This document shows, piece by piece, positions 1 to 5,357 of a stretch of DNA of 5,357 nt. Source of the stretch: Candidatus Helarchaeota archaeon (GTDB taxonomy: Archaea; Asgardarchaeota; Lokiarchaeia; Helarchaeales; JABXJV01). A model generated the notes under the pieces. That model was not told the origin of the DNA, did not search any database, and saw nothing but the letters and a program-made list of their open reading frames with translations. The position numbers and the translations under genes were made by a program. The stretch is taken from assembly GCA_013375355.1 (NCBI GenBank), contig JABXJV010000141.1, positions 1 to 5,357 on the forward strand, given 5' to 3'. Numbering within the stretch: position 1 is the first letter of the stretch; each line of letters starts with the position of its first letter.

Positions 1-653
1 ACAGTTAAAACGATAAACATTTGTAGACCATAAGGTTTATTGTGTTTTTGCATATAGAAACCACGCTGTTGCAAACTGGCAAGAATCTGAACATTAATCG
101 ATTTGATTTCACTGACGGGTTCATCATATCCACATTTAAGAAAAACCATATTACCTTTTTTTGGTTTGAAATGACGAACGGCAAAACCTAACACTGAGCG
201 TTGATTTGATAGAAGAAATTCTTTTAATCCTTGAATTGAAGGTGAAATTTTACTGTTCTCTAAATCTCTCTCATCAATAGTTATATAATCATCTTCTCTT
301 CCAAAGCATAGACGAATCCCTCTAATACGTAAATTTACTCTCTCTCCTAGTACTGATCTTACTTTTTCATTTAGTGGGAATACTTCCTTATCCAATATAG
401 CTCTTTCACCTATGATTTCTTCATATGGTTGCATCTCAAATTCCTTAATAAAATTCTGGACTGGAGCTTCAGAAGAAGAGACATAAATTTTATAATCATG
501 TAAATTTTTCTTAATAATAAATGTGGCTTTGAGATCTGTATCAATAACCGAAAAACTAGTTGTTTTATCTATTTGCGCCCTAAATTCATGTTTATTATAA
601 TCGATTTTACTTAATTTTTCTTCCTCTCTTTCTTTCGTTTTCTTTCTAAACAT
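1..653 (-). CDS. Hypothetical protein, C-terminal part outside the window
   Basis: An open frame runs from an ATG at 653 to the left edge without a stop, giving at least 217 residues. The start is supported by a GGTG at 666-663, nine bases upstream, and by a TATA-like stretch around 700-716. The protein begins with a highly charged Lys/Arg/Glu segment (MFRKKTKEREEEKLSK) that looks disordered. A mixed alpha/beta soluble sequence follows, with no membrane segment and no signal peptide. Basic patches occur near residues 105-115 (VNLRIRGIRLCFGRE) and 158-166. There are only two cysteines, too far apart for a zinc site. I do not recognise a family or any catalytic motif. Codon use and base composition match the neighbours. 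The gene is real by length, start signals and frame integrity; its function is unknown. Confidence 0.8.
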   Translation of the reverse strand, partial: MFRKKTKEREEEKLSKIDYNKHEFRAQIDKTTSFSVIDTDLKATFIIKKNLHDYKIYVSSSEAPVQNFIKEFEMQPYEEIIGERAILDKEVFPLNEKVRSVLGERVNLRIRGIRLCFGREDDYITIDERDLENSKISPSIQGLKEFLLSNQRSVLGFAVRHFKPKKGNMVFLKCGYDEPVSEIKSINVQILASLQQRGFYMQKHNKPYGLQMFIVLT

Positions 654-699
654 TTTATCCTACACCTAGACAAAATTTCACATATTATTACTAAAAATT

Positions 700-716
700 T
701 GATATATATTAAATTT
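700..716 (-). promoter_or_regulatory. Possible TATA-box region for the gene at 653-1
   Basis: Read on the minus strand this is AAATTTAATATATATC, resembling an archaeal BRE/TATA pair. It lies about 47-60 bases before the ATG at 653, so transcription would start near 675-680 and leave a leader of about 25 bases that includes the GGTG site. The region is very AT-rich, so the match could be chance. Confidence 0.3.
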
Positions 717-782
717 ACAAATCCAATAAATATGGTTTTTTTTTCTCAATTAACTTATATCATTCATACTTTATGTAATTAA

Positions 783-820
783 TCGAATTTAATTTTTTAA
801 ATCCATGCAATTAAATTCGA
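783..820. repeat. Perfect 12-bp inverted repeat in the divergent spacer
   Basis: TCGAATTTAATT at 783-794 is the exact reverse complement of AATTAAATTCGA at 809-820, with a 14-base spacer. It lies about 80 bases before the radB-like start and 130 bases before the divergent gene. It could be an operator for a dimeric regulator or a hairpin in a long leader. The rest of the 654-900 spacer shows only AT-rich sequence. Confidence 0.55.
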
Positions 821-900
821 GATAAGATTAAAAGAGATTAGATAAAATAATTTAGGATGAAACTTAACTTTTTAGATTTTTAACAGCATTATATGGAGAT

Positions 901-1611
901 ATGATTATTACTTTGAAAAAACAATATTATCCGACTGGATGTAAACGTATAGATAATTTACTAGGAGGAGGCTTCGAATCACAAATAGTTAATCATATTT
1001 ATGGAGAATCAGGGACCGGTAAATCAATAATTACTCTCCAATGTGCCTATAAAGCTGCATTAAAAGGCTTTACGACTTTTTATATAGATACAGAAAGAGC
1101 ATTTTCGGCAACTAGACTTAACCAAATCGCTCAAGATAATTTTTCTAAAGTTGGAAAGCTAATTTTCGTCTATGCTCCTTTGAATTTTTCCCAACAAATG
1201 AAAATTATTCAAAAGTTGGAGAAATTCATAACGAAGAATGTAAAAATAATAATATTAGATACGATTTCTGCATTATATTCGGCAAGTTATGGAATTAATA
1301 ATCCGAAAAGAAATTATAAACTAAATAAACAACTGAATCATCAAATGGCAGAATTAGTTAGATTAGCAGAAAACTATGATCTAGCCATCATAGTTAATAA
1401 TCAAGTTAGAAGTAGAATTGCTGATAAAGATCCTCGGAAATTGGTTCCATTTAATAGAAATATTTTAGACCATTGGTGCAAAGTTCAATTATTTTTAACA
1501 TTTTCCGAAAAAATGGATATGAAAAAAAGGGAAGCAATCTTAATAAAACATTACAATCAACAAAATGAAAAATCTTGTTCATTTATTATTTCTAATGAGG
1601 GATGTCAATAA
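901..1611 (+). CDS. radB: RadB-like RecA-family ATPase (recombinase paralogue)
   Basis: RadB is an archaeal paralogue of RadA/Rad51 that lacks the N-terminal helix-hairpin-helix domain and is thought to assist or modulate homologous recombination. The 236-residue length fits. Visible in order are the opening PTGCKRIDNLLGGGFE (11-26), Walker A GESGTGKS (35-42), YIDTERAFS with the probable catalytic Glu65 (61-69), Walker B IIILD (116-120), the NQV motif (167-169), and a C-terminal block of the RadB type (KREAILIKHYNQQ). One departure is that the usual Pro-x-Gly-Gly after NQV reads PFNR (183-186), losing both glycines. A GGAG at 895-898 lies only two bases before the ATG, which is unusually tight. 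A TTG at 913 is a possible but less likely start. The methyltransferase gene follows after 37 bases. A KaiC-like ATPase is the alternative, but the C-terminal block argues for RadB. Confidence 0.85.
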   Translation: MIITLKKQYYPTGCKRIDNLLGGGFESQIVNHIYGESGTGKSIITLQCAYKAALKGFTTFYIDTERAFSATRLNQIAQDNFSKVGKLIFVYAPLNFSQQMKIIQKLEKFITKNVKIIILDTISALYSASYGINNPKRNYKLNKQLNHQMAELVRLAENYDLAIIVNNQVRSRIADKDPRKLVPFNRNILDHWCKVQLFLTFSEKMDMKKREAILIKHYNQQNEKSCSFIISNEGCQ

Positions 1612-1648
1612 TAATTGGCCTTTTTAAGATGAACTCAAGGTTGATAAA

Positions 1649-2374
1649 ATGGACCCGGAATCGATGAAACCGTATGGACTGGCTCTTCTTGACTATTTTA
1701 ATGGAGATACTTCATCTAAATTTGTGATTTTTAGAGATGATGGTTTTAAGGATGAATTTAAGATAAATTTCTTTTTTCGTGAGCCCTTAGACTTTTCATC
1801 TATAGAAAAAACTACCTTAGATCTCTGTTATGGTCGAATCCTCGATATTGGTGCAGGAGCTGGCCCTCATAGTATTTTTCTTCAAAATAAAGGATTAAAA
1901 GTATGTGCGATTGATATCTCCCCAGAAGCTTGCGAAGTAATGAAAAAAAGAGGAGTTAAAAATGTGTGTTGTGTTGATGCTTTAGAGTTCAAAGCAGAGC
2001 CCTTTGATACACTTATAATTCTAGGGCGCAGCATTGGACTGGTCGGAACTTTAACTGGGTTGGATTTTTTTTTAGAAGCTGTTCACCGCTTAGTAAAACC
2101 AAGTGGACAAATATTATTGAATTCTTTGGACGTTAGATGTACAAATATACCAATACACATTGCTTACCAAGAAGCAAATAAAAAAGCTGGTCGTTATATT
2201 GGTGAACTTAAAATTCAATTCGAATACAAAGGAAAAAAGGGTCCTTTTTTTAAATTATTACACGTGGATTCGGAAACACTTATTAACCATGCATTTAAAA
2301 AAAGCTGGCGTTGTAAAATCATTCACGAAGAAAAAGACGGCAATTATCTTGCACAATTAACCCCAATACAATAA
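1649..2374 (+). CDS. Class I SAM-dependent methyltransferase
   Basis: A 241-residue Rossmann-fold methyltransferase. It opens with KPYGLALLDYFNGDTS (7-22), a lead-in typical of one small-molecule-type subfamily. SAM-binding motif I is LDIGAGAGP (65-73), the acidic residue binding the ribose is Asp89 (AIDIS), and motif III includes Asp110 (CCVDA). The late strand RLVKPSGQILLNS (147-159) follows. The substrate cannot be read from the sequence. No DNA- or RNA-specific catalytic motif such as NPPY was seen. The ATG at 1649 has AAGG at 1637-1640, eight bases upstream. The 37-base gap behind radB, on the same strand, suggests co-transcription, although a T5 run at 1621-1625 in the gap could reduce read-through. 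The gene ends nine bases before the convergent V4R gene. Confidence 0.85.
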   Translation: MDPESMKPYGLALLDYFNGDTSSKFVIFRDDGFKDEFKINFFFREPLDFSSIEKTTLDLCYGRILDIGAGAGPHSIFLQNKGLKVCAIDISPEACEVMKKRGVKNVCCVDALEFKAEPFDTLIILGRSIGLVGTLTGLDFFLEAVHRLVKPSGQILLNSLDVRCTNIPIHIAYQEANKKAGRYIGELKIQFEYKGKKGPFFKLLHVDSETLINHAFKKSWRCKIIHEEKDGNYLAQLTPIQ

Positions 2375-2383
2375 AAGTTATAA

Positions 2384-2926
2384 TTAAAAAGATTTTTTTA
2401 TAATAAACTCACAGCAATTTCCTCCCATTAGTTCACATTTGTTCTCCATACATGTATATTTTTCCCCTGTTATTTGTTCTGTAACAATTTCAAAAATCCC
2501 TCGAATAATATGACACCATCTATGTGATTTTGGTGAACCAGGTAGAGAAAATGGGGAGTTGAAAATTTGTATTACTTTTTCATTTGGATTATTTTTTTGA
2601 ATAACCCATTTACCGCCAATCCATTCTTGAAAGTTCATAACAAAAGTCGAGAGTTCTGTCATATAAGGAATGAATTTTATTGCTAAATATTTCTTCCCAT
2701 AATGAAACAAAATTTCATTAGTTCCGTAACCCATTACGTTAATCATTGATTCTAATAAGGTATTAAATCTTTCTATTGTTATGGGCTGTGTTTTAGATGG
2801 TTCGACACCTATGAATTCATCTAATTTTGCGATTCTTAAAATAGAATTTAACCCATCAATACCCATAAAGTCATTCAAAGCTTTTATTATAGATGAAAAG
2901 ACAATACCACTTATCTCTTTTTTCAA
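2384..2926 (-). CDS. V4R-domain protein (BchJ/XylR-N/TRAPP-like fold)
   Basis: A 180-residue protein whose C-terminal half matches the V4R (4-vinyl reductase) domain. The signs are WCHIIRGIFEIVTEQ (137-151) with Cys138, then CMENKCELMGGNCCEFII (159-176), which fits the domain's closing pattern C-x3-G-x3-C-x-F (Cys164, Gly168, Cys172, Phe174). Cys159 and Cys171 are additional. V4R domains bind small hydrophobic ligands or metal in several regulators and share their fold with the TRAPP subunit Bet3. The N-terminal half (about 1-100) is helical, as in stand-alone V4R proteins. No DNA-binding domain or membrane segment is visible. The start is a TTG at 2926: the frame is closed by a TAG just upstream, and AGGT at 2937-2934 sits seven bases before it. 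The next ATG, residue 21, would cut the first helix. It lies downstream of the OSTC-like gene on the same strand, across 138 bases. Ligand and role are unknown. Confidence 0.75.
   Translation of the reverse strand: MKKEISGIVFSSIIKALNDFMGIDGLNSILRIAKLDEFIGVEPSKTQPITIERFNTLLESMINVMGYGTNEILFHYGKKYLAIKFIPYMTELSTFVMNFQEWIGGKWVIQKNNPNEKVIQIFNSPFSLPGSPKSHRWCHIIRGIFEIVTEQITGEKYTCMENKCELMGGNCCEFIIKKSF
2386..2400 (+). terminator. Possible T-tract terminator for the radB-methyltransferase pair
   Basis: A run of seven T (2393-2399) begins 19 bases after the methyltransferase stop, matching the U-rich terminators of archaea. It overlaps the last codons of the convergent V4R gene, where it encodes lysines on the other strand, so its sequence may be constrained for that reason instead. 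Confidence 0.35.
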
Positions 2927-3013
2927 AATTAATACCTATTCATATCATTTTTAATATGACATTAAAATCAAAATCAATTAAATTATTTATTAGTTTTCAT
3001 TTCTTTAGATTAC

Positions 3014-3057
3014 AGAAAAAAGGATAATTAATAACGAATTAGAAAAAATTTGTTATT
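3014..3057 (-). terminator. Hairpin and T-tract after the OSTC-like gene
   Basis: Seven bases past the OSTC-like stop there is an 11-bp inverted repeat, with arms at 3057-3047 and 3040-3030 and a 6-base loop. On the minus strand it contains one A-C mismatch. A T6 run follows it (plus-strand A6 within 3016-3021). This would end the OSTC-like transcript and imply a separate promoter for the V4R gene. The mismatch becomes a G-U pair only in plus-strand RNA, which weakens the assignment. Confidence 0.4.
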
Positions 3058-3064
3058 CTGAAAA

Positions 3065-3634
3065 TTAAACATCAGCAGAATATAATTTTACACCTTTTTG
3101 GGCAATAAAATATTCAATGAGGACAAATGAAAGAAGTATTAAAGCAATTCCAACAGCTAGATAAGAATAAGCGGACTTTGGTCGATAAAAATGTCTTGTC
3201 GATTGATAAATAAAAAGCACACCACAAGCTCCGATCAAAACGACAATTGAAGCTACTACACCTTCAATGGCAAATTGTTCATGTAAATCTGCCCAGAAGA
3301 ATACAGGAATGATTCTTTTAGTCTGATCTTCTTGTTTGTAATTTAGCGGAATTGTATTTCGCGTTATATCATACAGGAGACCAGCAACTATAAAAGCAAA
3401 GAATATGAAAAAAATTCCAAAAACTACATTCCTACTTGGAACTGGAATTTTAGGGGCTTTTGGTATTTGAATTTTAATTTTAGGTTTACGAATTAATCGC
3501 TCTGGCCACGGTAAATTTTGTTGATACCATGATTTTTTTCCTAAACTTTTTAAAGATCGTTTAAATCCCTTTTTTTCTTCAACTTCTTTCTTTGATTTTG
3601 ATTTGCTGATATTGGGCTTTTTCTTCTTCTCCAT
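3065..3634 (-). CDS. OSTC / OST3-OST6-like membrane protein (oligosaccharyltransferase subunit homologue)
   Basis: A 189-residue membrane protein with a Lys/Arg-rich, probably cytosolic tail (1-66) and three hydrophobic segments (about 70-88, 124-144 and 156-177). The membrane part recalls eukaryotic OSTC and the C-terminal membrane domain of OST3/OST6. PKIKIQIPKAPKIPVPS (51-67) precedes TM1, TM1 ends in GLLYD (85-89), where human OSTC has GIIYD, and QFAIEGVVAS opens TM2 (120-129), where OSTC has QYIMEGLASS. The spacing of the segments also agrees. In eukaryotes OSTC links the STT3A oligosaccharyltransferase to the translocon. The thioredoxin domain of OST3/OST6 is absent. I infer a role as an accessory subunit of an archaeal AglB/STT3-type N-glycosylation enzyme; no catalytic subunit lies in the window. 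The ATG at 3634 has a GGAG at 3649-3646. The family comparison is from memory, not from an alignment run. Confidence 0.75.
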   Translation of the reverse strand: MEKKKKPNISKSKSKKEVEEKKGFKRSLKSLGKKSWYQQNLPWPERLIRKPKIKIQIPKAPKIPVPSRNVVFGIFFIFFAFIVAGLLYDITRNTIPLNYKQEDQTKRIIPVFFWADLHEQFAIEGVVASIVVLIGACGVLFIYQSTRHFYRPKSAYSYLAVGIALILLSFVLIEYFIAQKGVKLYSADV

Positions 3635-3787
3635 TTAATTGATAGCTCCATAGAAAATTCGTTACTGTCACTTTAATGCTCATTTTTATTAAATTTATTA
3701 CTAAAAAGATATGGTAAAATGTAATATTTCAAACTTATGGTATAAGAAAGTAGTTCAAAATTTTTGATTTAATTAGAATCATAATTG

Positions 3788-3797
3788 TATATTTATT
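3788..3797 (+). promoter_or_regulatory. Possible TATA box for galactokinase
   Basis: TATATTTATT lies 28 bases before the TTG at 3825. Archaeal spacing would place the transcription start near 3817-3820, giving an almost leaderless message for a TTG 3825 or GTG 3834 start. This would fit the lack of any clear ribosome binding site there. The 190-base divergent spacer (3635-3824) is AT-rich throughout, and for the opposite gene it holds only a weak candidate near 3684-3700. Confidence 0.35.
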
Positions 3798-3824
3798 AAA
3801 AAATGACGAATATAAGAAGATATT

Positions 3825-5021
3825 TTGCCTAATGTGTGGCTGAAATTGAAAATTAAAGACAGAATCAATAAAATAATTGCAAAGCTTCAAGAAATAGAGA
3901 AAATAGATAAGCGAAATATGAAAATTGCAATTGCGCCAGGCAGAATTAATTTGATAGGTGAACATACAGATTATAATGAAGGATTTGTTCTTCCTTGCGC
4001 AGTTTCTAGAGAAAATATTATGGCTGCGATTCCTTCTGAAACTCAAAAAATAAAGGTACATTCATTAAATTATAACGAATTTTTACAATTTTCACTAGAT
4101 GACATGGGGCTTACTGGGAAATGGATAGATTACTTAAAAGGTGTTGTTTTTTATCTAAAAGAATATGGTTATAAAATCAATGGTATGACGGGAGTTCTTC
4201 ATAGTACTGTTCCTATTGGAGGAGGATTAAGTTCATCTGCTGCATTAGAAGTAGTTTCAGCGTATATTTTCAATTTATTATATAATTTAAAAATTGATTA
4301 TAAAGAATTGGCTTTAATCTGTTATAAAGCAGAACGAAATTTTATGAATATTTCATGTGGAATTATGGATCAATTCATTTCCTCTCTTGGAAAAGAAAAT
4401 TGCTTCCTTTTTCTTGATTGTCGTCCCCCTTATAGCTATGAACAAATTGAATTGCCAAGAGAAGATGTAAAAATGGTAATTATGGATACTAAAATACATC
4501 GTGCCGCAAGTAAAGTTGTAAATACTAGAAGAGAAGAATGCTATAAAGGTGTGGAAATAATTCGAAATAAAACAGGACTAAATATTAAATCTTTAAGAGA
4601 TCTTTCAATAGAAAAATTTGAAAAATTCAAAAATTTTTTACCTCAACTAATAAGAAAAAGATGTGAACATGTTATTAATGAAAATCAAAGAGTTCTGGAT
4701 GCGAAAGAAGCGATTAAGATTGGAGATTTTAAACTTTTAGGTAAATTAATGTACGAATCTCATAATAGTTTAGATACATTATATGAGGTAACCTGTAAAG
4801 AATTAAATACTATGGTTCAAATTGCTAAAGATATAGATGGAGTCATTGGGGCTAGAATGACTGGAGCAGGATTAGGTGGATGTGTATGTTGTATATGTTA
4901 TGATTGGGCAATAGAAGAGTTAATTAATAAAGCAAAAAATGAGTATGAAAAAAAATATGAAATTAAACCCGATATATATTCGTGTAACATAAGTGATGGC
5001 GTGAAAGAATTAAAAATATAG
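3825..5021 (+). CDS. galK: Galactokinase (GHMP kinase family)
   Basis: Phosphorylates galactose to galactose-1-phosphate with ATP, the first committed step of the Leloir pathway, in the cytosol. With the TTG start the protein has 398 residues. The galactokinase signature GRINLIGEHTDY (39-50) contains sugar-contacting Glu45, His46 and Asp49. Arg39 and Asp182 (CGIMDQF, 178-184) are the expected catalytic pair. The GHMP phosphate-binding loop is PIGGGLSSSAALE (130-142) and the third motif is RMTGAGLGGC (344-353). The block MYESHNSLDTLYEV (309-322) is also typical. The start is uncertain. TTG 3825 is the first possible codon after the in-frame TAA at 3813, and GTG 3834 is close by. ATG 3918 (residue 32) would place the signature near the N-terminus, as in short archaeal galactokinases, giving 367 residues. 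An unusual Cys cluster, GGCVCCICYD (351-360), lies in the C-terminal part. No galT or galE is in the window. A related sugar kinase such as N-acetylgalactosamine kinase cannot be fully excluded. Confidence 0.92.
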   Translation: MPNVWLKLKIKDRINKIIAKLQEIEKIDKRNMKIAIAPGRINLIGEHTDYNEGFVLPCAVSRENIMAAIPSETQKIKVHSLNYNEFLQFSLDDMGLTGKWIDYLKGVVFYLKEYGYKINGMTGVLHSTVPIGGGLSSSAALEVVSAYIFNLLYNLKIDYKELALICYKAERNFMNISCGIMDQFISSLGKENCFLFLDCRPPYSYEQIELPREDVKMVIMDTKIHRAASKVVNTRREECYKGVEIIRNKTGLNIKSLRDLSIEKFEKFKNFLPQLIRKRCEHVINENQRVLDAKEAIKIGDFKLLGKLMYESHNSLDTLYEVTCKELNTMVQIAKDIDGVIGARMTGAGLGGCVCCICYDWAIEELINKAKNEYEKKYEIKPDIYSCNISDGVKELKI

Positions 5022-5094
5022 AAAAATGATTATTGTATTAAAATAAAATTGATTTTTCGATGTAAAATTATATTATTTAAATATCATTGAACTA

Positions 5095-5113
5095 CCCCCC
5101 CTAAAGGGAGGGG
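5095..5113 (-). ncRNA. Right-end hairpin, likely 3' part of a TnpB omega RNA
   Basis: On the minus strand CCCCTCCC, TTTA and GGGGGGG form a 7-bp stem with a 4-base loop. The strand matters: the minus-strand RNA closes every pair using one U-G wobble, while the plus strand has a C-A mismatch. This favours a functional hairpin in the transcript running from tnpB. In IS605 elements the right end overlapping the tnpB 3' end gives the omega RNA scaffold, and the flanking sequence gives the guide. Only the terminal hairpin is defined here; the 5' limit of the RNA cannot be read. Confidence 0.55.
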
Positions 5114-5124
5114 ATTCATAGTCC

Positions 5125-5357
5125 CTAATGCCCTACAAGGACGCTAGACACTATCGGATGGTTCTCCACCCGCAGATTTAAACTATTATCTTGAAAATAT
5201 TTATTGAGAATTTGGATACTTCCCACAACATCCCTGTCTTGTACATAACCGCATTGTTTACACCTAAAGGTGCGGTCATTCGGTTTAACTTTTTTTCCGC
5301 AAACAGGACAAATTGAAGAAGTACCTCGTTCATTAATTTGTGCAAATTCGATACCGA
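5125..5357 (-). CDS. tnpB: TnpB (RNA-guided nuclease of IS200/IS605), C-terminal fragment
   Basis: The last 76 residues of a TnpB read in the frame starting at 5355 and ending at a TAG at 5127-5125; the rest lies past the right edge. TnpB is an omega-RNA-guided DNA endonuclease related to Cas12. Seen here are TSSICPVCG (12-20) and FRCKQCGYVQDRD (30-42), a CX2C-X12-CX2C zinc ribbon (Cys16, Cys19, Cys32, Cys35). The DRDVVGSIQIL block (40-50) carries the third catalytic aspartate of the RuvC site. The tail after residue 58 (LNLRVENHPIVSS) is not one I recognise. An adjacent frame reads SAGGEPSDSV and stops at 5144, so a small frameshift near the 3' end is possible. Whether the full protein is intact cannot be judged from this window. 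Confidence 0.88.
   Translation of the reverse strand, partial: GIEFAQINERGTSSICPVCGKKVKPNDRTFRCKQCGYVQDRDVVGSIQILNKYFQDNSLNLRVENHPIVSSVLVGH

Follow-up and report, generated by a model that had tools for sequence, protein, structure and literature searches.

An OSTC-Type Homologue of Oligosaccharyltransferase Subunits in Asgard Archaea

Results

Gene Content of the Window

The stretch of DNA analyzed here (5,357 nucleotides, hereafter the window) carries on its minus strand an open reading frame (ORF) of 189 codons plus stop, with an ATG at position 3634 and the stop codon at 3065–3067 (Table 1). Positions 1 to 5094 of the window were collinear with the Helarchaeota MAG LW55_61 (locus L001) at 84.6% nucleotide identity, and both copies of the gene differed at 22, 6 and 62 sites in codon positions 1, 2 and 3, respectively. 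These differences, together with a dN of 0.067 and a dS of 0.83 for the same pair, show that the ORF is a true, conserved gene whose protein is kept by purifying selection, rather than a frame that is open by chance. Ten homologues of the encoded protein were found at 63–99% identity, of which nine covered at least 91% of the query and one covered 63%; the homologue at 99% may come from the same organism. A search with a three-row alignment returned 1823 proteins and, among the best 120 of these, those with an organism name were Asgard. The Asgard origin guessed in a preliminary description of the sequence was right, as all relatives with an organism name belonged to this group, and the host is an Asgard archaeon, most likely of the Helarchaeota kind.

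Several other features were recognized in the window. A V4R-domain protein is encoded directly downstream of the OSTC-type gene, an order common to L001, and a RadB-like RecA-family ATPase was assigned by TIGR02237. RecA/Rad51-type ATPases were also seen near the OSTC-type gene in loci L120 and L121. A conserved protein at the left edge, 366 aa long in locus L122, gave weak Pfam hits for the part within the window (0.048, 0.16). Its full-length L122 copy was without a Pfam match at E ≤ 1e-5, and NCBIfam likewise yielded nothing for the protein at E ≤ 0.001. Since the C-terminal end of a TnpB-type RNA-guided nuclease lies beyond the point where collinearity with L001 ends, the right end of the window is probably a mobile-element insertion. 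Neither an Rfam family at gathering scores nor a tRNA was detected in the window.

Table 1. Features of the window and of the OSTC-type protein that it encodes.
Feature	Positions	Strand	Basis
Conserved protein (part)	3..653		
RadB-like RecA-family ATPase	901..1611		TIGR02237, 173 bits vs. 172.4
V4R-domain protein	2384..2926	minus	
OSTC-type (PF04756) subunit gene, 189 aa + stop	3065..3634	minus	ORF, profile matches, purifying selection
N-terminal lead-in, residues 1–66, basic, Pro/Lys-rich, predicted cytosolic	3437..3634	minus	Charge count, positive-inside inference
TM1, residues 69–90, ending in G85-x-x-Y88-D89	3365..3430	minus	Hydropathy; model helix 68–93
Predicted extracellular loop, residues 91–118	3281..3364	minus	Hydropathy, alignment columns
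TM2, residues 119–146, with Q120-x3-E124-G125-x2-A-S129	3197..3280	minus	Hydropathy, model, alignment
TM3, residues 153–180, ending in K180 (invariant, 93 aligned rows)	3095..3178	minus	Hydropathy, model, alignment
Probable mobile-element insertion	5095..5357		End of collinearity with L001
TnpB-type RNA-guided nuclease, C-terminal end	5125..5355	minus	

Predicted Membrane Topology and Conserved Residues

The three membrane segments claimed in the preliminary description were recovered by hydropathy at approximately the residues given in Table 1, and the better AlphaFold2 model placed helices at residues 68–93, 117–147 and 152–180. Both motifs that had been claimed were likewise present, namely G85-L-L-Y88-D89 at the end of TM1 and Q120-F-A-I-E124-G125-V-V-A-S129 at the start of TM2. 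G85, E124 and K180 were conserved in all 93 aligned Asgard rows, in which one gene appears twice (as L001 and L003). The 'YD' motif, by contrast, holds for the window protein but its aspartate occurred in only 13 of the 93 rows.

A basic tail of 66 residues had also been described. The segment is indeed basic (22 K/R vs. 5 D/E), but it is located at the N-terminus, and the 'Pro/Lys-rich lead-in' of that description is one and the same stretch. The alignment with human OSTC starts at residue 48, inside the lead-in, and because residues 48–66 match the lead-in stretch of human OSTC, only some 47 N-terminal residues are extra with respect to that protein. We then considered 92 Asgard loci of the transmembrane (TM) type, comprising L001 and L003 (the same gene), 30 loci returned by the PF04756 search and 60 picked from the matches listed. 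A median of 58 residues preceded the first hydrophobic window in these loci, with a median net charge of +8 (range −2 to +19); a mostly basic lead-in of varying length is therefore general in the Asgard loci considered and no peculiarity of the window gene. The lead-in of the window protein may make electrostatic contact with the membrane, the ribosome or the channel. Hydropathy showed three spans in 90 of the 92 loci, the remaining two being proteins whose N-termini were over-extended by the ORF rule used.

In the window protein, the loop between TM2 and TM3 has a charge of +3 and the outer loop is neutral. Applied to this charge pattern, the positive-inside rule predicts a cytosolic N-terminus and a C-terminus on the outside. 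The spacing between Y88 and E124 was 35 residues in Helarchaeota, in L063/L078 and in human OSTC, and 29–32 residues in the other Asgard rows; the equivalent spacing in MAGT1 and OST3, taken from alignment columns, was 31. The 35-residue spacing could reflect either shared history or convergence.

Sequence Relationship to OSTC and OST3/OST6

The preliminary description had proposed homology to OSTC/OST3-OST6 and absence of the thioredoxin domain, and had named the lack of a match to the Pfam family PF04756 as a refuting outcome. The window protein narrowly exceeded the PF04756 cut-off (27.2 bits vs. 27, E = 3.2e-6). The match spanned profile positions 176–284 of 294, so that the thioredoxin part was not covered, and no thioredoxin family was matched at E ≤ 0.01, in line with the absence that had been proposed. 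OST3/OST6 proteins are marked by a thioredoxin domain and four membrane spans; the window protein has three spans and no match in the thioredoxin part. NCBIfam gave no match for the 189-aa protein at E ≤ 0.001.

When the window protein was compared by phmmer with 177,635 distinct PDB sequences, two OSTC sequences were retrieved (E = 4.1e-8 and 5.7e-5) and nothing else up to E = 10. A profile built from 41 Asgard sequences (profile A2: the window protein, five close relatives and 35 loci) matched human OSTC with E = 5e-21 (77.9 bits) and a shorter OSTC chain with 2.2e-17, followed by MAGT1 (E = 1e-4, 24.8 bits) and yeast OST3 (0.02, 17.4 bits). The match to OST3 is weak when taken alone, because two unrelated chains came next at E = 0.04 and 0.2.

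Summed BLOSUM62 similarity to the Asgard rows (column mean, 103 columns) was 99 for OSTC, 33 for MAGT1 and 42 for OST3. Bare identities differed little: at 56 well-conserved columns, the Asgard majority residue was found 18 times in OSTC, 15 times in MAGT1 and 13 times in OST3. Eight columns agreed with OSTC alone, including those of Y88, G125 and S129, the last two of which are occupied by T and L/V, respectively, in MAGT1/OST3. Eleven columns agreed with MAGT1 and/or OST3 and not with OSTC; at three columns (92, 103 and 121 in window numbering), the Asgard majority residue was present in both MAGT1 and OST3 but not in OSTC.

The window protein is thus homologous to OSTC/OST3-OST6, with the PF04756 cut-off narrowly exceeded and OSTC strongly matched by both phmmer and profile A2. 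As it combines the OSTC architecture with an OSTC-like sequence, the double name given previously can be sharpened to OSTC-type. Human OSTC (DC2), a subunit of the STT3A (OST-A) complex (PDB 6s7o_H), was the best PDB match by sequence and ranked first by Foldseek (see below). Both proteins have three spans, a Pro/Lys lead-in, G-x-x-YD, E-G at the start of TM2, a 35-residue outer loop and a lysine at the end of TM3, and neither has a thioredoxin domain; they differ in the extra basic N-terminal residues of the window protein, and identity in structural alignments was approximately 20%. With yeast OST3/OST6 and human MAGT1/TUSC3, the window protein shares the homologous three-span membrane part, but it lacks their thioredoxin domain and extra first span, and the profile score was much lower.

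Structure Prediction

A first structure model, for which 11 close sequences were used, was of poor quality (pLDDT 60.6, pTM 0.34), and the AlphaFold2 model based on a 107-row alignment reached a pLDDT of 70.1 and a pTM of 0.49. Comparison of the latter with 350,542 PDB chains by Foldseek gave OSTC entries as the top four matches, the identity of these chains being taken from the PDB entries matched by profile A2. Their probability was 1.00 and their E values ranged from 4.1e-3 to 6.1e-3, with a TM score by target of 0.48–0.61 and an rmsd of 6.3–11.6 Å; no match was obtained at E ≤ 0.001. MAGT1 was seventh in the ranking (E = 2.0). VIA-align did not separate OSTC (8.4) from MAGT1 (8.1), and an unrelated designed protein scored 7.9. 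Taken together, these comparisons support a superposition of the predicted fold on OSTC without proving it.

Distribution across the Asgard Phylum

Profile A2, searched against phylum genomes only, matched 206 of 227 genomes at E ≤ 1e-5. PF04756 gave matches at E ≤ 0.001 in 214 of the 227, in 171 of them above the cut-off, and some of the matches were thioredoxins. As the family thus also picks up thioredoxins, with matches at E ≤ 0.001 in five of the 14 control genomes and one of these above the cut-off, its counts were set aside for the distribution. Profile A2 matched several times in some genomes, e.g., twice in G110, G111, G117, G119 and G125 and three times in G032.

All 92 TM-type loci were found by one iterated HMM. 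A Pfam scan of the window protein and of the products of the 91 distinct genes gave a PF04756 match at E ≤ 0.01 for every one of the 92 proteins (best E = 4.5e-14) and a thioredoxin-family match at the same threshold for none. Other Pfam matches were scarce and weak; 7tm_3, seen in seven proteins, occurred most often.

We also considered whether the thioredoxin half of OST3 is kept in Asgard archaea as a separate membrane-anchored protein. This idea was rejected, as the 11 thioredoxin-type loci examined encoded ordinary thioredoxins; only one of them (L135) had a hydrophobic stretch, which lay in an upstream extension of the ORF. A twelfth region retrieved with them (L142) belonged to STT3 and was left aside.

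Oligosaccharyltransferase Subunits and Linkage to STT3

STT3 was present in all five genomes checked and ribophorin I in three of them. Both subunits, which the preliminary description had suggested looking for, were found in the nearest relative (G001; E = 3e-44 and 1.2e-6, respectively). Ost5 exceeded the cut-off in three of the five genomes and was not found at E ≤ 0.01 in G001, a Helarchaeota genome. OST48_N matched in none of the five genomes, a count that cannot show absence as no positive control was matched either.

Across the phylum, 200 of the 227 genomes contained an STT3 match at E ≤ 1e-20. Linkage was counted in the 106 genomes in which both genes were placed among the matches listed; hits outside these matches, such as the G184 gene, were excluded. 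The OSTC-type gene and STT3/AglB shared a contig in 38 of these 106 genomes and lay within 20 kb of each other in 35. This close linkage was concentrated in one block of genomes, G179-G227 (32 of 36 among the matches listed), as opposed to 3 of 70 elsewhere (G001, G009 and G174). As a control from the same Pfam family, 38 thioredoxin-type hits were taken from the matches listed. For 24 of them the same genome also had STT3 among the matches listed, and none of these 24 was within 20 kb of STT3. In G087, G108 and G122, the OSTC-type gene and STT3 were on one contig, 0.4–4 Mb apart. Missing linkage is weak evidence, since contigs were often short.

In the nearest relative, STT3 began about 6.8 kb from the OSTC-type gene (7.4 kb in the linkage count), with genes for a galactokinase, a small membrane protein, topoisomerase IA, an MptE-like protein and an NAD-kinase-like protein in between. 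By collinearity, the STT3-containing region would adjoin the window on the right, past the TnpB remnant. Topoisomerase, MptE-like, RadB/Rad51-like ATPase, glycine-cleavage and eIF2-alpha genes recurred nearby in the eight loci examined, where ten neighbouring proteins were identified and the rest were judged by eye. Part of the STT3 linkage is therefore old shared gene order rather than an operon.

Phylogeny and Alternative Assignments

In an unrooted tree built from three eukaryotic rows and 44 Asgard rows, among them that of the window, MAGT1 and OST3 were split from Asgard and OSTC with support of 100/99. The grouping of the window protein with OSTC in the tree (65/63) was set aside as a meeting of long branches. 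The split, like the profile and similarity scores that favour OSTC over OST3/6, would be expected if the separation of OSTC from OST3/6 predated the divergence of Asgard archaea and eukaryotes, which would make the Asgard protein a strict orthologue of OSTC. However, the eukaryotic branches were long (OSTC 3.07, MAGT1 2.02, OST3 1.37) and a eukaryotic clade of the three was compatible with the data (AU p = 0.379). Furthermore, columns 92, 103 and 121 ally the Asgard rows with MAGT1 and OST3, and a thioredoxin-fused OST3 was absent among the PF04756 matches listed for the phylum, so that we regard strict orthology as rather unlikely. The reading that fits best is that the Asgard family is a pre-duplication co-orthologue of eukaryotic OSTC and OST3/6, because it shares conserved residues with each eukaryotic branch.

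The Asgard homologue has been named OST3/6 (PMC11417166, PMC10307638, both as far as their accessible text goes) and Pfam places OSTC and OST3/6 alike in PF04756, which would suit descent from OST3/OST6 through loss of the thioredoxin domain within the Asgard lineage. Against such a loss, none of the PF04756 matches listed extended from the thioredoxin part beyond profile position 180, no thioredoxin family was found at E ≤ 0.01 in the 92 TM-type proteins, the 11 thioredoxin-type loci examined encoded ordinary thioredoxins and the sequence scores favour OSTC; we hold it to be improbable. A Mg2+ transporter-like membrane protein unrelated to glycosylation would have in its favour only the Pfam label 'transporter family' and the name of MAGT1, and it is made very improbable by the closer match of profile A2 to OSTC than to MAGT1 and by the linkage to STT3. 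A generic three-helix membrane protein matched by chance, to which the borderline Pfam score and the weak structural statistics might point, has a negligible likelihood in view of the OSTC match of the family profile, which in effect survives composition controls, the PF04756 matches in all relatives scanned, the OSTC entries heading the Foldseek ranking, the number of genomes matched and the STT3 linkage.

Discussion

The homology, architecture, distribution and STT3 linkage observed here are best explained if the gene encodes a non-catalytic, three-span subunit of the Asgard oligosaccharyltransferase (OST) with OSTC architecture, sitting on STT3 and facing Sec61, an assignment that we consider probable. 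From this starting point we infer a topology, contacts with STT3 and Sec61, a co-translational role and an evolutionary order. The basic N-terminus would lie in the cytoplasm and the C-terminus outside. By analogy with OSTC/OST3, TM1 would pack against STT3/AglB beside the groove for the lipid-linked oligosaccharide, completing the donor groove, and TM2, TM3 and the outer loop would be directed toward the Sec61/SecY channel. The glycosyltransferase would thereby be kept near the nascent chain, allowing co-translational N-glycosylation at the cell membrane.

The analogy draws on the accessible parts of several structural and functional accounts. OSTC, placed between STT3A and Sec61, is required for channel association and co-translational glycosylation, not for catalysis (PMC6929149); it bridges the two, its luminal hairpin touching the Sec61 plug (PMC9892003). 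In yeast, TMH2 of Ost3 helps to build the lipid-linked-oligosaccharide groove together with Stt3, and TMH3-4 of Ost3 meet Sec61 in docking (PMC7226087). The mapping of Ost3 TMH2 onto TM1 of the window protein was made in the present analysis. The catalytic partner proposed here is STT3/AglB, whereas archaeal AglB is described in the accessible text of PMC7226087 as a single-subunit enzyme without such an accessory protein.

Under the pre-duplication reading, a single ancestral gene would most probably have given rise to eukaryotic OSTC and, by addition of a thioredoxin-TM1 unit, to OST3/OST6. The OSTC form could then be ancestral, with OST tethered beside the Sec channel, and lacking a redox domain, before eukaryotes; OST3/OST6 would be a later joining of thioredoxin plus helix to a duplicated OSTC, and OSTC the older branch, lost in yeast and other lineages. 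We put the chances of this order of events at about even. One review, in its accessible part, calls OSTC vertebrate-only (PMC6929149).

Asgard archaea possess a large share of the machinery that eukaryotes use for secretion and glycosylation. Homologues of OST3, STT3 and ribophorin have been reported from them (PMC8813620, PMC10307638, PMC8993221), further OST subunits appear in PMC10307638 and the core of the OST complex has been tied to Asgard archaea (PMC12338589), in each case according to the accessible portion of the source. The same limit applies to PMC11417166, by which OST3/6 of Prometheoarchaeum syntrophicum MK-D1, expressed in HeLa cells, co-localised with an ER marker, and the cytosolic domain of its OST1 bound ribosomes. 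An earlier BLASTp search found no archaeal homologues of accessory subunits, and HMMs retrieved only a few sequences, of unrelated function, as the accessible text of PMC4973528 has it. The 'OST3/6' proteins of MK-D1 and other Asgard archaea (PMC11417166, PMC10307638, PMC8813620) share phylum and family name with the window protein and very probably belong to the same gene family.

Since Asgard OST3/6 homologues had thus been published in these three papers, the importance given to the gene in the preliminary description was overstated. The refinement to the OSTC type and the STT3 linkage are useful additions to what was already known. The accessible portions of the published accounts of Asgard 'OST3/6' (Tusc3) mention neither OSTC nor a missing thioredoxin domain, and the words 'thioredoxin' and 'OSTC' are absent from the main text of PMC11417166. 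No OSTC assignment for Asgard archaea was found among the freely accessible papers listed by the literature searches, which is no proof of its being unpublished; possibly new are the phylum-wide OSTC architecture and the linkage to STT3. If the accessory subunit is OSTC-like and linked to STT3, glycosylation beside the translocon would predate OST3/6 with its redox activity, and the stepwise growth of the OST complex would be testable with more eukaryotic sequences and one structure of an archaeal complex.

Further Open Reading Frames

The STT3 ORF of Helarchaeota (L122:13739-18607) is 1623 aa long, and open frames at STT3 matches in the phylum ranged from approximately 450 to 1650 aa. An open frame of 14,439 aa was observed in a Helarchaeota genome (G001:C5:1040414, locus L004).
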